The notes under the pieces are model-generated. The model saw only the letters and a list, made by a program, of their open reading frames with translations. It made no database searches and was not told the origin of the DNA. A program made the position numbers and the translations under genes. A stretch of DNA of 64,000 nucleotides from Bacteroides sp. M10 (GTDB lineage Bacteria > Bacteroidota > Bacteroidia > Bacteroidales > Bacteroidaceae). Where the stretch lies: positions 5,786,501 to 5,850,500 of the forward strand of contig NZ_CP060488.1 in NCBI RefSeq assembly GCF_014334015.1, given 5' to 3'. Shown here in pieces: positions 1 through 64,000 of this stretch (its first letter is position 1; each line of letters opens with the position of its first letter).

Positions 1-146
1 ACACTTGCCGAATCATCATATTGTCCGACAACGAAAAGGTCAGCCCCGCCATAAAGTGCCTGAAGTACATTAGCAATTAAAAAAGGTACTGCAAACTGCA
101 ACAATACCTTCGGTACGCTTCCTTGTGTCAAATCTAACTCTTTCAT
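1..146 (-). CDS. MATE family efflux transporter, N-terminal fragment (runs off the left edge)
   Basis: The first 48 codons of a multidrug and toxin extrusion (MATE) transporter, an inner-membrane cation-coupled exporter. The visible peptide opens MKELDLTQGSVPKVLLQF and continues into a hydrophobic first helix with the ALYGGADLFVVG motif, typical of this family in Bacteroides. The start is the ATG at 144-146, the first in frame after the leader. The rest of the gene lies outside the window. It is preceded by a promoter and a leader that ends in a strong hairpin and T-tract, so expression is probably set by attenuation. The substrate cannot be told from this fragment. Confidence 0.8.
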   Translation of the reverse strand, partial: MKELDLTQGSVPKVLLQFAVPFLIANVLQALYGGADLFVVGQYDDSAS

Positions 147-298
147 AGTTTCTTCGATACTTTTCCTCTTTATCTTATTTTGTTACAACATAAAAAAAGT
201 GCCGGACAAGCGAATGATTTGCACCATTCATCTTATCCAGCACTATAATTATTATTATAGCACCCTCCGATGAGGATTTTTATGCCTGTCCCTATTTC
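147..298 (-). promoter_or_regulatory. Candidate attenuator leader upstream of the MATE gene
   Basis: Read on the minus strand, a Bacteroides-type promoter (TTTG, 20 nt, CATATTTGC; the -7 element is at 305-313) should start transcription near 298. The leader then holds CCCT-GAAAT-AGGG, CCTC-ATC-GGAGG and CTATAAT-AATA-ATTATAG hairpins, and finally a long hairpin (about 198-243) whose arm ends GTCCGGCACT and runs into seven Ts: an intrinsic terminator before the gene. An earlier segment, GGACAGGC (281-288), can pair with GCTTGTCC of the terminator arm, giving a possible antiterminator. I do not recognise a known riboswitch class. The hairpin would also stop read-through from the gene ending at 384. 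Confidence 0.5.
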
Positions 299-383
299 AG
301 GGCTGCAAATATGGGCTTTGTTTTCATAATTACCAAATTTTAACCGGTTTTTATTTTCTTATGGAGATGTAACTAGCTATATA

Positions 384-1949
384 TCAACTATTATCAGACG
401 AGGTTTGATCTATAGGATCTCCGTTAGAAAAACGAAAGAAAGCTGCCAACCGATCCGGATTCAGCGTATAACGTGCGCGTTCTTTTAATAAGGGTTCCGC
501 ATTCATTACGGCACAAGAATGAAAAACCACGGACATCATCGGCCAATCCTTTAACGAATTTCCTACAACTAAGGTGTGTTCAAAAGATAAAGTCAAAGCC
601 TTACATAACTGAATCACCCCCTCTTTTTTACTTGCTTCAGGATGAATGACTGTTATCAGCGGAGCTTTATGAAAGACCTGGCAGGGATTCTCTTTCAACC
701 GGGTAAGAACAGCTTCTCTCTGTTCTTTATCACGTACCAATATACTATACTTGTAAACCACTCCTTCATAACTATGAATAGTGACTTTTGCAGATTCTCC
801 ATATACCTCCGGATATACTTTCACCGGCAAACACCTGATCTGACCCGAATAAGATAATAAACCTCCATCTGCAAACACTCCTCCGCTGAATAAATCGAAA
901 AGAGCCTTTCCCAGCTTTTTCTTCGCCTGCTCCACCGACAGAGAAGTGGCAAGATATAAGGAAACGGACTGTGCCATATATCGCAAAGCGTTAGCATAAC
1001 TTTCAGGAACTTTTCCCTGTGAATCAGTCAGTGTTCCATCCACATCGAAGAAAACAGTCGTAATAAGTGGCTTGTCAGGTATTCGCCAGAACGCCCCTTC
1101 TCCCATGATTCGATGTAAAGGGTGATTGTTCAGGTTACTAAACGCAATATAACAATCACAAACCTTCCTCTCGCAAGATAGCGGCACAACAGCTCCATCA
1201 CCTTGATAAAAATTACCAATCTTCACCCGGCTTCGGGGACAAGCATACATATCCCCTTTCCAATCGATAAAACAATTATTCCTTCCTCCTGCGCAAACTT
1301 CCCATTGTGCCGGAGCATTCTTCAAGTCATACTCAAAAAGATTATCCAGTTGACTGAAAAACTGAATATCTTCCTGACTTAATGGTGCCCTTAACCCCTG
1401 CATAGCATTAATGAATAAATAAATATCCGGCAAAAGAGTATTCCGTAAATCATTGAGTACGGCCTTTGCAGAGGGATTTCCTACCGCTCCGGCACATACC
1501 TGTATTCCCGCATGATGGAGTATATGAATCTGATGCGCAAATTTCTCTACCGAAGTCATCTCTGGATGAAAACTAGCCCAGAGTCTTATCTTACTTATCA
1601 CAGTGGGAGTCACACGAATCTCATCAAGCCAGTGTTTAGCCGGAAAAGAAAGGTTAGTCTGACAGGAAATTCCAGCCACCTGTGGCAATGCTGCCAAATG
1701 CATCATTCCTTTTCGATAATAACGATGGATCAATGCTTCACCGTAAGGAATAATAAATAACTGCAACGGCTCCCCTTTCCATTGTTCAATAGCTGCTATA
1801 AAACGATTCCATGCCTGTTCATCCTGGGTCGTATCTGCCAGATGCGACTTCTTGCCGAAAGGGCAATAAGAACAGGTATAGTTGCAGCTATTCAATTTGC
1901 CGCGATAATATATACGCTTGAAGGAAAGTAAAGAGCTTTCGTTTTCCAT
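384..1949 (-). CDS. STM4011-type radical SAM protein fused to a HAD-superfamily hydrolase
   Basis: Last gene of a five-gene operon. The N-terminal half is a radical SAM domain with the cluster motif CNYTCSYC near residue 25-32 (CxxxCxxC, binds a 4Fe-4S cluster and SAM). Further cysteines (CAGGRNNC, CPRSRV, CDCY) around residues 215-270 suggest an auxiliary cluster region. From about residue 298 a second domain begins with the HAD motif DVDGTLTDS and ends with VVGNSLKDWPMM, as in Cof-type phosphatases. The ATG at 1947-1949 lies 11 nt after the upstream stop; a TTG at 1964 overlapping that stop is an alternative. The STM4011 family itself is uncharacterised, and I believe the HAD fusion is not part of the Salmonella form. 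Function unknown. Confidence 0.75.
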   Translation of the reverse strand: MENESSLLSFKRIYYRGKLNSCNYTCSYCPFGKKSHLADTTQDEQAWNRFIAAIEQWKGEPLQLFIIPYGEALIHRYYRKGMMHLAALPQVAGISCQTNLSFPAKHWLDEIRVTPTVISKIRLWASFHPEMTSVEKFAHQIHILHHAGIQVCAGAVGNPSAKAVLNDLRNTLLPDIYLFINAMQGLRAPLSQEDIQFFSQLDNLFEYDLKNAPAQWEVCAGGRNNCFIDWKGDMYACPRSRVKIGNFYQGDGAVVPLSCERKVCDCYIAFSNLNNHPLHRIMGEGAFWRIPDKPLITTVFFDVDGTLTDSQGKVPESYANALRYMAQSVSLYLATSLSVEQAKKKLGKALFDLFSGGVFADGGLLSYSGQIRCLPVKVYPEVYGESAKVTIHSYEGVVYKYSILVRDKEQREAVLTRLKENPCQVFHKAPLITVIHPEASKKEGVIQLCKALTLSFEHTLVVGNSLKDWPMMSVVFHSCAVMNAEPLLKERARYTLNPDRLAAFFRFSNGDPIDQTSSDNS

Positions 1950-1960
1950 TTCTATTTCGT

Positions 1961-3238
1961 TCAATAAGAATAAGTTTCCATCAGTTCTCTTATTTCAGGA
2001 GTAATGAACAACTGACCAATATAATCGGAGTATGCCATTCCTTCGGAAGTCAGACAAACACGACCGTTATCCGTATCTTCTATCCATTGCCGTTCAGCTA
2101 ACTGTCGGAACAACGTCACATTATCCGGTGATTCTCCAAAGCGACGCTTATATTCGGTCTTGTCAAGCCCCATATAATACATCAGATTCTTAATGATAAA
2201 ACGTTGCCGCCGTTCTTCCTGCGAAAGAATAAATCCATTACGAGCCACTGTAAAATCAGTAGTGCCCATATAATCATCTATCTCTCCGGCAATACAACGC
2301 TGGCAAACAGTATACCGGGTGGCATAATGCAAATTACCCAGGTAACTGCGTCCCCCGGAGCCACACGACAGCATCACTTCATCCCCACATGAGATTTCCG
2401 CATCAGTAGACGGATGATGAATAAAACGTCGCATCGAAGTTTGTAGAAAACCTCTGTCTTTCAACAAATCACAAGCAGCACAATACATCTGAAAACAGAC
2501 ATCGTCGGATTCCCGCTCCGTGATAGCCGTTCCCGGTCGTACATATAGCGGATAGATAAAGAGTTCGTTAGGCTGAAACAGAAGAGCCTGTTCCAATGAA
2601 TAAAGAAAACTGGCTACAGTTTGTCCTTTGATTCCGTAAATCAAATCAATATTAAAAATTGGGAATTGCCTCTTCCGGATAGCCTCCAGCGCCTGATTAA
2701 TCATGTCTTGCCGGGGACGTCTTTTCAAAGCTGTTAATTCTTCGTCAAGGAAACTCTGTACGCCAATACTCACACGAGCCACTCCTGCTTGCTTCAACAA
2801 GTCCAAACGGGCAGGATCGGCATATTCCGGCGATGTTTCTACGGAAGTAAAGGTATGTGAAGGATGCACTCCGAATAAGGCAGCCGTATCCAGTAAGTAT
2901 TCCAGTTGAGGAACAGTGAGGAGCAACGGTGTGCCTCCTCCAATGGCGAAACTATCAAATGCCAGTCCGGCGGTGAGTGGAGATAACTGTTGCGCCTGCT
3001 TGTGAAGAGTTTCCAAATAAGTTGCGATATAATCCGCACGATTTGTTTGCAGAGAAAACAGGTTGCAATATCCACATTTATGACTACAAAAAGGAATATG
3101 GAAATAAAGCGATGCTTTCTGTCCTTCCACCTGTTTCAGGTAAGGAACCAGCGAAACCGGGGAGGGAAAAGAACGATAAGCAGTTTTATGTGGATAACTA
3201 TACATATAGTCTACATATCGTGGTAGCGGTTGATTCAT
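1961..3238 (-). CDS. STM4012-type radical SAM protein (HemN-like)
   Basis: A radical SAM enzyme of about 425 residues. The cluster motif CSHKCGYC sits after YFHIPF, the spacing typical of the HemN/coproporphyrinogen dehydrogenase-like branch, and GGGTPLLL and GVQSF match SAM-binding segments of that branch. The chosen ATG (3236-3238) overlaps the stop of the upstream gene as ATGA, which fits translational coupling; a longer reading to 3298 would overlap the neighbour by more than 60 nt. In the STM4011-STM4015 gene set two radical SAM proteins occur together with an ATP-grasp and a hydrolase; the reaction is unknown. Despite the HemN resemblance, the conserved partners argue against a role in haem synthesis. 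Confidence 0.8.
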   Translation of the reverse strand: MNQPLPRYVDYMYSYPHKTAYRSFPSPVSLVPYLKQVEGQKASLYFHIPFCSHKCGYCNLFSLQTNRADYIATYLETLHKQAQQLSPLTAGLAFDSFAIGGGTPLLLTVPQLEYLLDTAALFGVHPSHTFTSVETSPEYADPARLDLLKQAGVARVSIGVQSFLDEELTALKRRPRQDMINQALEAIRKRQFPIFNIDLIYGIKGQTVASFLYSLEQALLFQPNELFIYPLYVRPGTAITERESDDVCFQMYCAACDLLKDRGFLQTSMRRFIHHPSTDAEISCGDEVMLSCGSGGRSYLGNLHYATRYTVCQRCIAGEIDDYMGTTDFTVARNGFILSQEERRQRFIIKNLMYYMGLDKTEYKRRFGESPDNVTLFRQLAERQWIEDTDNGRVCLTSEGMAYSDYIGQLFITPEIRELMETYSY

Positions 3239-4089
3239 TTTTTCGTTAAAATAAAGTGTTTGTAAGGGACTGTATAAACCGTTTCGTGGGATATGCAATG
3301 ATATTCATATCCATCCTCTCCATAGCAAGTGCCATGATCGGAAAGAGCAATCACCAGCGTATTTCCCCGCTTCTGAAAGGCCTGAAATAAACGGGGTAGC
3401 TGACTGTCGACATATTGCAGCGCGGCAGCGTGTGATTCCTTATCATCCTTCATTTTGCCTTCCACATAATGGCAGTTCGGATAATGAATAGCAGAAAAAT
3501 TGATATACATAAAAATCCGTTTGTCCTCCGGATAGTTTTCGAGTTTCTTCAATGCAAAATCAATTTGTTTTTCAGTACTATCGGGTGCCGTGCATCCAAA
3601 GGTCGGCAGCCAATAACTTTTAGTAAAGTAACCGGGAAACACACGCCCCAGTTCATTACGCTTGCTGAAGAAGTTCACCCCTCCTATACAAATCGTTTCA
3701 TAACCTACATTGGCAAGGCTTTGCACAAAAGTTGCTTCCGTAAACGGATAACTTCCCGCAGGCGGAATACGTCCCGTACCAGCTTGCACAGGGAAAAACA
3801 ACCACTTACGGCTGCGTAGCGAATGAGGTTCCGCCGGAGAAGGCAGAAATCCTGCAAAGATGGCAAAATGAGACGGGTAAGTAAAATTTCCCGGCGCATG
3901 TCTTTTTTCCCATTCTCCTCCGTGACTGTTCAGTACCGGTGTTCTTCCTGCCGCTTCTTCCTCCTTGCTAACATCATAACGCAAGGTATCAAAGCAAAGC
4001 ATCAATATATCATGAGTACCCACCACCTGATTCATATCCAGATCCGGATTTTGGGTCTGTTCGCCAGCCGGCAGTTCATCTATTTGCAT
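3235..4089 (-). CDS. STM4013-type sulfatase-like/alkaline phosphatase superfamily hydrolase
   Basis: A 284-residue metal-dependent hydrolase of the sulfatase/alkaline phosphatase superfamily. Visible motifs are LMLCFDTLRYD near residue 30-40 (metal ligand Asp followed by the nucleophile Thr position) and ALSDHGTCYGEDGYEYH near the C terminus (the DHG metal site). There is no signal peptide, so it should act in the cytoplasm. It overlaps the upstream ATP-grasp gene by 14 nt and the downstream radical SAM gene by 4 nt. The family is known from the Salmonella STM4013/SEN3800 proteins; the substrate is not established. Confidence 0.78.
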   Translation of the reverse strand: MQIDELPAGEQTQNPDLDMNQVVGTHDILMLCFDTLRYDVSKEEEAAGRTPVLNSHGGEWEKRHAPGNFTYPSHFAIFAGFLPSPAEPHSLRSRKWLFFPVQAGTGRIPPAGSYPFTEATFVQSLANVGYETICIGGVNFFSKRNELGRVFPGYFTKSYWLPTFGCTAPDSTEKQIDFALKKLENYPEDKRIFMYINFSAIHYPNCHYVEGKMKDDKESHAAALQYVDSQLPRLFQAFQKRGNTLVIALSDHGTCYGEDGYEYHCISHETVYTVPYKHFILTKK

Positions 4090-5086
4090 GGTTATATCTC
4101 TTTTTTATGTTTTTTATCTGTTGAATATAAATAGAATTATGAGCAAACATATCCTGATACACATGATCTCCCTGTCCGTTGACTTCTATTATATAAGGAA
4201 TATCTGTTCCTCTCTCCATCAGGACATCCACTCCGGCATACTGCAAATCCAAAGATTGGACCGCTTCCTGACACTGATAATAGATTTGTTGCCGCACTAC
4301 TTCCGGCAAAGACAACTCGTTCCACCAATGTGCCTTATTGTTCAGATGCAGATTGGTTATGCTTCCTTTACTACATCTCACAACGATATAATCAATTTCA
4401 GATTCCCGGCACACTACCCGGAGATCATAATTCTCTCCCTGCAACTGCTCTTTAGGAATCCATTCTTCTAAAATAGCTTCTGTTTGCATCACCGCTTCCG
4501 CCAACGGGATCATCTCTTTTTCCGTACTCAAACGGTGGATACGTTTGGTGTTATGAATGACTCCGTCCACTTGTTGCAAGGTAGTATAGACTACCCATTT
4601 ATTCCGGCTGGGTTGATAGCGAACAGCCATAATGCCTCCCGCCCCCGAACCGTAACGGGGTTTCAAAAAGCATCCTCTACCGCAACCGGCAAGAAGCTCT
4701 CTCAACTCATCAAAAGAATGGGGAGAAGGTAACATCGGAGTCACTCTCAAACCTCTATCCACCAGCACTTGTTTAGTATCCTTTTTATCAAGAGCACGTA
4801 ACAAAGCATGGGGAGTATTCAAAAAGCACACGTCATCAGATAGCCTCATCTCGCCCAAACGTTGCAGTGTTTCCTTATATGCCTGATTCAACAGCGCATA
4901 TTTCTGGAAATCCGTTTCATCGCTTACACAAGGTTCCAGTTTGATAACTGCCTGCCGTAATTGCGGCAAGCAGTTAAAAAGTTCCCCGTAAGTCATAAAA
5001 CGAACTTCCGTCTGCAAGTGTTTGCCTGCTTCAATAAAGTATTCTATACGTTTGGACAGAGAGTTGCTGACAACGATTATCTGCAT
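4076..5086 (-). CDS. STM4014-type ATP-grasp family protein
   Basis: A 336-residue protein with an ATP-grasp look: GRGCFLKPRYGSGAGGI near residues 150-165 resembles the nucleotide-binding Lys and glycine-rich loop, and AGVDVLMERG...YIIEVNGQGDHVY near the C terminus matches the magnesium-binding D...E.N ligands. ATP-grasp enzymes join a carboxylate to an amine or thiol through an acyl-phosphate. The gene starts 3 nt after the WGR/LRR gene stop and overlaps the next gene. In this operon it is the likely ligase acting on the product or substrate of the radical SAM enzymes; that link is inference. Confidence 0.75.
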   Translation of the reverse strand: MQIIVVSNSLSKRIEYFIEAGKHLQTEVRFMTYGELFNCLPQLRQAVIKLEPCVSDETDFQKYALLNQAYKETLQRLGEMRLSDDVCFLNTPHALLRALDKKDTKQVLVDRGLRVTPMLPSPHSFDELRELLAGCGRGCFLKPRYGSGAGGIMAVRYQPSRNKWVVYTTLQQVDGVIHNTKRIHRLSTEKEMIPLAEAVMQTEAILEEWIPKEQLQGENYDLRVVCRESEIDYIVVRCSKGSITNLHLNNKAHWWNELSLPEVVRQQIYYQCQEAVQSLDLQYAGVDVLMERGTDIPYIIEVNGQGDHVYQDMFAHNSIYIQQIKNIKKRYNHANR

Positions 5087-5089
5087 CTC

Positions 5090-6163
5090 CTATTCTGTAA
5101 TCATCGGGTAATACCACAATTCACCATCATATTCATCCACCTCTTCAGTTTCAGCAATATCTATTTTCATAGGAAGATTCTGCAGCTGTTTCTTCATATC
5201 CTTGCTCAAATAATTGTAGCGCATATTGATAAACTTCAAATGAGCGATCTTATCCATATTATCCAGCAATAATTGGGCACCTTCATCTTTGAGAGTACCG
5301 GCCGAAACATCCATTGTTTCAAGTTGGGGAAGAATATCCGACTCCAGGAACATTTCTACAATCTTGTCCTGTTCTTCAGAATTGACGATCCCCAGATAAG
5401 TCAGCTTCGGGAAACGTTCTTTGGAGAACAACGGACGGAATATCTCAATATCAGCTTCAAATCCATAATCTTCCACACCAACATATAGAATCAGTTTTTC
5501 CAGATTGGGGAAATCAGAACCAAGAATATCTTCTACCACTTCAGTAGGCAGGCCACCACTGATAATTTCCAGTGACCGCAACTCCGGCCGTGAAGTCTTT
5601 CCCAAACGCAGATTATTGGTTCCTTTGATTTTCAGATCCTTCAATTTAGGCATGGCATCGAGCAGCGGACTAATATCAGCTTGTTCAATCCATGAAATCT
5701 CCTGTTCTTCCTGCTCAATATCTCCCCAGAACAAGCCTTCTATTTGTGCGAACTTCTCCTTATTTTCAATCATTCCCTGTAATAAGGCAGAACAGTCGCC
5801 ACCCTCATAATCCCAACAACCGATTGTTATTTGTTTATATTCAGAGAGATGTTTATCTTTCAATATCTTATCCAGAAGATTCACATTATTTTCATACTCA
5901 TCGTAACTCAAAGTATATTTCTTGGCTTCCACTTTCATTTCACGTGCAGTTTCTTCAGCAGTTTCCACATACCCTTTTTTGGTCTTTTCCGCAATCAGTT
6001 TGCCGGCTGCTTTTTCAGCCTCTTCAGTCGTTGCGTAGTTTTTCACTTGTGTTTGTCCATCGGTCCCCAACTTACCATAGTTTACAGTAACATCTGTTCC
6101 GACTACATCTATACTCCAGAATTTCTGCGATTTAAAATCTTGAAAAACGAATACTCTCTTCAT
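5090..6163 (-). CDS. STM4015-type WGR domain and leucine-rich repeat protein
   Basis: First gene of the operon, 357 residues. The N-terminal 75 residues (MKRVFVFQDFKSQKFWSIDV, then VNYGKLGTDGQT) form a WGR-like domain, a fold known from PARPs and bacterial MolR proteins and often nucleic-acid binding. The rest holds repeated L..L.I....LP segments consistent with leucine-rich repeats (for example LPQLETMDVS, IAHLKFINMRYN). The start at 6163 is supported by a promoter just upstream (TTTG, 18 nt, TATTTTTGC with the -7 box at 6225-6233), which would leave a longer 5' extension to 6313 untranscribed. Another WGR protein lies at 53859-54578. STM4015 family; function unknown. Confidence 0.78.
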   Translation of the reverse strand: MKRVFVFQDFKSQKFWSIDVVGTDVTVNYGKLGTDGQTQVKNYATTEEAEKAAGKLIAEKTKKGYVETAEETAREMKVEAKKYTLSYDEYENNVNLLDKILKDKHLSEYKQITIGCWDYEGGDCSALLQGMIENKEKFAQIEGLFWGDIEQEEQEISWIEQADISPLLDAMPKLKDLKIKGTNNLRLGKTSRPELRSLEIISGGLPTEVVEDILGSDFPNLEKLILYVGVEDYGFEADIEIFRPLFSKERFPKLTYLGIVNSEEQDKIVEMFLESDILPQLETMDVSAGTLKDEGAQLLLDNMDKIAHLKFINMRYNYLSKDMKKQLQNLPMKIDIAETEEVDEYDGELWYYPMITE

Positions 6164-6224
6164 AATACAGTTTTTAATGGTTGATATTTGCACACTCAAC
6201 ACAGAACGCGCATGAACAATACCT

Positions 6225-6255
6225 GCAAAAATAACCATTTTATGTAATGTACAAA
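6225..6255 (-). promoter_or_regulatory. Promoter of the STM4011-STM4015 operon
   Basis: On the minus strand TTTG (6252-6255) is followed after 18 nt by a perfect -7 box TATTTTTGC (6225-6233). Transcription should start near 6217, about 50 nt before the ATG at 6163. The five genes downstream overlap or are separated by at most 11 nt, so this is probably the only promoter. Confidence 0.65.
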
Positions 6256-6312
6256 GAAATCTGTTTACTAAACTTTCAGAGTATTCAAAAATACAACCCA
6301 AGATATGCAACA

Positions 6313-6336
6313 AAGGCTGCCTTTTGGGGCAGCCTT
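6313..6336 (-). terminator. Terminator after the OmpA-type gene
   Basis: The arms AAGGCTGCC and GGCAGCCTT form a 9-bp GC-rich hairpin with a 6-nt loop, followed by TTG on the minus strand. It lies about 30 nt past the OmpA-gene stop and upstream of the promoter of the next operon. Confidence 0.6.
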
Positions 6337-6364
6337 CATTATTCTATTTCTGTAATATATCAGT

Positions 6365-7501
6365 TTAATCTTCAATAGTACATATACTTACACGGTTCCA
6401 ATCCGGTTCAGTAAACATATCGCCTACACCCTGACCTTCGGCAGTGATACGAGATGCACTGATTTTATACTTGTTGACCAGGATCGTTTTTACAGCTTCT
6501 GCACGTGCTGCGGCAATTCTGGCATTCACTTCAACACTACCTTCCGGAGAAGCGTATCCCTTAATAACCACTTTAGAATCAGCATATTTCTTCAGGTAAG
6601 AAGCTACACGTTCCACATTAGGAAGTTGTGAAGCATCAACTGACGATTTACCTTGTCTGAAAGTAATGATAGATTCGGGTACACGGGCGGTTTTCACTAC
6701 AGTCTCCACCGGAACCACTTTTGTGCGGCATGCTTCAAGTTCTTCCTGCAATCCGTTGATACGTTGGTTTGCATTGCTGATCTCACCATCTTTGTTGTTT
6801 ACATCTGCACGAAGTGCATTGATTGAAGAGTTCAGTCCGTCAATTTCAGCTTGATTATATACTCTCACTTTGGCAAAATGATGTGTTCCGTTACTTGTCT
6901 TAAAGTGGTATGTCAATCCGGCTGTCAACTCAAAACCTGCGTTATTAGCATTGAAACGGCTCTTTGTTTCAGGGTAAGTACCTTGCATATCATACACAAT
7001 GGCAGGTTTGATTCCCAATGTCCATGCTTTACTTTCACCCAAGTTGAAATTAAAATTCAATCCCAAACGAGTAGACCAAGAGTTCTGATCGCCATCGCCA
7101 TTCACATAATAATGTAACCAACCCATTCCGGCCACAGCTTCCACTTCAAACAAACGAGGTTCGCCCGTGTAACTTGCAAATAGATTCATCAAATTGACTT
7201 TACCCAATACACTGACATCCGAAGCATCGAAAGCCGTTTTACTGGAAGTGGTATTGATATATCCCATTCCTTGGAATCCCAAACCGAAGATAGGAGTTAA
7301 TTGCTTTGAGACTCCCACTCCAAAAGTGGGACGCATACCTTTAAAGAAAGCACTGTGAGTAAGGGGAGTGACTCCACCGGCATTTACTCCGACAGACCAA
7401 TTATCTGTAAGTTTGGTACCTTCTACAACTGATTGGGCATTTGCTACTGTAAAGCCACCCAATATAAAAGCTAATAAAATAATAGATTTTCTCATATTCA
7501 T
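6365..7501 (-). CDS. OmpA family outer membrane protein
   Basis: About 378 residues with signal peptide MRKSIILLAFILGGFTVANA, a middle region with alternating beta-strand character (porin-like barrel), a short coiled-coil-like linker (INALRADVNNKDGEISNANQ) and a C-terminal OmpA peptidoglycan-binding domain: ITFRQGKSSVD, VVIKGYASPEGS, RAEAVKTILV and ITAEGQGVGD. Such proteins anchor the outer membrane to peptidoglycan. The start is either the ATG at 7501 or that at 7495, two codons apart; an ORF extension to 7558 would put the signal peptide inside the protein and is rejected. It is a single-gene unit with its own terminator. Confidence 0.85.
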   Translation of the reverse strand: MNMRKSIILLAFILGGFTVANAQSVVEGTKLTDNWSVGVNAGGVTPLTHSAFFKGMRPTFGVGVSKQLTPIFGLGFQGMGYINTTSSKTAFDASDVSVLGKVNLMNLFASYTGEPRLFEVEAVAGMGWLHYYVNGDGDQNSWSTRLGLNFNFNLGESKAWTLGIKPAIVYDMQGTYPETKSRFNANNAGFELTAGLTYHFKTSNGTHHFAKVRVYNQAEIDGLNSSINALRADVNNKDGEISNANQRINGLQEELEACRTKVVPVETVVKTARVPESIITFRQGKSSVDASQLPNVERVASYLKKYADSKVVIKGYASPEGSVEVNARIAAARAEAVKTILVNKYKISASRITAEGQGVGDMFTEPDWNRVSICTIED

Positions 7502-7930
7502 AAGTTTTAAATGTAATGTTTTATCTGCTAAATCATTAGAAATGTATTGTTTGTTCATGTCTAACTTTCTAGTTCATTTTTTAATTCGTTATTCACTTTA
7601 AACAACATATCGTATCAAATATTAGTTCGCAAGCCATAAGCCCTATTAACATCTATTATGCTTTCGAAAAATCTAAAATATGGAAACATCAATGCAAACG
7701 CCTCATTCCCTGAAGAGAAAGGGATCCCAACATCGCTAACCATTATGCATATTGTTTCATTATTCTACACTTTCATTCATCCATCAGGCAGGAAATACAT
7801 AAACCGGACTCTACTAAAATACGAAGAATAGAACATAAACGGAAAACTATCAGGTTGTTAATGCCATATATCGTTCTGATAAAGAGCGAATATTTTTCTT
7901 CCTTTTCAATTGGAATCTTGATTTAATTTC
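7502..7930. other. Intergenic region without a recognised gene
   Basis: AT-rich spacer of about 430 bp between the divergent OmpA-type gene and the nrdDG leader. It should hold the OmpA promoter, but I could not place a convincing -7 box for it. No coding frame or strong hairpin was seen. Confidence 0.5.
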
Positions 7931-7939
7931 TAACTTTGC
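7931..7939 (+). promoter_or_regulatory. -7 box of the nrdDG promoter
   Basis: TAACTTTGC matches the Bacteroides -7 consensus perfectly. Transcription should begin around 7946, immediately before the 5' strand of the cobalamin riboswitch. A clear -33 TTTG was not found. Confidence 0.6.
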
Positions 7940-7946
7940 CGCCAAC

Positions 7947-8138
7947 ATCGGTTTCCGAAATGGCATTATCACCAGACGGAATTAAAAGGGAATCCAGTGA
8001 AAATCCGGAACTATCCCCGTAGCTGTAAGTTTTATCTCTCTCATAAAAAAGAGAAATGTTATGGCATTCATTTGCCACTGATTCATGAAACGGATCGGGA
8101 AGGCGCCACAACAAAAACAAGTCAGAAGACCTGCCGAT
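7947..8138 (+). promoter_or_regulatory. Cobalamin (B12) riboswitch upstream of nrdDG
   Basis: The core GGGAATCCAGTGAAAATCC, then CCCCGTAGCTGTAAG and later GTCAGAAGACCTGCCGAT match the conserved segments of the cobalamin riboswitch (B12 box and the AGAAGACCTGCC element). The first ATCGG (from 7947) can pair with the last CCGAT (8134-8138) as the closing P1 helix. About 145 nt separate it from the nrdD start, room for an expression platform. The element implies that anaerobic ribonucleotide reductase is turned down when B12 is plentiful, as expected if a B12-dependent class II enzyme exists elsewhere in the genome. Confidence 0.88.
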
Positions 8139-8282
8139 AAAATTTCCGTTATTCCAGGCTTTCGGGTGAAAGGCAATAGAACGAATCGTACAGGTCCATT
8201 TTATTACAAGTCTCCAGAAATTGTCGTGCATGAATAACTATGTAGGCACTAAATCTATTTTGTTAATTCTTAAAATATAGGT

Positions 8283-10376
8283 ATGATTAGTTCGGAGATA
8301 TTCATTATCAAAAGAGACGGGAAAAAAGAAGCTTTTTCCCTCGACAAAATCAAAAATGCCATATCCAAGGCATTTTTATCAGTAGGTAGTTTTGCTACGC
8401 AAGATGTGATAACCAATGTGTTAAGCCGTGTCAGTATCAGTGACGGAACAAACGTAGAGGAAATCCAAAACCAGGTGGAAGTCGCCTTGATGGCAGAACA
8501 TTATTACAGCGTGGCCAAAGCGTATATGCTGTATCGTCAAAAGCATTTGGAAGACCGTGAAGTCAGAGACAAACTTAAATTCCTCATGGATTATTGCGAT
8601 GCTTCCAACCCTGCCAGCGGTAGTAAGTACGATGCCAACGCCAATGTGGAAAATAAGAATATCGCCACACTGATAGGAGAACTGCCCAAATCCAATTTCA
8701 TCCGCCTCAACCGCCGCCTGCTGACAGACCGTTTGAGAGATATGTATGGTAAAGAGGCTTCCGACCGTTATTTGGAACTCCTGAATCATCACTTCATCTA
8801 CAAAAATGATGAAACCAATCTGGCGAACTACTGTGCCAGTATTACCATGTATCCTTGGCTGATAGCAGGAACAACAGCAGTAGGAGGCAATTCTACCGCC
8901 CCGACCAATCTGAAATCCTTCTGCGGAGGATTTATCAACATGGTATTTATCGTATCCAGTATGCTAAGCGGCGCATGTGCCACTCCTGAATTCCTGATGT
9001 ACATGAACTATTTCATCGGTTTGGAATACGGGCAGGATTATTATAAACATCCGGATAAACTGGCAGACTTGTCTCTGAAACAAAGATCGATCGATAAAAT
9101 CATCACAGACTGTTTCGAGCAAATCGTATATTCCATCAACCAGCCTACGGGTGCCCGCAATTTCCAAGCAGTTTTCTGGAATGTGGCTTATTATGACAAG
9201 TATTATTTCAATAGCCTTTTCGAGCACTTTGTTTTCCCCGACGGAAGCAAACCCGACTGGGATTCGCTTAGCTGGTTGCAGAAGCGTTTTATGAAATGGT
9301 TTAATAAGGAGCGTACACGCACCGTTCTGACATTCCCTGTAGAGACAATGGCACTCCTGACCAAAGACGGCGATGTACTGGATAAGGAATATGGCGACTT
9401 CACCGCTGAAATGTATGCCGAAGGACATTCATTCTTCACCTATATGAGTGACAATGCCGACTCTTTGAGTAGCTGCTGCCGTCTGCGTAATGAAATACAG
9501 GACAATGGCTTTAGCTATACATTGGGAGCCGGAGGAGTCTCTACCGGTTCGAAGAGCGTGTTGACCATCAATCTGAACCGTTGTATACAGCATGCTGTAA
9601 AATCAGGTATTCTCTACCCTTTCTTCTTAGAAGAAGTAGTAGACTTGGTTCACAAAGTACAGCTTGCCTATAATGAGAACCTGAAATTATTGCAGGCAAA
9701 GGGTATGTTGCCTTTGTTTGATGCAGGCTATATCAATATGAGCCGCCAATATCTGACTATCGGTGTGAACGGACTGGTGGAAGCAGCCCAATTTATGGGA
9801 ATCGACATCAACGACAATCCGAAATACGAGGCTTTTGTGCAGGAGATTCTCGGCATGATTGAGAAATACAACAAAAAGTATCGTACCAAAGAAGTGCTTT
9901 TCAACTGCGAAATGATTCCTGCCGAAAACGTGGGTGTGAAACACGCGAAATGGGACAAGGAAGCCGGATTCCAGACTTACCGCGAATGTTACAACAGCTA
10001 TTTCTATATTGTAGAAGACAAATCGCTGAACATTGTCGATAAATTCCGCCTGCACGGGCATCGTTATATCGAGCATCTGACGGGTGGTTCGGCTTTGCAC
10101 ATGAATCTGGAAGAGCATCTTAGCAAAGAGCAATACCGGCAGTTGCTTCGTGTTGCCGCTACCGAAGGTTGCAACTACTTCACATTCAATATTCCGAATA
10201 CAGTATGTAACAAATGCCATCATATCGACAAACGTTATCTGCATGAATGTCCCGAATGTCACAGCGAGAATGTGGATTATCTGACCCGCGTCATCGGATA
10301 TATGAAACGTATCAGCAATTTCTCCCAAGCACGGCAAAAGGAGGCCGATTTAAGATATTATGCTTCGGTACGCTGA
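8283..10376 (+). CDS. nrdD: Anaerobic (class III) ribonucleoside-triphosphate reductase
   Basis: A 697-residue cytoplasmic glycyl-radical enzyme that reduces ribonucleoside triphosphates to deoxy forms under anoxia. An N-terminal ATP-cone starts at IIKRDGKKEAFSLDKI (about residues 7-95), the allosteric nucleotide site. Near the C terminus CNKCHHI...CPECH gives the four-Cys zinc site, and RVIGYMKR holds the radical glycine at about residue 672. Length is usual for the family. It sits behind a cobalamin riboswitch and overlaps its activase gene by 17 nt. Confidence 0.95.
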   Translation: MISSEIFIIKRDGKKEAFSLDKIKNAISKAFLSVGSFATQDVITNVLSRVSISDGTNVEEIQNQVEVALMAEHYYSVAKAYMLYRQKHLEDREVRDKLKFLMDYCDASNPASGSKYDANANVENKNIATLIGELPKSNFIRLNRRLLTDRLRDMYGKEASDRYLELLNHHFIYKNDETNLANYCASITMYPWLIAGTTAVGGNSTAPTNLKSFCGGFINMVFIVSSMLSGACATPEFLMYMNYFIGLEYGQDYYKHPDKLADLSLKQRSIDKIITDCFEQIVYSINQPTGARNFQAVFWNVAYYDKYYFNSLFEHFVFPDGSKPDWDSLSWLQKRFMKWFNKERTRTVLTFPVETMALLTKDGDVLDKEYGDFTAEMYAEGHSFFTYMSDNADSLSSCCRLRNEIQDNGFSYTLGAGGVSTGSKSVLTINLNRCIQHAVKSGILYPFFLEEVVDLVHKVQLAYNENLKLLQAKGMLPLFDAGYINMSRQYLTIGVNGLVEAAQFMGIDINDNPKYEAFVQEILGMIEKYNKKYRTKEVLFNCEMIPAENVGVKHAKWDKEAGFQTYRECYNSYFYIVEDKSLNIVDKFRLHGHRYIEHLTGGSALHMNLEEHLSKEQYRQLLRVAATEGCNYFTFNIPNTVCNKCHHIDKRYLHECPECHSENVDYLTRVIGYMKRISNFSQARQKEADLRYYASVR

Positions 10377-10845
10377 TTATGATATTGTTTTTCAGGAGAT
10401 ACCGGATGAGGTGACATTAGCCATCAACCTCTCCAACTGCCCCAACCATTGTAAAGGGTGCCACAGTGCATATCTGATGGAGGACGTAGGAGAACCATTG
10501 ACGGAAGAAAGTCTCTCTACCCTGCTCGGTAAATATGGAAAAGCAATCACCTGTGTCTGTTTCATGGGTGGTGATGCTTCACCCGCAGAAGTGGAACAAC
10601 TAGCCGCTTTCTTACACAAGCAGACCATCACTCCGGTAAAAGTCGGATGGTACTCCGGGAAGAGCAAACTGCCGGATCACTTTGATGTATCTCATTTCCA
10701 ATATATAAAGTTGGGACCTTACATCGAATCTCTGGGAGGATTAAAATCTGAAACGACCAATCAGCGGTTGTACCACATAGAAAATGGAATAATGGAGGAT
10801 ATAACTTATCGTTTTCTCCCCCATCATTCCAAAAAGATTTCTTAA
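10360..10845 (+). CDS. nrdG: Anaerobic ribonucleotide reductase activating protein
   Basis: A 161-residue radical SAM activase that installs the glycyl radical on NrdD. The cluster motif CPNHCKGC (CxxxCxxC) lies at about residues 27-34, early in the chain as usual for NrdG, followed by a glycine-rich GGDASP segment for SAM binding. AAAGGAGG about 15 nt before the ATG could serve as a ribosome site inside the end of nrdD. Translated from the same riboswitch-controlled transcript. Confidence 0.93.
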   Translation: MLRYADYDIVFQEIPDEVTLAINLSNCPNHCKGCHSAYLMEDVGEPLTEESLSTLLGKYGKAITCVCFMGGDASPAEVEQLAAFLHKQTITPVKVGWYSGKSKLPDHFDVSHFQYIKLGPYIESLGGLKSETTNQRLYHIENGIMEDITYRFLPHHSKKIS

Positions 10846-10851
10846 TAAGAA

Positions 10852-10900
10852 AAACGCTCAAACGGAGTATGTTATATTTACCGTTTGAGCGTTCTTTTTT
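10852..10900. terminator. Bidirectional terminator between nrdG and the aminotransferase gene
   Basis: AACGCTCAAACGG and CCGTTTGAGCGTT form a 13-bp hairpin with a 15-nt loop, flanked by an A-run on the left and a T-run on the right. It ends both convergent transcription units. Confidence 0.8.
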
Positions 10901-10924
10901 CTAACTACTTCTTTTCATTCGTAT

Positions 10925-12085
10925 TTATGATTTCAGTACCCGCTTCAATCTGTTTAATCCTTCTATCAACCGCTGTCGCGGACACGCAATATTGATACGG
11001 ATAAACCCTTCACCAGTCTCTCCATACAGACTGCCTTCGTTCACCCAAAGTTTTTCTTTCTTCAACAAGTCTTTTACTATTTCTGCTGACGTTTGATTCA
11101 AGACCGAGCAATCCACCCAAACCAGATATGTACCTTCCAACATCATTACGGGAAATTCCGGAAGATATTCATCAAAATAACCTTTTAAATAGATGTAATT
11201 CGCAAACAAATAGACTTTAAGCTCCTCCAGCCATTCTTCGCCCTCATTGTATGCAGCCATCAACGCCTCCACTCCAAAAGGATTCACATCACATACTTCA
11301 TTTATATTAATCGCTTTATCTATCCTCACCCGTACATTTGCATCTGCAGAAATAATATTGGCTATCTGAAGCCCTGCCAGATTGAAAGCCTTGCTAGGTG
11401 AAACAAAGGTTACCGAATTCATGAGAAACTCTTCTGATATAGAAGCGAAAGGAGTATATTCATGTCCCAGAAAAACCAATTCACAATGAATTTCATCAGC
11501 AATCACAAACACATTATTCCGAATACAAATCTCACCTATCTGCCTTAATTCCTGCTTACTCCATACTCTTCCGACAGGATTATGCGGATTACATAACAAC
11601 ATGAGTTTTACCTTCGGATCGGAAGCTTTTCTCTCCAAATCATCAAAGTCAATCTGATACCCTCTGTTTCTATACACTAAAGGATTGGCAATCATCTCGC
11701 ACCCGTTATTACGGATAGAGGAGAAAAAACAGTTATATACAGGCGTCTGTACCATGACTTTATCGCCGGGTACCGTCAGTGCTTTAATTGCAGCAGATAT
11801 TGCCGGCACAACTCCGGTAGTATAAATAATCCATTCTTTTTCTATCCGCCAGGCATGTCGTCGTACAAACCAGTTGGTTATCGCCTCGTAGTATGCGTCA
11901 GGTACGCGTACATATCCGAAAATCCCATGTTCCACCCGCTTCTTCAGTGCCTCCACGACAGAGGGAGCCGTACGGAAATCCATATCAGCCACCCACATCG
12001 GCAGGACATCCGCATCTGCGGACGAATCCCATTTATAAGAATTCGTACCTCTGCGTGAAATAATTTCATCGAAATTATACTTCAT
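10925..12085 (-). CDS. MalY/PatB family PLP-dependent aminotransferase or cystathionine beta-lyase
   Basis: A 386-residue fold-type I pyridoxal-phosphate enzyme. LPMWVADMDFRTAP near the N terminus is the hallmark of the MalY/PatB branch, which mostly cleaves C-S bonds of cystathionine or cysteine conjugates. The PLP lysine is in SPSKAFNLAGLQ (near residue 232), preceded by the cofactor-binding Asp of IADEIHCELVF and the Asn of NPHNPVGRVW. The C-terminal RINIACPR holds the arginine that binds the substrate carboxylate. It starts 3 nt after the DUF3737 gene stop and is probably cotranscribed with it. Confidence 0.88.
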   Translation of the reverse strand: MKYNFDEIISRRGTNSYKWDSSADADVLPMWVADMDFRTAPSVVEALKKRVEHGIFGYVRVPDAYYEAITNWFVRRHAWRIEKEWIIYTTGVVPAISAAIKALTVPGDKVMVQTPVYNCFFSSIRNNGCEMIANPLVYRNRGYQIDFDDLERKASDPKVKLMLLCNPHNPVGRVWSKQELRQIGEICIRNNVFVIADEIHCELVFLGHEYTPFASISEEFLMNSVTFVSPSKAFNLAGLQIANIISADANVRVRIDKAININEVCDVNPFGVEALMAAYNEGEEWLEELKVYLFANYIYLKGYFDEYLPEFPVMMLEGTYLVWVDCSVLNQTSAEIVKDLLKKEKLWVNEGSLYGETGEGFIRINIACPRQRLIEGLNRLKRVLKS

Positions 12086-12088
12086 ATC

Positions 12089-12955
12089 TCAATCAAAACA
12101 GGTTAGGTTGTCCCAAAGCTTCAATTCACAATTTCCCGGTGCTTTCAGATTTTCATCCAAGATAATAGCTCCGAAACTTTCGGCTACAATACTCCCCGTA
12201 CGAGGATTTTTCACACTATGAACCGAGCTTTTAATCGTTGCTTTTACGCTACTGTTCTCAAAAGCAAGGTCAGCATCCTCCGCCATCGTACAATTTTCCA
12301 TCACCAGATCATGTGCGTAACAAAGAGGTTGAGTGCCCGAAATCTTACAATTTACCAAACGCAGGTTTTTAGAATGCCATCCCAGATATTCTCCGTTCAG
12401 TTCCGAATCATAGACAGTTACATTTTCCGTATTCCAAAAAGCATCTTTGGAGTTGATAACTGCATTACGGATTTCTACATTCTTGCAATATTGAAACGAA
12501 TAGTTTCCATTTTGAGCGTAATTTTGTATATGAATATTCTCGCTGTGTATAAAAAGATAATCTGCTTTATCAGTCTGTACATTCTTCAGTTCTATATTAC
12601 GACAATACCAAAACGTTTCCAAGGCATTGGACAACTGCACATTTTCGAGTTTTATCCCATCCATTTCACGGAACATCTTCGGTGCTTCCACTAAGGTATC
12701 TGCCATTTGCAGACTTTGAGAATACCATAGGGCAGCACGAGCTCCTTCTGTAAAAAGACAATTCTTCACAGTGAATCCATTGGTGTGCCAAAAAGGATAT
12801 TTCCCTTCAAAACGGCAATTTATTGCTATGATATTACTACATTCTTTCAGTGCAGATTCACCGGTGTGAATCGTAACGTCTTCCAACTGAAGGTCATGGG
12901 TTGCAAATAGAGGGCGTTCGCCTCCATATTCTTTATTCCTTATTTGTTGCATCAT
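12089..12955 (-). CDS. DUF3737-type protein, probable right-handed beta-helix
   Basis: A 288-residue cytoplasmic protein built from short repeats of the type N...N..I.NC or KNVEIRN (NIIAINCRF, FTVKNCLF, NIELKNVQT, NVEIRNAVI, NLRLVNCKI, DLVMENCTM), the pattern of a parallel beta-helix. It resembles DUF3737 proteins; no catalytic motif is evident. The first ATG codons are at 12955 and 12952; the TTG at 12967 is less likely. It is first in a two-gene unit with the MalY-like enzyme, a pairing I recall from other Bacteroidales and Firmicutes but cannot check here. Function unknown. Confidence 0.72.
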   Translation of the reverse strand: MMQQIRNKEYGGERPLFATHDLQLEDVTIHTGESALKECSNIIAINCRFEGKYPFWHTNGFTVKNCLFTEGARAALWYSQSLQMADTLVEAPKMFREMDGIKLENVQLSNALETFWYCRNIELKNVQTDKADYLFIHSENIHIQNYAQNGNYSFQYCKNVEIRNAVINSKDAFWNTENVTVYDSELNGEYLGWHSKNLRLVNCKISGTQPLCYAHDLVMENCTMAEDADLAFENSSVKATIKSSVHSVKNPRTGSIVAESFGAIILDENLKAPGNCELKLWDNLTCFD

Positions 12956-13018
12956 TTTATTTTTCAATCTGTTATTTCAAAAATTACACATAGTATATCC
13001 TATTTATGGTATTGAAAT

Positions 13019-14050
13019 TTATTTCTTCAGATACTCCTTAAAGAAAGCTTCCAGCTTATTAAACGGGATAAGGCTCACACGGTCGTAAAGATCTACGTGT
13101 CCGGTACCGGGTACTATATACAGCTCTTTAGGTTCAGCAGCCAATCGATAGGCATCTTCACTAAATTCACGTGAATGGGCATTCTCTCCGGTGATGAAAA
13201 GCATGGGGCGGGGTGAAATAGTTTCAATATCTTCGAAAGGATAGAAATTCATAAATTTCACATTGCTTGAGAGCGTAGGGTGTGTAGTGGTCATAGGAGT
13301 TGCTCCGTCTGGAGTAAATTCTCCTCTCTGCGTACGGTAGAATTCATAAAACTCCCGTTCGATCGGATTGGACGTTTCTGTCAACTGATGTACAGTACCA
13401 CTGGTATATTTTGTTTCCCCACCCAAAAATTCTGTATAACGCTGTTCCGCTGCTTCAGCCATTATTTGCTTTCTCTGTTCTAACGTTAATGAGTGATTTA
13501 ATCCATTACGGTTGGCTGCTCCCATATTATACATACTGATTGTTGCAATGGCCTTGAGACGAGGGTCTATTTTCGCTGCACTGATAGCAAAGCTTCCGCT
13601 CCCACAAATTCCAATTACCCCAATAAGATTCCGGTCGACGAACGGACGCGTACCTAAAAAATCAACCGCAGCGCTAAAGTCCTCCGAATAAACCTCCGGC
13701 AAAACAGCATTACGCGGCTCGCCTTCACTCTCACCCCAGAAAGATAAATCGATGGATAGTGTAACAAATCCTCTTTCTGCCATTTTCGTTGCATATAGAT
13801 TCGCACTCTGCTCCTTAACAGCCCCCATCGGATGTCCTACAATGATTGCAGGATATTTTTCCCCTTCTTTCATACTCTTGGGCAGAAAAAGATTACCTAC
13901 TACTTTCATCTTATATTGGTTAGAAAAAGAGACTTTTTCTACATTCACCCAATCACTTTTATAAAAATTATCAGCATCTGTCTGTGCAGAAGAAAAACTG
14001 GTTCCGAGCATTATCATAAATACAGTTGTTAATAATAAAATCCGTTTCAT
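13019..14050 (-). CDS. Secreted alpha/beta hydrolase (dienelactone hydrolase-like)
   Basis: 343 residues with a signal peptide (MKRILLLTTVFMIMLGTSFSSA). The alpha/beta hydrolase core includes a GHPMGA oxyanion-type segment, the nucleophile elbow in GVIGICGSGS (Cys as in dienelactone hydrolases, or the following Ser), an acid in LFITGENAHS and the histidine in VPGTGHVDLYD. It is likely to hydrolyse an ester or similar bond in the periplasm; the substrate is unknown. It is a single-gene unit preceded by one of the five 37-bp operators and a perfect -7 box TATTTTTGC, so it belongs to the shared regulon described below. Confidence 0.8.
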   Translation of the reverse strand: MKRILLLTTVFMIMLGTSFSSAQTDADNFYKSDWVNVEKVSFSNQYKMKVVGNLFLPKSMKEGEKYPAIIVGHPMGAVKEQSANLYATKMAERGFVTLSIDLSFWGESEGEPRNAVLPEVYSEDFSAAVDFLGTRPFVDRNLIGVIGICGSGSFAISAAKIDPRLKAIATISMYNMGAANRNGLNHSLTLEQRKQIMAEAAEQRYTEFLGGETKYTSGTVHQLTETSNPIEREFYEFYRTQRGEFTPDGATPMTTTHPTLSSNVKFMNFYPFEDIETISPRPMLFITGENAHSREFSEDAYRLAAEPKELYIVPGTGHVDLYDRVSLIPFNKLEAFFKEYLKK

Positions 14051-14099
14051 ATCTCTTGTGTTTTAATAATTAATGAATTGATTATCTACTTTCTATGAT

Positions 14100-14166
14100 G
14101 CAAAAATACGATGAAAGAAAGAGACCGTTTGTAGACGAATTACTGACATTATAACCCCAATTACAG
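14100..14166 (-). promoter_or_regulatory. 37-bp operator (14130-14166) and -7 box (14100-14108) for the hydrolase gene
   Basis: On the minus strand CTGTAATTGGGGTT and, 21 bp later in phase, GTAATTCGTCTACA form a direct-repeat site. Its end lies exactly 21 nt from TATTTTTGC, a perfect -7 box. The same arrangement occurs at four other promoters in this window. Confidence 0.75.
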
Positions 14167-14265
14167 ATTATATTTTTTTATCACTCTGCTATAATATCAA
14201 TGTTAACCTGTTTCCGGATAGGTGCCACACGAATCTACAGATAAACACTACTCCCATTTCGGTAT

Positions 14266-14961
14266 TTATAATTCCAGTCCCATTTTATAAGCATTCTCCA
14301 GATGCTCACGATTAATCTGTCGCGCTAGTTTTTCGCATCCGGTACAGCCTCCAGCACAATAAACTCCCATCTCATTCCATCCCAGTGCTTGATTGAGAAG
14401 CCGGAAATATCGCTTAGGCTGTTCAAAAGTAACTTCATTATCATCACCAGCCGTCATTAATAATACCGAATCTTTCGGGGGATATTTGTCATCGGTAGAG
14501 ATTGCGTAAAGCCTTTCAATAAAAGCTTTCAGACGCGATGTGATTGTCCAGAAATATAGAGGGGAAGCCATCACCACCGTATCACATTCTGCAAACAAAG
14601 GATATATATCCTGCATACCATCTTTAATAGCGCATTGGTGTGCAAAACGCTGACACACACCGCATCCTCTACACCCCTCTATCCGCATACTACCCAGATA
14701 GACTTTTGTTACAGAATGTCCCCGCTCCACCAACCCTTTGATATAGGCATCAGTGAGCCGATCCGTATTACCGAGCTTTGTCCCTGCGCTCATTATGACG
14801 AGTACTTTTTTCATATTTCCATGATGTATTTTATCTATAGCCAAAGGCAGTGGGTCGTCTGTCGTTTCTTTACTATTCAAGTACCGATAGATAGCTGCAC
14901 CACCCATTAATAAACCTCCGGTTGTCAGTAATGCACTTTTCAGAAAATGTTTTCTATCCAT
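14266..14961 (-). CDS. Flavodoxin-fold NADPH-dependent FMN reductase-like protein with an N-terminal export signal
   Basis: 231 residues. The start MDRKHFLKSALLTTGGLLMGGAA looks like a twin-arginine-like or membrane-anchored signal (RK pair and hydrophobic stretch). After about residue 50 comes a flavodoxin fold: VLVIMSAGTKLGNTDRL for the FMN phosphate loop, CRGCGVCQRFAHQC (a four-Cys cluster, as in iron-sulfur flavoproteins) and MASPLYFWTITSRLKAFIER. A later CAGGCTGC adds cysteines. It is probably an electron carrier or reductase in the envelope. A 37-bp operator lies upstream. A cytoplasmic relative is at 32912-33451. Confidence 0.75.
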   Translation of the reverse strand: MDRKHFLKSALLTTGGLLMGGAAIYRYLNSKETTDDPLPLAIDKIHHGNMKKVLVIMSAGTKLGNTDRLTDAYIKGLVERGHSVTKVYLGSMRIEGCRGCGVCQRFAHQCAIKDGMQDIYPLFAECDTVVMASPLYFWTITSRLKAFIERLYAISTDDKYPPKDSVLLMTAGDDNEVTFEQPKRYFRLLNQALGWNEMGVYCAGGCTGCEKLARQINREHLENAYKMGLEL

Positions 14962-15011
14962 ATTCTTTATTTTATTAAATTCCTCTGCTACATTAAGTTT
15001 TATTTGACATG

Positions 15012-15078
15012 GCAAAGGTCGGAAGAATAAGAGGAAAGTATTGTAGATGGATTACGGATATGATAACCCCAATTACAG
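15012..15078 (-). promoter_or_regulatory. 37-bp operator (15042-15078) and -7 box (15012-15020) for the flavodoxin-like gene
   Basis: On the minus strand CTGTAATTGGGGTTATC and GTAATCCATCTACA form the direct repeat with 21-bp periodicity. The -7 element GACCTTTGC follows after exactly 21 nt. Confidence 0.7.
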
Positions 15079-15168
15079 ATTGCAGAATATTAAGAAATAA
15101 TGTAATTGGATAAATATAAATCTAAAAGGTGGAAATATAATATTGAGATGCACGCTTGTATCCCGTCT

Positions 15169-15576
15169 TTACCCTCTGGTAATATTACGTATGCCGTCAA
15201 TAATACTTTTCAAGGTTTCCCTCTCTTCAGGGATAGTTGTATTCTGATAAGTCGCAACAACCAGTCGGCACAGTATTCGGTATTGTGTTTCTGTTTGAGT
15301 ACGATAACAATGATACATTTCTTCCCAATCGGCAAAAAACAATTCTGCTTGGTTATCTGATTGCATCTTTTGAAACATTTTACAGGATAGCTCCACAAAA
15401 CCTTTGTACTTACAATAAAGATCCAGTGGCAGAAATGACATCCCCTCTTTAGCAGCACTAGAGACAAGTTCTAACACAGCACGGTGATATTGGCAGAACT
15501 TCTCATCATTCAAATCTTCACAGACGAGTGTTTCAATCATCTGTTTTACTTCTATCTGTTGTTTTTCATGGCTCAT
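15169..15576 (-). CDS. Hypothetical helical protein
   Basis: 135 residues, mostly alpha-helical by composition, with no signal peptide, membrane segment or motif that I recognise. It follows the 123-residue gene at 15608-15979 with a 31-bp gap on the same strand, so the two may form a small unit at the end of the fimbrial region. It looks like a real gene (ATG, 135 codons, no competing frame), but no function can be given. Confidence 0.5.
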   Translation of the reverse strand: MSHEKQQIEVKQMIETLVCEDLNDEKFCQYHRAVLELVSSAAKEGMSFLPLDLYCKYKGFVELSCKMFQKMQSDNQAELFFADWEEMYHCYRTQTETQYRILCRLVVATYQNTTIPEERETLKSIIDGIRNITRG

Positions 15577-15607
15577 GTTTGGGCTGATTAAGTTTTACGA
15601 ATGTTTG

Positions 15608-15979
15608 CTACTCTACATATTTTCGGGTTATGTGTCGCCGACATGCTTTTCTTGTTCTATCCACCAACTTATTCAATCGGGAAATAAAATCGGTTATCTC
15701 TTGCGATGGTTGAAGAATGCTGAACGCATCTACCGTAGCAGTGATGTCTTCATATTGGTCGTCCATTTTGGTACGGATGGCAATGCAGCCATTCTCGGAC
15801 AGAGGGCTTGCTGCGCATGACATCTTGGCGATATTGGCTTTGTAACTGGTTACCACACTTTCAGCTACATGCAGGGCTTTGGCAGAGGAGATTAAGCTGG
15901 CTACTTGCTGTGCAAAGCAGAGGTATTCTGCATTGCCTAACTGATTGAGATCTAAATGGTGGATTTTAGTTTTTGCCAT
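15608..15979 (-). CDS. Hypothetical protein, resembling the start of a DUF6261-type protein
   Basis: 123 residues. The opening KIHHLDLNQLGNAEYLCFAQ followed by helical segments recalls DUF6261 proteins of Bacteroidales, which I remember as roughly twice as long, so this may be a short or truncated member. It ends in a basic tail (RTRKACRRHITRKYVE). No catalytic motif is seen. A 13-bp hairpin lies between it and the fimbrial genes. Confidence 0.45.
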   Translation of the reverse strand: MAKTKIHHLDLNQLGNAEYLCFAQQVASLISSAKALHVAESVVTSYKANIAKMSCAASPLSENGCIAIRTKMDDQYEDITATVDAFSILQPSQEITDFISRLNKLVDRTRKACRRHITRKYVE

Positions 15980-16021
15980 CGCTGTTTGAGTTTGGAATGT
16001 CTGCGGAATATAATTCCATGT

Positions 16022-16060
16022 AGCAGAACGACCTTGCCTGCGTTGCGAGGTCGTTCTGCT
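16022..16060. terminator. Hairpin at the end of the fimbrial operon
   Basis: AGCAGAACGACCT and AGGTCGTTCTGCT form a perfect 13-bp stem with a 13-nt loop, 56 nt past the stop of the last fimbrial gene. No T-run follows on the minus strand, so it may slow or process transcripts rather than stop them cleanly. Confidence 0.5.
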
Positions 16061-16115
16061 TTGGGTTGCCGGACAGGTTTCACCTCTTGCCCGACAAAGA
16101 GGGATTGAATTTCAA

Positions 16116-17513
16116 TTAGAATGCCAAGATAGCACGAACTCTAAGAACTGCAGAAGCAGTCGTTTTTGCTTGATCCTGACCTTTCGCACCAGTCGGTCCT
16201 GCAACGAAAGCTTTGTTTGTAGCATCGGTGGCAGATTCTGTTGATGTCCACCAATAGCCTGCTATTGCATTCTTTCCAAGAGCTTTAATAACCTCATTTA
16301 TGGCTGTGATGTTTGGAATAATAGCTTCCACTTCCTTCTGTGACGGGAGATACCAATTCTTGCCATCGACAGCAGAACGGTTTGCACACCACTCAAATGC
16401 CGGATATTTAGTTTCCCATTCTTCAATGGTTTGTATCTTAGCCATATTTTCAGCACCATCATCACTGGTACCAATTTCTCCTGTTGGCCCCCAAGCAAGA
16501 TTGGTCGTTTCTTCAAACCCAACTACTTTACCCGATTTGCCATTTACTGCAAAGACTACACCTACAGGATTTGTATCATCCGGATAAAGGTCACCAATTT
16601 TATATCCTTCTTCTTTTTCGGTAGCTTCGCCGCTTCCTATGTCTTCGTTATCCCGTTCTACCACCGATACACTTCTGACACTTGCACCAACTTTACCTAT
16701 TTTCAAGTTGAAAGCATAAGCCTTTCCGGCTTCAAGTCCCGTTGTAACTAAAGTCTCTGGAACTACTACTTTCAAATTTTGACCTGTAGAACTTCCGGCA
16801 GGAGTAACTTCCATATTAATAAAAGTTGCTCCACTGGTATAAGTACCCGGTAAAATAATACCTGTATAGGATGGTCTGCCATTCTGTGCACTTTCAAATG
16901 GATAAATAAATTTATATCCCGTTGGTAATGTAGCACCCGTAGAAGTCTGATTACTTGGCATCATGAAATAGACATTGGTGATTGTAGGAGCTTGGTCACC
17001 AAATTCAGAACCATATTCTGTTACATTGACAATCACTTTGGTTAGCTTGTGGCTAAATTGCAAATCGAGTTGTTTGTTTTCTGGTTTACTTATGCCAGTA
17101 GCAGAAGCAGTCATCCAGTCAGCACTGCTTATTCCAGTCTTTTGGTCAACCGGTAGATTGAAAACTGTGTAGGTTGCCGTTGACGGATACCATGCGGTAA
17201 AATCGTTTGTTCCTATACTATTCCAGGTCAGATAATCACTTCCTATTGTCCATGTATTACCGTCATAAGTGTAAGTAGCAGTTTTCTTTGTAGCTCCACC
17301 TTTTACACTGAAAGCATCTCCGTTGTCCCATTTATCAACTGATTCAGATTCAGTAGATACACGTGTTTGAGTTCTTACACCGATACTGGCATTGACAATA
17401 ACTGCATTGGAATCATTGTCATAAGCAGAACCAAAGTCGTCATTATTTTGACAGGCAGCAGCGAACAATGTTAATACTGCCAGTGATACGCTTTTATATA
17501 AATTCTTTTTCAT
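16116..17513 (-). CDS. Fimbrillin-family lipoprotein with an Lcl-type C-terminal domain, probable tip subunit
   Basis: 465 residues. The lipoprotein signal ends at AVLTLFAAAC (lipobox Cys near residue 21). The middle has the Mfa-like/FimA beta-sandwich character (DAFSVKGG, DFTAWYPSTATY, FSHKLTKVIVNV). The C-terminal 120 residues (WYLPSQKEVEAI, GYWWTSTESA, RVRAILAF) match the Lcl/DUF1566 C-type-lectin-like domain found on exposed adhesive subunits. Last gene of the fimbrial operon, 26 nt behind the previous one; a tip or adhesin role is inferred from position and the added domain. Confidence 0.78.
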   Translation of the reverse strand: MKKNLYKSVSLAVLTLFAAACQNNDDFGSAYDNDSNAVIVNASIGVRTQTRVSTESESVDKWDNGDAFSVKGGATKKTATYTYDGNTWTIGSDYLTWNSIGTNDFTAWYPSTATYTVFNLPVDQKTGISSADWMTASATGISKPENKQLDLQFSHKLTKVIVNVTEYGSEFGDQAPTITNVYFMMPSNQTSTGATLPTGYKFIYPFESAQNGRPSYTGIILPGTYTSGATFINMEVTPAGSSTGQNLKVVVPETLVTTGLEAGKAYAFNLKIGKVGASVRSVSVVERDNEDIGSGEATEKEEGYKIGDLYPDDTNPVGVVFAVNGKSGKVVGFEETTNLAWGPTGEIGTSDDGAENMAKIQTIEEWETKYPAFEWCANRSAVDGKNWYLPSQKEVEAIIPNITAINEVIKALGKNAIAGYWWTSTESATDATNKAFVAGPTGAKGQDQAKTTASAVLRVRAILAF

Positions 17514-17539
17514 ACTTGTAATTTATTATATTTCTATGG

Positions 17540-18481
17540 TTACTTATTTTCTGTTGTTTCCAGATTTCCACCCTCTACAGGTTTTCCCCACGGGTTGATG
17601 TCGAATGTTCCAGTCTGTACGCCATCACGTCCTACTGCCAAAGCCAGTGTATATTGGGTTTTAGTTGCAAATTCTTGCAAATCGGCTGTGTAGCTGAATG
17701 TCTTCTCTTCGGTGTCTACCGTTGCCGCAATTGTCACTGTAATAGCGACAGTTTGCGGCACGAGGATAGCTTCGGCTGTTTTTACTATTGGGGCTGTTCC
17801 GTCTTGCAGATACATCACAATATCTACGGCATCGCCACTCAATCCGCCAGTCACCAATGCACCTGTGGATAAGTTGAATTTGTGTGTAGTCTGCATACCG
17901 CTTACGGTCACATTTTTGATAACAACAGTTTTTCCGTTTAACTCTGAACCATGAGTAAACGAAATCAGTAATTTAGAGAAGATGTGTTCCATTGGCAAAG
18001 AGATACCATCGGTTGATGGAGTTACTGCATCCTTTTTATAATAAAGAAAATCGGATGTGGCTACCGCTAAGCCGTCTGTGGTGCTTTGGTTAGCTTGTAC
18101 GCTGACGGACAGTTCTGCTTTGTCTGTAAGTTCGTCGTTCTTTGTACCGTTGTACGGAGTGTAGGCTACAACACTTACAGTCTGCGTTGCATTTTGCCAC
18201 ATCATAGTTCCATCGGTTGTAGTCCACTGATTATTGGCATAAGTCATTTTGTAGTTCTTATACGTGTAAGCAGGATTGCTGGGATTAGTGATGTATAAAC
18301 CTATCACCGTAGGCAAATTGTCATCGGCATATCCGGCACGGGTCGTCAGGTCATTTACTCCGGCATTGATTACAATCGGGGTATCTTTCAACGTATCCAC
18401 TACGGGATCGTTGTCGTTGTTGCTACAAGCTGACAATGCCATTGTAGCCAGTGCGGTACAAATAAAAATGTTCTTCTTCAT
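17540..18481 (-). CDS. Fimbrillin-family lipoprotein, probable structural pilin
   Basis: 313 residues. Signal with lipobox ATMALSAC, then a Mfa-like/FimA fold: IVINAGVNDLTTRAGY near the N terminus, VSVVAYTPYNG, MEHIFSKLLISFTHG. Such subunits are exported as lipoproteins and, in the best-known family members, polymerise after proteolytic trimming in the outer membrane. It lies between the anchor-type gene and the larger lectin-domain fimbrillin in a four-gene operon. Which of the two fimbrillins is the main shaft is not decided by sequence alone. Confidence 0.8.
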   Translation of the reverse strand: MKKNIFICTALATMALSACSNNDNDPVVDTLKDTPIVINAGVNDLTTRAGYADDNLPTVIGLYITNPSNPAYTYKNYKMTYANNQWTTTDGTMMWQNATQTVSVVAYTPYNGTKNDELTDKAELSVSVQANQSTTDGLAVATSDFLYYKKDAVTPSTDGISLPMEHIFSKLLISFTHGSELNGKTVVIKNVTVSGMQTTHKFNLSTGALVTGGLSGDAVDIVMYLQDGTAPIVKTAEAILVPQTVAITVTIAATVDTEEKTFSYTADLQEFATKTQYTLALAVGRDGVQTGTFDINPWGKPVEGGNLETTENK

Positions 18482-18519
18482 ACTTTTTGTTTTTTAAAAG
18501 ATTTTATAATGTCGTTTTG

Positions 18520-19395
18520 TTATTCCACAGCTTCTCCGCTACCCATAGAATCGTCTACCCAATCGGGAATACTTGTAATATCTACGATGACTTTATCTTT
18601 CAAGGTATCATATTCCACTTCGGGGGCATACGATCCACCGTTCTGCATAATAGGAACTATGACTTCTACTTCTGTTGATTTGCCATCATTAAAAGTAAAA
18701 ATGAAGCGTATGTGCGTTTTTGTTTCTTCCACAGCACGCATAGAGGTAGGTTCTACAACGGGCATCACACGCAGCAAGGGGAAATTCACATCGCCATTCA
18801 CAGGTACTTGTTTCCCCATATCCACTTGTGCCGTTTCTTCGGTCAGTCTGCCCGTTGCCGGATAGAAGCCCTTGGCGCAGTTCAACACTTCGGCTTCAAC
18901 TGATACTACTTCGGTAGGTACGTTGCGGATAGAAAATTGCAGTTCGGCAAGCGCACGGTTCATCTTGACCACTGCCTGTGTAATGCCATTTTCTTTTATA
19001 TTAACCGCTTGAATGCCATAATGCGCATGGGAGGGTGAAGCCTTTGCATCGGTGAGTAATACCAAAAGCTCATCCATTTTGGTAGTACCGATTGTAGTTG
19101 AATAACTAAACGGGGCGGTGAAGTTGGTTCCTGTCACTACCGTATGTTTTCCTACCACCAATGGCAATAGATTTCTTGCCATTGCAGCAGCTGACTCGAA
19201 ACTGTATTCATTTTCCAGTACATCGTTGGAGTTGAATATCCACAATTGTATATCGTCGATGGCATCATCATTGGGCATTACGAATGAAACGGCTAATCCC
19301 TGTCTTTCTCCATGACTATCTTTACTGCAAGATACCAGAGCTAGGATAGCTATACATGTCAGCCAAAGTGCTGTCTTACTTGTTATCTGTTTCAT
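18520..19395 (-). CDS. FimB/Mfa2-type fimbrial anchor lipoprotein
   Basis: 291 residues. Signal with lipobox AILALVSC (Cys near residue 23), then a domain matching the FimB/Mfa2 layout: DDIQLWIFNSNDVLENEYSF near residue 45 and VVKMNRALAELQFSIRNVP in the middle. These proteins anchor and cap the base of type V-like fimbriae on the outer membrane. It follows the OmpA-type gene by 6 nt and precedes the pilins, the usual gene order for an anchor. Confidence 0.75.
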   Translation of the reverse strand: MKQITSKTALWLTCIAILALVSCSKDSHGERQGLAVSFVMPNDDAIDDIQLWIFNSNDVLENEYSFESAAAMARNLLPLVVGKHTVVTGTNFTAPFSYSTTIGTTKMDELLVLLTDAKASPSHAHYGIQAVNIKENGITQAVVKMNRALAELQFSIRNVPTEVVSVEAEVLNCAKGFYPATGRLTEETAQVDMGKQVPVNGDVNFPLLRVMPVVEPTSMRAVEETKTHIRFIFTFNDGKSTEVEVIVPIMQNGGSYAPEVEYDTLKDKVIVDITSIPDWVDDSMGSGEAVE

Positions 19396-19401
19396 AGTTC
19401 T

Positions 19402-20661
19402 TTAATTTTCGATGATTAATAATCTGATTTCTGCACGGCGTGCCTTATTATCATCGGCAGCTTGTGTGTCCACTCCTTTACTCTCGGTAGAGATACGTTC
19501 TGCCGCTATACCTTTATTAATAAGGTAGCGTTTCACGGTTTCGGCACGACGAGCAGAAATGGTTTCATTCCGTGCTTCTATTCCCGTTTTGTCCGCCCAA
19601 CCTACAAGAGTGATTTGTGTTTCGGGGTGTTCGGCAAGGGCTTTGAGCAGTTCTACGGTTGTTTTGTATTCACTTTCTTCGATGTATTCGCATTGATTAC
19701 GAGAGAAATAGATGGCGGTTTCGTAAACCACCTTTTCCGTCGGCTGATTGGCTACCTGTTTGGGCTGTGGTACTTCAATCTTTGCTTCTGTTTTCGGTTG
19801 TGGAGCTTCATCATAAACGGCAGGTTGTTCGGATTGGGCTACTTCCGTAGGCTGGAGAGCTACAGTTATAACTGCTACAGATTTTTGCTTCTTGTTCTTA
19901 CCACTTCTGCCCAAAGCGAAAGTTACTTTCACGCCTGTGTCCCAAGTGTAATTGATCTTGTGATCTACCTGCGGCATTGCGTCAATGCCTTTACCCGTTA
20001 GGTAAGTCATTCCGGTATAAAGACGCAAGTTTACCCGTGGGCTAACTTGATAACCTACCCCCAAATCACCACCTACACCGAAGTGTGTTTGTGCGTCGCC
20101 TTTCAACACTTCATTCTCACCTTCGGTAGCCTTGACGGTAGCTTTCGAGGCAACACCATATACGGCAGGCGATAGCAAGAACGACCATCGGCTTTCGGAA
20201 TGGAACATCTTCACAAAGTCGATATTCAGGCGCAAATCAAGTTCGTAGAGATTGACTGTTGAGAAAATGTCGCCATAGCGGTAATTTTTCACTCCGGTAA
20301 GGGGAGCATAGTAACGGTTGCCATCGGCAAAGTAGAGGTCTTTACAGCAATCGTAAGCACCAAGCCCCAGATGAGAGTAATGCAAATCGGCTTCTGTAGA
20401 TAAAAAGCTATTGATGCGGTAGCCGCTTAACAAGCCGAAACCATACCCTACACGAGTTTTATCTGTACCAAAAGAACAAAATGTGCCACGTCCGAAAGAG
20501 ATTCCGGCATCAGCACCGATGTACCATTTAGAAGATGGAAAAAGTTGATTACTACTTATTTGAGCAGATATTGGCACTGATAATGCCATACAAAAGAGCG
20601 AAAGAAGGAATGTAAATCCTAATTGGATTTGTCTGCCTAGTAAAACTGTTCTTTTTATCAT
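19402..20661 (-). CDS. OmpA-family protein opening the fimbrial operon
   Basis: 419 residues. A signal peptide (LLSLFCMALSVPISAQ) is followed by a beta-barrel region (GADAGISFGRGTFCSF, GLLSGYRINSFLSTEADLHYS) of the DUF3575-like type, a Gln/Pro/Glu-rich linker at roughly residues 265-305 and an OmpA domain (ETQITLVGWADKTGIEARNE, RISTESKGVD). It probably ties the fimbrial base to outer membrane and peptidoglycan. First gene of the operon: its ATG is 53 nt from the inner repeat of the invertible promoter, so all four fimbrial genes should switch together. Confidence 0.78.
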   Translation of the reverse strand: MIKRTVLLGRQIQLGFTFLLSLFCMALSVPISAQISSNQLFPSSKWYIGADAGISFGRGTFCSFGTDKTRVGYGFGLLSGYRINSFLSTEADLHYSHLGLGAYDCCKDLYFADGNRYYAPLTGVKNYRYGDIFSTVNLYELDLRLNIDFVKMFHSESRWSFLLSPAVYGVASKATVKATEGENEVLKGDAQTHFGVGGDLGVGYQVSPRVNLRLYTGMTYLTGKGIDAMPQVDHKINYTWDTGVKVTFALGRSGKNKKQKSVAVITVALQPTEVAQSEQPAVYDEAPQPKTEAKIEVPQPKQVANQPTEKVVYETAIYFSRNQCEYIEESEYKTTVELLKALAEHPETQITLVGWADKTGIEARNETISARRAETVKRYLINKGIAAERISTESKGVDTQAADDNKARRAEIRLLIIEN

Positions 20662-20713
20662 TATATATAAATGTTAGTTTGTTGATTGTGTGCTATTTAT
20701 CAAAAAATAATTC

Positions 20714-20902
20714 GCTAATTAAGGGATGCCTTAATATGTGATATTTTTGGCATCAAAAACGAAAAAATCCCCCCTGTTTCGTTAATAAGTCAAAGTAATC
20801 CATTATATTTGCAAATCAAGAGAATAAAACGTTTTTGTTAATTTTGAGGGGGAAATTTATTAACAGGTGTAAAAACACATATTAAGGCATCCCTTAATTA
20901 GC
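20714..20902. promoter_or_regulatory. Invertible promoter segment with 27-bp perfect inverted repeats
   Basis: GCTAATTAAGGGATGCCTTA and the following ATATGTG (20714-20740) recur exactly inverted at 20876-20902, enclosing 135 bp. The segment holds one perfect -7 box, TATATTTGC at 20804-20812, on the plus strand, centred exactly on the segment midpoint (20808). In this assembly it points toward the invertase and away from the fimbrial operon, so the operon should be off. After inversion the same box would point left and start transcripts about 136 nt before the first fimbrial gene. The adjacent serine invertase is the obvious enzyme. Confidence 0.88.
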
Positions 20903-21061
20903 AACAAGCGTAATTCCCTCAAAATCCCAGTTTTATCTTCTCTTTCCTCTCTTCTTCACATTAAGTAAATTCTTAAACATTTAACTGCAAACAGATGAGC
21001 TTTTTAATTCACTTTTCGGTTTTAATTAATCAACTATTTATCAATTAAAACCAGTAAAATT

Positions 21062-21673
21062 ATGATTATTGCTTATTTGAGGGTTAGTACAGGTCGTCAG
21101 CACCTCGAAAATCAGGAAAGAGAAATCAAACATTATGCAAAGTCCAAGAATCTGATTATTGATCGTTGGGTGACAGAAATTGTCAGCGGCAAAACAGAGC
21201 GAAAAAATCGCTTGTTAGGTTCTACTGTGCGTAAACTTAAAAAAGGAGATATACTGATTGTTACAGAACTATCCCGCCTCTCGCGCTCACTACACGAGAT
21301 TATGGAAATTATGAAATTGTGTATTGATTCAAGCGTCACAGTACATAGCACGAAAGATGGCTATGTTTTTGATGACAGCATTAACAGTAAGGTATTGAGC
21401 TTTGCTTTTGGACTTGCCGCCGAGATTGAGCATAAGCTAAACTCGCAACGTACCCGTGAGGCAATGGCACTTCGTAAAGCTCAAGGCAAGCACATGGGGC
21501 GTAAAAAAGGCAGCAGTCCGAAAATGGAATATCTAAAAGCCCACAAACTGGAGATTTCAGAAAAATTAAAAGCAGGGGTAAGTATCAAACATATCTATCA
21601 AGAATATGGAATTGCCCATGAGACATTCAGGCAATTCAGAAAGAAATATTTGTCAGATACTGATAAAGCATAA
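21062..21673 (+). CDS. Mpi-type serine DNA invertase
   Basis: 203-residue small serine recombinase. The N-terminal resolvase domain has the catalytic Ser9 in AYLRVST, the usual LSRLSRS segment with active-site arginines, and ends with a helix-turn-helix (ISEKLKAGVSIKHIYQEYGIAHET, in short). This is the size and layout of Mpi/Hin family invertases, which flip short segments between inverted repeats. It lies 160 bp from the right repeat of the invertible promoter; in the present orientation that promoter could also drive this gene. Confidence 0.9.
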   Translation: MIIAYLRVSTGRQHLENQEREIKHYAKSKNLIIDRWVTEIVSGKTERKNRLLGSTVRKLKKGDILIVTELSRLSRSLHEIMEIMKLCIDSSVTVHSTKDGYVFDDSINSKVLSFAFGLAAEIEHKLNSQRTREAMALRKAQGKHMGRKKGSSPKMEYLKAHKLEISEKLKAGVSIKHIYQEYGIAHETFRQFRKKYLSDTDKA

Positions 21674-22108
21674 AACAACAAACTCGCACAATAAAACAAG
21701 CATCACCATGGACTTATCAGGCTATTTAAACAACTTCATTAATAAATATAGTTAAATATTTTCCGCTAATATCCACCCAATATTTATTACACGCTATTTA
21801 TATCTATACGCGCAAAACTAGAATGTAAGCAAAAAGTTATTTTTGATTACATATCCATATCATGAGCTAAATATATCACTTTGAAATTTTCGAATATTAA
21901 GCATAGCTTTGCCACGTGGATTTTAAGGAACGGCCCGTTGGTTTTAAACCAAAATCAGCGGATATAACCAAATGAATTTCAACTTCTTACAAAATCGTAT
22001 TTCCGTCCCCGCAAACCATGGGATTTTATTCAACAAGCGAGACGGAAAATGCTGTTAAAGGCAGCATTCGGTATATCATAAATTTAAACATTAAAAAAAG
22101 ACATTTCC
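21674..22108 (+). promoter_or_regulatory. Long leader with a consensus promoter
   Basis: A 435-bp gap without a gene. TTTG at 21880-21883, 20 nt, then TAGCTTTGC at 21904-21912 is a full-consensus Bacteroides promoter. The start near 21919 leaves a leader of about 190 nt before the ATG at 22109; it contains the palindrome TTGGTTTTAAACCAA. No riboswitch class is recognised. Confidence 0.55.
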
Positions 22109-22600
22109 ATGGTTACAGTTACGTTTGCCATTAAGCCTTATTTGGCTAGGTACATGTATGTTCAGTACGGACAAAGTTTAGAAATTCAATCTCAAAGTAA
22201 TTCATCTTCAAAACTCCCTATCCCGATTCATCTCACCCACTTCACACTCATCTACCACTTCTTACAACAGTTATCAACCCCTCATCCGCAAGGTGTCTCT
22301 TGGAGGGAAAGTGGAAATATCTGCTTCGTTCTCCCCCAACCCAGAAACGGAAAGAACCCAGAAGTATATAACTACTTTGGGCAGGACAGCATCTATATTA
22401 TAGAAAAGGAGATCGAAGTGGAAATGAGAGTGGCGCTCTATTCGTTTTTGCTGGAAAATAAATTCAAGAATGGGATTATGTATAAAAGATCGATGGAGTT
22501 ATTCGTTATACATTATAATATGGTGGAGTTGGTAGAAGAGGAAAGCTTGATGAGAGCATTTCAGAGATGGAGGAAAATTACGAAAGAGAATACTAAGTAA
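22109..22600 (+). CDS. Hypothetical protein
   Basis: 163 residues, MVTVTFAIKPYLARYMYVQYG at the start, then a Ser-rich stretch (SQSNSSSKLPIP), an aromatic and charged middle and a helical, basic C-terminal part (FQRWRKITKENTK). No signal peptide, membrane segment or known motif. It is served by its own consensus promoter with a long leader and closed by a hairpin, so expression looks real. It lies beside a phase-variation invertase, but nothing links their functions. Confidence 0.5.
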   Translation: MVTVTFAIKPYLARYMYVQYGQSLEIQSQSNSSSKLPIPIHLTHFTLIYHFLQQLSTPHPQGVSWRESGNICFVLPQPRNGKNPEVYNYFGQDSIYIIEKEIEVEMRVALYSFLLENKFKNGIMYKRSMELFVIHYNMVELVEEESLMRAFQRWRKITKENTK

Positions 22601-22642
22601 GATTTCTCGTTTTTCTCAATAAGAAAAGTCAATGCTTAAAAT

Positions 22643-22676
22643 TCTGATGGTGCCTCAAAACTGATGCACCATCAGA
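22643..22676. terminator. Terminator hairpin
   Basis: TCTGATGGTGC and GCACCATCAGA form an 11-bp stem with a 12-nt loop, followed by TTCTATTTATT. It separates the convergent genes ending at 22600 and 22761. Confidence 0.65.
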
Positions 22677-22760
22677 TTCTATTTATTCCATTAATAATTT
22701 CCTGCTATGCGTTTGACCAAGTTTTAGTATATAATTCCCAATTATTTTCCTAAAAACCTA

Positions 22761-23105
22761 TCACAATATCGCTGCTATTTTTCGTACTTTGTTAAGCTTT
22801 TCCATAAACTTGTTATCCCGCTTTGCCATCTGCAAATTATAGCATGTTTGCATCCGAAGCAATGGTTCAGCATCTAAATCTAATACGGCCTCTATGAGCA
22901 TAGCATACTCTGTACTTAACGGACGCTTTGCATTCAATATCTCATTTAATACTGTATAAGATACTCCCATTTCTTTAGCCAGTTTCTTTTGAGAGATTCC
23001 TCTAAATTCTATTTCATCCTTTAGTATTTCTCCTGGATGCGTTGGCTCAAAAGGGGTTAAGTTATTAGCTATCATTTTAGGGTCTATGCCATCTATTTTA
23101 ATCAT
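22761..23105 (-). CDS. HigA-family addiction-module antitoxin-like regulator (no toxin gene beside it)
   Basis: 114 residues with PTHPGEILKDEIEFRGISQKK near residue 20, the diagnostic start of HigA/VapI-type XRE regulators, and a helix-turn-helix around LAKEMGVSYTVLNEILNAKRPLS. In complete modules a HigB toxin of about 90-110 residues precedes it. The 160 bp upstream (23106-23264) hold no such frame, so this is an orphan or the toxin has been lost. It may act as a plain regulator. Confidence 0.75.
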   Translation of the reverse strand: MIKIDGIDPKMIANNLTPFEPTHPGEILKDEIEFRGISQKKLAKEMGVSYTVLNEILNAKRPLSTEYAMLIEAVLDLDAEPLLRMQTCYNLQMAKRDNKFMEKLNKVRKIAAIL

Positions 23106-23264
23106 AACTTATTATTTATAATGGTTAGACAATTCAATTATATTACAATGGTAGTTACAATATCACCTTGTATTTCTGTTACTGTAAAGATAATATTTTC
23201 GCCTCAATACATACTCACATATTTGCGAATATTTTCTTTGCAATAAAAATAGCATAGCTTTTCT

Positions 23265-23798
23265 CTATTCCCTTTCAAACTTCACCGTCAGATCTCCCAG
23301 CACACTCAAAGCCTTGATACCATCGCCATCAATGCTACCAATCAGAATCAAGTCACTGCTTTGCGACCATTTTTTATAAAAAATGGCCACATTTCCCCAA
23401 GGCGCATAAATCGTAATATCCCCGGGAGCAGGCGCACATCCCCGTTTCACTCCCTGTATTGACAGTTTAGGTGATGGATAAAATATTTTCTCGGTATTAT
23501 TATAATCGTTGAGTGTCACTTCCAACGGCAAACGGGAAACAAAATCCTGTGCTGCCGCATTGTCAGCCATGGTTGCAGTTATGACACGCTGCCCTACTGT
23601 TATTTTTATTTTCATACTTTCTGTATTAGGTTCTTCATCTCCATTATTTATCTCTGTTCTTCCTGTTTCCAGATACTCTGCATTATCAGGATGCTCGCTA
23701 CATGCTATCCAAACGGAAGCCAGCAAAATGACAAAAGAATATATCAAAAATCGTTTCAGGCTGATTATTGGTAGCCAAATCTTTCTATTTACATTCAT
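23265..23798 (-). CDS. Lipoprotein with a cyclophilin-like domain
   Basis: 177 residues. The N-terminal hydrophobic segment ends in a lipobox (LLASVWIAC, Cys near residue 33), so it should be membrane-anchored outside the cytoplasm. The rest (MKIKITVGQRVITATMADN, AAQDFVSRLPLEVTL, GDITIYAPWGNVAIFYK, LILIGSI) matches the cyclophilin-like fold found in YhcH-like and flavoredoxin-linked bacterial proteins. It lies 43 nt beyond the aldo/keto reductase start region on the same strand, downstream of that gene, and may share its transcript and operator. Confidence 0.7.
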   Translation of the reverse strand: MNVNRKIWLPIISLKRFLIYSFVILLASVWIACSEHPDNAEYLETGRTEINNGDEEPNTESMKIKITVGQRVITATMADNAAAQDFVSRLPLEVTLNDYNNTEKIFYPSPKLSIQGVKRGCAPAPGDITIYAPWGNVAIFYKKWSQSSDLILIGSIDGDGIKALSVLGDLTVKFERE

Positions 23799-23841
23799 AC
23801 TCTTATCTATTTACTTGATTATACAACTATTACTCTGAAGT

Positions 23842-24693
23842 TTAAAAGTCATATTTCCGTGTACACAAATCATACACAAAATCCGGGTCATCAAAGTCAC
23901 CGACAACAGGTTTTCCAGTATCACAAGCAGCGAGTAACTCCATATCTTCATCCGACAATCTAAAATCCAACGAATTGAAATTTTCTTCTATTCGATTTTT
24001 ATGTACTGATTTAGGAATAACGATAATCCCTCGTTGTGTCAACCAGCGTAACTCAACTTGAGCAACAGTCTTATTATATTTTCCAGCCAATGCAGTCAGC
24101 ACTTCATTCCTGAAAAAGTCATGTTGCCCCTCGGCAAAAGGTGACCACGCTTCTATCTTGATCCCTGTCCGGTCTGCATAATCTTTCATAGCTTTCTGCT
24201 GATGGAATAAATGCGTTTCCACCTGATTAATGACCGGAACGATTTCATGATGGACGATCAAGTCTGCCAAATGGGGAATATGAAAGTTACAAACTCCAAT
24301 AGCACGTATGCGCCCCTCATGATACAATTCCTCCATCGCCTTCCATGCACCAAAGACATCACCAAAAGGCATGTGAATAAGATAAATATCCAGATAGTCC
24401 ATATTCAGGCGAGCCAAAGAACGCTCAAAAGCCGACTTAGTCTGTTCGTAGCCCATATCTTTAATCCAGACTTTTGTAGTAATGAAGAAGTCTTTGCGGG
24501 GGACTCCACTCTTTTTTACAGCTCTCCCCACCGCTTCTTCATTAAGATAAACAGCTGCCGTATCAATCAAACGATAGCCAGTAGCTATCGCTTCCGATAC
24601 ACACTGTTCACATTCAGCAGGGTTTTCTACCTGAAAAACACCAAATCCCAGAAAAGGTATTCTTACTCCATTGTTTAACGTTGCATATTCCAT
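23842..24693 (-). CDS. Aldo/keto reductase
   Basis: About 283 residues, cytoplasmic NADPH-dependent carbonyl reductase with the TIM-barrel signature of the AKR superfamily: GYRLIDTAAVYLNEEAVG (Asp and Tyr of the tetrad), ITTKVW (Lys) and YLIHMP (His), then VIPKSVHKNRIEENF for NADPH binding. It resembles 2,5-diketogluconate reductase and methylglyoxal-type reductases. The ATG at 24693 is preferred over that at 24705, since the predicted transcript start is near 24712. A 37-bp operator and -7 box sit directly upstream. Confidence 0.92.
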   Translation of the reverse strand: MEYATLNNGVRIPFLGFGVFQVENPAECEQCVSEAIATGYRLIDTAAVYLNEEAVGRAVKKSGVPRKDFFITTKVWIKDMGYEQTKSAFERSLARLNMDYLDIYLIHMPFGDVFGAWKAMEELYHEGRIRAIGVCNFHIPHLADLIVHHEIVPVINQVETHLFHQQKAMKDYADRTGIKIEAWSPFAEGQHDFFRNEVLTALAGKYNKTVAQVELRWLTQRGIIVIPKSVHKNRIEENFNSLDFRLSDEDMELLAACDTGKPVVGDFDDPDFVYDLCTRKYDF

Positions 24694-24718
24694 AAAATAA
24701 TTCATTTATTTATATACT

Positions 24719-24785
24719 GCAAAGTTCTGGAAAAAGGAGAAGAATCCCTGTAGACAAATTACGGGTATGACACCCCCAATTACTG
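24719..24785 (-). promoter_or_regulatory. 37-bp operator (24749-24785) and -7 box (24719-24727) for the aldo/keto reductase gene
   Basis: On the minus strand CAGTAATTGGGGGTGTC and GTAATTTGTCTACA form the same 21-bp-spaced direct repeat. The -7 element GAACTTTGC begins 21 nt past the site. A plus-strand copy for the divergent gene lies about 100 bp further right. Confidence 0.72.
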
Positions 24786-24889
24786 ATTATTTTATTGCAG
24801 ACTATTCAAAAAGCGTGCCGGTGTTGCACGCCCAATGAATACAGAAGTCAGGCTTTAGCTTAAAGATTAGTCCCCTTATTGAAGGGGAA

Positions 24890-24956
24890 CTGTAATATGG
24901 GTAAATTAATCCGTAATTCATATACAAACAGATTTCAAATCCTGCAGTATCTTTGC
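24890..24956 (+). promoter_or_regulatory. 37-bp operator (24890-24926) and -7 box (24948-24956) for the DXS-like gene
   Basis: On the plus strand CTGTAATATGGG and CCGTAATTCATATACA form the direct repeat; a perfect -7 box TATCTTTGC follows after exactly 21 nt. The ATG of the gene is 80 nt from the site. Confidence 0.75.
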
Positions 24957-25005
24957 AGTGTCATAAAGAAATAAGTAAAAACATTATTTAGAAAAACTGT
25001 TTAAT

Positions 25006-26763
25006 ATGTATTTAGAAAATATTTATTCTCCTGCAGATGTTAAGAAACTGTCGGAAAAAGAGCTAAACAAGTTAGGTGAAGAAATCCGTGCAGCACTCCT
25101 GCAAAAATTAGGTGAACATGGCGGGCATTTCGGACCTAATTTCGGAATGGTGGAAGCAACGATTGCTTTACATTATGTATTCAATTCGCCCAAAGACAAA
25201 ATTGTATTTGACGTATCGCACCAGAGTTATGTACACAAAATGCTGACCGGCCGTAAAGATGCGTTCCTTCATCCGGAAAAATATGACAACGTATCAGGTT
25301 ATACCGAACCGCAAGAAAGTGAACATGACTTCTTCATCATCGGACATACTTCTACTTCTGTCAGTCTGGCCAGCGGATTGGCAAAAGGACGTGACCTCAC
25401 AGGCGGCAATGAAAATATCATAGCCGTCATAGGTGATGGTTCTTTAAGCGGAGGTGAAGCCTTCGAAGGATTGGATTATGTAGCAGAGCTTGGTACTAAC
25501 ATGATTATTATCGTTAATGATAACCAAATGTCTATTGCCGAGAACCACGGAGGGTTGTACAAGAATCTGAAAGAGTTACGTGACAGTAACGGCCAGTGCG
25601 AATGTAACTTCTTCAAAGCGATGGGACTGGATTATATGTATGTAAATAATGGTAATAACGTACAGGCATTGATTGAAGCTTTCTCTAAAGTGAAAGATAT
25701 TCAGCATCCGATAGTAGTACACATCAATACATTAAAAGGTAAGGGTTATGCACGTGCCGAGCAAGATAAAGAGACTTACCACTGGCGTACTCCATTCAAT
25801 GTAGAAACCGGAGAAGCAAAAGTGAGTTATGAAGAAGAAGATTACAGCGAGGTAACCGCCCAATACCTGCTGAAAAAGATGAAGGAGGACCCACGTGTGG
25901 TAACAATCACTTCTGGTACTCCCACCGTTCTGGGATTTACTCCGGACCGCCGTCAGGAAGCAGGCAAGCAATTCGTAGATGTAGGCATTGCCGAGGAACA
26001 CGCAGTAGCTCTTGCTTCGGGCATCGCAGCCAATGGTGGGAAACCCGTTTACGGAGTATATAGTACATTCATCCAACGCTCCTACGATCAACTTTCACAA
26101 GACCTTTGTATCAATAACAATCCGGCTGTTTTGTTGGTCTTCTGGGGTACGTTATCCGGAATGAATGATGTGACTCATCTCTGTTTCTTCGATATTCCGC
26201 TTATCAGCAATATTCCTAATATGGTTTATCTGGCTCCGACTTGTAAGGAAGAATATATTGCCATGCTGGAATGGAGTATCCGCCAGAATGAACACCCGGT
26301 TGCTATCCGTGTGCCGGCAACAGATGTAATCAGTAGCGGAGAACCGGTAGATTCCGATTACAGCATTCTCAATCGTTACAAAGTTACTCATCGCGGTTCG
26401 AAAGTGGCCATTGTGGCTTTGGGTTCATTCTATGGATTAGGACAGTCGGTTGCATCACTTCTGAAAGAAAAAGCCAATATCGACGCAACCCTCATCAACC
26501 CGCGTTACATCACCGGTGTAGACAATGAACTGATGGATGAACTGAAAGCAGATCACGAGTTAGTGATAACATTGGAAGACGGTGTATTGGATGGCGGTTT
26601 TGGTGAAAAAATTGCCCGCTACTATGGTGCTACAGACATGAAAGTCCTGAACTATGGAGCTAAAAAGGAATTTGTAGATCGTTTTGATTTACAGGAGTTT
26701 CTCCGTGCCAATCACTTGACAGATGAGCAGATTGTAGAAGATATCACAGCACTTATCGGTTAA
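25006..26763 (+). CDS. 1-deoxy-D-xylulose-5-phosphate synthase-like transketolase
   Basis: 585 residues, thiamine-diphosphate enzyme. GDGSLSGGEAFEGLDYV followed by NDNQMSI is the TPP/Mg motif; GNFGPN-like FGPNFGMVEATIALHYVF, FDVSHQSYVHKMLTGR and GIAEEHAVALASG (catalytic Glu of the pyrimidine domain) fit the DXS branch. It is about 40-50 residues shorter than housekeeping DXS, so it may be a paralogue with another aldehyde/ketone substrate. Its operator links it to reductase genes rather than to isoprenoid genes. Confidence 0.82.
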   Translation: MYLENIYSPADVKKLSEKELNKLGEEIRAALLQKLGEHGGHFGPNFGMVEATIALHYVFNSPKDKIVFDVSHQSYVHKMLTGRKDAFLHPEKYDNVSGYTEPQESEHDFFIIGHTSTSVSLASGLAKGRDLTGGNENIIAVIGDGSLSGGEAFEGLDYVAELGTNMIIIVNDNQMSIAENHGGLYKNLKELRDSNGQCECNFFKAMGLDYMYVNNGNNVQALIEAFSKVKDIQHPIVVHINTLKGKGYARAEQDKETYHWRTPFNVETGEAKVSYEEEDYSEVTAQYLLKKMKEDPRVVTITSGTPTVLGFTPDRRQEAGKQFVDVGIAEEHAVALASGIAANGGKPVYGVYSTFIQRSYDQLSQDLCINNNPAVLLVFWGTLSGMNDVTHLCFFDIPLISNIPNMVYLAPTCKEEYIAMLEWSIRQNEHPVAIRVPATDVISSGEPVDSDYSILNRYKVTHRGSKVAIVALGSFYGLGQSVASLLKEKANIDATLINPRYITGVDNELMDELKADHELVITLEDGVLDGGFGEKIARYYGATDMKVLNYGAKKEFVDRFDLQEFLRANHLTDEQIVEDITALIG

Positions 26764-26830
26764 AATCAAACCCATTCACTATATATTCAACAGGTTGATG
26801 TGTATTGTCGGTTAAGACAATTGCATCAAC

Positions 26831-27736
26831 CTATTTCATTTCGATATGAAGTAACAATCCTTTCCGATAATTCAACGGAGTTTGTCCTGCATTCCTTTTG
26901 AAGAACTTACAAAAAGCTGCCGCATCACTAAACCCTAACTTAGAAGCAATCTCACCAACCGTAGATTTTGTAGAACTCAACAAGGTACGCGCTTCCATAA
27001 CCAACAGTTCGTTTATAATACTATTGATAGTCTTACCTGTTCCAGCACGTACAATACGGGCCAGGTACTGCTCACTGATAGCCAGTTTATCCGCATAAAA
27101 GCTCACAAAATGTTCTTCCCTGAAATTCCGGGTAACCAATGCATGAAACTCCTGTAAAACGTGGTCTTTACGGCTGACCTCTTTTTTAATAATTGTCTTT
27201 CGGGAAAGAAAATCAGCTATATCAAGAAATAAAGCATTGCACGCTGCCTGTATGCGCCGGAAAAGAAAATGATGTTCAATATTCAGCAGGCGCATCAACA
27301 CTTCCAGTTCCTTACGGATGATTTGGGCTTCGTACTCTGTCAACTGTATCGTATATTGTTTATTCTGCCTCATTGTCGCCAATAAGATGGCCGTTATTTG
27401 TGTCAAATAAGAATCGTCTGTCCGCATGGATTCGGAAAGGGCAAGAGTAATAAACTGAATATCACGGCTTGAGTAAAGATGCTCCGTGAGATAATTTGCT
27501 CCATGAATAAGCAGCATATTCGGCTCTATCGCAATAAACTCTCCATTCAACAGAATCTCCGAACGGCCTTCAAGAACGAATATCATATAAAGTTCCCGAT
27601 TGAAATAACATTCATTTGCCGGATAACTTCTGTCTTTATATTCACTCCTAAAACAGACTACCTCCTCTTTATAATGAGGAAGTTCCGGATGCTCCTTCAA
27701 CAGCTGCGTATTATCAAATATACGAGATTTTACCAT
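26831..27736 (-). CDS. AraC family transcriptional regulator
   Basis: 301 residues. The N-terminal half is a cupin-like sensor (ELYMIFVLEGRSEILLNGEF, in pieces), and the C-terminal 100 residues hold the two helix-turn-helix units of AraC proteins: ISEQYLARIVRAGTGKT and VGEIASKLGFSDAAAFCKFFK. It lies next to two of the five 37-bp operators (at 24.75 and 24.9 kb) and convergent with the DXS-like gene. AraC proteins commonly bind direct repeats about 21 bp apart, so it is the best local candidate for the shared regulator; this is inference. Confidence 0.85.
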   Translation of the reverse strand: MVKSRIFDNTQLLKEHPELPHYKEEVVCFRSEYKDRSYPANECYFNRELYMIFVLEGRSEILLNGEFIAIEPNMLLIHGANYLTEHLYSSRDIQFITLALSESMRTDDSYLTQITAILLATMRQNKQYTIQLTEYEAQIIRKELEVLMRLLNIEHHFLFRRIQAACNALFLDIADFLSRKTIIKKEVSRKDHVLQEFHALVTRNFREEHFVSFYADKLAISEQYLARIVRAGTGKTINSIINELLVMEARTLLSSTKSTVGEIASKLGFSDAAAFCKFFKRNAGQTPLNYRKGLLLHIEMK

Positions 27737-27872
27737 TTACATCTTCTTTTTATGACGTAAAAATACGATTTGTTTCGGATATGACAAAAAGTGTACGGAA
27801 TTAGATAATCTATTTCAGAGTAAAAAACGGGACCTTTGCATATCCTTTTCAATGCATGAAAGGAAAATAAAT

Positions 27873-28562
27873 AAAGGAGGTCAAAAAGGTATGGAAATGA
27901 AAGATGTTTTCAAGAGGTATTTAGTATTTGTTATCGGACTCTATTTTTTAGCGGCAGGCATTGTATTGATTATACGCTCGGCACTAGGAACTACTCCCAT
28001 ATCGAGCATCAATTATGTATTAAGTTTGAATAGTCCTTTGTCATTGGGTACTTGCACCTTTATCATCAATATGGTTCTTATCCTGGGGCAATTCTGGTTA
28101 ATCCGAAAGAACAGAACCCGGCAGGATATTATTGAAATTCTTCTTCAAATGCCGTTCTCTTTTATCTTTTCGGCATTCATTGATTTTAATATGATGCTGA
28201 CAAGTGAACTGCATCCCGCCAATTATGGCATGTCAATCGCTTTATTACTTACAGGATGCATGGTGCAATCTATCGGAGTAGTTCTCGAACTTAAACCGAG
28301 AGTAGCCATGATGAGTGCAGAAGCATTCGTGAAATATGCGTCCCGCCATTATAACAAGGAGTTTGGAAAGTTCAAAGTCTATTTTGATATTACGTTGGTT
28401 ACGTTGGCCGTAATTCTCTCTCTCTTACTGACACAAGGTATTCAAGGAGTACGTGAGGGGTCACTCATTGCAGCCTGCATAACCGGATATATCGTGAGTT
28501 TCCTGAATCAAAAGATTATGACGAGAAAGACCCTCCACAAATTATTACCAGTCTGGAAGTAA
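27873..28562 (+). CDS. YczE/YyaS/YitT family membrane protein (CDS from 27891)
   Basis: About 223 residues with five hydrophobic segments (VFVIGLYFLAAGIVLIIR, LGTCTFIINMVLILGQF, YGMSIALLLTGCMVQSIGVV, VTLAVILSLLLTQG, LIAACITGYIVSF). The motif SALGTTPISSINYVLS near residue 30 is typical of the YczE family of uncharacterised inner-membrane proteins. The ATG at 27891 is chosen because AAAGGAGGTC lies at 27873-27882, an unusually strong ribosome site for Bacteroides; an upstream ATG at 27852 lacks one. It is divergent from the AraC gene. Confidence 0.78.
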   Translation, partial: KGGQKGMEMKDVFKRYLVFVIGLYFLAAGIVLIIRSALGTTPISSINYVLSLNSPLSLGTCTFIINMVLILGQFWLIRKNRTRQDIIEILLQMPFSFIFSAFIDFNMMLTSELHPANYGMSIALLLTGCMVQSIGVVLELKPRVAMMSAEAFVKYASRHYNKEFGKFKVYFDITLVTLAVILSLLLTQGIQGVREGSLIAACITGYIVSFLNQKIMTRKTLHKLLPVWK

Positions 28563-28596
28563 ATCCTGCGTCAATTTTAAATAAACACCTTATAAA

Positions 28597-28647
28597 AAAG
28601 TCGCTTCTTTGAAAGATTCAAAATCTTTTCAAAGAAGCGACTTTTTA
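28597..28647. terminator. Bidirectional terminator
   Basis: AAAAAGTCGCTTCTTTGAAA and TTTCAAAGAAGCGACTTTTT form a nearly 20-bp hairpin with A and T runs at both ends, between convergent genes. Confidence 0.85.
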
Positions 28648-28672
28648 TTTCAGATATAATTATACTTTGTAT

Positions 28673-31600
28673 TTACTTCTTCTGCTTATCTATTTCTTTC
28701 AGAAGTTCATCGACAGCCACCTTTAATTGGGTATCCTCTCCCTTAACGACCGTCTCCGGATCATTAGCAACCTTCACATCCGGTTCCAACTGGGTGTTTT
28801 CCAAATAACTGCCATCAGGCAAACGATAGCCAACGATAGGAATACCAAAGACGAGTGAAGGATCTTGTAAAGTTTCCCAAGACACGCTCGTCATTGTACC
28901 CGGAACAGGCATACCGACAAGTTTTCCTATATTTTGATGTTTATATACCCATGGAGTTCCATGTGCATTCGAATAGTTGGCTTCACATTGCAGCATAATA
29001 GACGGCTTGTTCCAACGACGGCTTGGCATGTCACACGCTTCACGTCCGCGGACTACTTGAGTGAAATATTTCTGACCGCTGAACAGTATTTCAATATCTT
29101 CGTGCAAACGACCACCACCGTTGAACCGGGTATCAATCACAATTCCATCACAGTTGTTATATTTTCCCAGAATATCCGAGTAAACGGTACGGAAACTATC
29201 ATCTCCCATGGATTGAATATGAACATATCCCAAACGTCCTTTCGACCATTTCTCAACATCTGCCGCCCGCTGTTTCACCCAACGTTTGTATAACAACCCA
29301 TTCAGCTGGCCGCTCGTAACCGGCATCACTACTTCTTCCCAACGTTCTTTATTTTGCGGATTGTAGATTGAAATCAAGGTCTTCTTCCCTGCTTTATTAT
29401 TCAACAGACAAGTGATGTCATGATCGGGAGTTATTTCCTCACCGTTAATCTTTTCAATGATACATCCCGCTTTTACTTTGGTACGCGAATGGTCGAACGG
29501 ACCTTTCTCGATGATTTCGGCAATCTGCATCCCTTTTCCCTGATAATCCCAGTCGAACAGAAGTCCCAGATTGGAAGTAACATCACCTTTACCTTTGGGA
29601 GAATAGCGTCCTCCGGTATGTGAAACATTCAACTCGCCCAACCATTCACTCAACAGTTCTGCAAAATCATAATTGTTATCAATGTGAGGCAGGAACTTGC
29701 GATAAGCATTAGTCATGGCATCCCAGTTTACCCCGTGCATATTGACATTATAAAAACGTTTCTGATGTTGTTTGTACACATGGTCAAACATCGCTTCACG
29801 TTCAGCTGCCAAATCCATTTTCATTTCAGCCTGATAACTGATTGATTTCAAAGCATCCGACTTGGCATCCATCTTTTGCATATTGCGGCTTCCCAACAAG
29901 AAAATATCTCCTTTTTTATCCAACATCAGCGATACCCATCCGGTATTGAGTTTATGCAGACGCTTTGTCTCTTTCTCACGGAGATTCATTTTCCAAAGGT
30001 CATATCCATCTTCGAAAGCAGAGAAATAGTAGAGATCCTCTCCATCTTTGGATAGTATGGCACTGCCTAAGTCAGAAGAGTTGGGAGTCAGACGTACGAT
30101 ACGGTCTTCAATGCCGTTAAGCTCGACTACTATATCTTTCTGGTCTACTTTTTCCTCATCCGCCTTCTCCTTATCACCGTCTTTCTTCTTGTTATCATCT
30201 TTCTCCTTTGCTTTCTTTTGTTCCTTTTCAAGTTCCTTGAGCAATTCGAAATCTTCCTTGCTCAAACGGTAACGATCATAAGCATCCTGATTGAGGAATA
30301 CCAACATAACATCCTGTTGCGATCCCCAGGAAGCATGTGCACGCATACCATAACGTTCGGTCTGGAAAAGAATGGCATTTCCATCGAGTACCCAACGCGG
30401 AGAACCGCTAATATATCCGCTATTAGTCAGATTGGTTATCGCTCCTCCCTGTGCACTGACAATACCTATATCCGAATAAGGATCGTGACGGTTGCCGATA
30501 AATTCAAGAGTAAACCATTTGCCATCCGGTGACCATTCGTAGTCAAATCCACCTCCGGTGTTATACCATGTAGAACCGTCCGTCACCTGACGTACTTTCT
30601 TCGTTTTCAAATCGAGTACCATCAAACGGTTGCGGTCTTCGATAAAAGCCAGTTCTTTACCATCCGGCGAATATTGCGGATAGGCGCGTTCTACCGTTTT
30701 GGACGGTAATAAAACTTCCTCCTCAATAAGAGTGGCATTAGGGAAATTAGGATCTTCCTTACGGCTTATTTTTGCAGTGTAAAGTTGCCAATTACCGGTG
30801 CGTTCACTGGCATAAACCAGCGTCCGGTTGTCCGGAGCAAAAGAGACGGAAGCTTCTTTTGCAGGAGTATTTGTGATTTGCTTGGTTGTAGCATAGTCAG
30901 TTGAAGTTACAAAAACGTCACCACGCACAATAAAAGCAACCTGTTTGCCATCCGGAGATACGGAAGCGGAAGTGGCTCCCTGTGAGAATTTAAGTGCAGC
31001 AACCTGCTCTTCATCGTCACGGACAAGTTCTACTTTTACTTTTTCCGGACGGGCACCGGGTTTCTGGGTATAAAGCTCACCGTCATAGGTATAACACAAA
31101 GTTCCTTTATCGCTGACAGACAAGAAACGTACCGGATGAGTCTTAAAAGTAGTGACAGCCTTTACTTCTTGTGGAGTATTCAATGGGAAAGTATACACAT
31201 TAAAAGAACCTCCATTACGTTCACTCAAAAAATAGACTGTATTACCATCAGGTGCATATACAGGATTACGGTCCTCCCCTCCCCGGTTTGTCAGGTTCGT
31301 ATGTTTTCCGGTTTGGGTATTGTATAACCAAATATCTCTCGTAATGGATGAAGTGTGATGTTTTCTCCATTCATCCTCAAAACCTTTGCGGTCCTGATAA
31401 AGAAAGTTCTTTCCTGCTTTATCAAAACAAACGAGTTCGGCGGGAGTTGCCAATACTTGTTCGGTGCGTCCTCCGTCTACAGAAACTTTGTATAATTCTG
31501 TCATTGCTCCCGTAGGAAACAAAGCGCTGTTTGCAGGATCTTGTATGGAAGCGGAGAAAAGGACATACTTTCCATCCGGTGTAAAAGCCGAGGGAATTTC

Positions 31601-31924
31601 CGATGCGGAATGGTAAGTCAGTCTCCAGGCGACTCCTCCGTCGGCAGGCATGATGAACAGGTCGAAATTTCCATTCCGGTCACTGGCAAATGCGATTTGT
31701 TTTCCGTCGGGAGACCAGACGGGATTGGCTTCATAAGAGGCTTGTGTGGTAAGTTGAACGGCAGTTCCTCCTTGTGCGGGAACTTTATAAATATCTCCTT
31801 TATAACAGAAGACAATCTCGGTTCCATCCGGTGAAATACGTGCATCACGCATCCACAAAGGAGTAATTGCATAGCTGGATAATGCTGATAATACCAGTGC
31901 TAACGAAGTTATTAGTTTCTTCAT
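28673..31924 (-). CDS. Tricorn protease homologue (S41 family)
   Basis: 1083 residues with signal peptide MKKLITSLALVLSALSSYA, so exported. The first half is a series of beta-propeller PD40/WD40-like repeats (VWSPDGKQIAFASDRNGNFD, FTPDGKYVLFSA, YSPDGKELAFIEDR). A Lys/Glu-rich stretch follows near residues 570-600, then a core with LNVSHTGGRYS (His of the active site), a PDZ segment (GCIIEKINGEEITPDHD) and the S41 part with DTRFNGGGRLHEDIE and NYSNAHG, which includes the probable nucleophile Ser. Tricorn degrades oligopeptides; here probably periplasmic. Downstream of the MBL-fold gene by 17 nt. Confidence 0.9.
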   Translation of the reverse strand: MKKLITSLALVLSALSSYAITPLWMRDARISPDGTEIVFCYKGDIYKVPAQGGTAVQLTTQASYEANPVWSPDGKQIAFASDRNGNFDLFIMPADGGVAWRLTYHSASEIPSAFTPDGKYVLFSASIQDPANSALFPTGAMTELYKVSVDGGRTEQVLATPAELVCFDKAGKNFLYQDRKGFEDEWRKHHTSSITRDIWLYNTQTGKHTNLTNRGGEDRNPVYAPDGNTVYFLSERNGGSFNVYTFPLNTPQEVKAVTTFKTHPVRFLSVSDKGTLCYTYDGELYTQKPGARPEKVKVELVRDDEEQVAALKFSQGATSASVSPDGKQVAFIVRGDVFVTSTDYATTKQITNTPAKEASVSFAPDNRTLVYASERTGNWQLYTAKISRKEDPNFPNATLIEEEVLLPSKTVERAYPQYSPDGKELAFIEDRNRLMVLDLKTKKVRQVTDGSTWYNTGGGFDYEWSPDGKWFTLEFIGNRHDPYSDIGIVSAQGGAITNLTNSGYISGSPRWVLDGNAILFQTERYGMRAHASWGSQQDVMLVFLNQDAYDRYRLSKEDFELLKELEKEQKKAKEKDDNKKKDGDKEKADEEKVDQKDIVVELNGIEDRIVRLTPNSSDLGSAILSKDGEDLYYFSAFEDGYDLWKMNLREKETKRLHKLNTGWVSLMLDKKGDIFLLGSRNMQKMDAKSDALKSISYQAEMKMDLAAEREAMFDHVYKQHQKRFYNVNMHGVNWDAMTNAYRKFLPHIDNNYDFAELLSEWLGELNVSHTGGRYSPKGKGDVTSNLGLLFDWDYQGKGMQIAEIIEKGPFDHSRTKVKAGCIIEKINGEEITPDHDITCLLNNKAGKKTLISIYNPQNKERWEEVVMPVTSGQLNGLLYKRWVKQRAADVEKWSKGRLGYVHIQSMGDDSFRTVYSDILGKYNNCDGIVIDTRFNGGGRLHEDIEILFSGQKYFTQVVRGREACDMPSRRWNKPSIMLQCEANYSNAHGTPWVYKHQNIGKLVGMPVPGTMTSVSWETLQDPSLVFGIPIVGYRLPDGSYLENTQLEPDVKVANDPETVVKGEDTQLKVAVDELLKEIDKQKK

Positions 31925-31941
31925 ATCAATTTATTATATAT

Positions 31942-32763
31942 TTATTCCGAAAAATCAGTTTGAATTAGTTTTCCCGTGTAACTATAGAATGCTCTGTCAC
32001 CAAAATCTTTGAAAAAGAAAGCGTATTTATCCACTCCCGTACAATGACAAACGCCAATTTGCCGGGGAAGGTATTCCTGCAAATAATCTGCAATGATCTG
32101 ATATTTTTGTTTTTCCGCATTATGAATGTGAAAACCTCCGAGAAGTAACTTGCAGGGAGATTCAGGAAATGCAGCCCGAACGGTACGCAAGATATTGGTG
32201 ATCCCCCGGTGAGAACAGGCGCTCAACACAGAAACTCCTTCCGGTTCCACTAACACCATTGCCAATTCATCCTGAAAGGTATCCGGTATTTTGCAACCAT
32301 CTTCTTGCTGAACCCAGAAGCGTTCAAAATGGGTATCCTCCTGATTGATTATATCAATAGATGGAAAAAGAAAAACTCCGGGAAGCAGTTCGGTCTGCTC
32401 TGTGATAAAGCGGAAACGGGAAAGATCAAGATTTTGCGTATGCTTCATTCCATTCTCGCGTTCATCCTTGAATTTAGGAGAAAAGATTTCACGTTTACAG
32501 ACAACGGTTGCCTGTGTATTCAATTCCAGAAAATAACGCAGTCCCCCCGTATGGTCACTGTGACCGTGGGATAATATTAAATAATCAACTTTTTGTAAAT
32601 CAATGTGCAACAGACGGGCATTACGGATAAACAAGTCAGATGCTCCCGTATCGAAAAGAATTCTATTCCCTTGGATCTCAATATAGAGAGAAAGACCATG
32701 CTCTGCCTGCAATTTACGTCCATAGACACAATTCTCCACAAGAGTCGTTATTTTATAGCTCAT
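31942..32763 (-). CDS. MBL-fold metallo-hydrolase
   Basis: 273 residues, cytoplasmic. The metal motif HGHSDHTGG (HxHxDH) follows DTGASDLFIRNARLL, and later histidines in SACSHRG and LGGFHIHN complete the binuclear site. The family resembles archaeal MJ0301-like and dihydropterin-phosphate synthase-like MBL proteins. Its stop is 17 nt before the tricorn gene, so the two are likely cotranscribed. Substrate unknown. Confidence 0.85.
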   Translation of the reverse strand: MSYKITTLVENCVYGRKLQAEHGLSLYIEIQGNRILFDTGASDLFIRNARLLHIDLQKVDYLILSHGHSDHTGGLRYFLELNTQATVVCKREIFSPKFKDERENGMKHTQNLDLSRFRFITEQTELLPGVFLFPSIDIINQEDTHFERFWVQQEDGCKIPDTFQDELAMVLVEPEGVSVLSACSHRGITNILRTVRAAFPESPCKLLLGGFHIHNAEKQKYQIIADYLQEYLPRQIGVCHCTGVDKYAFFFKDFGDRAFYSYTGKLIQTDFSE

Positions 32764-32801
32764 GACGTTTAGTTATCAAACAAATAATGTAAAATAAAAA
32801 G

Positions 32802-32838
32802 TTCTGCCACAAAATTATAATAATTCTGTGGCAGAACA
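32802..32838. terminator. Terminator hairpin
   Basis: GTTCTGCCACA and TGTGGCAGAAC form an 11-bp stem around an AT-rich loop, between the flavodoxin gene stop (32912) and the MBL gene start, and would end the flavodoxin transcript. Confidence 0.65.
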
Positions 32839-32911
32839 AGCAATCTAATCAATTAAAATTCTTGACTTTTCAATCTTTCTGATTGAATCCTTATTTTTAT
32901 CCTTCAAAAGG

Positions 32912-33451
32912 TTATACCATTTTTCCCATCTTGTAAGCTTCCTGCATATAGGGAGTATCTTTAATTTCCCCTACCTTCCATGCACCAATTCCATAAACCG
33001 TTCCCTTTTCCTGCGGTCCTTCCAGGCAATCGAGGAAGCCACGGAAACCATCAATAGTACGTTCCATCATTGCTTTATTGTTTTCCGCAGCCGCAATAAT
33101 GAAATAAAATTCCTTATTGGTTATTTCCGTATAGCGTGCACAGCAGCGGTCGATCATAATCTTCATCTGTCCGCACATGGTATAAAAATAGACCGGAGTT
33201 GCCATCACAATCACATCTGCAGCAATCATCTTCTCTACAATTTCCGCTGCATCATCTTTCTGCGGACAAGGTTTGCCGTACATACTGCAAACACTGCACC
33301 CCATACAAGGATGAACTGTTTTGTCTTTCAGAAAAATCATCTCCACTTCATTACCTGCTTCGAGAGCACCTTTCATAAATTCATCACATAATAAATCAGA
33401 ATTACCACCTTTACGTGGACTGGATGAAATAATCAAAACCTTTTTAGCCAT
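32912..33451 (-). CDS. Flavodoxin-fold NADPH-dependent FMN reductase/iron-sulfur flavoprotein-like protein
   Basis: 179 residues, cytoplasmic. VLIISSSPRKGGNSDLL is the FMN phosphate-binding loop; CMGCSVCSMYGKPCPQKDD provides a four-Cys cluster motif (CxxCxxC..C) as in Isf-type flavoproteins; MATPVYFYTMCGQMKIMIDR is the second FMN contact. Likely a soluble reductase. A 37-bp operator and a perfect -7 box lie upstream, placing it in the same regulon as the related exported protein at 14266-14961. Confidence 0.82.
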   Translation of the reverse strand: MAKKVLIISSSPRKGGNSDLLCDEFMKGALEAGNEVEMIFLKDKTVHPCMGCSVCSMYGKPCPQKDDAAEIVEKMIAADVIVMATPVYFYTMCGQMKIMIDRCCARYTEITNKEFYFIIAAAENNKAMMERTIDGFRGFLDCLEGPQEKGTVYGIGAWKVGEIKDTPYMQEAYKMGKMV

Positions 33452-33506
33452 AACTTTACTTTATTACTTTTTATTTTCAGAATTCTTTCTATCAACGATT
33501 CACTTT

Positions 33507-33573
33507 GCAAAAGTAGAGAAATAAAAGTATATCGAATGTAGATAAATTACAGAGAAAGATACCTAAATTACAG
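33507..33573 (-). promoter_or_regulatory. 37-bp operator (33537-33573) and -7 box (33507-33515) for the flavodoxin gene
   Basis: On the minus strand CTGTAATTTAGG and CTGTAATTTATCTACA form the direct repeat. A perfect -7 box TACTTTTGC begins exactly 21 nt beyond the site. Confidence 0.72.
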
Positions 33574-33699
33574 TTTCCATATTTTACTGGTACTTTTTCT
33601 CTGTCTCTTGTATATATTTATTCAATAAATAGATCTGAAAGTTTTTTTCACTAATATATAATTCATATCTTTGTTCAGGATACGAACAATATAATACTA

Positions 33700-34389
33700 A
33701 TGAAGAAAATACTACTGACCGACTCACATAAAGAAAAGCTGTTTCAAATCCCTCTCTTCCGGGACTTACCTCTGAACATCAAACTTTCTTTGCTTGAAAA
33801 GCTGGAATTTGTAGTCTATGCAGCAGAAAAAAAAGAGATCGTTGTAACACAAGGTACTCCATGCAATAAACTATATGTATTATTGGAAGGCAAACTACGC
33901 ACAGACATTATAGATGGACTTGGAAACGAGGTGATGATTGAATATATTATTGCTCCGCGCACCTTTGCCACTCCGCATCTCTTCAGTTCAAACAATACAT
34001 TGCCCGCCACTTTTACCGCTCTCGAAAATAGTGTGGTATTGATGGCAACTAAGGAATCGACCTTTAAGGTTATCAGTCAGGATCCACAGGTTCTTCATAA
34101 TTTTCTTTGCATCGCCGGTAATTGTAATATCTGCACAGTGTCCCGTCTGAAACCTCTTTCACGTAAAACAGTGCGGGAAAGATTCATTGTTTATCTATAT
34201 GAACATAAGAAAAAAGATTCATTGGTGGTAGATATCATGCATACTCAATCCCAACTCGCCGAATACTTAAATGTATCACGTCCCGCTCTATCTAAGGAAA
34301 TCAATAAGATGATTAAAGAAGGACTTGTCACTATGGAAGGAAAACGAATAGAGATTTTAGATCAAATAACTTTAGAGAAATATCTGTAA
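33700..34389 (+). CDS. Crp/Fnr family transcriptional regulator
   Basis: 229 residues. An N-terminal cyclic-nucleotide-binding-like domain (VTQGTPCNKLYVLLEGKLRT, about residues 40-120) and a C-terminal winged helix with QSQLAEYLNVSRPALSKEINKM, the Crp-type helix-turn-helix. No N-terminal Cys cluster, so not an Fnr oxygen sensor by the usual route; a CNICTVS segment in the hinge is notable. It lies next to the nitrite-reductase operon and divergent from the flavodoxin gene, so a redox or nitrite role is plausible but unproven. Confidence 0.85.
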   Translation: MKKILLTDSHKEKLFQIPLFRDLPLNIKLSLLEKLEFVVYAAEKKEIVVTQGTPCNKLYVLLEGKLRTDIIDGLGNEVMIEYIIAPRTFATPHLFSSNNTLPATFTALENSVVLMATKESTFKVISQDPQVLHNFLCIAGNCNICTVSRLKPLSRKTVRERFIVYLYEHKKKDSLVVDIMHTQSQLAEYLNVSRPALSKEINKMIKEGLVTMEGKRIEILDQITLEKYL

Positions 34390-34424
34390 TAATCTATTCC
34401 ATAACAATAAAGCTAATAAAGAGA

Positions 34425-34555
34425 GTGTGTCAAAACGCAGATTAACGCAAATTATCGCAGATTATTTCAATTATATTGATATATTAATCAACGACTTATA
34501 AATTATTTCTGCGATAATTTGCGTTAATCTGCGTTTTATTATTCATTATGACACA
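34425..34555. repeat. Long inverted repeat, probable terminator
   Basis: AAAACGCAGATTAACGCAAA (34433 on) plus TTATCGCAGA recurs inverted at about 34508-34537, and AGTGTGTCA recurs as TGACACACT at the outer edges. The stem of about 30 bp plus a 9-bp outer stem surrounds a 45-nt AT-rich loop. It lies between convergent genes and looks like an intergenic repeat unit of the genus. Confidence 0.65.
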
Positions 34556-34623
34556 CTTTCTTTTACAAACTCAAAACTTTTCAAAAATTCTCTCTCTATT
34601 TAATTCTTATTATTTCCTTGGAG

Positions 34624-35904
34624 TTACCATTTTACAAACAATATTTTCGGATTGATATTCAATGATACCCAACCCCAGTCCTGCCAGCTTTTATGATTGC
34701 CCGTTTTCACAGCATCCATTGTCTTCGTGCCACGCATAAAAGAATATCCGGCAGAGAGTTTCACATCTTTCATGATTGACCAGTTAATCTGATAATCAAC
34801 TTCCGAACCTAATGATTTCTTTAAATCCTGAACTTTAACTGCTGTACTAAAGTAATGGTAATTAAGTTCCATATCTACCTTGTCAGATAGACGGAAACGA
34901 CCTCCGATACGAGCATCCATCAATCCCGGTGCATAACCGTTTGCAAATGTAGAAGCATAAAAATAATCCATTGCTCCATAGAATTTATGATGGGTTCCAT
35001 AAAGAGGATCAAAAGCCTTATACTTACCGCCATTTCCTTTATCACCGCTTAAATAATCAAAACTAGCCACGGCTCCCCATGTCTGATTAAACGTATAGGC
35101 GGCTTGTATGCTTCCCATCAAAGCTGAAACTTTCTCTGCAGCTTTATTCTTACCCATCTGATAGTAGAAAGCACCATCCAGATTCCAGTTACTATTCTTA
35201 TAAGTGAGGTAAGTACCCATTGTTTGTAAATAGCGGGTATGAGAATCATCCGTGGCTTTATCACCCGTTTCCAATCCCAGATTCATAAACAATAAAGAAG
35301 CTCCGAACGGAACATTGTCCGCTTTATAATGATACCAGACGGTTTGCATATTCTTATAAGGCTGTCCGGTAGAAGAATCATAGTAAGTACCTCCACTTGT
35401 TCGATTGTCATTATTCTGGTTAAAAGCAAGAATCAGATGGACTTCATTATTTTTGTTGGCATATCCCAGCTTCAATGCATCGTGGTAACGGCCCGCTACA
35501 TTCCAATCCAGTCCTCCCAAAATACGTTCATCATCATAAATCAATGACTGACGTCCTAGTTGAGCAAAGAACCCTTCACCAAAGTTCAGTTTCGCCCAAG
35601 CCTCATTCAACATAAAACGCCCATTCTTCTCAATCTGCGGGTCTTGTCCCCAAACACCGACATGCTGTGCCGACATCTTTAGTTCCAGATCCGAACGTTT
35701 ATAATCCATCGAGAGGCGTGCACGGTTATTGATGAAAGATGTGGGAGCTACCCCTTCATCCCGTGGAGTCAGTGCACCATTCCGATACTCCGCACGAGGT
35801 CTGATTTGCATAGACATCGTAAATTCATTCTCTTTCTCCGTGTTTTGTGTATATGCCATGCTTGGCAATAGCATAAGCAAGAATGACCAATAAAGTGTTT
35901 TCAT
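34624..35904 (-). CDS. Outer-membrane beta-barrel of the alginate-export type
   Basis: 426 residues, signal peptide MKTLYWSFLLMLLPSMAYTQ. The mature chain is rich in alternating aromatic strands (FMLNEAWAKLNFGEGFFAQL, GRQSLIYDDERILGGLDWN), the pattern of the alginate_exp porin family, and ends in a strand with aromatic terminal residues (WGWVSLNINPKILFVKW). Last gene of the nrf operon, 29 nt after ccsA; it may provide passage for nitrite or a related anion, which is inference. Confidence 0.75.
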   Translation of the reverse strand: MKTLYWSFLLMLLPSMAYTQNTEKENEFTMSMQIRPRAEYRNGALTPRDEGVAPTSFINNRARLSMDYKRSDLELKMSAQHVGVWGQDPQIEKNGRFMLNEAWAKLNFGEGFFAQLGRQSLIYDDERILGGLDWNVAGRYHDALKLGYANKNNEVHLILAFNQNNDNRTSGGTYYDSSTGQPYKNMQTVWYHYKADNVPFGASLLFMNLGLETGDKATDDSHTRYLQTMGTYLTYKNSNWNLDGAFYYQMGKNKAAEKVSALMGSIQAAYTFNQTWGAVASFDYLSGDKGNGGKYKAFDPLYGTHHKFYGAMDYFYASTFANGYAPGLMDARIGGRFRLSDKVDMELNYHYFSTAVKVQDLKKSLGSEVDYQINWSIMKDVKLSAGYSFMRGTKTMDAVKTGNHKSWQDWGWVSLNINPKILFVKW

Positions 35905-35933
35905 TGATATTGAAGTTTAAGTGATTCGATATT

Positions 35934-36725
35934 TCAATTTAAATTATAAGTATGCACACTGACTCCCTGTGCAGCCGGAAGGTAATTGATTCCATACCAG
36001 CACATTTGCAACAGAACAAATGATACTAACAGAATAATCAATGCAGGACGTGCCTTCAATGGCTTGCCTAATCTGAAATGGATATACACCAAATAAGCGA
36101 ACCAGGTAGCTGCCGCCCAAGTCTCTTTCGGGTCCCAAGCCCAGTAATGCCCCCAGGCTTCTTTTGCCCAGATAGCTCCGGTAAGCATACCTAATGTCAT
36201 AAATGCCAGACCTACATAGGTGAGGTTGTCACACAAATCCATTTCTTTCCGTTCAATCTCCTTCTTTTTGAACCAAAGCAGATAGACGGCCATCACCGTC
36301 GCCGCTCCCAACATAGCATAAGCAAACATATACACAATGACATGAGGGGCAAACCACGGACTTTGCAAAGCAGGCATCAACGTCTTATTATGAATCTCCG
36401 GTTTGAAGATATTGATACAAATAAAGACCAATGAAAGGATGCAACTGAAACTTAAAATCCATTTATACTTCCAGCGTGCATAGGTTATCAATCCCGCCAA
36501 CGGAAGGAAGAAAGAATACCACAGCCGTGTCTCTCCCATTGTCCGCATCGGAGGACGTTCTAATGAAATCCACATTCCGATAATGAAACTGAAGAAAATA
36601 GCCAGACCTAAGAAAGTAAATCCATAAGCCCATCCCGGTTTTGTACCTTTCCAGGCAGCAAAAGCTCCCAAAGCCCAACAAACCAGTGCGGCTATTGCAA
36701 ATAGTATAAAGTATTCCCAACTCAT
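35934..36725 (-). CDS. ccsA: Cytochrome c assembly protein CcsA/CcmC-type haem lyase component
   Basis: 263 residues with about eight membrane segments. The tryptophan-rich haem-handling motif WGHYWAWDPKETWAA lies near residue 185, characteristic of CcsA/CcmC/CcmF. With the ResB/Ccs1 protein it forms the system II cytochrome c synthetase that attaches haem to CxxCH motifs. The ATG at 36725 overlaps the resB stop as ATGA, so it is preferred over a longer frame to 36860. Its position next to nrfHA suggests dedicated service to these multihaem proteins. Confidence 0.9.
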   Translation of the reverse strand: MSWEYFILFAIAALVCWALGAFAAWKGTKPGWAYGFTFLGLAIFFSFIIGMWISLERPPMRTMGETRLWYSFFLPLAGLITYARWKYKWILSFSCILSLVFICINIFKPEIHNKTLMPALQSPWFAPHVIVYMFAYAMLGAATVMAVYLLWFKKKEIERKEMDLCDNLTYVGLAFMTLGMLTGAIWAKEAWGHYWAWDPKETWAAATWFAYLVYIHFRLGKPLKARPALIILLVSFVLLQMCWYGINYLPAAQGVSVHTYNLN

Positions 36726-37957
36726 GCTTTGTCCTCCTCTTTCCTCTTTTGTGCGCTGACAAACAGACAGATGGCTCCTGCCATCATCATTATTATTCCT
36801 GTGTAAACAACCGGCAACCACGGATCGCGAACCAACTCGAAGACACTGATATCGCTCCATCGTCCCTTTGTTTCATCGTAACTAAGTTGATAAATTTTCC
36901 AACCTTCTATCTCCATCGGACGGTTCACTTCAATGGTTCCTTCCGTGATCGTTCCTTCTTGTGTGTAAATCTTCACTTCCGATGCAAATCGCTGCGGTTC
37001 CCGTTCCGGCATTACAATACTGGTTAAAGAATCCAGCCGGATTGCCTTATAGGGAAAAAGAAAACTACCGCAACTTACCCATCCCTCTTTGGTTGTTTGA
37101 TTCTTCTGATTGACTGCTTTCAGATAGACAGCATAAGTCGCTCCCATCGAATGAAATTCAGTAAACTTCAAAGTATCTTCGGTAGCCACAGAAGCAGCCA
37201 TCGGAATAGATTGCTCAATAGTTAGCTGCCAGTCCTGCAAGCTGCCATTTGTCACTCCCTCTTCCAACAATACATGTACAGGAGATTTTTCGGGAAGCGT
37301 ACGGCCGGTTTCATTATCAATCAACATCAGTTTCGGAGGATATTCGTCGATAGTGAAATCCTTCAGTTCGATAGCCAGCGGAAGTTCAATCAGTTGACCT
37401 TTATCATCCGTAGCCCGCCATTCGGCACTTCCCATCCGGGTTGTCATTTTCAACCTTTGCATATCGGCATTTCCCAAAGTGGCTGTTATCAGTGCAATAA
37501 ACAATCCGATATGATTCAGAAGGAAAGAAATCCTGCTGATCTTCAAAGAGAAACCGGTGCGAAGGATTGTCAGCCCCAAGGCGGTGACCATCCAAAAGTA
37601 GAGCAGGACAAAAGGCCAGGAAGAAATCATCTGCGAAAATCCCATCAGATCAGCCGGAGCATGACCGGAAGGAGCCTGCCGGATCAGTCCCATCACTACC
37701 GTCATGCCGACCACCCACAATAGAGACGAGACAGCAGCAGAATAATGACTCAACCATCCGAATAAATAGACACGTTTGCGAAGAAGGTGCATGGCTACCA
37801 AAGCAATGATATAAACCACTAACACAATCACATTGACCGGACAGGCAAACAGGTCCCAATGTATGGCTCCCACTGTCATTTGCAGCAATAGCCCTATCAC
37901 CAGTAATCCTGCGCCAATCACCAGCCCTTCTTTATAACTCCATGGTTTGCTCCACAT
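36722..37957 (-). CDS. resB: ResB/Ccs1-like cytochrome c biogenesis protein
   Basis: 411 residues. Four membrane segments in the first 165 residues (LVIGAGLLVIGLLLQMTV, VNVIVLVVYIIALVAMHLL, HYSAAVSSLLWVVGMTVVMG, FVLLYFWMVTALGLTIL), a large periplasmic domain with SMGATYAVYLK and LTSIVMPEREPQRFASE, and a last membrane segment (PVVYTGIIMMMAGAICLFVS). This is the ResB layout, partner of CcsA. It starts 12 nt after nrfA and overlaps ccsA by 4 nt. Confidence 0.88.
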   Translation of the reverse strand: MWSKPWSYKEGLVIGAGLLVIGLLLQMTVGAIHWDLFACPVNVIVLVVYIIALVAMHLLRKRVYLFGWLSHYSAAVSSLLWVVGMTVVMGLIRQAPSGHAPADLMGFSQMISSWPFVLLYFWMVTALGLTILRTGFSLKISRISFLLNHIGLFIALITATLGNADMQRLKMTTRMGSAEWRATDDKGQLIELPLAIELKDFTIDEYPPKLMLIDNETGRTLPEKSPVHVLLEEGVTNGSLQDWQLTIEQSIPMAASVATEDTLKFTEFHSMGATYAVYLKAVNQKNQTTKEGWVSCGSFLFPYKAIRLDSLTSIVMPEREPQRFASEVKIYTQEGTITEGTIEVNRPMEIEGWKIYQLSYDETKGRWSDISVFELVRDPWLPVVYTGIIMMMAGAICLFVSAQKRKEEDKA

Positions 37958-37969
37958 ATATAAATTCTC

Positions 37970-39451
37970 TTATTTCTGTGCCAGACGGCCGTTTTCTTTC
38001 GCTTTCTCCAACCATGCCGGAACAGTTGTTTTCAGGAATTTCTCCTTAGCCGCTCTTTCAGCATCCATATCCAAGCCGATATATTCCTGTGCTTTTGCCT
38101 TTGTTGAAATGTCCGGCATCGGAACATCTCCCGTATATCCATTCTTCGCCAATACTTTAGATACAGCCAGACGGGCTTGCATGGCACGATCCAATCCATG
38201 AGAAAGAATTCTCTGAATTTCCTGCGGTGCATGGAATGAACCTCCGTGTGAAGCTACTCCGAAGTCCCAACGCCATTGTGCCTGACGAATCAGTGCGAGC
38301 ACATCTTTCATCTGTGTTTCTGTAGCACCCTTGTCCCAGGCAAATTTAGCTTCGATATGTGCTTTTGCCAATTCCTGTTCCAGACGGTTACGGATTTCAT
38401 TCGCTTTACGTTGGCGTTCGTACACATTATTACGTAAAGTCTCTTCACTTTCGCGGTGACAAACCTGACAGGTGCGGTCAATCATAGCCAACGGGCTTTG
38501 GATATGGTGATCGCTGAATTTCACACCACCTTCACTCTTATACGGCATGTGGCAATCGGCACAAGAGACACCTCTCTGTCCGTGGATACCCATCTGACAA
38601 ATCTCATAGTCAGGATGCTGCGCTTTCAGAATCGGAGTACGGCTCAATTTATGAATATAATCATAGAAACTGGCCTCATCATAATAAGCCTCCATATCTT
38701 CTACCGTAAAACCTTTGTCCCAGGGGAAAGTCAGGTATTTACCATCCCCTTTGAAAAAATATTCCACATGACATTGTGCACATACCAATGAACGCATCTC
38801 CTGCGGAGTAGCTTTAGTGATGTCTTTGCCTTGACGTTGGAAAGCCTCTATCAAAGCGGGACGACTGATATGAAGATTCATTGTTTCGGGATCATGGCAA
38901 TCGGAGCATCCGATAGGATTCACAATTTCAGCGCCCATAGCCCCCCATTTATTGTTATAGAAAGAATCGACACCCAATGCCTCCATCATACGGGGAACAT
39001 CCGGACTCTTACAAGTCCAACAGGTAGACGGTTGAGGACCTTCAGTCGGGCTCATGGGCGAACCGGTACGCAAAGATGCCGTAATATCCTCAATGGCATG
39101 CATGTGTCCCCGTGGAGTGGAATAATCTTTTGAGAAAGCATATCCCGCCCATAGAATCACCATTTCAGGACGTTTTTCCAAAGCATCTACAGCAATATTT
39201 CCATTAAATTCACTCTCAAAGTCAGTCTTTGCAGTCTCCGTCCAAGTCTGGTATTCACGGGGAAAGTCATCCTTAAACAGTTCATTTCGTGCTTCAATCC
39301 CCTTGATAACGTTTTTACGGTTATTAAAAATGCTGGCAACTTCCGCCCTCCGTTCCATCAACGCAGAAACGCATAATCCCAAAACAAATACAACGACCAT
39401 TGAACCTCCGAACAACAGCCATCCTTGCCATGATTTTAATTTCTTTTCCAT
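37970..39451 (-). CDS. nrfA: Ammonia-forming pentahaem cytochrome c nitrite reductase
   Basis: 493 residues, anchored by an N-terminal membrane segment (LLFGGSMVVVFVLGLCVSAL). Five haem sites in order: CWTCK near residue 144 (active-site haem with Lys ligand), CSDCH, CAQCH, CADCH and CQVCH. NrfA reduces nitrite by six electrons to ammonium in the periplasm, taking electrons from NrfH. Length is normal. In the nrfH-nrfA-resB-ccsA-porin operon. A close paralogue begins at the right edge of the window. Confidence 0.95.
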   Translation of the reverse strand: MEKKLKSWQGWLLFGGSMVVVFVLGLCVSALMERRAEVASIFNNRKNVIKGIEARNELFKDDFPREYQTWTETAKTDFESEFNGNIAVDALEKRPEMVILWAGYAFSKDYSTPRGHMHAIEDITASLRTGSPMSPTEGPQPSTCWTCKSPDVPRMMEALGVDSFYNNKWGAMGAEIVNPIGCSDCHDPETMNLHISRPALIEAFQRQGKDITKATPQEMRSLVCAQCHVEYFFKGDGKYLTFPWDKGFTVEDMEAYYDEASFYDYIHKLSRTPILKAQHPDYEICQMGIHGQRGVSCADCHMPYKSEGGVKFSDHHIQSPLAMIDRTCQVCHRESEETLRNNVYERQRKANEIRNRLEQELAKAHIEAKFAWDKGATETQMKDVLALIRQAQWRWDFGVASHGGSFHAPQEIQRILSHGLDRAMQARLAVSKVLAKNGYTGDVPMPDISTKAKAQEYIGLDMDAERAAKEKFLKTTVPAWLEKAKENGRLAQK

Positions 39452-39490
39452 TGTATATCGGTTTTATTATTTTATTACGTATTTCATTTC

Positions 39491-40090
39491 TTATTTATCT
39501 TTCTGATTCACCATCTTCCGGAGCCATTCGGGAACAGGCGATTCCGGAAGAGGAACAATCGCTCCCGGAGTACCGGACAGGGAATTCTTTCCACCATGAG
39601 GAACATCACGATGGCAATCCCAGCAAGCCTTCCCCTCTCCTACCTGTGACATCATATAATCGATCTTCCCCGTCTTCACAAATTCCGTATTGAGTTGTGT
39701 ATGACAGCGGATACAATTATTCATAATCACTTCGGAACTGGCTTCATGAGCCTGAATGACCTGCGGCTCGCTTTTGGTAAGAAATGCAGCCACGTGTTTC
39801 ATACCGTCCATACCTTTAAAGGTCCATTTCTTCACAGCATTTTCATGCGGCACATGACAATCATTGCAGGTGGCATTCCGGGCATGTGAACTATGGAACC
39901 AAGTTGCATAGTAAGGAGTCATGATGTGACAATTCACGCATGCAGCCGGGTCATCTCCAAGATAGGTATGCGCCCGGAGCATATACATAAACAGTGCTCC
40001 TCCACCCACAATAACACCGCCAATGATGACAGCCGCTACCTTCCATTTATAAGAAGGAAAGAGTCGATTTATTATTGGAAACTTCATCAT
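39491..40090 (-). CDS. nrfH: Cytochrome c nitrite reductase small subunit, tetrahaem quinol oxidase
   Basis: 199 residues of the NapC/NirT family. One N-terminal membrane segment (VAAVIIGGVIVGGGALFMYM) and four CxxCH motifs: CVNCH, CNDCH, CIRCH, CWDCH. It passes electrons from menaquinol to NrfA. First gene of the operon; a -7-like box TACTTTTGT lies at 40108-40116 on the minus strand, about 20 nt upstream, and a terminator of the TolC gene lies further on. Confidence 0.93.
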   Translation of the reverse strand: MMKFPIINRLFPSYKWKVAAVIIGGVIVGGGALFMYMLRAHTYLGDDPAACVNCHIMTPYYATWFHSSHARNATCNDCHVPHENAVKKWTFKGMDGMKHVAAFLTKSEPQVIQAHEASSEVIMNNCIRCHTQLNTEFVKTGKIDYMMSQVGEGKACWDCHRDVPHGGKNSLSGTPGAIVPLPESPVPEWLRKMVNQKDK

Positions 40091-40128
40091 ACGAAAAAGT
40101 ATTTTTCACAAAAGTAAAGGATTGAAAA

Positions 40129-40160
40129 CAAAAAAGGTGTAATATCTATTACACCTTTCG
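40129..40160 (-). terminator. Terminator after the TolC-type gene
   Basis: AAAGGTGTAATA and TATTACACCTTT form an 11- to 12-bp hairpin with a short loop; T-rich sequence follows on both sides. It separates the efflux operon from the nrf operon. Confidence 0.65.
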
Positions 40161-40197
40161 AAAGAAAAAATACTCATTATGTAAAAAAACAGTATAT

Positions 40198-41487
40198 CTA
40201 TCGTCCCGTAGCCAGCAGATATTCCAGTTTCTTTATCTGATATTGAGAATAGGCATCTACATAAGTATCCCTACTTTGTTGAAACATAGACTGTGCATCC
40301 AATAAATCACTCATACTTGTGGTGCCTGCCTTGTAATAATCTTCATTCAATTTCAGATTCTCCGTTGCCTGTTCAATGGACTTCCGGGCAATCAGAATTT
40401 GTTTGTAAGCATCATCGACATCATTCCATGCTTTCTGCATCTTAATCATCAACAATTCTCCCGTATCATCCCGTTCATATTCCGCATACTTTAATTGTAA
40501 CTTCTGCTTTTTAATGGCATGAGAACCACCCCACCAGTTAGATATGGGAATAGAAACGGTGGCAAAAGCAATACCAAAAGGATGAGATTTATCCATCAGG
40601 TCATCATACATATATCCTGCGCCAATGGCAATCGTAGGCAGATTCTTTCCAATTGCCAGATTTTTCTGCAGCCGGTTAGCTTCCACATTTTTCTCTAACA
40701 GATGATATTCAGGAGTCAGCACTAATGAAGCATGATGGTCCCTGCGAAGTTGTTCGGGAAAAACCGGAATGTCTTCCACCGGAATATCCGTCTCTATTTC
40801 AAAGCCGTCTCCTGTTTCACCGATATATTGTGCCAATACCATTTTGCTAAGAGACAACGCATTCTCTAACTTTATCCGGTTGCTGGCTACTTCATTCCTT
40901 TTCAGTTCCACCTGAAGCAGTTCGTTTCTTGTGGTCATTCCGGCTTTGACCGCCACTTCTACATCCTGATACAGGCGGTCCAGCATTTTCTGCACCGTAG
41001 TGAGCGTGGTCAACTTCTCCTGCAAAGTGACTATCTGCCAGTAATATTGTTCCGTGGTATAACTCACTTCATTTTCCGACTGACGCAACTGCCATTTACT
41101 CACTTCCACGCTCACTTTCGCCAGTTTGTTGCTATTCACAATCTGTCCGCCCGTAAACAAAGGTTGCGTAGCCGTAATGCTGCCCACAATTCCATTCTTC
41201 AACATAGACATTCCCATCCCTGGAGCCAATTCCATTTCAAGCAAACCTTTATTTGCATTAAATCCGGCTCCCGTAGCTCCCACCGTAGGGAAATAACCGG
41301 TAAATGCTTCTTTCTTTGTCTGCTCCGCAGCCTTCAAGTCTGTGTGAGCTTTCTTCATTTTTATATTGTGTGCCAATGCCATAGAGCGGCATTGCTCAAG
41401 CGTATAAGTCTTTTGCGCACACAAAGGAAACATCATGAATCCGCACAAAGCGAAAATCACTACTTTTTTATATTTATCCTGTCTCAT
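40198..41487 (-). CDS. TolC family outer membrane efflux protein
   Basis: 429 residues, signal peptide (VVIFALCGFMMFPLCA). Two homologous halves with long amphipathic helices (YTLEQCRSMALAHNIKMKKA; ENLKLNEDYYKAGTTSMSDLL), the TolC/OEP pattern including the conserved AG.TS..DLLDAQ segment. It forms the outer-membrane channel of a tripartite exporter. Last gene of the adaptor-RND-TolC operon, 21 nt after the RND pseudogene stop. It is intact although the pump is not, so it may serve other pumps. Confidence 0.9.
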   Translation of the reverse strand: MRQDKYKKVVIFALCGFMMFPLCAQKTYTLEQCRSMALAHNIKMKKAHTDLKAAEQTKKEAFTGYFPTVGATGAGFNANKGLLEMELAPGMGMSMLKNGIVGSITATQPLFTGGQIVNSNKLAKVSVEVSKWQLRQSENEVSYTTEQYYWQIVTLQEKLTTLTTVQKMLDRLYQDVEVAVKAGMTTRNELLQVELKRNEVASNRIKLENALSLSKMVLAQYIGETGDGFEIETDIPVEDIPVFPEQLRRDHHASLVLTPEYHLLEKNVEANRLQKNLAIGKNLPTIAIGAGYMYDDLMDKSHPFGIAFATVSIPISNWWGGSHAIKKQKLQLKYAEYERDDTGELLMIKMQKAWNDVDDAYKQILIARKSIEQATENLKLNEDYYKAGTTSMSDLLDAQSMFQQSRDTYVDAYSQYQIKKLEYLLATGR

Positions 41488-41508
41488 TGTCTTTTGTTCT
41501 TCATTTAA

Positions 41509-44500
41509 TTATTCCAATTCCAGTTTGGCAGACCGACTGCGTTTCCGCGTTGTTCCGCTCATCATCAACCAGTAACATACCGGCATCACAGTCAGAATAA
41601 ACACCATTGTAATCAGTGTGCCATAGAAAATAACGGTTCCCATCGGCATCCACAGTCCACTGCCTCCCAATATCATCGGAATGACTCCCATAGAAGCAGC
41701 TGCCGATGTCAGGAAGATAGGGCGCATACGCCGTTGTGCCGAATGATAAATAGCCTGATGCGCTGTCATTCTTTCATTATTCCGAAGCTCTTCGGCATAG
41801 TCGATCATAATGATGCCGTTACGTACCAGGATTCCCATCAGGCTGACAATTCCCAAGACGCAAGTCACACCAAAGTCGACACCCTGTATCAGAATACCGA
41901 CAGCCGTACCGAATAGGCAAAGCGTCAGGCACATCAACATCATAACTGCCGTACTGATACGTTTAAAGTGCCAAAGAAGAATGAAGAAGATAATCACAAC
42001 AGCAATACAGAGTCCTGCCATGATATTAGGCATCTGCTCTTCATTTTCTTCCAGCTCACCGCCATAAGTCAATGTCACTCCCTCCGGCAAAGACAAACCG
42101 GACAACTTCTCCTGCACTTTGGCGGTTGCATTCATCACGTTTATTTCACGGCCTACTTCCGCCATTACAGTAATGGTCCTGATTCCGTTGCGGCGTACAA
42201 TCTGTCCATCGTTCCATACAGGAACAATCTTTGCAATCTGGCGTAAAGGTACAGTTGCCAGTCCGCCGGATGCGGCAATCCGCTCGTCTCCGAGGTCCTG
42301 ATAGCGGGCAGAGTCTGCCTTGGTGCTTTTCAGCACAATATTGATATCATAATCGCCTTCCCAGGCAGTGGCAACGGGGAAACCACTTCCGTAGCGCATA
42401 GCAAGTGCCGTTTCCAATGAAGCGTTCGTTATTCCCAGCCGGATGGATTCATCTTCATCCAGTTCAATCCGGGTAGCTGCCAACGGTTCATTGAAGTTAG
42501 TCCGCACCAGTTCCAGTTCCGGCATTGTACGCAGGATCTCCACAATTCTGTCGGCCTCATCCTTCAATACGGAAAGGCTGTCGCCACTGATACGCACTTC
42601 CACAGGATTGACCGCCTCACTATATCCTAATTGTTTGAAACGCACTACGGCTTCCGGGAAATAACCCGAATATCGGGGAGTATATTCATCCAGAAGTTCC
42701 AGTGTGGCATCTACTCCGGTCGTATTCACGATAAATTGGGCAAAGTTGCTTCCTCCCATTTGTGGTGCATACGAGTTTTGGAAACGGGGTGAAGAAGTTC
42801 CTTTAAAAGAAGCTACCGATAACACCCGGGAATCCTGACGGAGAATATGCTCCAGGCTATCTGCTACCTGTGTCGTTTTCTCTACTGCCGTGCCGGTTGG
42901 CATATAAATCTCTACGGCAAACTAATCCCGTTCTGCGGTAGGCATCAGCTTTTGCGGCAAACTTCCCACCAGCACGATGCCTACAACAACAGAAAGTACC
43001 CCTAAACCAATCGTTATCCGTGGATAAGCGAAACATTTATCCAAGAGCCAGTTGTATCCAGTCTGCAAGCTGTCCAAAAAAGAAAATTTCTTCTTTCCGC
43101 CCTCTGGGAACTCACTTTTAACAGGCTTCCGGATAAAGTAAAACTGCAGAAAAGGAACCAACAGTTCGGCAACCAGCAATGAAATCATCAGTATCAAGGT
43201 AGTAGCCCACGGAAAGCTCATCAGGAAGTCATGTGTCATGCCCGTCATTGTAAACAGGAACGGGAAGAAAGTAATACTGATAGCCAAAGTTGCCGAAAAT
43301 ATAGATTTGAAGAAATGAGTGGCACTCTCAATAGAGGCATGCCAACGGGACATTCCTTCCGATATTTTTTCCAGATAGCTATCGATTATCACAATAGAGT
43401 TATCCACAATCATTCCCAATGTAACGATCAGTGCTGCCAATGTTACCGTATTCAATTCAATACCAAAAGCGTAGAATAAGCCCAGAGAAATAAATATAGT
43501 GACGGGGATGGTGGATGCCGCTACCATCGCCACTCTGAAGGGCATCAACAGCATTACTACAATAATCACAGCAATAACGGCAATCAACAGTTCTTTCAGG
43601 AAAGTGATTACACTGTCGTTCACTACCTTACTCTGGTCGGTAATCTTAAACAGTTGCACGTCCGACGGTAAGGTTTTCTCATATTCCACCAGCACTTCTT
43701 TCACCTCATTGCCCATACGGACAATATTCTTATCCTTCTTCATTTCCACACTAAGAAGCAGGCATTTTTTACCATTGTTCGTAATTACCGATTCCGGTAC
43801 AGGGTATTCTTTTACAACTCTTGCTATATCTTTCAGGCGAACCGTATTTCCCATCGGATCGGAATAAACAATCATCTCCTGCACATCCCGCAGTGTATTC
43901 AGAGATTTAGCAATATAAACGGGAGAGATGTAGTCGTCAGTTTTTATCCGTCCGGCAGTGGTCGTAAACCCTTTTGTAAACAGGGTTATTGCAAGGGTTT
44001 GGTCGTTAATTCCGTAATGAGACAGGCGGTCACTATCGAGATAGATCGAAATCTGTTCTTGCTGCATACCGTACGTGTTCAGCCGTCCTACACTTTCTAT
44101 CCTTCTCAATCTGTCTTTCAGCCCGTCCATATAGGTGTTCAGTTCGCGATAGGTTTTATCCCCGCTCTCCATCGTAACCAGTAAAGCCGACGTATCGCCA
44201 AAATCATCCATCACCTGAACAGCCAACACTCCTTGCGGCAATTCACTCTTAAACTGCCCGACTCCATGTTTAAACTTGCTCCAAAACTCATCTTTATTAT
44301 TCAAGTCATCATTCAACTGTACCTGAATAATCACCATGCCATCCTTACAGGTAGAATGAGTTTTTGCTTTCTTCACCTCTTTATAACTGAATATGTAGTT
44401 TTCCAAAGGCTTGGCCACCTGCTCTTCCATTTCCGCAGCAGTAGCTCCCGGATACACAGCGGCAACAACTCCCTGCCGGATCGTAAAATCGGGAAACTCA

Positions 44501-44630
44501 TTCTTTTTCATCTCGGACAGTCCGTAGACTCCAAATGCCACAAACAGCAGGTAATCAATATAATAACCTGCCGGTAATGCATCGCCCACTCAACGACGCT
44601 ACGCTTCTTTGTCTTCATTTCCTTTTTCAT
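41509..44630 (-). pseudogene. RND efflux pump permease gene, broken by a frameshift and a nonsense mutation
   Basis: Together the frames encode a full-length AcrB-type pump (about 1040 residues; FPDFTIRQGVVAAVYPGATAA, DNSIVIIDSYLEKI, GILVRNGIIMIDYAEELR). The true ATG at 44628-44630 overlaps the adaptor stop as ATGA and reads MKKEMKTKKRSVVEWAMHYR, VIILIT. Near 44547 one nucleotide is missing (TGCTGTTT where TGCCTGTTT would continue into LFVAFGVYGL). At 42922-42924 an in-frame TAG stands where CAG would keep reading ERD-Q-FAVEIYMPTG. Both lesions are simple single-base changes. The second half could in theory start at 42903, but it is not a functional pump alone. Confidence 0.88.
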
Positions 44631-45667
44631 TTTTCCGTTGTAATCCGTGTCTGCACACTTACTTTCTGCTGTCCTTCAACAATCACTTCATCTCCGGAAA
44701 CCAGTCCGTTTTTAATCACTACTCCCCGATCGGTCAGTTCTCCTGTCTGCACCATTCTTTTTTCTGCTCTCCCGCGTGTATTCACCCACACAAACGAACG
44801 GTTATTTTCATCCAGCTGAACAACCTGAACCGGCAGCACAAATACCTTCGCTTCTCCCTCCGATTTATTCATATACATCTGACAAATCATACCCGGCATC
44901 AATACCTGTTCCGGATTATCTACCAAAACTTTTACTTCATACGAACGGGACAAAGCATTTGCCGCTACTCCTTTCTCAATGATACTGCCTTCAAACACCC
45001 GATTATCCAACGCAGGAACCATAATCCGGGCAGTCTGTCCAATTCTGACTTGTGCTATTTCATTCTCGGGTACAGCCACTTTGACTTTAACCTGATGAAT
45101 AGTGACCAGTTTTACAACCGGCATTCCCGGCATCACATTCTGTCCGGTTTCCACACTCTTTTCTGAAATAATACCGCTAAACGGTGCACACAACCGGCAA
45201 TCGTCCAGGCTCTTTCTGGCAACCTGTTCGGAAGCAGCCGCCTGTTTCAATTTACTCTGTGCCTCCACCCACTGTATTTCAGGCAGACTGCCATTGTCGT
45301 GCAACTGTTTCAACCGCTGATAAGCATCTTCGGCTTGAGCAAGCAACGCGGCAGATGCATTATAAGTGTTCTGCAAAGTAGACTCGTCTACCGTAGCAAT
45401 GATTGCTCCTTTCGCGACCCGCTGACCAACTGTTACCGCTATCTGCCCTATCGTTCCTCCCACCGGGAAACTCAAAGTAGAACCTGTCATTTCTTCGATA
45501 GTTCCCGAAAATCCCTGCGTGCCATTCAACGGGATTTTTTCCATCGTCACTACTTTTACCTTCACAGGTTCCATCTCTGTCGTCTCTCCTGTTTGTTTGC
45601 ATCCCATCAATAGCATGCCGAACACTAATGTTACCCAATAATAGCTCTGTTTCATTTTAGTTTTCAT
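44627..45667 (-). CDS. RND efflux periplasmic adaptor subunit
   Basis: 346 residues, lipoprotein signal (LVFGMLLMGC, Cys near residue 23). Membrane-fusion-protein layout: a lipoyl half GTIGQIAVTVGQRVAKGAII, a helical hairpin near residues 100-150, the second lipoyl half CRLCAPFSGIISEKSVETGQ, then beta-barrel and membrane-proximal segments ending VSGDEVIVEGQQKVSVQT. It links pump to TolC. Intact, while the downstream pump gene is disrupted. A second ATG at 45655 is possible. Confidence 0.9.
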   Translation of the reverse strand: MKTKMKQSYYWVTLVFGMLLMGCKQTGETTEMEPVKVKVVTMEKIPLNGTQGFSGTIEEMTGSTLSFPVGGTIGQIAVTVGQRVAKGAIIATVDESTLQNTYNASAALLAQAEDAYQRLKQLHDNGSLPEIQWVEAQSKLKQAAASEQVARKSLDDCRLCAPFSGIISEKSVETGQNVMPGMPVVKLVTIHQVKVKVAVPENEIAQVRIGQTARIMVPALDNRVFEGSIIEKGVAANALSRSYEVKVLVDNPEQVLMPGMICQMYMNKSEGEAKVFVLPVQVVQLDENNRSFVWVNTRGRAEKRMVQTGELTDRGVVIKNGLVSGDEVIVEGQQKVSVQTRITTEK

Positions 45668-45834
45668 TTTACTGATTACATCATTTTCTTTTTTCGCCTG
45701 CGAAGATGTAGATTTTTCGAACAGTTGCAGTGTTCTTTAAAAGCCAGCAAGTGTTCCATTTTTCAAGAAGATATGCCTAATAAGAAAAATAGAACACTAT
45801 CTCCGCCAAATCGGACGCATCATCTTTGGAAATA

Positions 45835-46782
45835 ATGACCATATTTGCAGAAATAATAAGTAAGAATGGAACAATGGAAATGAAAGAGAGCAATATTATC
45901 CATGAGATAAATATGGATAATATCAAAAATGAGGAAGCCTTGGTTGGTCTACTGAATTATATGGACGGAGACATTGCTATTGCAGATGATATCAGGGAAC
46001 TGCCCTACAATGATAATTCTACCATACAACTGAATATGCTGATTATTATCATGTGTATCAAAGGTAAGTTGCAACTGGATGTCAACAGTAATACGTATGT
46101 GGTTCATTCGAACGATCTTTTGTTTTGCCGTCCCAATATTTTATGCAACAATTACATGCTTAGTCCGGATTTTGAAGGAAAAATAGTGGGATTCTCCGAA
46201 CGCATTCTCCAACATTTCTTTTTCAACAGCAGGAATATCTGGAACAAAGCCTTATATATCAGCAAAAACCCCATAATACATCTGAATGAAGAAAAACAAA
46301 GCAGTTTTGAACATTACTATGAATTGATTAAACTGAAAGTCAACCAACCGCCACACATCTATCATAAAGAGATTATGCGTTCTCTCCTGCAAGCTGCCCT
46401 TTACGAATTGCTGGTGGATTTGGATAAGCTCATATCATCTGACGAAGACAATTTGATGAGACAGGGAGATATTCTGTTCAAGAACTTTATGAAATTACTG
46501 GAGCAGACTAAAGGAAAAGAACGTTCGGTAGCATACTATGCCAAAGAGCTTTGTGTCACTCCTAAATATTTATCTTATGCCTGTAAAGTTGCCAGTCAGA
46601 AAACAGCTTTGAAATGGATACATGACTACACGACGGAAAATATCAGGTATATGTTGAAACACTCCGAGAAATCGATCAAAGAGATTTCTGACGAACTGAA
46701 TTTCCCCAATATTTCTTTCTTCGGAAAGTATGTGAGAGCCCATTTCGGGATGTCTCCAAGAGAAGTGCGGAAGACTTTTTGA
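45835..46782 (+). CDS. AraC family transcriptional regulator, divergent from the efflux operon
   Basis: About 315 residues. A cupin-like N-terminal domain (IMCIKGKLQLDVNSNTYVVHS) and an AraC helix-turn-helix at the C terminus (VTPKYLSYACKVASQKTALKW, IKEISDELNFPNISFFGKYVR). It likely controls the divergent adaptor-RND-TolC operon, as is common for such pairs. The start is uncertain: ATG codons at 45835, 45874 and 45880 all precede the conserved part; a TATTTGC promoter-like element near 45840 would favour the later ones. Confidence 0.82.
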   Translation: MTIFAEIISKNGTMEMKESNIIHEINMDNIKNEEALVGLLNYMDGDIAIADDIRELPYNDNSTIQLNMLIIIMCIKGKLQLDVNSNTYVVHSNDLLFCRPNILCNNYMLSPDFEGKIVGFSERILQHFFFNSRNIWNKALYISKNPIIHLNEEKQSSFEHYYELIKLKVNQPPHIYHKEIMRSLLQAALYELLVDLDKLISSDEDNLMRQGDILFKNFMKLLEQTKGKERSVAYYAKELCVTPKYLSYACKVASQKTALKWIHDYTTENIRYMLKHSEKSIKEISDELNFPNISFFGKYVRAHFGMSPREVRKTF

Positions 46783-46804
46783 TATACGACGGTTTCCATA
46801 TAAA

Positions 46805-46864
46805 GAATTCCCCTTTATTTCAACCTTTCCGACTTACAAGTCGGGCTAAAATAAAGGGGATTTC
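46805..46864. terminator. Bidirectional terminator
   Basis: AATTCCCCTTTATTTCA and a matching AAATAAAGGGGATTT flank inner arms CCGACTT and AAGTCGG, forming a long imperfect hairpin between convergent genes ending at 46782 and 46885. Confidence 0.75.
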
Positions 46865-46884
46865 TCCGCGTTCAGCAAGTTGTC

Positions 46885-47376
46885 TTATTCATCATGGTGA
46901 TGGTCTTCATCTTCCACCTCATTACTCAATTTGATATTGCGTGCGATATAAGATTCGTTACCTGCGGCATCCGTGCAATAAACCATCAAATGATAATCTC
47001 CTGCAGTAGCATTGGCCGGTATTACAATATCATGATGATGAATATGGGCGGTTTTCTGTCCGGACACATCGTAGGATCTGTTGAAACTAAAATCTACTGT
47101 TTCCTGTGCAGCCCTGCTATTACCTCCGTGTGAATGGTGGTCGAAATTACTATGAATTTCAATCTTATAGGATTTCAGCATGACATCATCCGACAAATCC
47201 ATTTCAAAATGAACCCCATGTTCGTTTCCTATCTCCAAAGCCTGACCTTCTTCCGGTTCGTGAAGTTCAATCAGAGGTTTGGTCGTATCGCTGGAGTCAT
47301 CATTATCACAAGAGGAAAACATGAAAGTAACTGTTGCCAAAAGGCTAATCATTGGGAGATAAAATTTATTTTTCAT
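46885..47376 (-). CDS. DUF4625-type His-rich lipoprotein
   Basis: 163 residues, lipoprotein signal (ATVTFMFSSC, Cys near residue 23). A beta-sandwich domain (PLIELHEPEEGQALEIGNEHG, LMVYCTDAAGNESYIARN) of the DUF4625 type carries clusters of histidine: FDHHSHGG, AHIHHHDIV and a C-terminal EDEDHHHDE. This suggests metal binding at the cell surface. Its ATG overlaps the stop of the TonB-dependent receptor gene, so they are coexpressed. Confidence 0.72.
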   Translation of the reverse strand: MKNKFYLPMISLLATVTFMFSSCDNDDSSDTTKPLIELHEPEEGQALEIGNEHGVHFEMDLSDDVMLKSYKIEIHSNFDHHSHGGNSRAAQETVDFSFNRSYDVSGQKTAHIHHHDIVIPANATAGDYHLMVYCTDAAGNESYIARNIKLSNEVEDEDHHHDE

Positions 47377-49532
47377 TTCAGTAATTTTTTAAATGGAACT
47401 TTGATTAATATCTGGAAGTTACGTCCCGGTTCGGGGATTTCAACTTTCCTGTAAAAACTAAGATGATTGTAATATCGGGTATCGAATATATTCCGGGCGG
47501 TCAGGGTTATTTCAATCTCATTGTTTCCACCTATCGGAATATTCAATGAACCACCCAGATGAAAGAGATTTGCTCCAGCTGTACGGTCTTCGTTACGGTC
47601 CACTCTATTTTGCCGGGCAATGCTCTGCCATTCTGCATATACCATATACCGATTCTTTTGCCAGGTTAATGTATTGCGCATAACAGGAGGTGGCGAGAAA
47701 CTCAATGGAATATGTTCATCACAATTATAGGTGTAAACGTATTCAGCGGAAATCCGATAATTGAAGTTGCGCAGAAAATCAACATCTACGGTAGCTTCAG
47801 TTCCTGCAAATAGCGCTTCTGCTCCGGTATAACGATAGATTTGTCCGGCATGAGGCAATACAGACCACTCTCCGGTAGGACGCAGAAAGATGTAATTGCT
47901 GAACCAACTGACAAATGGAGAGACGGAGAAAGAAATTCTCCGGTACTTCAGATGATAAGAAGCATCCAGTTGCCAGCCTTGTTCGGACTTTAGATTTGCA
48001 TCTCCCTGTTCATGGCGGAAAGTGCCGTGATGTACACCGTTGGCAGCCAACTCATTCGCACCGGGCAGGCGGAAACTACGCCCGATATTCACCTTTACCA
48101 GATGCTTGTCGGAGGGAGTCCATACCAATCCCAGAGAAAGAGAATAATCACCGTAGTGCTTATTCACAGAGTGACTGTTCCACTTGTAGAAGTCTATCTG
48201 TTCCGGATCATAGCCCTGTTTCCGAAGATAATCGGCAAGGTAAGTATCTTCATGCGAAGAGATATTCATATATCCGTAGTCATATCGCACTCCTCCGCTG
48301 ACGGAAAACACATTGTTGGGTCTGTATGTCGTAAGCCAAAGCATTCCGGTAGTGGAACGGCGATATTCAGGCAGTAAAAACGAATAGCCGGAAATGTCGT
48401 TCCGTTGATGTTGTCCATCCCACCCCAATGTATGTTCCCACGAAGAAGAACCAATAAAACGAGCTTTCACCGAAGCACTGAAAGTGTTCAGATTAAAAGC
48501 AAGTTCCTTGTCGGGGTCTTTCTCCGGTGCGGGTTGCGAACCATAGTGAGTATGGAAAGCACTCCACTCTTCACGGTGATTGTTCTGGAAACCTAAATCG
48601 CCTGACAAGATCAGTTTCTCCCATGCATATTGCTGGTGGGTAGTCACTTTCAGGTGATTCACTTTACTGAATGGCAATTCAATATTACGGCTGTCTCCAT
48701 CATCTTCCACACGTGACGCATCGGGTATGCCATGTGCCCCCGGGAAGAATCCCGTCTTTTGATATACATTACTCACAGCATAATTCGCTTTATAGGCTCT
48801 TCGTTGATATTGGGTAAAAAGTCCGATATTGCGTTCAATGCCTGCTGTATTCTTGAGTTTACGCCCATATATGGGAATTCTTTGTGTCAGGTAGACAATA
48901 GAATCCGTCGGAATACGATAGTCACCGAAATGTTGTTCCGAATAACGGATATGGGAGTACCAGGCATTCTTCCTGATTCCCAGCATCAGTGATCCTCCAA
49001 TGGTTCCATTGACTGATTTACCCAGCAGTGTGACATCTCCGAACACACGATTATCAGCAGGAACAGCCGACGGAACAACATCAATCACTCCTCCCATTGC
49101 ATCACTGCCATAGAGCAGTGAGGAGGGTCCTTTCAATACATTGACTGCTCCGATATTGAAAGCATCCAGTTCTAGTCCGTGATCGGCTCCCCATTGTTGT
49201 CCTTCCTGTTTGATTCCGTTTTCCAATACAGCAATCCGGTTGAATCCCATTCCGCGAATCATCGGTTTGGAGAAGCCCGAACCAATATCCATTGCCTGTA
49301 CTCCGGGAATATTCTCCATCGCCTGCATGAAGTTTCCTGTAAAATGTTTGCGCAAAAAATCCTGATCGGCTACATCAACCGTAAGGGCAGACTTTTTCGC
49401 TTGACGTTGCTGGTACGTTTCGGTTACCACAACATCAGGCAAAAGCATGCTCTTGATTGAATCGGATTTCTGTGCATGGACGGATAAGGTTACAAATAGC
49501 CCTATTACGCCCGAAATAATTCCGATACGCAT
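47373..49532 (-). CDS. TonB-dependent outer membrane receptor
   Basis: About 719 residues. Signal peptide (IISGVIGLFVTLSVHAQ), then a plug domain with LPDVVVTETYQQRQAKKSA as TonB-box-like start, MQAMENIPGVQAMDIGSG, IRGMGFNRIAVLENGIKQEG, and VLKGPSSLLYGSDAMGGVID, then a 22-strand-type barrel ending in FQILIKVPFKKLLK. The neighbours (His-rich lipoprotein downstream; His/Cys-rich small protein upstream) point to metal uptake, perhaps zinc, rather than glycans; no SusD partner is present. ATG at 49532 is used rather than the TTG at 49535. Confidence 0.9.
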   Translation of the reverse strand: MRIGIISGVIGLFVTLSVHAQKSDSIKSMLLPDVVVTETYQQRQAKKSALTVDVADQDFLRKHFTGNFMQAMENIPGVQAMDIGSGFSKPMIRGMGFNRIAVLENGIKQEGQQWGADHGLELDAFNIGAVNVLKGPSSLLYGSDAMGGVIDVVPSAVPADNRVFGDVTLLGKSVNGTIGGSLMLGIRKNAWYSHIRYSEQHFGDYRIPTDSIVYLTQRIPIYGRKLKNTAGIERNIGLFTQYQRRAYKANYAVSNVYQKTGFFPGAHGIPDASRVEDDGDSRNIELPFSKVNHLKVTTHQQYAWEKLILSGDLGFQNNHREEWSAFHTHYGSQPAPEKDPDKELAFNLNTFSASVKARFIGSSSWEHTLGWDGQHQRNDISGYSFLLPEYRRSTTGMLWLTTYRPNNVFSVSGGVRYDYGYMNISSHEDTYLADYLRKQGYDPEQIDFYKWNSHSVNKHYGDYSLSLGLVWTPSDKHLVKVNIGRSFRLPGANELAANGVHHGTFRHEQGDANLKSEQGWQLDASYHLKYRRISFSVSPFVSWFSNYIFLRPTGEWSVLPHAGQIYRYTGAEALFAGTEATVDVDFLRNFNYRISAEYVYTYNCDEHIPLSFSPPPVMRNTLTWQKNRYMVYAEWQSIARQNRVDRNEDRTAGANLFHLGGSLNIPIGGNNEIEITLTARNIFDTRYYNHLSFYRKVEIPEPGRNFQILIKVPFKKLLK

Positions 49533-49619
49533 CAATTACAATCTTTTATTTAATGTGTAAAATGAATGTGAGGATAGATTGAAAGCCAATCTATCTCCAT
49601 TGAAAATATGAGTATGTAA

Positions 49620-49934
49620 TCATGCGACCGGAGGCCCGCGTAAATGATGCGAATAAGTCCGTTTGCAAACAACCTTATCCTGGTAAATAATCGGCTCGTA
49701 GGGCACGAGCGTCAGTGTGCAATGAAATTCTATCGGTTGAGGTTCAGTAAAGAAAGAAAGGGAGTATTGGCAAATCGCACAATCATCGGATGATTGGTGA
49801 GAATGCTTTGCATGGGAACACGACTTTTCATCCTCACTTCCATGATAGTGAAAGGTTTTCACTACAAAGAAGGGAATGAATGTCATGAATAACATCCATG
49901 CTATATATACCCTTATATTTTTCTTTTGATACAT
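49620..49934 (-). CDS. Small membrane protein with a His/Cys-rich segment
   Basis: 104 residues. One N-terminal membrane segment (VYIAWMLFMTFIPFFVV) precedes a metal-binding-like stretch with FHYHGSEDEKSCSHAKHSH and DDCAICQY at residues 28-56. It lies 87 nt upstream of the TonB-dependent receptor on the same strand and is probably part of the same metal-related unit. No catalytic domain; I recall similar short proteins before such receptors in Bacteroides but cannot verify. Confidence 0.6.
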   Translation of the reverse strand: MYQKKNIRVYIAWMLFMTFIPFFVVKTFHYHGSEDEKSCSHAKHSHQSSDDCAICQYSLSFFTEPQPIEFHCTLTLVPYEPIIYQDKVVCKRTYSHHLRGPPVA

Positions 49935-50080
49935 TCTCCCTCTATTGATTAATAGAATAGCGGGACAAATATAACAGTATGAAAAATAATCAGCAAGTTA
50001 TGCATCTTAATATGTGTTACCGTGAATGACAAAAAACACAAAGCTGTCAGTAAACAGCACGAGGATTTTTTAGTTGATTA

Positions 50081-50701
50081 TCATTCTTCCTGTTGCCAGA
50101 CATAAAACACGGTTCTTCCAGCCCCACGTTTACGAAGAATCCCTTTCTCAATGAAAGTATTCAAATCATCTATTGCTTTCAGTCGGGAAAGTCCGGTCAG
50201 GCTACTATATTCCAATCGAGTAATACCACCATTTTTCTTTAGAAATTCCTGTAAAAGCTGTTGGCGTTGCTCCATAGAAAATTCCACTTTTTGAGAAGAG
50301 TGTTTGGATTTGTCCACACGTTCCAACTCTATCTCACGCTTAATCTTCCTTTTGAACTCTTTGAAAGTACGCAAATGCACGTTATCAAAACAGATTGATT
50401 CGGCACGAATCTCCCGTTTAGTCATTACTTTATGTGTACATTTCAAAGAGATGCTGAAATGCCCGAGTTCGCCAAGTTCTACAACATATCCTTCTGATAA
50501 AGCTTCGGCAAGTTCATCGATCACAATTCCCACCACTGCATCTATCACATTATAATTAAATGTTTGGGAAGAGTGGGACACACGTTCCAGAAACTCTTTT
50601 TTCGAGTAGGTTCCGCTTGGGACAATGCGGGCATGAAGAGGTTGTTGTTCTCCTGTATTCTGAACGTCCGGTGTCTCATATAAATCATACTTTGCACTCA
50701 T
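50081..50701 (-). CDS. HU-like DNA-binding protein with a C-terminal helical domain
   Basis: 206 residues. The first 125 match an HU/IHF-type domain: TYSKKEFLERVSHSSQTFN, VIDELAEALSEGYVVELGELG and FSISLKCTHKVM. The C-terminal 70 residues (MEQRQQLLQEFLKKNGGITRL, SLTGLSRLKAIDDLNTFIEKG) look like a winged helix. This two-part design is found in Bacteroidetes HU paralogues. A -7 box TACCTTTGT lies at 50904-50912 on the minus strand, so the mRNA would begin with the palindrome at 50797-50894. Confidence 0.75.
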   Translation of the reverse strand: MSAKYDLYETPDVQNTGEQQPLHARIVPSGTYSKKEFLERVSHSSQTFNYNVIDAVVGIVIDELAEALSEGYVVELGELGHFSISLKCTHKVMTKREIRAESICFDNVHLRTFKEFKRKIKREIELERVDKSKHSSQKVEFSMEQRQQLLQEFLKKNGGITRLEYSSLTGLSRLKAIDDLNTFIEKGILRKRGAGRTVFYVWQQEE

Positions 50702-50796
50702 AAGTATCTTCGTTTTATTAGGTTTATGTATTTATACTCCTTTTGACTAACATTTAATCTCTTCAATACGAGGATTTAGTCCTAACTATACATAAA

Positions 50797-50894
50797 ATTA
50801 ATCGTCTGACTATAGTGTACTTTTCGTCTGACTGTAGTTTAATTTTCGTCTAACTATAGTCAGACGAAAAGTACACTATAGTCAGACGATTAAT
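50797..50894. repeat. Large palindrome with a 22-bp periodic 14-mer array
   Basis: Arms of 41 bp (50797-50837 and 50854-50894) are inverted copies with one mismatch, around a 16-nt loop. They are made of the 14-mer CGTCTGACTATAGT: three plus-strand copies (slightly varied) start at 50803, 50825 and 50847, spaced 22 bp, and two minus copies occupy 50853-50866 and 50875-50888, again 22 bp apart. It lies between the RING/TerD gene stop and the HU-like gene and could be an operator array, a leader hairpin or a terminator. Confidence 0.8.
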
Positions 50895-50972
50895 CTATCG
50901 CATACAAAGGTATAACTTTATGCGATGCGACCTTTAAATCTTAGGAGGAAAAAGACAATTCCTCCCAAGAAT

Positions 50973-53219
50973 TTAATCACCCAACAGTAATTTAGTCACA
51001 GCGGCAGTATTCAATGCCCATTCACGGGTATATATCTCATCCGCTTCCGGAATATCAACCAACTTCAATCCCTGCGCCTGCGCTTTGACGGCTAACAGTT
51101 CACCGACAGTTGTTTTCGCTTCCAGCTTATCCAGATACTTTTCAATGGTCTGTGTATCCAAAGCAAGAATCGTCTGTCCACCAAAAGGAATTTCCAGCCA
51201 AACGATTTCCCGTTCTTTCACTTTCAGAACTCCGAAAACAAGTCCTTTCTGCAAACTTTGGGAAATACGTACCTGATGTTGTACGCAAGAAGGATCGTAA
51301 GCTACTCCTGTTCTTTCCGATATCTTCATTGGATAGACAGAGTTCATCCAACCTACCACCAGATTAGGAGCGATAGTCCCATTGCTATATGCATTGCAAG
51401 TGAAAGCGACATATTCCGCACCTACCCGGTTCAGTTCATTCAAATCCAGCTCGATATATTCGGCAGTACCTTTCTTATCAGGAATACCTCGGATATCCCC
51501 GCTATGTTTAGCGCCAATAGCTTGCAAGTTGAAGAAGGAACAAACTTCTGTTGTGGAAGGCAAAGTGATATGACAACTTAAGTCCATGTCAAGATGCTGT
51601 GCCGGAAGCCCTTTTCCCCACTGCATAAACAATCGCACTTTATCTCCCTCTACCGAGAAACGCGTTCCCTGCAAAGCACAGGAAGTATCCTGAATTGTTT
51701 CGCTACGATCACCGATAGCCAACGGAATATGGAACAACATAGGGTCAATATACATACTTTTGTTTTCACTTTCGACAGCTGCACTGGCGAAACGGGCAGC
51801 TACGACTTCCTTACACAAATCCTGTACATCCTTCACCATCGCTTTTAGCTGATCCTCCATATACAGCCCCACCAAATAATGAGGTTCTATCAAAAGAGCA
51901 TCCCCCCCTAAAGGTTTCACCATTCTCTTACGTCCCGGTTCAAAGTAGCTCTCTGCATACATACCCAAAGTAACGACCAAACGTGCCGGCAACAAATGAA
52001 CCACTTCTTTAAATGCAGCCAACGTCTCTTCCGCTCCGAACCAAAGCATATTCGCAAATAAAGAACGTGCAAACATACCCGGTCGCTGCTTTAATAAAGC
52101 AAATGTCTGTTTCGCATCCGCCTTCAAACGGTTGCGCTCCACTTCTCCCTGCCAAACGGTATATGCCTGGCGGTAGAATATATCCATCAATTCCTTCAAA
52201 TTTCCGAATTCCGGCTTACGGGCATATTCCGCCAGACGCAACGCACGTATCATACGTACCCACATCTCTCTTTTCGGATGCATGATTTCGCAAACCTTCT
52301 CCGGAGCCATTGTCAGGTTGTTCAACCAAAGAGCTACCATTTTACATTCACGACGCGTATATTTCAACTTCAACTCCTCACGCTTCGCTTGAGCTGCCGA
52401 ACGACTTTTATCCAAAACTCCACATATATGTGTGTTGTTTCTACCTGTTTTACGGATAATAGTCTTAGGCTCTATGATTTGCAGGAATCCGGTTTTCTTA
52501 TACCACAGATAACGCAATATATCATTCGGAGTAGAGAAATAGATTTGCGCTTCCTGCGCTCTATCCTGTTCCACCAATGTATCTATCACCAACATCAATG
52601 TCTCCTTCATTTTGATTCCGACTGCCGGTAACGGAAGTTCGCCAAGCATTATTTTCAAGCTATCCGCTTGTGTGGCATCAAGAGCCGTACGCGATTCAAG
52701 CAAATCACAGAAAAAAGCATTCAGCTCCTTGTCCTGCCAAAGTTCCAGCACTTTCAGTTTACTTCCCTGTCCGAAGTATTCCGTAGTAGCCGTTTGGAAT
52801 GGAGTTCCGCAGAACGGACAACCATTGTACCGCTCCATAGGGAATGTATTATCAGGGATCACGTGTCCGCAAGGTAGTTTAACGCCTTCCTGGCTATTAA
52901 ACAGGTTAGCAATCCATGTAACCAGATGATCCAAACGCGTTTCTCCGGTAGGTACATCCCACCCTTTCACCAATGGAGCCCAGTTTAGCGTCACGCCCAA
53001 TGCTTCTTTCATCACCTGAAGAATCATCATCTGTTGAGCCGGATATAACTGATTAACGGCATGCAGCAGTTCTTCGGATAAGCTATATCCTACTTTACGG
53101 AGTTGGGCTACCAATGCAATGGTAGTCGAAGTCAACTCTTCCTGCTTTTTCTCTTCTTCTATCAAAGGCAAATAGATTGCATTCTGCCTGATAGACACTT
53201 TCAACAAATCTTTATTCAT
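50973..53219 (-). CDS. RING-finger and TerD-like domain protein (MXAN_6230/SCO0854-type)
   Basis: 748 residues, cytoplasmic. An N-terminal helical region is followed by a treble-clef RING-like site, LPCGHV...YNGCPFCGTPF (C117, H119, C134, C137). A long helical repeat region (about residues 180-480) includes FALLKQRPGMFARSLFANML. The C-terminal part (about 520-690) has TerD features: LDMDLSCHI, FFNLQ, KHSGD, TAEYIELDLNELN and VAFTCNAYSNG. This matches the MXAN_6230/SCO0854 RING family in my memory. The ATG at 53219 lies 13 nt after RNA element 4. Four structured RNAs stand directly upstream on the same strand, so RNA binding is a strong hypothesis, with the helical repeats as a possible Ro60-like ring. 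Confidence 0.75.
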   Translation of the reverse strand: MNKDLLKVSIRQNAIYLPLIEEEKKQEELTSTTIALVAQLRKVGYSLSEELLHAVNQLYPAQQMMILQVMKEALGVTLNWAPLVKGWDVPTGETRLDHLVTWIANLFNSQEGVKLPCGHVIPDNTFPMERYNGCPFCGTPFQTATTEYFGQGSKLKVLELWQDKELNAFFCDLLESRTALDATQADSLKIMLGELPLPAVGIKMKETLMLVIDTLVEQDRAQEAQIYFSTPNDILRYLWYKKTGFLQIIEPKTIIRKTGRNNTHICGVLDKSRSAAQAKREELKLKYTRRECKMVALWLNNLTMAPEKVCEIMHPKREMWVRMIRALRLAEYARKPEFGNLKELMDIFYRQAYTVWQGEVERNRLKADAKQTFALLKQRPGMFARSLFANMLWFGAEETLAAFKEVVHLLPARLVVTLGMYAESYFEPGRKRMVKPLGGDALLIEPHYLVGLYMEDQLKAMVKDVQDLCKEVVAARFASAAVESENKSMYIDPMLFHIPLAIGDRSETIQDTSCALQGTRFSVEGDKVRLFMQWGKGLPAQHLDMDLSCHITLPSTTEVCSFFNLQAIGAKHSGDIRGIPDKKGTAEYIELDLNELNRVGAEYVAFTCNAYSNGTIAPNLVVGWMNSVYPMKISERTGVAYDPSCVQHQVRISQSLQKGLVFGVLKVKEREIVWLEIPFGGQTILALDTQTIEKYLDKLEAKTTVGELLAVKAQAQGLKLVDIPEADEIYTREWALNTAAVTKLLLGD

Positions 53220-53231
53220 AACTTTGTTTTT

Positions 53232-53310
53232 TTTAAGTAAGGTAATCGGAAGACTGTGAATCAATGGAGCATTCCTGCGGTTTTGAAGTAAGTCTTCCTT
53301 GACCTTAGTT
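53232..53310 (-). ncRNA. Structured RNA element 4 (leader of the RING/TerD gene)
   Basis: On the minus strand AACTAAGGT pairs with ACCTTACTT (8 of 9), enclosing the loop pair CAA / GATT and then the perfect 7-bp helix GGAAGAC / GTCTTCC; TTACTTC follows the first helix strand. Order is GGTCAA first and GATTACC last, as in element 3. It begins right after the T-run of element 1 and ends 13 nt before the ATG, so it may also regulate translation of the protein. Confidence 0.7.
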
Positions 53311-53317
53311 GATAAAA

Positions 53318-53419
53318 AGAGGTAGAACAGGCCGGATTCGAACCAGCGTTATCCACCGTTAAGAAGTAAGCCCCGGTTGACCTCATTTCAGATAATCCCG
53401 AAGCTACTGTCCTACCTCT
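53318..53419 (-). ncRNA. Structured RNA element 1, tRNA-like with 13-bp closing stem
   Basis: On the minus strand AGAGGTAGGACAG pairs with CTGTTCTACCTCT, a 13-bp stem (one G-U) whose inner seven pairs match an acceptor stem, followed by TTTTT. Inside: TA (tRNA positions 8-9), the helix GCTTCGG / CCGGGGC around GATT-ATC ... GGT-CAA, then TTACTTC, and a T-arm GCTGG-TTCGAAT-CCGGC. There is no D-arm and no anticodon arm; the motif helix takes their place. It cannot be a normal tRNA. Confidence 0.75.
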
Positions 53420-53433
53420 ATATTTATTTTTTG

Positions 53434-53553
53434 TGGAGCAGGCCGGAGTCGAACCGACGACGGTCACGGGATAGGAGTAAATCTTAATTGACCTTTTTCA
53501 TCAGGATAATCTCAAGATTAAAGATGATGCTCTACCCACTGAGCTACTGCCCC
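53434..53553 (-). ncRNA. Structured RNA element 2, tRNA-like with intact D-arm and T-arm
   Basis: 120 nt on the minus strand. Acceptor GGGGCAG / CTGCTCC plus A73; TA; D-arm GCTC-AGTGGGTA-GAGC; T-arm GTCGG-TTCGACT-CCGGC: all tRNA-like. Between the arms, the anticodon arm is replaced by the 7-bp helix ATCTTGA / TTAAGAT capped by GATT-ATC, an 11-nt loop and GGT-CAA, with TTACTCC following. No CCA is encoded. A search for an anticodon loop with U33 fails. The tRNA-mimic reading is therefore stronger than a tRNA gene. Confidence 0.78.
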
Positions 53554-53558
53554 TTTAC

Positions 53559-53643
53559 GAAACAGGAAAACTGATAATCGTATGAGTCAATATCTTAACA
53601 GGATGTATGGAAGTAACCCGTACTTGACCTGTTTTCTTGTTTC
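53559..53643 (-). ncRNA. Structured RNA element 3, Y-RNA-like stem-loop
   Basis: On the minus strand GAAACAAGAAAAC pairs with GTTTTCCTGTTTC (12 of 13). Inside this end-to-end stem come GGT / ATC, the loop pair CAA / GATT and a 7-bp helix GTACGGG / CTCATAC (6 of 7), with TTACTTC after the first strand. A -7 box TATCTTTGT at 53648-53656 should start transcription around 53641, at the 5' end of this stem. The layout, ends paired and the conserved site partway up, is that of a Y RNA. Confidence 0.72.
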
Positions 53644-53647
53644 TTCG

Positions 53648-53687
53648 ACAAAGATAGATGCAGTGGTGCGCAGCCTTTTTGCGCAGC
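53648..53687 (-). promoter_or_regulatory. Promoter of the RNA cluster, with a direct repeat upstream
   Basis: The minus-strand -7 box TATCTTTGT lies at 53648-53656. Upstream, TGCGCAGC (plus-strand reading) occurs twice, at 53667-53674 and 53680-53687, spaced 13 bp; GCTGCGCA on the minus strand. The repeat occupies the -33 region, where TTTG is absent, so an activator site is plausible. Confidence 0.5.
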
Positions 53688-53858
53688 TAAAACTTTTTTG
53701 CTCTTTTGAAGAAAAAACAGTAAAAAATGAATAGTTGAGGGCTATTTTACGAAAATTATAGAAGAAAGACAGAGACACATAGGTGATAACTCAAGCGTTT
53801 TCATACTTTTGTGCATAGTAAAGATATGAATATCTCTCCCAACAATAAATACAATATT

Positions 53859-54578
53859 ATGAAAAGAGCATTTATTTATAAAGATGAGAAATCTCACAAA
53901 TTTTGGTGCATTGATTATAGTGGCTGTGATTTTGCCGTAAATTACGGTAAGTTCGACAGTATCGGCAAATTTGAAATCAAGGAGTTCGATACGGAAGAAG
54001 AGTGCCTGAAACAAGCTGAAAAACTGATTCACTCAAAAGAGAAAAAAGGATATGTAGAAGATACCAGTTTCAACTTCATGAACAGGATTTATATTGATTC
54101 TGAAGAATATGGCTTGCATCCCAAAACTTCCCATCCCCGATTTACGGAACACTTCACGGAAGAGTTCTATTACGATTGTGCAGACGAAGAAGCACCATTC
54201 GGCAGCGATGAAGGAAGTGATACCTTAGATTCTCTTGAAGAATCTATCAGAAAGAATCCCAAGCTCAACTTTTCGGACTATCCTAAGTATTTGATAGAAC
54301 ACGATTGGGGCATGGAATATATGCCTGTCGAAACTCTCGAACCGGAAAAGGTCAAAAAACTGGCTTCGAAAAAGGAAATGGATATGACGCAGAGCGACAT
54401 GGTGACTTATGCCACCGCTTTTGGGCAAATTAAAATCACAGGAAATCTCTCACCCGATCTGCAGGAACGTGCCATTAATGCCATAAAAAGACTTTCTCTG
54501 GTTTGGGAAAACGAACTGACAGAAATCCAAACCAAAATGATTGATGATTTACTTTCATTTACTATGAAAAAAGACTGA
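53859..54578 (+). CDS. WGR domain protein
   Basis: 239 residues. The N-terminal MKRAFIYKDEKSHKFWCIDY and VNYGKFDSIGKF closely parallel the WGR domain of the protein at 5090-6163, including the length and spacing (MKR..., then VNYGK). After residue 75 the sequence departs: an acidic middle (EEAPFGSDEGSDTLDSLEES) and a helical C-terminal part without LRRs. WGR domains often bind nucleic acid. It is divergent from the RNA/RING cluster, its start 200 nt from the cluster promoter, so a joint function is worth considering. Confidence 0.75.
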   Translation: MKRAFIYKDEKSHKFWCIDYSGCDFAVNYGKFDSIGKFEIKEFDTEEECLKQAEKLIHSKEKKGYVEDTSFNFMNRIYIDSEEYGLHPKTSHPRFTEHFTEEFYYDCADEEAPFGSDEGSDTLDSLEESIRKNPKLNFSDYPKYLIEHDWGMEYMPVETLEPEKVKKLASKKEMDMTQSDMVTYATAFGQIKITGNLSPDLQERAINAIKRLSLVWENELTEIQTKMIDDLLSFTMKKD

Positions 54579-54632
54579 TTATACGAAACAGACAAGTAGC
54601 ATGACAAGAATATGTACCCTCTCCTCAAAGGT

Positions 54633-54690
54633 GATTTCTATTTAAACGATGCAGGTATCTGAAAATACCTGCATCGTTTAAATAGAAATC
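54633..54690. terminator. Perfect 26-bp palindrome between convergent genes
   Basis: GATTTCTATTTAAACGATGC plus AGGTAT (54633-54658) recurs exactly inverted at 54665-54690 with a 6-nt loop. The right arm runs into the rsgA stop codon. It lacks a T-run, so a role as a transcript-end hairpin for both genes is likely but unproven. Confidence 0.6.
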
Positions 54691-55777
54691 AGCGATTTGC
54701 CTTACGATTCTTTACTTCTTCTACAAGTTTTGTAAAGGACTTCTCCTTTTTACGTTTCTCATGTTCGGAAGCAGAAAAGTGCCACGCTTCCCGGCGAAGT
54801 TTCAGATAGCTTGCATAAACTTTATAATCTAACACACCGCTATTGACTGCTTCTAAAACAGCACAACCCGGTTCGTTGATATGCTTGCAATCTTTGAAAC
54901 GGCACGATTCTGCATAGTCAGAGATTTCAAGTACTTCGGCCAGTGAGTCTGGATTGTCGATAACCAAGCCAAATTCACGCACACCCGGAGTATCAATTAA
55001 AACACCCGAACCGTTCATCAATACCATTTCCCGACGGGTCGATGTATGCCGGCCTTTTCCTGTGGACAGGCTTATATCGGAGGTAAGCAACACAGATTTT
55101 TCACAGAGTGCATTTACCAGAGAACTTTTCCCGACACCCGAAGAACCGACAAACACAACAGTTTCTCCTTCTGATATGGATTCCCGCAGCCGGAGAATCG
55201 TTTGGGGTTGATGAATACTCGTAAAAAATACGGGTATCTGATTGGAGATATGCTTTATTTGTTCTTCAACACTCTGCCTGTCAAAATCTAAATCGGATTT
55301 ATTAAGTACTAATACAGGCTTGATGTTTTCTTCTAATACCTGAACCATAAAACGTTCTACTCTGCGGACATTGAAATTATCGTCAAGGCTCTGCACAATA
55401 AATGCTTTATCGACGTAAGAAGCAATGGCCTGCCTATCGGCAACTGTACCGCTTTTCTTGCGATACAATGTCCGCTCACGAGGTAGCATATCGACAATAA
55501 TCCCTTTATTCTCATCAAATGGTTGAAAAAGCACCCAATCACCCGTACAGGGTAATTCAGTATCAGATTTCCCATACATCATGTTTCCCGTGAGTTCACA
55601 CTGAAACAATCCGTTTTCGGAAACGACCTCGTAGCAGGTACGGTGTACTATGGATATACGTCCATGAGGAAGAGTGCTGTAGAGTGATTCTTGTTTTAGT
55701 TGGCTTAGTTTATCATTCCAGCCATACCAGTTTAAATTAACGTCGAATTTGTGAATTGTTTGATTTTCGTTATTCAT
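54689..55777 (-). CDS. rsgA: Ribosome small subunit-dependent GTPase A
   Basis: 362 residues, cytoplasmic. A circularly permuted GTPase: NKSD (G4) comes first, then GSSGVGKSSLVNAL (G1) and DTPGVREFG (G3), followed by the zinc site CRFKDCKHINEPGC. An N-terminal OB-fold precedes it. RsgA assists late 30S maturation. The ATG at 55777 is used; a frame to 55816 adds a sequence without similarity to the family start. Confidence 0.95.
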   Translation of the reverse strand: MNNENQTIHKFDVNLNWYGWNDKLSQLKQESLYSTLPHGRISIVHRTCYEVVSENGLFQCELTGNMMYGKSDTELPCTGDWVLFQPFDENKGIIVDMLPRERTLYRKKSGTVADRQAIASYVDKAFIVQSLDDNFNVRRVERFMVQVLEENIKPVLVLNKSDLDFDRQSVEEQIKHISNQIPVFFTSIHQPQTILRLRESISEGETVVFVGSSGVGKSSLVNALCEKSVLLTSDISLSTGKGRHTSTRREMVLMNGSGVLIDTPGVREFGLVIDNPDSLAEVLEISDYAESCRFKDCKHINEPGCAVLEAVNSGVLDYKVYASYLKLRREAWHFSASEHEKRKKEKSFTKLVEEVKNRKANR

Positions 55778-55994
55778 GATCTTAATGTATACAGCGCACA
55801 CGTCACAAAGCACCACGATGCTTTTAGCACCCTTGTACGCAAGTTAAAAATTGAAATTATAAAGACATAAAGAGTACTCCCGGAAGGAATCATCCGAGAG
55901 CAAACGAAAGGACAATCTGTATCAGAAACACAGATTGTTTACTAAACCAAATCCGATTTATTATTTCTTGTCATGCGACAAAGATAGACTATTT

Positions 55995-56696
55995 TTATTT
56001 AATGGCAAAACGAGCCGTCATTTCATACCGTAGCTTGATAACCCGGTACTGCTCGGTAGCTGCCGTACCCATGCTTACATTGCTCTGCGCCTCGAAAGGA
56101 AGATAACGGCTTATGTTATTATCGGCAGGTTCGATGATACGAATCACTTCACCCAACTGCTGCCCCATCGCTTCCACCAGATAAGATGCTTTCTCACGGG
56201 CAGCCTTCAGTGCTTCAATCTTACCTTGTTTCCGATACATTGGCAAATCCTTATGTTTGAGTTCTCCGATGCGCATGGACTCAATTCCCCACGTATTGAC
56301 CGAACGAATAATAGAATTAATCTGCTCAAAATCCGTAAGCCGGATATCCAATTGCTTACCTATCAGAAACTCTTTTCCTCTCTGACGCCAATAATCTCCT
56401 ATTTCCTGTGTGCGGATAGCATCATCCGTTATTCCGATTTTGCGCAAACTTTTACGCAAATCTTTCTCTATCATTGCCAATGGCACTTTCGTCCGGAAAT
56501 CTTCTTCTCTTTTTGATTTACCGGTGTACTCTTCTTCCCAATACTCCTTAATCTGAACCAGAAAATGAATCTCATCCGGAACGACTTCTATTTCAGAAGA
56601 ACCGGTCACTTCAACGTATCGTCCATCACTTTCCTGTGCATTCACAACGATACTCCAAGTAAACAAAACAAAAACTAATAAACATACCTTTTTCAT
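55995..56696 (-). CDS. SIMPL domain-containing exported protein
   Basis: 233 residues, signal peptide MKKVCLLVFVLFTWSIVVNA. VEVTGSSEIEVVPDEIHFLVQIKEY is the start of a SIMPL (DUF541) domain, and the helical KIEALKAAREKASYLVEAMGQQLGEVIRI segment (in parts) is its typical centre. Envelope proteins with this domain form periplasmic rings in other bacteria; no defined activity. The ATG at 56696 is chosen because the signal peptide follows directly. Confidence 0.85.
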   Translation of the reverse strand: MKKVCLLVFVLFTWSIVVNAQESDGRYVEVTGSSEIEVVPDEIHFLVQIKEYWEEEYTGKSKREEDFRTKVPLAMIEKDLRKSLRKIGITDDAIRTQEIGDYWRQRGKEFLIGKQLDIRLTDFEQINSIIRSVNTWGIESMRIGELKHKDLPMYRKQGKIEALKAAREKASYLVEAMGQQLGEVIRIIEPADNNISRYLPFEAQSNVSMGTAATEQYRVIKLRYEMTARFAIK

Positions 56697-56770
56697 ATCT
56701 TCGATTATTATATTATATCTCGCATTATCCATTAAGACTTATAAAAAGAATCTTATCTAATTGATTACAA

Positions 56771-57445
56771 CTAATCCAATAAATTCCAAATTTCGGCATT
56801 TGATTTCTCTGCCAACTTCTTTATATCAACCAAATGCTCTTTAAATTTATTTTCATCTATCGGAAAAATAATAGTTCGAAAAGTTTCACTCCCATTATCA
56901 CAATCATATCCTATAATTGCTGATAAATCATCATATTCTTCCATACGTTTCACGCTAAGAACAAAATCATACCTCTGCAAACATTCTTCAATAAGTCCGT
57001 TGTTCTGATACAGTCCCACTGTAGGAAAACCTAAAATACCACTTTTAATCTCTTTAATAGAATAATGCTCACTTCTACAATATTCCTGGCATGGAATCAT
57101 AGTAAAACCTATCATAAGCAGTGGCAATGCTGCTAATCCGAAAAAAGTATCCCACAATCTTCCAACAATATAAAAAATAACCATCATTAAAGAACCAAAA
57201 ACATGTACTCCTAAATACCTTTTCACCCACTTTCGAAAGCGCATTCCCATAGGTAACAAGAAAAATGAAATTATAGCGGACAAATATGTCACCCACACAA
57301 TTATATAGCCTAAATGCCATCGTAGATGATTATCATAAGGAATAAACAATAGTAGAAAAAAACAAAAGAACATTCCTATCAGATGCATGACAAACAAATA
57401 TTTTCCCAATTGCATTTTCATATGCTTTCCATGTTTTACAATCAT
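56771..57445 (-). CDS. Hypothetical membrane protein with a soluble C-terminal half
   Basis: 224 residues. Four hydrophobic segments in the first 115 residues (FVMHLIGMFFCFFLLLFIP, YIIVWVTYLSAIISFFLLP, VFGSLMMVIFYIVG, LAALPLLMIGFTMIP), then a soluble part with LVDIKKLAEKSNAEIWNLLD at the end. No family recognised. The ATG at 57421 (MKMQLGKYL) is an equally possible start. Stands alone between a SIMPL gene and a divergent small membrane protein. Confidence 0.5.
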   Translation of the reverse strand: MIVKHGKHMKMQLGKYLFVMHLIGMFFCFFLLLFIPYDNHLRWHLGYIIVWVTYLSAIISFFLLPMGMRFRKWVKRYLGVHVFGSLMMVIFYIVGRLWDTFFGLAALPLLMIGFTMIPCQEYCRSEHYSIKEIKSGILGFPTVGLYQNNGLIEECLQRYDFVLSVKRMEEYDDLSAIIGYDCDNGSETFRTIIFPIDENKFKEHLVDIKKLAEKSNAEIWNLLD

Positions 57446-57637
57446 ATTGTCTTGAATTACAAAACTATAAAAAAAATTACATATAATATTATTTTTTCTC
57501 TTTATTCATTTACTCAAATGATATTTGATTGTAAAATACAAGATATGATATACTATCATAAAGATTTTATTTATATTATTTTCATACTACAAATTAATAA
57601 TATAACTTTGTATCTGTGACTATAATTAATACATACT

Positions 57638-58117
57638 ATGATAACACATCTAATAAATGTCAGTTTTGGAATATTTGCTTTCTTACCTGAAGGATGGCTG
57701 TTCATGATACTCATTATGTTACTTGAATCATTTATTCTATCCAAGTTATTATGTCACAAAAAAATCGATAAGCAAATATACATTTCTATATTTGGAAGCA
57801 ACATCATCAGTGGTGCAGTAGGAATCATTACTACGCTGGCACTTAACGGTGGATGGATTCTAGTTGTTTGGTTTCCGTGGGTAAGTAGCCATGAAATAAA
57901 TATTTCCGAACCAGGAAATCTATTGATATTCGTATTATTCTATCTTGTAGCTTTTATTTTAACTCTCATCCTTGAATCATTTACCAATTGGCTATTTCTA
58001 AAAAGGAAATATAAAACTAGGCAAATATTAATCAACACATTGATAGCTAATATTATCAGTTATTTAATAGGAACATTCATACTATATTCATATAGTTTCG
58101 GCCTACTTCCCTCTTAA
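57638..58117 (+). CDS. Hypothetical small membrane protein
   Basis: 159 residues with four membrane segments (GWLFMILIMLLESFILSKLL, IISGAVGIITTLALNGGWILVV, LLIFVLFYLVAFILTLILE, NTLIANIISYLIGTFILYSY). A -7 box TAACTTTG is at 57603-57610. Its 3' end overlaps the convergent DUF1062 gene by 15 nt. No function can be assigned. Confidence 0.5.
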   Translation: MITHLINVSFGIFAFLPEGWLFMILIMLLESFILSKLLCHKKIDKQIYISIFGSNIISGAVGIITTLALNGGWILVVWFPWVSSHEINISEPGNLLIFVLFYLVAFILTLILESFTNWLFLKRKYKTRQILINTLIANIISYLIGTFILYSYSFGLLPS

Positions 58118-58711
58118 TGATTCAATCAAATATTTCATACGTATAAAAATTATATCGTCATTCTTCACTTTAGATTTCAGTGATACTTTTTTGGCAGGAA
58201 TGTGTATTACATCCTGCTCCAATATACGCTTCAAACAAGTACTGGAAAGAGAGAAATATCTTTTCATTAATGATGACAGTTTCAGATTCAAGTCGAAATC
58301 ACATTTGATTCGGATACTTATTATTTCATCGGTCATATGAATGATACTTTCCGGGGAGATGTTACTTATCACTTCATAGTCAACGCTGTCATAGTCTAAT
58401 TGAAGATTGTTTTTACTTGCCATTCCGGCAGAGAAAGCATACTGCCAGGCTACATTCCTGTCGTTCATGGAAAAGCTGTGAAACAGTTTCTTATCAATCA
58501 GGTCGGGTTTAGTGCGGGATAACAGAGTCATATTACAAGTGTTATCACATTTCACACATCTATAAATGAGCCAGACATCAATGTTTTTCTTTTGTGCATT
58601 CATCCTGAACTTATCACTGCAATAAAAGCGGTCACTATCACAGTGGCTGCATTTCTTAATTAACAAGGGGCTATTCTTCACCCTTATCTCCCATGTAAAT
58701 GTTGTTTCCAT
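58103..58711 (-). CDS. DUF1062-type protein with an N-terminal zinc ribbon
   Basis: 202 residues. A four-Cys zinc-ribbon (KKCSHCDSD ... YRCVKCDNTC) lies near residues 20-60, followed by an alpha-helical part with the segment FHSFSMNDRNVAWQYAFSAG typical of DUF1062. The C-terminal third is helical and basic (LMKRYFSLSSTCLKRILEQD), resembling a small RNA- or DNA-binding fold. DUF1062 proteins are of unknown function. It overlaps the end of the membrane-protein gene on the opposite strand. Confidence 0.72.
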   Translation of the reverse strand: METTFTWEIRVKNSPLLIKKCSHCDSDRFYCSDKFRMNAQKKNIDVWLIYRCVKCDNTCNMTLLSRTKPDLIDKKLFHSFSMNDRNVAWQYAFSAGMASKNNLQLDYDSVDYEVISNISPESIIHMTDEIISIRIKCDFDLNLKLSSLMKRYFSLSSTCLKRILEQDVIHIPAKKVSLKSKVKNDDIIFIRMKYLIESLRGK

Positions 58712-59646
58712 AACTATACAAAAGCTATTATTTTTCTTTGTGAATCAATTATTTTCTTCGCAAAGTTGGAGATTAGCTATTTGTATAATTCACAAGATGT
58801 CACAAGATGCTATGAAATTTATCCGTCCAGTTCGTCCATCATCTTTAATATTTTATCCTTCAGCTTATCAAGAAATTGTGTCCGGCTCTTCTTCCGGTTT
58901 CTGATTTCCAGAAATATACGATAAAAATCTCCTATCTCAATATTGAATAGTACTTCGCAGCAGAAAGCAATATCTTTCAAACTTGTATTTCCATTATTGA
59001 AGCATTTACCTGCGTATAAGGCATAGATGAATTCTACTAATCCTACTTTGCTGTCTGTCCACTGCAATAGTCGGCTGTCTATCATGGAAGTGAATTTCAA
59101 ATGGAGTTCTTCGGATAATCGTTCTATTTCAGCAGACAGATATTCCGCCAAACGATTATTGGCTATGATTTCAGCCACACTAGAATCATGCAAGGTGGTA
59201 AAAAAGGAATCTCTATCCAGTAGCCCGCAACGGATGTCCGAAAGAATGTCATAGTTACTTCTGATAAAATACAGCTCGTCAAGTTCTGTCCTGCCCGTAT
59301 GGTAGTAATCATAGAAGGGGTTATCTAGAAAATATCTTTTCAGATTCTCCTGCTCCGACTTCAGATATTTGTATTGTGAGGACGGAGTTTCGCCGATACG
59401 GTTCTTTTCAATCTGATATAAGCGGACATAAAACATCAATAACCCGAAAATTTGCGGTTTCCAGATTTTAAAGAAAAGAATCTCTTCTGCTGAATTTGAG
59501 AATTGATATTCGACAACGGCTGACTTCAACAGAATAAGTGAGGTCTGCATAACATCAATAATCTGTTTTATCTTATCAATCAGGGCAATCGGCTGGCGTT
59601 CAATCCTTTCAATCTCTTTTTCTATGTTTAGCTTACAATTTCTTAC

Positions 59647-61488
59647 GAAATTGGTTCTTCGTCAAATTTGGTGGTACTTCTTCTATTGTGAATAAATAAT
59701 CTTCGCTCTCAGTAGTTTAATTCCTGCCCTATTGTACATCTGTCTTTTTACCGCTTTAATTTTATTCACTGTCCCCTCCAGTAATCCGTTACTGAAGGGG
59801 ATATCAATAGCTGCCTGTACTGCCTCCCAGTCTTTTTCAATACCATATGCAAAGTTCGTTAGTGGCATATTCCGTGTTGCCTTCGCTTTTTCAATCCACT
59901 TTCTAATATCCTTATCATAAGTGTTCCCATTAATCATGTCTCTGAAATTTTGACACACGCTTAAGAGTTCTTTTATCTGTGGTGAGGACTTATACAGTTC
60001 CGCTAGTTTAGGATTATCCGATTCTCCCTTTAGAATGTATTTGCGTATCTGATTCTGTGAAACTCTCTGTATTTTACTTCCGTTTTCAATGCTCTCATTA
60101 TGCTCCTTGATTTCCTTCCTCTTTTGTTGATACCTTTTTCGCAAGCTGGATGTTATCCTTCCAATAAGTGCGCCACTGATTTTACTCCCCATTTTTTGCG
60201 CCAATATTTTTCGAGTAATACAGCCCGCACTAATGATTGTAGCCAGTTCGGATACATATTTAAGAGCTGTCTTCTGTTGCTCATTCAAGTATGCCCCTAT
60301 TCTTCTGTTGTGAATGATCTTATAAATGTAGCGACTTTTCTTACCCAAATGTGTGGCTGTCTGCTCAATGGTCATCCCCTGCATTTTTAAGTTCAAGCTT
60401 TCCCTGTATATCTTTAATTTTTCTCTGTGTCGGACATCTCCCATGTTAAATATGTCCTGAAGAATTAACGAAGAAGCCGTGTCTCTGTCAGGATATTCGT
60501 ATTTGAGCTTTTTCTTGGTCTGACGAATCATTTTCTCTATTTCCGGTATCATCGTGTCCGTCATATTCTTGATTAGATGGAACCGGTCGCAGATTTGTGT
60601 AACACCAGGGATTATTCTGTTTATAGCTTCTGTGAAACATCTTCCACGGTCTCTCGTTATATATTGTATTTGAGGATTCCGGATGAGCCAGTTATCAAGT
60701 GCTTCTCCGTTTCTATCCTCTAACAAAGCAATAGGTATGTGTGTCATCTGGTCTACGACCACACTCATATAATCCTTACCTTTTTTATAGGCAAAATCAT
60801 CAATACCTACATAAATACTTTTATTATGCATAGGATTATGTTGTCCGCACTGTTGTAGGATGCGTAAGCAGGAAGAACTACTGGCCGTTATATGGAACAG
60901 TTGTAAAAGAGAAGAGGCCTTTCGGGAAGTAAGTTCCAAGCTTATCGATCTGATGCGTTCCTCAACAAGATAGCTCCGTCTACCATACCGACGAGCCAGA
61001 AAAGACAACGGTTCGCAGAATATTTTTTGTGGACAAGAAACATTATCACAATAATATTTGCCAACCTTTATGACTAACTCCAAAGTATGACCGTAAACTT
61101 CAAGATCCTGAATATGACGGGAGTAGTAACTGTGCAATCGGTGACTGAAATGTCCGCAATAAGGACAGGAAGCCCCCTTGCCAGCCGTATGTAGAAAGAC
61201 CGTCAATGAGCTAACAGCTTCAGAGATACCATCTTGTTGCAGATTATCGTAGCCAAGACTGAATCTGAAATCATGGAATAATCCCCTATTTGTAGGAGTA
61301 TTTTCTTTTTTTGATGTATATTTGTACGTTGTAGATATGACTTGTTGCATTGTAACTCTTAATGATGTGGTGTCTTTAAAGTTACTAAAAAGCAAACATA
61401 TCTACAACTTTTAATAGGATTAAGAAAGAAGAAGACCGGTGAAATAAAAAAGAGATTACCACCAAATTTGACGAAGAACCACGAAATT
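59647..61488. mobile_element. ISL3-family insertion sequence with 8-bp target duplication
   Basis: Element at 59655-61480 (1826 bp). Its ends are inverted repeats starting GGTTCTTCGTCAAATTTGGT on the left and the reverse complement on the right. Direct 8-bp copies ACGAAATT flank it at 59647-59654 and 61481-61488. The length of the duplication matches the ISL3 family. The inverted repeats extend at least 22 bp. The intact ends and clean duplication point to a recent insertion. Confidence 0.92.
59683..61350 (-). CDS. ISL3 family transposase
   Basis: 555 residues from the ATG at 61350. An N-terminal zinc-ribbon (CPYCGHFSHRLHSYYSRHI, then CDNVSCPQKIFCE) is the ISL3 zinc finger; the catalytic core has GIDDFAYKKGKDYMSVVVD and ITRDRGRCFTEAI with Asp residues of the DDE triad, then CDRFHLIKNM and a late Glu in the C-terminal part. 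The frame is uninterrupted, so the element may be active. A TTG start at 61395 is possible but less likely. Confidence 0.92.
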   Translation of the reverse strand: MQQVISTTYKYTSKKENTPTNRGLFHDFRFSLGYDNLQQDGISEAVSSLTVFLHTAGKGASCPYCGHFSHRLHSYYSRHIQDLEVYGHTLELVIKVGKYYCDNVSCPQKIFCEPLSFLARRYGRRSYLVEERIRSISLELTSRKASSLLQLFHITASSSSCLRILQQCGQHNPMHNKSIYVGIDDFAYKKGKDYMSVVVDQMTHIPIALLEDRNGEALDNWLIRNPQIQYITRDRGRCFTEAINRIIPGVTQICDRFHLIKNMTDTMIPEIEKMIRQTKKKLKYEYPDRDTASSLILQDIFNMGDVRHREKLKIYRESLNLKMQGMTIEQTATHLGKKSRYIYKIIHNRRIGAYLNEQQKTALKYVSELATIISAGCITRKILAQKMGSKISGALIGRITSSLRKRYQQKRKEIKEHNESIENGSKIQRVSQNQIRKYILKGESDNPKLAELYKSSPQIKELLSVCQNFRDMINGNTYDKDIRKWIEKAKATRNMPLTNFAYGIEKDWEAVQAAIDIPFSNGLLEGTVNKIKAVKRQMYNRAGIKLLRAKIIYSQ

Positions 61489-61494
61489 TTCCAT

Positions 61495-61830
61495 TTGTTC
61501 TCATATTGCATCAGTTTTGAAAAACGATGCAGTGAATAATAAAAATGATAAAATGAAAAACCTGTTCAAGTATAGAACTACTCAAACGAAAGAAATTAGC
61601 CTGTGGTTTATGAGGCTAATATTAAGCTATAACAAATTTAAGAATTGTGCCCAAAATCATTGCTTTTAGAATTCAGATGCAAATATAATTGTTTTTTTAG
61701 GATGACATGAAGTTTATATGAATTTTTGAAATAAACTCACCAGAAGTATAGAAAAATAGTATCTTTGCCTCCGACTTTTCACAGATACTGTGAGAAAGTA
61801 ATTCTTTTAATTATATAAATAAAAAAGACT
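61495..61830 (+). promoter_or_regulatory. Spacer with the promoter of the monooxygenase gene
   Basis: About 340 bp, AT-rich. It should contain the old promoter of the rteC-like gene on the minus strand. TATCTTTGC at 61760-61768 is a perfect plus-strand -7 box; its start near 61775 gives a 55-nt leader. No other gene or hairpin stands out. Confidence 0.55.
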
Positions 61831-62106
61831 ATGATCAGATTAAATGTTTTTGTTCGTGTAAACGAATCCAACTGTGAAGAAGCGATAAAAGCGGCAAAAG
61901 AACTGACTGCCTGTTCTTTAAAAGAAGAAGGATGCATTGCTTATGATACTTTCGAAAGCAGCACGCGTCCTGACGTTTTCATGATTTGCGAAACTTGGCA
62001 GAATGCCGAAGTATTGGCAGCACACGAAAAATCTCCTCATTTCGCTCAATATGTAGGTATCATTCAGAAATTGGCTGAAATGAAATTGGAAAAATTTGAA
62101 TTCTAA
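61831..62106 (+). CDS. Antibiotic biosynthesis monooxygenase (ABM) domain protein, quinol-monooxygenase type
   Basis: 91 residues. IRLNVFVRVNESNCEEAIKA at the start, EEGCIAYDTFESSTRPDVFMI, ICETWQNAEVLAAHEKSPHF and the helical end match the dimeric ferredoxin-like ABM fold (YgiN-like). Such proteins act without cofactors on quinol-type compounds. A terminator hairpin follows. Stand-alone gene. Confidence 0.85.
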   Translation: MIRLNVFVRVNESNCEEAIKAAKELTACSLKEEGCIAYDTFESSTRPDVFMICETWQNAEVLAAHEKSPHFAQYVGIIQKLAEMKLEKFEF

Positions 62107-62114
62107 ATGAATTA

Positions 62115-62138
62115 CGAGGCTGTTCTCGAACAGCCTCG
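62115..62138. terminator. Terminator hairpin
   Basis: CGAGGCTGTTC and GAACAGCCTCG form an 11-bp stem with a 2-nt centre (effectively a tetraloop). It lies just past the stop of the monooxygenase gene. Confidence 0.75.
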
Positions 62139-62172
62139 CTAAATCCGCTATTCCTTATCTTTCCGAGTAGAA

Positions 62173-62589
62173 TTAGTCGAGCTTCTTATGGATAAATGTT
62201 CCTTCAATCCAATAAGTTGCGTGATTCGATTCAAATTTCAACAAGACATAGCCGGGATCAGTGGGACCACCGGGAAAATGATCGATAAACCAGTCCTGCC
62301 AAAGTTCCTGCTTCATCTTTTCGTCAGTTACAACTTCCACTTTCCCCATTAACGCCACGCTGTCTCCTTTATCCTGAAAGCATAATCCTGCTTTCGGATT
62401 CGATAAGAAATCAATTGTTTTTAGTGAATCTACTCCGGTAGACATCCAGATCGTGGAAATTCCTTCTGCCAGGATTTTGCTCATCGGCACAGGACGAGGA
62501 TAACCTTCTTTATTCACAGAAGCAAGGGTAACTACTTCACATCTCTGCAACAATTCTGTTGCTTTCTCTTTCATTGTTTTTGTGGTCAT
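62173..62589 (-). CDS. Pyridoxamine 5'-phosphate oxidase family protein
   Basis: 138 residues, split-barrel flavin-binding fold: EVVTLASVNKEGYPRPVPMS, WMSTGVDSLKTIDFLSNPKAGLCF and VALMGKVEVVTDEKMKQELW. Related proteins bind FMN or F420 or haem. The ATG at 62589 (MTTKTMKEKAT) is chosen over the one at 62640, whose added residues do not look like the family. The substrate is unknown. Confidence 0.82.
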   Translation of the reverse strand: MTTKTMKEKATELLQRCEVVTLASVNKEGYPRPVPMSKILAEGISTIWMSTGVDSLKTIDFLSNPKAGLCFQDKGDSVALMGKVEVVTDEKMKQELWQDWFIDHFPGGPTDPGYVLLKFESNHATYWIEGTFIHKKLD

Positions 62590-62669
62590 AAGCTGATTGT
62601 TTTTTATTAACCTTGCAAAGGTAACGGCATATCCTCCCACTCTATTGTAAAAAAGCGACTTTTACCTAT

Positions 62670-63494
62670 CTATCTTTGTGGTTCGATATAAGTAAGTGTA
62701 GTTTCTTCCGGAACGGTAAGGGAAAGAAAAGACGCAGGAGTGTTGCCGGACATTGACTTAATCTCTTTTGAGAAATGCGCTAAATCATAGTATCCTGCAT
62801 CAACTGCCGTAGTCAACAGATTGGCTGATGTCGTGGTTCTCAACAATTCTACAGCATTCTTAAATTTGACAATACGGCTGTATTCTTTAGGAGTAAATCC
62901 GGTATAATGCTTGAACTTTCTCTCAAAATGACGCTGACATAAACAGACGTCATCCATCAAACTGCGAACTGAACGTTTTCCTTCGGAATGATTAATCATG
63001 TTCACTGCCATAGCGACGTGAGAATCGGCAGGCTGATAATGGCGCGCCAAATATGCCAGCAAATACTCCTCCACTACCCGTATTCGATCTGCAACATGCT
63101 TCTGCTCACCCAATCTTTCAATAAAAGTGTCATCAAAAACAGCCTTCATCTCATTAGTACTGACTCTGCTATTCACAAATTCGTGTAGAGGCAGGTTTGT
63201 AAAGCAAGACAGCCCACAAGGTAAAAAACGAACACCAAACATGTGAATCGATTCTGTATAAGTGACGAGTTCCGAATATTTTGTCATAGGTCCTACAAAA
63301 TAGGAACGATAGGGCTGCATCATCAGACTTCCTTCTTCAACAGCATTAGCCACCTCTCCCAGCGTAAATATAAAATCGGTACAACCATCCGGCAGAATAT
63401 GGATGCGCATACCATAATCCGGATTGCCCTTAAACTCCCAATAGTTATCAATGTAGGGAACAAGTAAATGAGAAGGCTGATATTCTGTATACAT
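62670..63494 (-). CDS. AraC family transcriptional regulator with a DUF6597-type N-terminal domain
   Basis: 274 residues. The start MYTEYQPSHLLVPYIDNYWEF and ILPDGCTDFIFTLG match the DUF6597 sensor domain found before AraC-type helix-turn-helices; the C-terminal part (VRSLMDDVCLCQRHFERKFK, then AVDAGYYDLAHFSKEIKSMSG) gives the two DNA-binding helix pairs. The ATG at 63494 starts the conserved domain; a longer frame to 63689 crosses the nrfA paralogue. It lies 37 nt beyond that paralogue and may be transcribed with it. Confidence 0.85.
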   Translation of the reverse strand: MYTEYQPSHLLVPYIDNYWEFKGNPDYGMRIHILPDGCTDFIFTLGEVANAVEEGSLMMQPYRSYFVGPMTKYSELVTYTESIHMFGVRFLPCGLSCFTNLPLHEFVNSRVSTNEMKAVFDDTFIERLGEQKHVADRIRVVEEYLLAYLARHYQPADSHVAMAVNMINHSEGKRSVRSLMDDVCLCQRHFERKFKHYTGFTPKEYSRIVKFKNAVELLRTTTSANLLTTAVDAGYYDLAHFSKEIKSMSGNTPASFLSLTVPEETTLTYIEPQR

Positions 63495-63531
63495 GGATCT
63501 ATTTTGTACGCAAATATAGCGAAAATAAATT

Positions 63532-64000
63532 CTAATCAACGATGCGTCCGTTTGCCTTTGCCTTTTGAAGCCATTCAGGGACAATCTCTTCGAGAAATTT
63601 ATCTTTGCCCGCCTTTTCGGCGGCCATATCCAAACCAATATACTGCTGTGCCTTTTCTTTCGTTGTGATATCCGGAAGCGGAACATCACCTGTATATCCG
63701 TGCGATACCAGGATTTTGTTGATAGCCATACGGGCTTGGAATGTTTTGTTTAATCCATGACCTAAAATACGCATTATTTCCTGCGGAGCATGAAAAGAAC
63801 CACCATGCGATGCCACGCCGAAATCCCATCTCCATTGTGCTTGTCGGATCAACTGCAAGACTTCTTTCATCTCGTTTTCAGTAGCTCCTTTATCCCAGGC
63901 AAATTTAGCCTCGATGTGTGCTTTCGCCAAATCTTTTTCTAAAAGGACACGCAATTCATTTGCCTTTCGCTGACGTTCGTATACATTATTACAAAGTGTC
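63532..64000 (-). CDS. Second NrfA-type nitrite reductase, C-terminal part (runs off the right edge)
   Basis: The frame reads from the window edge (TLCNNVYERQRKANELR...) to a stop at 63532, giving the last 155 residues of an NrfA paralogue. It matches the C-terminal part of the gene at 37970-39451 closely, including AHIEAKFAWDKGAT, RQAQWRWDFGVASHGGSFHA and YTGDV.LPDI.TK. The haem motifs are outside the window. The two copies are 24 kb apart; this one lacks resB/ccsA behind it and instead has an AraC gene downstream. Confidence 0.88.
   Translation of the reverse strand, partial: TLCNNVYERQRKANELRVLLEKDLAKAHIEAKFAWDKGATENEMKEVLQLIRQAQWRWDFGVASHGGSFHAPQEIMRILGHGLNKTFQARMAINKILVSHGYTGDVPLPDITTKEKAQQYIGLDMAAEKAGKDKFLEEIVPEWLQKAKANGRIVD

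What the first reader, a model, noticed from the sequence alone, without database searches (positions are those of the whole stretch)
53232..53660. Four structured RNAs with one covarying motif, two tRNA-like, directly upstream of a RING/TerD protein
Seen in sequence: on the minus strand four elements contain GGTCAA, a 7-nt helix strand, then TTACTYC, and elsewhere GATTAYC preceded or followed by the partner helix strand. The 7-bp helices are GTACGGG/CTCATAC, ATCTTGA/TTAAGAT, GCTTCGG/CCGGGGC and GGAAGAC/GTCTTCC, all different, all paired (one mismatch in 28), which is strong covariation. GGT pairs with ATC or ACC, leaving the loop pair CAA/GATT. Two elements have acceptor stem and T-arm of a tRNA (one also the D-arm) with the motif in place of the anticodon arm. 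Established: bacterial Y RNAs are encoded near Ro60, and at least one per species carries a tRNA-like domain. Inference: the RING/TerD protein here takes the Ro60-like partner role.
Basis: partly seen in the sequence, partly recalled or inferred. Interest (0 to 1): 0.92.

Follow-up and report, generated by a model that had tools for sequence, protein, structure and literature searches.

The report
Ro60-like RNA-protein system with tRNA mimics
Next to a protein of unknown function, bacteria and some phages carry a family of small folded RNAs, several shaped like tRNAs that lack an anticodon, which are inherited with that protein and appear to belong to the cell's kit for coping with broken RNA.

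Summary
Four RNA elements (minus strand, 53236-53641) share a two-strand module: outer helix, CAA/NAUU internal loop, 8-bp inner helix, UACUYC. Two are tRNA-like and carry it circularly permuted in place of the anticodon arm. The pattern lies within 1 kb upstream of the RING/TerD gene in 101 of 101 loci, antisense 0, with strong covariation. A covariance model over 201 and 295 genomes hit at that gene, plus one contig end. A related UMCUUC motif flanks 12 of 13 distant homologues (antisense 7), with a fully paired helix in 7 of them (antisense 0). The protein's middle domain is predicted to resemble the Ro60 ring; a TerD fold follows. An operator precedes the array in 73 of 101 loci (control 1 of 92); in relatives it also precedes RNA ligase, Hen1 and nucleotidyltransferase-like operons, even unlinked. 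Best reading: a Ro60/Y-RNA-like RNP of an RNA-repair response, built from a different protein and RNA family. Expression and binding are inferred. No Rfam match but tRNA above cut-off; ten literature searches listed no such RNA.

The parts
53667..53685 (-). Operator TGCGCA-N7-TGCGCA, 19-bp inverted repeat
   Evidence: Such a site lies within 300 nt upstream of the first paired element in 73 of 101 loci, control window 1 of 92; anywhere in the upstream sequence held in 82 of 101. Only site in the nearest held genome G001, where the backward control also gives 1.
53649..53656 (-). TATCTTTG, possible Bacteroidota-type -7 promoter box (consensus TAnnTTTG recalled, from no call)
   Evidence: Seen in the sequence. 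TAnnTTTG follows the operator within 40 nt in only 21 of 73 loci, so this is weak support.
53561..53641 (-). Element A, topology I: GGTCAA 53624-53629, helix 53617-53623 / 53580-53586, TTACTTC 53610-53616, GATTATC 53573-53579, outer helix 53631-53641 / 53561-53571; perhaps the 5' end of the transcript
   Evidence: CM R1 hits the same element in G001. Weak fold alone, z -1.1.
53434..53553 (-). Element B: tRNA-like RNA with acceptor stem, D-arm and T-arm; permuted module (topology II, 53468-53524) in place of the anticodon arm
   Evidence: Rfam tRNA 47.1 bits; module in alignment A3. Minimum-energy fold does not show the module.
53319..53418 (-). Element C: acceptor stem (extended) and T-arm, no D-arm; permuted module (53357-53410)
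   Evidence: fold z -3.95 with the module in the minimum-energy structure; weak tmRNA match, 16 bits against gathering 47.
53236..53309 (-). Element D, topology I, in the leader just before the start codon
   Evidence: fold z -5.61.
50973..53219 (-). RING/TerD protein, 748 aa: RING-like CxH...CxxC at about 117-137, helical domain about 150-484, TerD fold about 520-695

Best explanation
The four elements belong to a new family of structured RNAs that are the dedicated RNA partners of the RING/TerD protein. Array and gene are probably transcribed together under a TRCGCA-N7-TGCGYA operator, most likely bound by a WYL-domain regulator. The tRNA-like elements give tRNA-processing ends (RNase P on the 5' side, tRNA 3' maturation); the others stay as leader hairpins or are cut free. 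Every element presents the same module, which I propose is the binding site of the protein's Ro60-like helical ring. The other half of each RNA differs: a plain loop, or a tRNA body without anticodon arm. The tRNA-like bodies would bring tRNA-handling enzymes, or stand in for broken tRNAs, so the RNP gathers repair or decay activity at damaged RNA. The same operator stands before T4-type RNA ligase-Pnkp, Hen1 and nucleotidyltransferase-like operons in relatives; RtcB and sets of extra tRNA genes lie beside the array in others. SHOWN by computation: the RNA structures, co-inheritance with the protein, the shared operator sequence, the repair neighbourhood. SUGGESTED by models: the Ro60-like ring. 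INFERRED: expression, processing, binding, WYL as the regulator, induction by damage, and what the tRNA mimics do.
Confidence: 0.74

Rival explanations
1. The elements are only a cis-regulatory leader: the protein binds the hairpins in its own mRNA and shuts off its own expression.
For: Element D ends next to the start codon; in Bacteroidota the arrays found lie upstream; some loci have a single element.
Against: At distant homologues in Variovorax, Vibrio, Niallia and phage Weasels2 the elements lie downstream of the gene. Up to eight elements (L033, two arrays) and tRNA bodies with D- and T-arms are not needed for a leader. Autoregulation could exist in addition.
Confidence: 0.1
2. A type III toxin-antitoxin system: tandem RNA units upstream of a gene inhibit a toxin protein.
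For: Tandem structured RNAs directly upstream of one protein gene, patchy distribution (18 of 201 genomes). The type III layout is recalled, from no call.
Against: Units differ in sequence, topology and body, whereas type III repeats are near-identical (recalled). Pfam gives only a weak RING match and PADLOC nothing. RNAs lie 3' of the gene in some distant loci.
Confidence: 0.05
3. Decoys: the tRNA-like RNAs soak up tRNA-cleaving or tRNA-modifying enzymes of phages or competitors, and the protein stabilises or presents them. This can coexist with the best explanation.
For: T-arms in 89 of 101 loci, extra tRNA genes beside some arrays, homologues in phages with tRNA genes. Hughes et al. (PMC7790460, passages read) raise competitive inhibition by YrlA.
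Against: The anticodon arm, the usual target, is what is missing. Most topology I elements and 12 of 101 loci show no T-arm. Decoying does not explain the invariant module.
Confidence: 0.12
4. Decayed tRNA genes and chance helices.
For: B still scores as a tRNA; A folds little better than shuffles, B modestly.
Against: Covariation, invariant spacing of 7, 101 to 0 strand bias within 1 kb and co-occurrence with one gene.
Confidence: 0.005

Closest known systems
Ro60 (Rsr) and Y RNAs with the rsr-yrlBA-rtcBA RNA-repair operon
   Same: A helical-ring protein (by model), small RNAs encoded next to it, some with a tRNA-like domain, near RNA-repair genes; Salmonella operon described in PMC7790460 (passages read). 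A distant homologue lies near rtcR, three small genes between.
   Different: No TROVE match by Pfam; TerD and a RING-like segment instead of a vWA domain; no Rfam match other than tRNA above cut-off; an array of several RNAs with an invariant UACUYC module in two permuted forms; WYL genes and a common operator, not RtcR, in Bacteroidota loci. Of 18 family genomes with this protein 14 have no TROVE hit.
NF041916 MXAN_6230/SCO0854 family RING domain-containing proteins
   Same: Homologous over two long stretches (script alignment); function unknown.
   Different: The window protein scores 134 against a cut-off of 600, so it is a separate branch.
Pnkp-Hen1, T4 RNA ligase 1 and RtcB RNA-repair systems
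   Same: These enzymes stand beside the array or under the same operator sequence in relatives.
   Different: Known descriptions, as recalled, include no RNA array or RING/TerD protein.
tmRNA
   Same: tRNA body without a normal anticodon arm; element C gives a weak tmRNA match (16 bits).
   Different: Below the gathering score of 47; the module fills the place, and about 100 nt is too short for a tag region (recalled).

Membership tests
Ro60/Rsr protein | TROVE domain recognisable by sequence (PF05731) | tested here: not met
   No TROVE in the window protein at E 0.001 nor among the families listed for 43 helical domains at E 1.
Ro60/Rsr protein | Ring of helical repeats | tested here: inconclusive
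Ro60/Rsr protein | C-terminal vWA domain | tested here: not met
Y RNA | Match to a curated Y RNA family | tested here: inconclusive
   Rfam 15 gathering scan gives tRNA only on the array; a permissive scan to E 10 adds sub-threshold tmRNA, permuted tmRNA, S4 leader and SpF41. I did not check whether Rfam holds a bacterial Y RNA model.
Y RNA | Encoded next to the gene of a Ro60-like protein | tested here: met
   Within 1 kb upstream of the RING/TerD gene in 101 of 101 loci; that the protein is Ro60-like is itself only suggested.
Y RNA | A tRNA-like domain in some of the RNAs | tested here: met
   T-arm in 89 of 101 loci (3 antisense), D-arm in 80 of 101 (2 antisense) within 1.2 kb upstream; 12 loci have no T-arm.
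Y RNA | Bound by the partner protein | not testable with these tools
   Needs co-purification.
MXAN_6230/SCO0854 equivalog (NF041916) | Score above the curated cut-off | tested here: not met
   134 bits against 600.
RING finger | Pfam Prok-RING_4 above gathering score | tested here: inconclusive
   25.7 bits against 27; C117, C134, C137 invariant in 19 sequences.
tRNA gene | Complete cloverleaf with anticodon | tested here: not met
   ARAGORN finds none in the window; the module takes the place of the anticodon arm in B.
tmRNA | Rfam match above gathering score | tested here: not met
   16 bits against 47.
Known anti-phage defence system | PADLOC model match of the protein | tested here: not met
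   No match.

The most novel reading that the evidence does not exclude
A second, separately built Ro60-like RNP exists in at least five bacterial phyla and in phages. Its RING/TerD protein carries a ring that either converged on or diverged beyond recognition from TROVE. Its RNA partners are a modular set in which one invariant protein-binding module is grafted, in two circularly permuted forms, onto plain hairpins or onto tRNA bodies in place of the anticodon arm. Array, protein, extra tRNAs and repair enzymes form one damage-induced response to tRNA cleavage.
Probability: 0.45. Interest if true: 0.96.

Novelty: new variant of a known kind. Interest (0 to 1): 0.93.

Why it matters
It gives an RNA partner and a testable function to a widespread protein family of unknown role (4112 relatives at E 0.001 among the 7996 candidates scored, 120 listed). 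It adds a structured RNA family that matches nothing in Rfam 15 but tRNA above cut-off, with natural chimaeras of tRNA and a presumed protein-binding module. It also supplies an independent comparison for Ro60 and Y RNAs, whose role in RNA repair operons is open (PMC7790460, passages): what two systems with different proteins and RNAs share (ring, tRNA mimic, repair enzymes) is likely to be what matters. The operator makes the response and its members predictable in some genomes.

Tried and rejected
Strict pattern GGT[CT]AA-N5-9-TTACTYC missed many loci; reading them showed that the outer helix and the first loop base vary, so the later pattern starts at AA. Rfam for a named family: tRNA on the arrays examined, plus tRNA-Sec for a neighbouring tRNA gene in L041. 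Viral contigs with the protein alignment: 6 stretches, none a relative. CM R2 finds nothing beyond Bacteroidota, and R1 below E 0.01 outside Bacteroidota only phage Weasels2, so the other distant elements rest on pattern and pairing. Whole-protein fold search showed only the TerD part clearly; no Ro60 row appears there. Foldseek for the helical domain not significant. WYL and repair genes in the window: no close homologue. One WYL homologue (67%) in G001 lies far from the array. A -7 box after the operator: 21 of 73 loci only. Considered and set aside: type III toxin-antitoxin, tmRNA, pure leader regulation, tRNA decay.

Limits of the counts. The 101 loci are 80 from the genome-contig scan (of 407 relatives, best 80 kept), 20 from the genome search and the window. 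L018 and L019 were left out as fragments; L016 is cut by its contig. Elements in A2 and A3 were pre-selected for at least 6 of 7 inner pairs, an outer helix of 3 or more, and length or diversity; only one search is unselected. Neighbour-gene counts cover 80 loci with up to 3 kb of flank, some cut shorter by contig ends; families were named from one Pfam-checked member per cluster, the nucleotidyltransferase and HD-like ones by eye. ARAGORN for tRNA clusters was run on 22 loci, chosen partly because T-arms were seen. Distant homologues: 13 of 20 records were fetched; the seven left out are three Variovorax, one Vibrio and one Weasels2 record much like those fetched and two Streptomyces TerD-only matches. 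L127 was dropped from the script alignment because its range held stops.

Literature: ten searches listed no paper on an RNA partner of these proteins; two searches listed 20 of 36 and 10 of 144. Five papers were seen as passages only (PMC7790460, PMC11090510, PMC7824862, PMC7159879, PMC11277228); the rest as listings. Most subscription papers are not held. Burroughs and Aravind 2016 on RNA repair was looked up by a recalled DOI and not held; Chen et al. 2014 and 2013 on Y RNAs likewise by PMC id. So prior mention there cannot be excluded.

Full report
What is in the window. On the minus strand an operator (53667-53685) and a possible -7 box (53649-53656) are followed by four RNA elements A, B, C, D between 53641 and 53236 and then by the start codon of a 748-residue protein (53219). 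B is an Rfam tRNA at 47.1 bits, yet ARAGORN finds no tRNA, because the anticodon arm is replaced. C has an acceptor stem and T-arm. Folded alone, D and C are far more stable than shuffles (z -5.6, -4.0), B less so (-2.0), A hardly (-1.1); the minimum-energy fold of B does not show the module.

The module. Strand 1 is outer helix, (C)YAA, seven variable bases, (U/A)UACUYC. Strand 2 is the complement of those seven bases preceded by A (or U), then NAUU, then the outer strand. In alignment A2 (55 topology I elements) the inner helix is 8 bp and all eight pairs show changes on both sides; 89.0% of cells pair against 61.0% in shuffles, 212 cells changed on both sides against 71.1, covariation 0.717 against 0.206, 0 of 500 shuffles. 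In A3 (21 topology II elements) 93.1% against 76.9%, 34 against 8.6 cells, 0 of 500. These sets were pre-selected for pairing. The unselected test is: of 414 elements 356 have a partner with at least 6 of 7 inner pairs and 2 outer pairs, 235 in topology I and 121 in topology II; shuffling N7 gives 28.8; 58 fail.

Two topologies. In topology I the chain closes beyond UACUYC; in topology II it closes beyond the outer helix. So the two strands keep their sequence and register while the connection between them moves: a circular permutation. Topology II is mostly the tRNA-like form: 97 of 121 have a T-arm within 90 nt on the 3' side, 105 a D-arm within 60 nt on the 5' side and 87 both, against 7 of 235 topology I with a T-arm 3'. 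In antisense controls T-arms occur in 3 and D-arms in 2 of 101 regions, against 89 and 80 sense. I read this as a binding site for one protein that is grafted onto different bodies (inference).

Link to the protein. Homologues were collected by protein alone: 18 of 201 family genomes and 5 of 295 class genomes, and 80 loci from named genomes, of 407 found. The pattern AA-N6-8-WTACTYC gives 480 hits upstream in 101 of 101 loci, 421 with spacer 7; antisense 31 hits, 12 with spacer 7. Within 1 kb and with spacer 7 it is 101 of 101 sense and 0 of 101 antisense. In reverse, covariance model R1 hits 16 of the same 201 genomes: 23 of 25 hits lie upstream of the gene, and the other 2, in G048, lie at a contig end where the gene would be cut off. 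Of 17 genomes with more than a fragment of the gene 15 are hit; G172 and G200 carry the module with a variant outer helix, and G050 has only a 39-residue match. Over 295 class genomes 11 of 11 hits, in 4 genomes, lie upstream of the gene; the fifth gene-bearing genome, G034, passed only. Both runs scored only the best 25 or 17 first-look candidates per genome with strict filters, so weak elements elsewhere may be missed.

Beyond Bacteroidota. Distant homologues (22-29% identity) were found in plasmids and phages; 13 records were examined. The motif (U/A)(U/C)(A/C)CUUC lies within 1 kb upstream or 0.8 kb downstream, sense, in 12 of 13 loci: Variovorax, four Streptomyces, Kitasatospora, two Deinococcus, Vibrio, Niallia, and phages Weasels2 and RcXuper; not in phage SCTP-2, which is matched only in the N-terminal fifth. 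Sense hits 33 in 12 loci, antisense 9 in 7 loci, so presence alone is weak. The pairing is the stronger test: the helix before the motif pairs 7 of 7 in 10 of 33 sense hits, in 7 loci (four of the five Streptomyces/Kitasatospora loci, Vibrio, Niallia, Weasels2), against 1.2 in shuffles (maximum 4 of 500) and 0 of 9 antisense. R1 itself finds Weasels2 at E 0.001-0.006, downstream of the gene. By eye, Weasels2 and RcXuper also carry the motif in tRNA-like settings.

RNA repair. In 80 loci with up to 3 kb flank, recurrent neighbour clusters are a WYL regulator (48), RtcB (31), T4-type RNA ligase (16), a nucleotidyltransferase-like protein (11, named by eye, no Pfam hit), an RNase T exonuclease (8), Hen1 (6) and Pnkp (4); 55 of 80 have at least one of the six repair families, 25 none (one member per cluster checked with Pfam). 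The Variovorax homologue is near rtcR with three small genes between, the Weasels2 one lies between tRNA genes and, about 3 kb on, RtcB, and RcXuper's beside tRNA genes, a nucleotidyl transferase and a permuted tmRNA. In 6 of 22 loci scanned, 6 to 12 tRNA genes (leaving out one doubtful call in L058) stand upstream on the same strand; in the two genomes checked there are 68 and 46 tRNA hits in all, so they look like extra copies (inference).

The operator. A 19-bp TRCGCA-N7-TGCGYA-type repeat lies within 300 nt upstream of the first paired element in 73 of 101 loci, against 1 of 92 in a control window further up, and anywhere in the upstream sequence held in 82 of 101; the same wider pattern occurs 46 times in 370,371 bases of gene and downstream sequence, part of it real, since 39 of 78 loci have a site downstream of the gene. 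Genome-wide, G001 has one site, at the array, with a backward control of 1. G317 has three (control 0): at the array, 43 bp before a T4-type ligase-Pnkp operon on another contig, and 22 bp before a nucleotidyltransferase-like pair on a third. G265 has five (control 1), all in this region, two of them 36-37 bp before the ligase and Hen1. G436 has three (control 0), two at the array and one elsewhere that I did not examine. That WYL binds it is inferred from the divergent gene position.

Mechanism and verdict. The best-supported reading is a Ro60/Y-RNA-like ribonucleoprotein within an RNA-repair regulon. As in the Salmonella rsr-yrlBA-rtcBA operon (PMC7790460, passages), a ring protein, small RNAs with a tRNA-like domain and RNA-repair enzymes go together, but here the protein lacks a TROVE signature and vWA domain and the RNAs match no Rfam family but tRNA. 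What the tRNA bodies do, tether enzymes, hold damaged tRNA or act as decoys, is open. It works like Ro60/Y RNA; it is not filed as a member.

Noticed in passing
window 7932-8152 +: Cobalamin riboswitch, 93.6 bits.
   Followed up: no
window 53811-54578 +: WGR-domain protein divergent from the array; the space between holds the operator. No PADLOC match.
   Followed up: partly
window 59683-61395 -: Transposase-like ORF, ISL3-like by eye and recall only, near the window end.
   Followed up: no
L033, -1030 to -761 and -358 to -84 from the gene: The same four-element array occurs twice with identical N7 strands, about 400 nt apart.
   Followed up: partly
L037, L041, L052, L058, L087, L094: Clusters of 6-12 tRNA genes upstream of the array on the same strand; genome G496 (L052) has a second dense cluster at C2:43510-46089.
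   Followed up: partly
L122:2486-2902: Permuted tmRNA (RF04321, RF01849) in phage RcXuper, next to the RING/TerD homologue and tRNA genes.
   Followed up: no
L071:1558-2325 and relatives: A protein without Pfam hit, HD-like by eye, lies upstream on the opposite strand in 44 of 80 loci.
   Followed up: no
L116, L117, L129: vWA genes near two Streptomyces homologues and one Deinococcus homologue, with MoxR or AAA ATPase genes in L117 and L129.
   Followed up: no
L002, L006, L008, L015, L021: By eye, further tRNA-like pieces without an obvious module, some shortened, inside or beside the arrays.
   Followed up: no
G436:C2:50190-50208: One further operator-like site away from the array, genes not looked at.
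   Followed up: no
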